Assembly (NCBI GenBank): GCA_020061125.1
Contig: JAGUYV010000496.1
Span: forward strand, 1 to 7,067
Direction: 5' to 3'
Source of the DNA: a bacterium
Lineage (GTDB): Bacteria; UBP15; UBA6099; DSWB01
DNA length: 7,067 nt
A program made the translations under genes and the position numbers. Position 1 is the first letter of the stretch. Each line of letters starts with the position of its first letter. Below, one piece after another: positions 1-7,067 of the stretch. The notes under the pieces are model-generated. The model worked only from the letters and a program-made list of their open reading frames with translations, had not been told where the DNA came from and ran no database searches.

Positions 1-403
1 CGCGGCACTCGGCCGCGGCCGTGGCCCACGCGGACGCGCTCGCCAGCATGCCGAGCAGCGTGGTTTCGTACAGGCCGAATTCTCCGTAGGGACCGCGGAT
101 GCTCATGACCGCTTCGTTCGGCTCGAAACGCGCGCCCTCGGGCAGGGACAGGATTTCCACATTGCGGCCGCGCAGCAGGGCGGCCACCTCGTCCACGCCG
201 CAGAGTACGCCGCCGTCGCGGTTGAAAATGTCCACGCAAACCGGGACATCCAGCCGGCCGATATGCGCAAGGATGTCGCGGGTGCGCAGAAAATAGATGT
301 CCGTGGTGTGCGCGTCGAGGATTTCCTGATGGGTTGCGGAAAAGAACCGCCTGCCGGGGTCTATGGAAATGCTCTGGATGTCCCGAGTGCGGTCAAGGGG
401 CAT
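1..403 (-). CDS. pncB: Nicotinate phosphoribosyltransferase, N-terminal part (cut by left window edge)
   Basis: The visible 134 codons read as the N-terminal part of a nicotinate phosphoribosyltransferase, the NAD-salvage enzyme that joins nicotinate to PRPP in an ATP-assisted reaction in the cytoplasm. I recognise the family from the block HTTDIYFLRT (residues 32-41), the segment LPEGARFEPNEAVMSIRGPY (87-106), and the helix ETTLLGMLASASAWATAAAE (113-132). These match the type exemplified by the Thermoplasma acidophilum enzyme rather than the longer E. coli form. The ATG at 403 is preceded by GGAG with a 6-base gap, and only 31 bp separate it from the secG stop with no terminator between, so it is probably the last or a late cistron of the mre operon. 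The PRPP-binding part lies outside the window, so completeness cannot be judged. It is identified from remembered family motifs; a quinolinate-type relative is a less likely alternative. Confidence 0.85.
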   Translation of the reverse strand, partial: MPLDRTRDIQSISIDPGRRFFSATHQEILDAHTTDIYFLRTRDILAHIGRLDVPVCVDIFNRDGGVLCGVDEVAALLRGRNVEILSLPEGARFEPNEAVMSIRGPYGEFGLYETTLLGMLASASAWATAAAECR

Positions 404-434
404 GTCCCACTCCGTTGGCGTGCGGCGCGGCGGT

Positions 435-683
435 TCAGAGGCCGAACTTGGGCAGAATCAGGCCCACGAGCAGGGAAGTGCCCAGAAAGCCCCAGGCCAT
501 GTAGACCATCATTTTTTCGACAAAGGCCTCGAAGCCCTTGGCGCCGCTGCCGCGGTACAGGGTGTCGCTGCCGCCGCCGATGGTGCCGCCCAGGCCTTCG
601 CTCTTGGTGGTGTGCACCAGTATGCCCGCGATGAGAAGCGCGGTGATGGCGAAATGGATTACCGTGAAAAACGCTCCAATCAA
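435..683 (-). CDS. secG: Preprotein translocase subunit SecG
   Basis: SecG is the small auxiliary subunit of the SecYEG channel in the inner membrane and assists SecA-driven export. The 82-residue product has two hydrophobic spans (about 2-23 and 58-77). They flank the diagnostic glycine-rich cytoplasmic loop, which reads HTTKSEGLGGTIGGGSDTLY from residue 24 and continues into GSGAKGFEAFVEK. The size is normal for the family. Start choice: a GTG at 692 is in frame, but it overlaps the only Shine-Dalgarno, AAGAGGTGA (697-689), and so cannot use it. The TTG at 683 lies 8 bases after GAGG and gives the N-terminus MIGAFFTVIHF, typical of SecG. If GTG is used the protein is 85 residues. The stop of mrdA at 699-701 lies directly upstream, with the Shine-Dalgarno touching the gap, which suggests coupled translation. 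secG sitting behind a PBP2 gene is not the textbook arrangement. Confidence 0.9.
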   Translation of the reverse strand: MIGAFFTVIHFAITALLIAGILVHTTKSEGLGGTIGGGSDTLYRGSGAKGFEAFVEKMMVYMAWGFLGTSLLVGLILPKFGL

Positions 684-698
684 AACAATCACCTCTTA

Positions 699-2519
699 TT
701 ATTGCGCGCCGGTCTTTGACCGGGCAGAATGAGCCGCAACATATTGCGGGTCCGGGGGGCCGAAGTAGCCGAGTTCGTAGGCTTTGTCCAGCACCTGGCG
801 GGCGACTGGCAGCGCGGCCGCGGCGCCGAAACCGCCGTGTTCCACATACACCGCCCAGGCGATGACCGGTTCGCTTCCGTACGGGGCGAAGCCCGAGAAC
901 CAGGCATGGTCGGGCTTGGGCTGCTTGCGCGTGCCGGTCTGCGCCGTGCCGGTCTTGGCGGCCACGGGCACCGGAAAGTCGCTCATGCGCCGACAGGTGC
1001 CGTTGAGAACCGCGTCTCGCATGCCCGCGGTGACCGCGTCAATGGTCTCTTTGGACAGGGGCAGGCGATTGCCTTTCCACTCTCCGCGGCGCGCAACATG
1101 CGGCGTCTGCAGGATGCCTCCCGATGCGAACACGCTGATCATGCGCGCCACCTGCACGGGCGTTATCTGCACATCGCCCTGGCCGATGCTCAAATTGATT
1201 GTGTCGCCGGCGTTCCACTCCCGGCCTCCGCCAAACCGCCTTTTCCACTCGTCGTCGGGAATGAGTCCAACGGACTCGCCGGGCAGATCAATGCCCGTTT
1301 TGGTTCCCAGACCCATCATTTTAGCATACTTGGCAATATTTGTAACGCCAAGCTTTTGCCCGAGAATGTAAAACACAACATCACAGGACGCCCCGATTCC
1401 GTGCGTGAATCCGATGCCGCCGTGGGAGGTGTAGCATTTGGGCGGGTAGCTCTGGCGGCCGGGCACAACGAAGTAGCCCGGGCAGTGGAACACGGACTGC
1501 GGAGTGGCGATGCCTTCCTGGAGCGCGGCGGACGCCACCACGAGCTTGAACACGGAGCCGAGGGGCAGATGGCTGGAAATGGCGCGGTTCACCAGCGGGT
1601 GATCCTCGTGCATGGCCAGCGCGGCCCAGTTCATGGGGGTGAGCCGGTCGGGTCCAGGCTCCTGTGAGAACGAGGGGCTTGTGACTACGGCCAAAATTTC
1701 CCCGGTGCGCGGGTCCATGAAGATCGCGCCGCCCTTTTTGCCATTGTCCACGAACGCGCGGTAGCCCTCGCGCTGCAGGCGCATGTCAATGGAGAGCGTG
1801 AGATCCTCGCCGCGCTCGGGATACGATACCGCGCGGTCCGTGACATAGTTGCCCGCGGCGTTGATCATGTACTCGCGCCGGCCGCGCTTGCCACTTAACG
1901 ATAATTCGTATGCGCGCTCTACACCGGATTTGCCGATGCGATCTCCAAGATTGTAGCCCGCGTGCGAATACCGGCCTATCTCGCTGCCGGAAATTTCGCC
2001 CAGGTAGCCCAGCACATGGGACACGCTCTCGCCCTGCGGGTAAATGCGGCGCGGCACGGGCTGCACCAGCACCTGTGGATCATCCTGACGCCGGGCCAGA
2101 AACCGGGAAATCTGTATAAAACGCTGCGCTTCCGCGCGCCGCCTGCCGTTCGGACCCAGGCCCGACCATTCCGCATGGCTCATGCCCTTGATCGGATCCC
2201 CGCCCGGCAGGTCCATTTCCTCCCAGTAACAGTTGCGCCTGATGCGCAGCACGCGGAAATCCGTGTTGTCCGTGGCCAGCAGCACCCCGTTCCGGTCGCG
2301 GACATCGCCGCGCACCGGCGGGTCGAACACCGTGCACGCCATGTTGCGGTCCGCCTCGGCGCGGTGGCTTCTGGCGTCGTTCAACTGAATGCGCGCCAGA
2401 GCCATGGCCACGAGAACGAGAACCCCGGCCGTGGGCACGAACAGCATGGCCATGCGCATGGCGCTCACGCGTCGCGCACGGATGTCCACGAGGCTTCTCA
2501 ACAGGCGGAATTTCGTCAT
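699..2519 (-). CDS. mrdA: Penicillin-binding protein 2, elongasome transpeptidase
   Basis: This is a class B penicillin-binding protein (PBP2/MrdA), the transpeptidase that cross-links peptidoglycan during sidewall growth. It has 606 residues, normal for the family. A short basic cytoplasmic tail precedes one membrane anchor (about 21-43), followed by a pedestal/dimerisation domain (about 60-235) and the transpeptidase domain. All three catalytic motifs are visible: SVFK with nucleophile Ser322, SCD at 378-380 (the SxD form seen in PBP2, as opposed to SxN in PBP3), and KTGTAQ starting at 522. The ATG at 2519 overlaps the mreD stop as ATGA. The reading frame is open further upstream to 2621, but that part lies inside mreD and reads as out-of-frame mreD sequence, so I rejected it. 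No good Shine-Dalgarno is visible, which fits translational coupling to mreD. The partner glycosyltransferase rodA, often next in such operons, is absent here. Confidence 0.95.
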   Translation of the reverse strand: MTKFRLLRSLVDIRARRVSAMRMAMLFVPTAGVLVLVAMALARIQLNDARSHRAEADRNMACTVFDPPVRGDVRDRNGVLLATDNTDFRVLRIRRNCYWEEMDLPGGDPIKGMSHAEWSGLGPNGRRRAEAQRFIQISRFLARRQDDPQVLVQPVPRRIYPQGESVSHVLGYLGEISGSEIGRYSHAGYNLGDRIGKSGVERAYELSLSGKRGRREYMINAAGNYVTDRAVSYPERGEDLTLSIDMRLQREGYRAFVDNGKKGGAIFMDPRTGEILAVVTSPSFSQEPGPDRLTPMNWAALAMHEDHPLVNRAISSHLPLGSVFKLVVASAALQEGIATPQSVFHCPGYFVVPGRQSYPPKCYTSHGGIGFTHGIGASCDVVFYILGQKLGVTNIAKYAKMMGLGTKTGIDLPGESVGLIPDDEWKRRFGGGREWNAGDTINLSIGQGDVQITPVQVARMISVFASGGILQTPHVARRGEWKGNRLPLSKETIDAVTAGMRDAVLNGTCRRMSDFPVPVAAKTGTAQTGTRKQPKPDHAWFSGFAPYGSEPVIAWAVYVEHGGFGAAAALPVARQVLDKAYELGYFGPPDPQYVAAHSARSKTGAQ

Positions 2520-3007
2520 GCACGGTATACCGAAAACTTTTTCTTTCTCATGGGCCACAGGGCCAGGATCACGCATCCGGCCGCGGCGTTCATGCCCGCG
2601 GCTCGCGCCCACGAAACCCACTCGAAATCATGCCATGTCCAGGGATACAGCGCGCACGCATACAGCGCGAAATGCGCCGCTGCAAGCAGAGCGGCCTGCG
2701 CGGCGATGTGGAACACGGAACGCGGAGAATAGAAATGCCGCGACACGAACAGCCCCGCGGCCGCGTATGCAGCAAACACCGGAAGGTGCACGGGCAGCGC
2801 GGACCCCGTGTCCAGAACAAGCCCGCTCACAAGCGCCGCAGCCACGGCATTGGCCGGACCAAGATACGCCACCGCCGCGGCCACGGGGAACAGGCCGAAC
2901 TCGAACACCCGCGCGCTCTGCGCGACGCCCGGAAACGGCGCATACTCCAGCAGCGCGCAGCACACGCACAGAAGCACAATCCATAGAACGGGCGGTTTTG
3001 CGTTCAT
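2516..3007 (-). CDS. mreD: Rod shape-determining protein MreD
   Basis: MreD is the polytopic inner-membrane component of the elongasome, acting with MreC to couple MreB to cell-wall synthesis. The 163-residue product is almost wholly hydrophobic, with about five to six likely spans (roughly 7-24, 35-50, 52-67, 75-90, 98-120, 133-151), and ends in a basic cytoplasmic tail, RKKKFSVYRA. The sequence itself is poorly conserved, as is usual for MreD. A stretch around VSGLVLDTGSALPVHLPVFA (60-79) matches the family's usual position for a G-x-x-x-D-region loop. The assignment rests mainly on size, topology and position between mreC and mrdA. The ATG at 3007 overlaps the mreC stop (ATGA), and the gene's own stop overlaps the mrdA start in the same way. 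No strong Shine-Dalgarno precedes it. Confidence 0.88.
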   Translation of the reverse strand: MNAKPPVLWIVLLCVCCALLEYAPFPGVAQSARVFEFGLFPVAAAVAYLGPANAVAAALVSGLVLDTGSALPVHLPVFAAYAAAGLFVSRHFYSPRSVFHIAAQAALLAAAHFALYACALYPWTWHDFEWVSWARAAGMNAAAGCVILALWPMRKKKFSVYRA

Positions 3008-3792
3008 TGGCTGGACAACAGCAGGTACTCAAGATTTTTGAAATCGGCGTACGGCTTTACTGAAAATCCCTGGTCCGCGTGCGCGCCGGATTTTGCCCTG
3101 CCGGACACTTTTCCAAGGGGCAAACCACGGGGATAATGCCCGCCGTAACCGGAAGTGACCACAAGATCCCCCCGGCGCGCGGTGCGTGAAGAGGACACCA
3201 CCAGAATGTCCAGGCCGCGCGCGCCTGCGCCATAAGCCATGCAAAAGAAATCCGCTTCCTCGGCGGTCTTTGTGGCGCCCGATGCGGGGTGAATCACGCA
3301 GGTTGTGGCCGAGTCCGGATCCACAATGAGTCGCACCGTGCAGGTCGTGGCTGCGCACCGTGTGACCCGGCCCGCCACGCCGGACTCCGTGCTGGCGATC
3401 CAGCCCGCCTTGACCCCCTGGCTTGCGCCCGCGTCCACCACAACGCTGTGGTGCCATGCCGACGGGTCCCGCATGGTTACCCGCGCCACAACCGCGCCCG
3501 GCGCGGGCCGCACGGCCTTGATGAACCCGAGCCGGCGAATCTCCTGCTTCAGATGCTGGTTCTCGCGCAACAGGCGCATGGCGCGCTCACGGTCCCGCGC
3601 GGCCTGTATTTTAAGTTCCTCTTTGTCTCCGTATGGCAGTAGGGTGTGCTCCACGGCGCGGCCGGCGAGGCCCGCGACAAGGGCTGTGGCCTGCTCGAAC
3701 CCGCTGCGCCACGGGCCGATGCGCACCAGCGACATGGCCGCGGCAATCAGGATTAAAATGCCCAGGGTTTTGAGCCGGTTGTTGCGTCTCAT
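3004..3792 (-). CDS. mreC: Rod shape-determining protein MreC
   Basis: MreC is a bitopic periplasmic scaffold that binds PBP2 and MreD and helps activate the elongasome. The 262 residues are laid out as in the family. A basic N-terminus (MRRNNR) is followed by one membrane helix (about 8-24), then a coiled-coil segment rich in E, R, L and K (about 56-88), then the paired beta-barrel domains. Typical stretches are ARVTMRDPSAWHHSVVVDAG (103-122), GVAGRV (138-143) and the C-terminal VVTSGYGGHYPRGLPLGKVS (211-230). The ATG at 3792 overlaps the mreB stop as ATGA and has GGAG 6 bases upstream, so I chose it over an open extension to 3906 that lies inside mreB. The protein is slightly shorter than the E. 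coli one (367 residues, from memory), lacking its low-complexity C-terminal tail. Confidence 0.94.
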   Translation of the reverse strand: MRRNNRLKTLGILILIAAAMSLVRIGPWRSGFEQATALVAGLAGRAVEHTLLPYGDKEELKIQAARDRERAMRLLRENQHLKQEIRRLGFIKAVRPAPGAVVARVTMRDPSAWHHSVVVDAGASQGVKAGWIASTESGVAGRVTRCAATTCTVRLIVDPDSATTCVIHPASGATKTAEEADFFCMAYGAGARGLDILVVSSSRTARRGDLVVTSGYGGHYPRGLPLGKVSGRAKSGAHADQGFSVKPYADFKNLEYLLLSSQ

Positions 3793-4841
3793 GTCAGGCT
3801 CCGGCCATGGCGCGAACACAGGAACCGGCGGTGGCGCTTGAGATCGCCAACCACCTTTTCCGCGCCCGCAAGGCACGCCAGCGCGCTGCGCCGCGGCACC
3901 GTGCACTCCACGCCCGTGACATTCTCCACCAGCTTGTTCATCCCGCGCAGCATGGCCGTGCCCCCGGACAGCGTGATCCCATACTTCTTGACATCCTCGG
4001 ACAACTCCGGGGGAATGCGCTCGAGCACGGCTTTGACCGAACTCACGATTCTCTCGATGGGGGACAGGAGCATCTCCCGGATTTCCCAGTTGGACACAAA
4101 CACGGCCTTGGGCAGCCCGTCCATTACATCCTTGCCGTACACCTCGCGCGCCTCGTCCTTTTCCACGGGGAACGCGTTCCCGAGCGTGGTCTTTATCTGC
4201 TCAATGGTCTGGTGTCCCACCTGCACGCCGTATTTTTTGCGCACGCCAGACGCGATGGATTCGTTCAAATCCTGGCCGCCCACGCGCACGCAGTGCGTGG
4301 CCACGATTTCGCCGCCCGCGAACACCGCGGCCTGCGTTGTTCCGCCGCCCAGGCACACGCTCACCGCGCCGCGCCGTTTTTCAAGCGGCAGGTTCAGCCC
4401 CAGGGCCGCGGCCACAGGCGCTTCCAGCAAAAAAATTTCGCGCGCTCCCGCCTGTATGGCCAGGTCCTCGAACGCTTTAATCTCCACATCCGTGGCCCCG
4501 GACGGGACCACCATCACGATGCGCGCGCCGAACAGCGCCCGTGTGCGGAACAGCCCGCTCATGAACTGGCGCAGCATCAGCTCGGCCAGATCGAAATCGT
4601 TGACCACGCCCTGGCGCATGGGATACGCGACTTCCACATGCGGTGGGCACCGGCCAAGCAGCTTGAACGCTTCCGCGCCCACGCACACCAGATCTCCCGT
4701 GCGGTGCGACACCGCGATGCACGACGGCTCGTTCAACTCCACGCCCCGGCCCCCGCGCATGTATATCCTCGTGGCTGTGGTTCCCATGTCCAGGGCCAGG
4801 TTTATGGTAATCAGGCTTTTGACCGAGTGTATGATCTGCAT
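3789..4841 (-). CDS. mreB: MreB-like actin homologue with altered ATPase residues
   Basis: This is an actin-fold protein of the MreB family, whose members form membrane-bound filaments that guide cell-wall synthesis. The 350 residues align colinearly with E. coli MreB: phosphate-1 loop LALDMGTTATRIY (15-27), LNEPS (36-40), VPSGATDVE (112-120), phosphate-2 loop LGGGTTQAAV (164-173), VRVGGQDLNE (185-194) and adenosine loop LSGGTAMLRG (291-300). Residues 102-104 (ALF) fit the hydrophobic membrane-insertion loop. Two catalytic positions differ. Ala141 in LEAPVAAA stands where MreB has Glu in EEPMAAA, and Cys163 stands where it has Asp (VDIGGGTT). The protein ends in a basic tail, KRHRRFLCSRHGRSLT. 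The ATG at 4841 follows AGAGGG by only 3 bases and lies 7 bp after the maf stop. Operon position supports an elongasome role. It may bind ATP but hydrolyse it slowly or not at all. Confidence 0.9.
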   Translation of the reverse strand: MQIIHSVKSLITINLALDMGTTATRIYMRGGRGVELNEPSCIAVSHRTGDLVCVGAEAFKLLGRCPPHVEVAYPMRQGVVNDFDLAELMLRQFMSGLFRTRALFGARIVMVVPSGATDVEIKAFEDLAIQAGAREIFLLEAPVAAALGLNLPLEKRRGAVSVCLGGGTTQAAVFAGGEIVATHCVRVGGQDLNESIASGVRKKYGVQVGHQTIEQIKTTLGNAFPVEKDEAREVYGKDVMDGLPKAVFVSNWEIREMLLSPIERIVSSVKAVLERIPPELSEDVKKYGITLSGGTAMLRGMNKLVENVTGVECTVPRRSALACLAGAEKVVGDLKRHRRFLCSRHGRSLT

Positions 4842-4848
4842 GAACCCT

Positions 4849-5469
4849 CTACCAGTTTTGCGTTACATCGAAATCGAAATCCTGCTTGAGCGCCGCGGCC
4901 AGGCGCGCCAGGGGCAGCCCCACCACATTGGAGTAGCACCCGCGCACCTCGGACACAAACGCCCCGGCCAGGCCCTGGATGCCGTAGGCGCCGGCCTTGT
5001 CAAGGGGATGCCCGCTGTGCGCGTAGCGCGCGATTTCCCCATGGTCCAGCGTGCGGAACACCACGGCCGTGCGCTCGTGGAACACGCGGCGGCGGCCCGT
5101 GTCCGTGTCCTGCAGGGCCACGCCCGTTATGACCGCATGTTCCGCGCCGCTCAACGCGTGCAGCATGCGCTCCGCGTGAGCCGCGTCCGCGGGTTTTCCC
5201 AGAATCGAACCGCCGGGCGCCACCACAATAGTGTCCGCGCAAAGAACGACCGCGTTGCCGGGTGCAAGCGCAATGGCCGCGTCGAGTTTGGCTTCCGCCA
5301 GTCGTTCGGCCAGTTGATCAGGCGCCAGCCCCCGGTCGCAGACTTCCGCTTCGACATCATCGCTGGGCGTCGCAAGCGTCTCGAACCGCACGCGCATCTG
5401 CTCCAGCAGGCGCGCACGCCGGGGCGACTGCGACGCAAGAATAATCGTTTTCACGCCGCTCTGCTCCAT
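4849..5469 (-). CDS. maf: Maf-family nucleoside triphosphate pyrophosphatase
   Basis: Maf proteins hydrolyse nucleoside triphosphates to the monophosphate and pyrophosphate; the YhdE-type members prefer dTTP/UTP, and a link to septum inhibition was reported in Bacillus. The 206-residue product has all the family landmarks: IILASQSPRR (9-18), CADTIV (77-82, with the catalytic-region Asp79), GKP (91-93), and DKAGAYGIQGLAG (157-169) leading into YSNVVGLPL (179-187). The DKAGAYGIQG form points to the dTTP/UTP type. The ATG at 5469 has no Shine-Dalgarno. The GTG at 5454 has GGAG (5466-5463) 8 bases upstream and would give a start nearer the usual family N-terminus, so it is a real alternative. maf next to mreB is a known association in several bacteria. 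It appears to be the first gene of the operon. Confidence 0.93.
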   Translation of the reverse strand: MEQSGVKTIILASQSPRRARLLEQMRVRFETLATPSDDVEAEVCDRGLAPDQLAERLAEAKLDAAIALAPGNAVVLCADTIVVAPGGSILGKPADAAHAERMLHALSGAEHAVITGVALQDTDTGRRRVFHERTAVVFRTLDHGEIARYAHSGHPLDKAGAYGIQGLAGAFVSEVRGCYSNVVGLPLARLAAALKQDFDFDVTQNW

Positions 5470-5475
5470 ACTGTA

Positions 5476-5484
5476 ATAATGTCA
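5476..5484 (-). promoter_or_regulatory. Possible extended -10 promoter element before maf
   Basis: The minus strand reads TGACATTAT here, a TGn extended -10 followed by CATTAT (4 of 6 to TATAAT). A start 7 bases on would fall at about 5469, the first base of the maf ATG. That would make maf leaderless from the ATG, or give a 15-base leader carrying GGAG for the GTG at 5454. No good -35 is seen. This is the only promoter-like element I find close to maf, and it is weak. Confidence 0.25.
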
Positions 5485-5524
5485 ATGCCGCCGGAGAAGA
5501 AGTTGTCATGCGCGCGCGAAAAGA

Positions 5525-5540
5525 ATACGCCCCCGCGTAT
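5525..5540. repeat. Perfect inverted repeat upstream of maf
   Basis: ATACGC-CCCC-GCGTAT is a perfect 6-bp inverted repeat with a 4-base spacer, about 56 bp upstream of the maf ATG. On the minus strand the second arm runs into TCTTTTC, so it could be a weak intrinsic terminator for a transcript coming from the micro-gene. Alternatively it could be an operator for the maf-mre operon. The short T-run makes termination uncertain. Confidence 0.4.
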
Positions 5541-5731
5541 GGTGTGGGAAGTGCGAATCCGCCCGGCCGTGGACCGGAGAGAGGAGAGTGAGGAATTCAA
5601 ACACGCTGTTTTTGGAGTGGGCAGGAAAAAATGGAGCAAACAACTGATAAAAAGAAGTCCGGATTTCAAGGCGAATGGCGGAGTGCGCACATCCGCGAGA
5701 GCACCCGCAATCCGCGCCCATAGGAAAGCGA

Positions 5732-5800
5732 TCAGGCAAATGCAATAAGCATTACACCCATGGAAAACAGGGCAATCAGAAACGCCACAATATTCTTCAC
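5732..5800 (-). CDS. Candidate 22-residue single-span membrane peptide
   Basis: A GTG-initiated frame encodes a 22-residue peptide that reads MKNIVAFLIALFSMGVMLIA and then FA, ending in TGA. GGAGG (5811-5807) lies exactly 6 bases before the GTG, the best Shine-Dalgarno in this gene-poor region. A single lysine at position 2 is followed by one uninterrupted hydrophobic span of about 19 residues, which predicts insertion with the N-terminus inside. The frame is open upstream only to a TAA near 5866, giving 42 codons at most, but no other start there has a ribosome site. A -10-like hexamer, an inverted repeat and a Crp/Fnr-type palindrome lie upstream in the right order. I do not recognise the family. 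Small membrane peptides often tune a transporter or oxidase, but nothing here names a partner. A chance frame is possible in so short a reading. Confidence 0.5.
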   Translation of the reverse strand: MKNIVAFLIALFSMGVMLIAFA

Positions 5801-5835
5801 GGCCGGCCTCCACGCCGCACGGGGGATTCCCGCGG

Positions 5836-5861
5836 CTTGATTTCCAATAAACAAAATCAAG
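5836..5861. repeat. Perfect 8-bp inverted repeat in the micro-gene leader
   Basis: CTTGATTT and AAATCAAG form perfect arms around the 10-base spacer CCAATAAACA. The centre-to-centre layout (26 bp overall, AT-rich) resembles a dimeric repressor site. It sits between the -10-like hexamer and the ribosome site of the 22-residue frame, covering the expected transcription start. It could equally be an RNA hairpin in the leader. No known operator consensus was recognised. Confidence 0.45.
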
Positions 5862-5862
5862 A

Positions 5863-5868
5863 ATTATG
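5863..5868 (-). promoter_or_regulatory. Possible -10 hexamer for the micro-gene
   Basis: The minus strand has CATAAT (5 of 6 to TATAAT). The sequence 17 bases upstream, ATGGCC, is not a -35, so a promoter here would need an activator. A Crp/Fnr-type palindrome is centred about 45 bp before the predicted start (near 5856), close to but not exactly at the -41.5 spacing of class II activation. Confidence 0.35.
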
Positions 5869-5893
5869 CCATCCTTGAGAAAACCGGCCATGC

Positions 5894-5909
5894 GGTGACG
5901 CAAATCACA
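5894..5909. promoter_or_regulatory. Crp/Fnr/HcpR-like palindrome
   Basis: On the minus strand the sequence is TGTGA-TTTGCG-TCACC, matching 9 of 10 bases of the TGTGA-N6-TCACA half sites bound by Crp-family regulators. Extending outward gives TTGTGA on the left, as in the HcpR motif of sulfate reducers, while the right outer bases are CG and not AA. It lies upstream of the -10-like hexamer of the 22-residue frame on the minus strand. No regulator gene is in the window. Confidence 0.45.
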
Positions 5910-5924
5910 AATGCAGGGGATAAA

Positions 5925-5952
5925 CATCGTTGCTTCGTTCGAGGAAGCGATG
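5925..5952. repeat. Bulged inverted repeat
   Basis: CATCG then CTTC pair with GAAG then CGATG, giving a 9-bp stem with a 3-base bulge (TTG) and a 7-base loop. No T-run follows on either strand, so it is not a clean intrinsic terminator. It lies just upstream of the Crp-like site as read on the minus strand. Its role is unknown. Confidence 0.3.
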
Positions 5953-5990
5953 AAAATACGATTCCAAAGGGCCAGGCCGTTGACAATTTG

Positions 5991-6005
5991 ACACAGCTCC
6001 TGTGT
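5991..6005. repeat. Perfect inverted repeat next to a TTGACA direct repeat
   Basis: ACACAG-CTC-CTGTGT is a perfect 6-bp inverted repeat with a 3-base centre. Overlapping its left arm, TTGACA occurs twice, at 5980-5985 and 5988-5993, 8 bp apart. The TTGACA copies look like -35 hexamers on the plus strand, but no -10 lies at a suitable distance and no gene follows on that strand. A protein-binding site is possible. Confidence 0.3.
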
Positions 6006-6084
6006 GCATTCGGCACAAAAGTGAAATAGCAGACGGCATTGAAAGCGGACGGGCTGACTTAAAGATTCAATCCGCGATTCGCTT

Positions 6085-6114
6085 GGCGTCACATCAAGCC
6101 TGCTGCCGGACGCC
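6085..6114 (-). terminator. Weak hairpin downstream of the siroheme protein gene
   Basis: GGCGTC and GACGCC form a 6-bp stem around an 18-base loop, beginning about 23 bases after the stop of the upstream minus-strand gene. No T-tract follows directly; the minus strand shows only CTTTAAG some 20 bases later. It is the best terminator-like structure after that gene, but it is weak and may be chance in GC-rich DNA. Confidence 0.2.
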
Positions 6115-6137
6115 CCTGTATCACGAAAGATTTTTGG

Positions 6138-6797
6138 TTATCCGAGCACGGCTTTTTTGACTTCGTCTATGCCCACTCGGTTGAGGAATTTTGCGGTGCG
6201 CTCTTTGGGCTTTGCGTTGCTTTTGTAGAAATCAAAATATTTCCGCGCCAGGGCCACGACCTGATCGTCGGAGACATCCTCGGCGATGATGTCTCCGATG
6301 CGGGGTTTGGCGCCCGCGTTGCCGCCCACGGTCACGGTCCAGCCTTTTTTCTTGCCGAAGCAACCGAAGTCGCGCATAAAACTTTCTCCGCAGTTCATGG
6401 GGCAGCCGCTGACGCCGATTTTGGCTTTGGCCGGAAGGTCCATGCCCGTGAACTCCTTGTCGAGCCGCGCGCCCATGCCGAGCGAGTCCTGCTGCCCGAA
6501 ACGGCACACCTCCGTGCCGGGGCACGCCTGAACATAGTGCATGCACGGCTCCACGGCGCGGCCCACTTCCAGGCCCAGCTCTTTCCACACTTCGGGCACA
6601 TCCTGCGGCTCGATGCCGACCAGGGCGATGCGTTGCGCGGATGTGAGTTTCAATATCGGAATGTTGAATTTGCGCGCCGCGCGCGCAATGCTTTCCAGCG
6701 CATCGGGCGTCACCAGCCCAAGGGGCGTGCGCGCCACAATGGCGTAGGTTTTCTGGTCCCGCTGCAGAATTGCTCCGTCCAGTTCCGGTTCGCTCAT
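6138..6797 (-). CDS. Small siroheme/[4Fe-4S] nitrite/sulfite reductase-type protein
   Basis: The 219-residue product is a single-unit member of the nitrite/sulfite reductase hemoprotein family. A ferredoxin-like half domain (about 15-75) includes TPLGLVTPDALESIARAARK and is followed by the siroheme/iron-sulfur domain. The cluster ligands are intact as C-x5-C and C-x3-C: Cys92 and Cys98 in ACPGTEVCRFG, Cys132 and Cys136 in GCPMNCGES. The size and layout match the low-spin assimilatory-type sulfite reductase described from Desulfovibrio vulgaris (about 220 residues), also found in other anaerobes. Catalysis in vivo, with sulfite or nitrite, and the electron donor cannot be told from sequence. 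The ATG at 6797 has GGGGGAG 8 bases upstream. The frame is open to 6863, but that extension has no ribosome site and reads unlike the family. No partner reductase or siroheme synthase gene is adjacent, and it appears to be transcribed alone. Confidence 0.88.
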   Translation of the reverse strand: MSEPELDGAILQRDQKTYAIVARTPLGLVTPDALESIARAARKFNIPILKLTSAQRIALVGIEPQDVPEVWKELGLEVGRAVEPCMHYVQACPGTEVCRFGQQDSLGMGARLDKEFTGMDLPAKAKIGVSGCPMNCGESFMRDFGCFGKKKGWTVTVGGNAGAKPRIGDIIAEDVSDDQVVALARKYFDFYKSNAKPKERTAKFLNRVGIDEVKKAVLG

Positions 6798-6865
6798 GAT
6801 GAATTCTCCCCCGTGACTCTCCGGCGTTGAAAGCCGTCGCCTCGCTGAATGCGCTGCTGCCAAAT

Positions 6866-6894
6866 AATCTATGGAAAATACGAGCGCAACTCAA
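6866..6894 (-). promoter_or_regulatory. Putative sigma70-type promoter for the siroheme protein gene
   Basis: The minus strand has TTGAGT (6894-6889, 4 of 6 to TTGACA), a 17-base spacer, and TAGATT (6871-6866, 4 of 6 to TATAAT). The predicted start near 6859 gives a leader of about 62 bases to the ATG at 6797. Spacing is ideal but both boxes are moderate, so this is a prediction only. Confidence 0.4.
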
Positions 6895-6932
6895 GCCTCG
6901 TGAGGGGCGCGTTTGTTTTTTACGGATCGCGG

Positions 6933-6962
6933 TTGTGCGCGGACGCCGCTTTCGTGGATAAT
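6933..6962 (+). promoter_or_regulatory. Putative promoter for the lipoprotein gene
   Basis: TTGTGC (6933-6938), an 18-base spacer, and GATAAT (6957-6962, 5 of 6 to TATAAT) make a plausible sigma70-type promoter. The predicted start near 6969 leaves a leader of about 30 bases to the ATG at 6999. A second GATAAT follows directly (6963-6968), but its spacing to the same -35 is too long. Confidence 0.4.
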
Positions 6963-6975
6963 GATAATGGATTCA
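6957..6975. promoter_or_regulatory. Partial Fur-box-like element over the -10
   Basis: GATAATGATAAT followed by GGATTCA matches the first two hexamers of the classical 19-bp Fur box perfectly (12 of 12), but the third part poorly. It overlaps the -10 of the putative plus-strand promoter, where a bound Fur-type repressor would block transcription. Because GATAAT also resembles a -10 box, the tandem may simply reflect promoter sequence. Confidence 0.35.
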
Positions 6976-6998
6976 GTCGTGTTGCGGAGGAGGAAGCC

Positions 6999-7067
6999 AT
7001 GCGAATGAAAACAGCCACGGCCATGATGTTGCTTGTGCTCGGATGCGCGGCGATGAGCGGGTGCCCG
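6999..7067 (+). CDS. Putative lipoprotein, N-terminal signal only (cut by right window edge)
   Basis: Only 23 codons are inside the window. They read MRMKTATAMMLLVLGCAAMS, then GCP. This is a lipoprotein-type signal: basic start (Arg2, Lys4), a hydrophobic core, and two candidate lipobox cysteines, Cys16 in VLGC and Cys22 in MSGC. Cys22 has the better -2/-1 residues (Ser-Gly) and a more usual signal length; Cys16 would leave a very short signal. The ATG at 6999 is preceded by AGGAGG (6988-6993) with a 5-base gap, stronger support than the in-frame ATG at 7005. The gene diverges from the siroheme protein gene and may be under iron control if the upstream Fur-like element is real. The mature function is unknown because the rest lies outside the window. 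Confidence 0.7.
   Translation, partial: MRMKTATAMMLLVLGCAAMSGCP

Follow-up and report, generated by a model that had tools for sequence, protein, structure and literature searches.

In Caulobacter MreB (CcMreB), the gamma phosphate is attacked by a water that E140 and T167 keep in place (PMC4051119), and E169 has been proposed to activate T167. Of 4832 MreBs from outside Spiroplasma, 95.8% contain the corresponding E...T-X-[D/E] motif; actin carries Q137 and H161 at the positions of E140 and E169 (PMC9597168). In ScMreB5, Asp12, Glu134, and Asp156 hold the water shell of Mg, and mutants at D12, D70, E134, D156, and T161 showed lowered ATPase activity; ordinary phosphate release, according to E. 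coli and Thermotoga values quoted in the same paper, is ~0.1–0.2 per min (PMC9195046).

The Asp of the second phosphate loop has been exchanged in laboratory mutants. E. coli D165A, D165E, and D165V were non-functional and cells making them were not viable; a constructed mutant in this residue is cited as still circling the cell at near-wild-type speeds (PMC3599482). In insect cells, B. subtilis D158A assembled into filaments whose exchange was much slower (PMC3206058); in B. subtilis, 11% of its molecules were found in the slow, filament-like fraction, compared to 69% for the wild-type (PMC11279060). Among natural proteins, SpeMreB3 of Spiroplasma lacks the E...T-X-[D/E] motif and releases Pi slowly (PMC9597168). 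A literature search for a non-hydrolysing MreB in a walled phylum found none.

The protein analysed here comes from an uncultured bacterium of the candidate phylum UBP15, for which PMC11382960 gives the name Candidatus Lagoxiota and six genomes. An earlier note on its gene had pointed out the loss of two hydrolysis-linked residues, and proposed either a slow or non-hydrolysing filament or dependence on a second MreB elsewhere in the genome.

The mre operon and identity of MreB1

The window, i.e., the whole stretch of DNA analysed, comprises 7067 bases and is the entire contig C148 of a metagenome-assembled genome (MAG) of 4.1 Mb in 513 contigs, 79% complete. A run of minus-strand genes consists of maf, mreB, mreC, mreD, mrdA/PBP2, secG, and the 5' start of a nicotinate phosphoribosyltransferase gene (NAPRT). 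The genes around mreB are:

4849..5469, minus strand: maf, upstream of mreB; TIGR00172 above cut-off
3789..4841, minus strand: mreB (product termed MreB1), ATG start, 350 amino acids; assigned by MreB-family profiles and a structural model
3004..3792, minus strand: mreC, assigned by mreC family matches; its ATG at 3792 overlaps the mreB stop (ATGA)
2516..3007, minus strand: mreD-like, 163 amino acids; assigned by position and ATGA overlap with mreC
699..2519, minus strand: mrdA/PBP2; TIGR03423 above cut-off; ATGA overlap with mreD

In three consecutive ATGA overlaps, the stops of mreB, mreC, and mreD each share bases with the next start, so that mreB, mreC, mreD, and mrdA look like one coupled operon. 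The mreD-like frame has diverged too far to give a Pfam or NCBIfam match and is identified mainly by its place in the operon, together with a weak tblastn match at the equivalent place in one relative. With mreD taken in this way, the genes form an mreBCD operon with an elongation transpeptidase (the earlier note had spoken of the canonical mre operon), and the catalytic motifs of PBP2 (SxxK, SxD, and KTG, here SVFK, SCD, and KTGT) are all intact. The order mreB-mreC-...-PBP2-secG-NAPRT was conserved in five relatives from the same phylum, and the contig of the sixth breaks inside mreB; maf also lies 5' of mreB in relatives G001 and G005. Elsewhere in the window, positions 6138–6863 (minus strand) encode a stand-alone siroheme nitrite/sulfite reductase-like protein of 241 amino acids that matches the C-terminal part of NirB-type enzymes.

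A RodA-family match was found in all seven UBP15 genomes. The RodZ profile PF13413 gave weak matches in these genomes, and the one inspected, in the window's genome, was an XRE-cupin regulator. RodZ profile PF13464, which fails to match the Thermotoga and Caulobacter controls as well, and the bactofilin profile PF04519 had no match in the seven genomes.

MreB1 matched PF06723 (MreB_Mbl) with 315 bits (cut-off 27, E 4.8e-94) and NF010539 with 313 (cut-off 293). PRK13927 (MreB) was likewise above its cut-off, and TIGR00904 stayed under it (292.7; cut-off 365.75). An AlphaFold (AF2) model was computed from a 13-sequence alignment of seven close sequences and six MreB sequences from viral contigs (pLDDT 85.5, pTM 0.84). 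It matched the crystal structures of Thermotoga and Caulobacter MreB with Z 41–43 and rmsd 1.7–2.0 at 37–39% identity; against 1jcf, which has the actin/MreB fold, Z was 42.8 and rmsd 1.8 over 333 residues. The window protein is thus a genuine, operon-borne MreB. With the canonical MreBs of E. coli, Caulobacter, and Thermotoga it shares the operon context, a gap-free alignment of the active site, the predicted fold, the interface Val, and adenine-pocket residues; it differs in that E143, D165, E172, and D78 (E. coli numbering) are all replaced and the GGG of the adenosine loop has become GGT.

Active-site residues of MreB1 and their distribution

The reference was E. coli MreB from the K-12 record NC_000913.3, which reads IEEPMA around residue 143 and VVDIGGGTTE around residue 165. 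As the earlier note had read them, the codons of MreB1 give Glu-Ala-Pro at residues 140–142 and Val-Cys-Leu-Gly-Gly-Gly at 162–167. The correspondence to EEP and DIGGG holds as well: the alignment with E. coli, Thermotoga (1jce), and Caulobacter (4cze) MreB is free of gaps in this region and keeps the spacing of 22 residues. The residues concerned are:

4788..4790, minus strand: D18, phosphate-1 Asp, kept; invariant among all MreBs compared
4611..4613, minus strand: Q77 (CAG) at E. coli D78, taken from its motif position to be equivalent to ScMreB5 D70 and actin H73 (phosphate release; role PMC9195046)
4419..4421, minus strand: A141 (GCG) at the catalytic Glu (E. coli E143, CcMreB E140, ScMreB5 E134), by alignment
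4353..4355, minus strand: C163 (TGC) at the Mg-coordinating Asp (E. coli D165, ScMreB5 D156, B. subtilis D158), by alignment; Tyr in six relatives
4338..4340, minus strand: T168, water-contacting Thr, kept (E. coli T170, CcMreB T167), by alignment
4332..4334, minus strand: Q170 (CAG) in place of the acidic residue in T-X-[D/E] (E. coli E172, CcMreB E169), by alignment; motif role PMC9597168
3951..3968, minus strand: SGGTAM, adenosine loop, residues 292–297; T295 at E. coli G297

Two of these changes, TTE to TTQ (Q170) and RDGVIAD to RQGVVND (Q77; E. coli stretch RPMRDGVIAD), had been missed before. MreB1 therefore reads A141...T168-T-Q170 in place of the E...T-X-[D/E] motif, which is common in MreBs and not required for membership of the family. 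C163 occupies the place of an Asp that all surveyed MreBs have in common, although no formal rule of membership demands it. The altered adenosine loop, also pointed out earlier, is present and is milder than the other changes; where further UBP15 copies cover the position of E. coli G297, they have T or N.

The same replacements were found throughout the phylum. The seven UBP15 genomes are all those of the phylum in the searched collection and represent four genera of one order; the window's genome was placed in this order by genome search, and its six relatives, including UBP15_UBA6099, were found by alignment scan. All are MAGs, 67–97% complete (three at 92–97%), and they include separate assemblies from different sites. 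When the alignment with MreBs of related genomes suggested in the earlier note was made, all seven carried Ala, Cys or Tyr, and Gln at E. coli positions 143, 165, and 172, which rules out chance and sequencing error as the source of these residues. Among 110 MreBs of other lineages, E. coli included, position 165 was Asp in every case and position 143 was Glu in 104, Gln in five, and Ala in one, compared to Ala in 7/7 UBP15 copies. When five sites were scored, each UBP15 copy had lost four, while 98 of the 110 others had lost none, 10 had lost one, and two had lost two.

The five MreBs with Gln, the actin residue, at the catalytic Glu are L010, L017, L099, L113, and L168. The single Ala belongs to the unrelated MreB L027 (G023), which reads VEAPRAAALG and has VIDIGGGTTE intact, a natural loss of one residue outside UBP15. 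These six sequences indicate that loss of Glu143 alone is tolerated elsewhere.

In the tree, the seven UBP15 MreB1 sequences formed one clade with 100/100 support, and the stem leading to it measured 2.69 changes per site. A UBP15 MreB1 profile run against 337 genomes scored 568–708 bits in UBP15 and at best 341 bits in the 330 others, and no UBP15-type MreB was found in viral contigs. Among four related UBP15 species, dN/dS of MreB1 was 0.015–0.030; MreB1 is under strong purifying selection, and the residue losses are a fixed trait of the phylum rather than an oddity of one genome. Invariant across UBP15 MreB1 were the equivalents of E. coli G18, T19, GGG167–169, T214, E216, and K219 and the inter-protofilament Val. 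In the sequence comparison, no acidic residue of the two active-site loops was both UBP15-specific and invariant. Acidic gains at the conserved columns q81, q178, and q328 fall outside these loops in sequence, and the window copy lacks the one at q81. Two DnaKs in the window's MAG have an intact phosphate-2 loop (DLGGGTFD); the change therefore does not extend to all actin-like ATPases encoded there.

A second MreB-family gene beside mlaE, mlaF, and mlaD

A search for a second mreB, also proposed in the earlier note, returned one further MreB-family gene (product termed MreB2) in each of the seven genomes and no canonical copy. MreB2 adjoins mlaE, mlaF, and mlaD, genes of a lipid-transport ABC system, and lies directly upstream of them (L048, positions 8265–12219 of contig C432 in the window's genome; also L042–L047). 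Six contigs carry all four genes; that of L047 ends within mlaF. Both proteins belong to the MreB_Mbl family and lack Glu143. They differ in operon, share 24–29% identity, and MreB2 keeps Asp165, as well as Asp172; its replacements are Cys or Ser for Glu143, Val for Thr170 in 6/7, and Arg for Asp78.

By PF06723 profile and protein searches, MreB1 and MreB2 were the only members of the family proper in the seven UBP15 genomes. Further matches scored far lower; the three inspected in the window's genome were the two DnaKs and a PilM-like protein. Three genomes are 92–97% complete, and chance is an unlikely explanation for the lack of a canonical copy in all seven. Judged by residues, neither UBP15 copy has an ordinary hydrolysis site. 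Of the proposed dependence on a second MreB, the existence of such a gene was borne out, but not its service as a canonical helper ATPase: without the catalytic Glu, and in 6/7 without the Thr, MreB2 would offer no simple rescue of hydrolysis. Its linkage to mlaE, mlaF, and mlaD rather than mreCD suggests a separate job. A literature search for a link between MreB and mlaE found nothing useful. To our knowledge, no actin-like protein has been tied to phospholipid transport before.

Proposed function of MreB1

We consider it probable, at roughly 60%, that MreB1 is an elongasome MreB that binds nucleotide and polymerises, its ATP hydrolysis being very slow or absent. Hydrolysis would have become defective in an ancestor common to the sampled members of the phylum, after which that form of the protein would have been fixed. 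Nucleotide would still be bound in the adenine pocket, and MreB1 would assemble into membrane-attached antiparallel double protofilaments that organise MreC, MreD, PBP2, and RodA. Since hydrolysis would be very slow or absent, the filaments would be long-lived, and their turnover would depend on a process different from the usual attack by a water that Glu positions. Confidence is high for the residues and moderate for the loss of hydrolysis; this loss, retained nucleotide binding, polymerisation, and the role as a static scaffold are what we infer from the sequence. The earlier proposal of a slow or non-hydrolysing filament is strengthened by four changed sites instead of two, their fixation in the phylum, purifying selection, and the analogy to the slow ATPase of SpeMreB3. 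The circling mutant makes slow or absent hydrolysis workable in principle. Against the preferred reading weigh the non-functional D165 variants of E. coli and the fewer filaments of D158A in its own host, which imply that a filament with this change must carry compensations. Moreover, Cys or Tyr can stand in for Asp165 only where Mg or nucleotide is bound in another way, and nucleotide binding itself may be lost.

One rival reading is a rewired active site, in which T168, Q170, and UBP15-specific residues would place water and metal anew and hydrolysis would be retained. Actin works with Q137 and H161, Q170 is invariant in UBP15, D18 and T168 are retained, and five other MreBs have Gln at position 143. 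Residue 143 in UBP15, however, is Ala, which is unable to orient water, and the new acidic residues lie away from the active-site loops in sequence; we regard a rewired site as unlikely. Another possibility is that MreB1 has given up ATP binding and cycling altogether and serves as a nucleotide-free structural adaptor for MreC and PBP2. The Tyr of six copies puts a bulky side chain beside the Mg site, N21 and G297 are changed too, and CcMreB has been crystallised as empty filaments (4cze, 4czi). Invariance of the phosphate-loop glycines, T19, E216, and K219 would be unexpected for an idle pocket, and an adaptor of this kind seems rather improbable.

Labour might instead be split within a heterofilament, with Thr170 supplied by MreB1 and Asp165 and Asp172 by MreB2. 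Both proteins occur in 7/7 genomes under constraint (dN/dS ≤ 0.03), and Spiroplasma MreB isoforms regulate one another (PMC12337190). Yet Glu143 is missing from both and Thr170 from MreB2 in 6/7, MreB2 sits apart from mreCD, and the active site of MreB lies within a single subunit, where complementary losses rebuild no site; we think this arrangement unlikely. Although the contig comes from a fragmented, incomplete MAG, an assembly error, decaying gene, or paralogue remnant was ruled out by the same residues in seven independent assemblies, the lack of internal stops, the low dN/dS, and the intact DLGGGTFD of the two DnaKs in this MAG.

For the preferred reading, a filament with very slow or no hydrolysis, Spiroplasma MreB3 (7e1c) is by analogy the nearest studied precedent. 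Both proteins show a lineage-specific loss of the motif, slow Pi release having been measured in SpeMreB3, which differs in its substitutions (D, K, S). Spiroplasma is wall-less and retains other motif-bearing MreBs, whereas the searches in UBP15 returned no canonical copy, and the genes for wall elongation are retained. Compared to B. subtilis D158A and E. coli D165A, mutants impaired or non-functional through a change at the same Asp as C163, the UBP15 change arose in nature, is fixed, and is accompanied by three others. As MP265 directly contacts Glu140 of CcMreB (PMC4051119), UBP15 MreBs are predicted to respond poorly to A22/MP265.

The need for ATP hydrolysis by MreB in cell shape has been argued mainly from engineered mutants that were impaired or not viable. 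An evolved test of this requirement is offered by a natural lineage whose MreB copies all have a degenerate site and which keeps mreC, PBP2, and RodA. UBP15 MreB suggests a rod-shape scaffold without ordinary ATP hydrolysis. We raise tentatively, as a possibility somewhat short of even odds, that the whole phylum elongates with non-hydrolysing MreB filaments and has no hydrolysis-competent MreB in the genome; if so, hydrolysis would be dispensable for the core role of MreB in walled cells.
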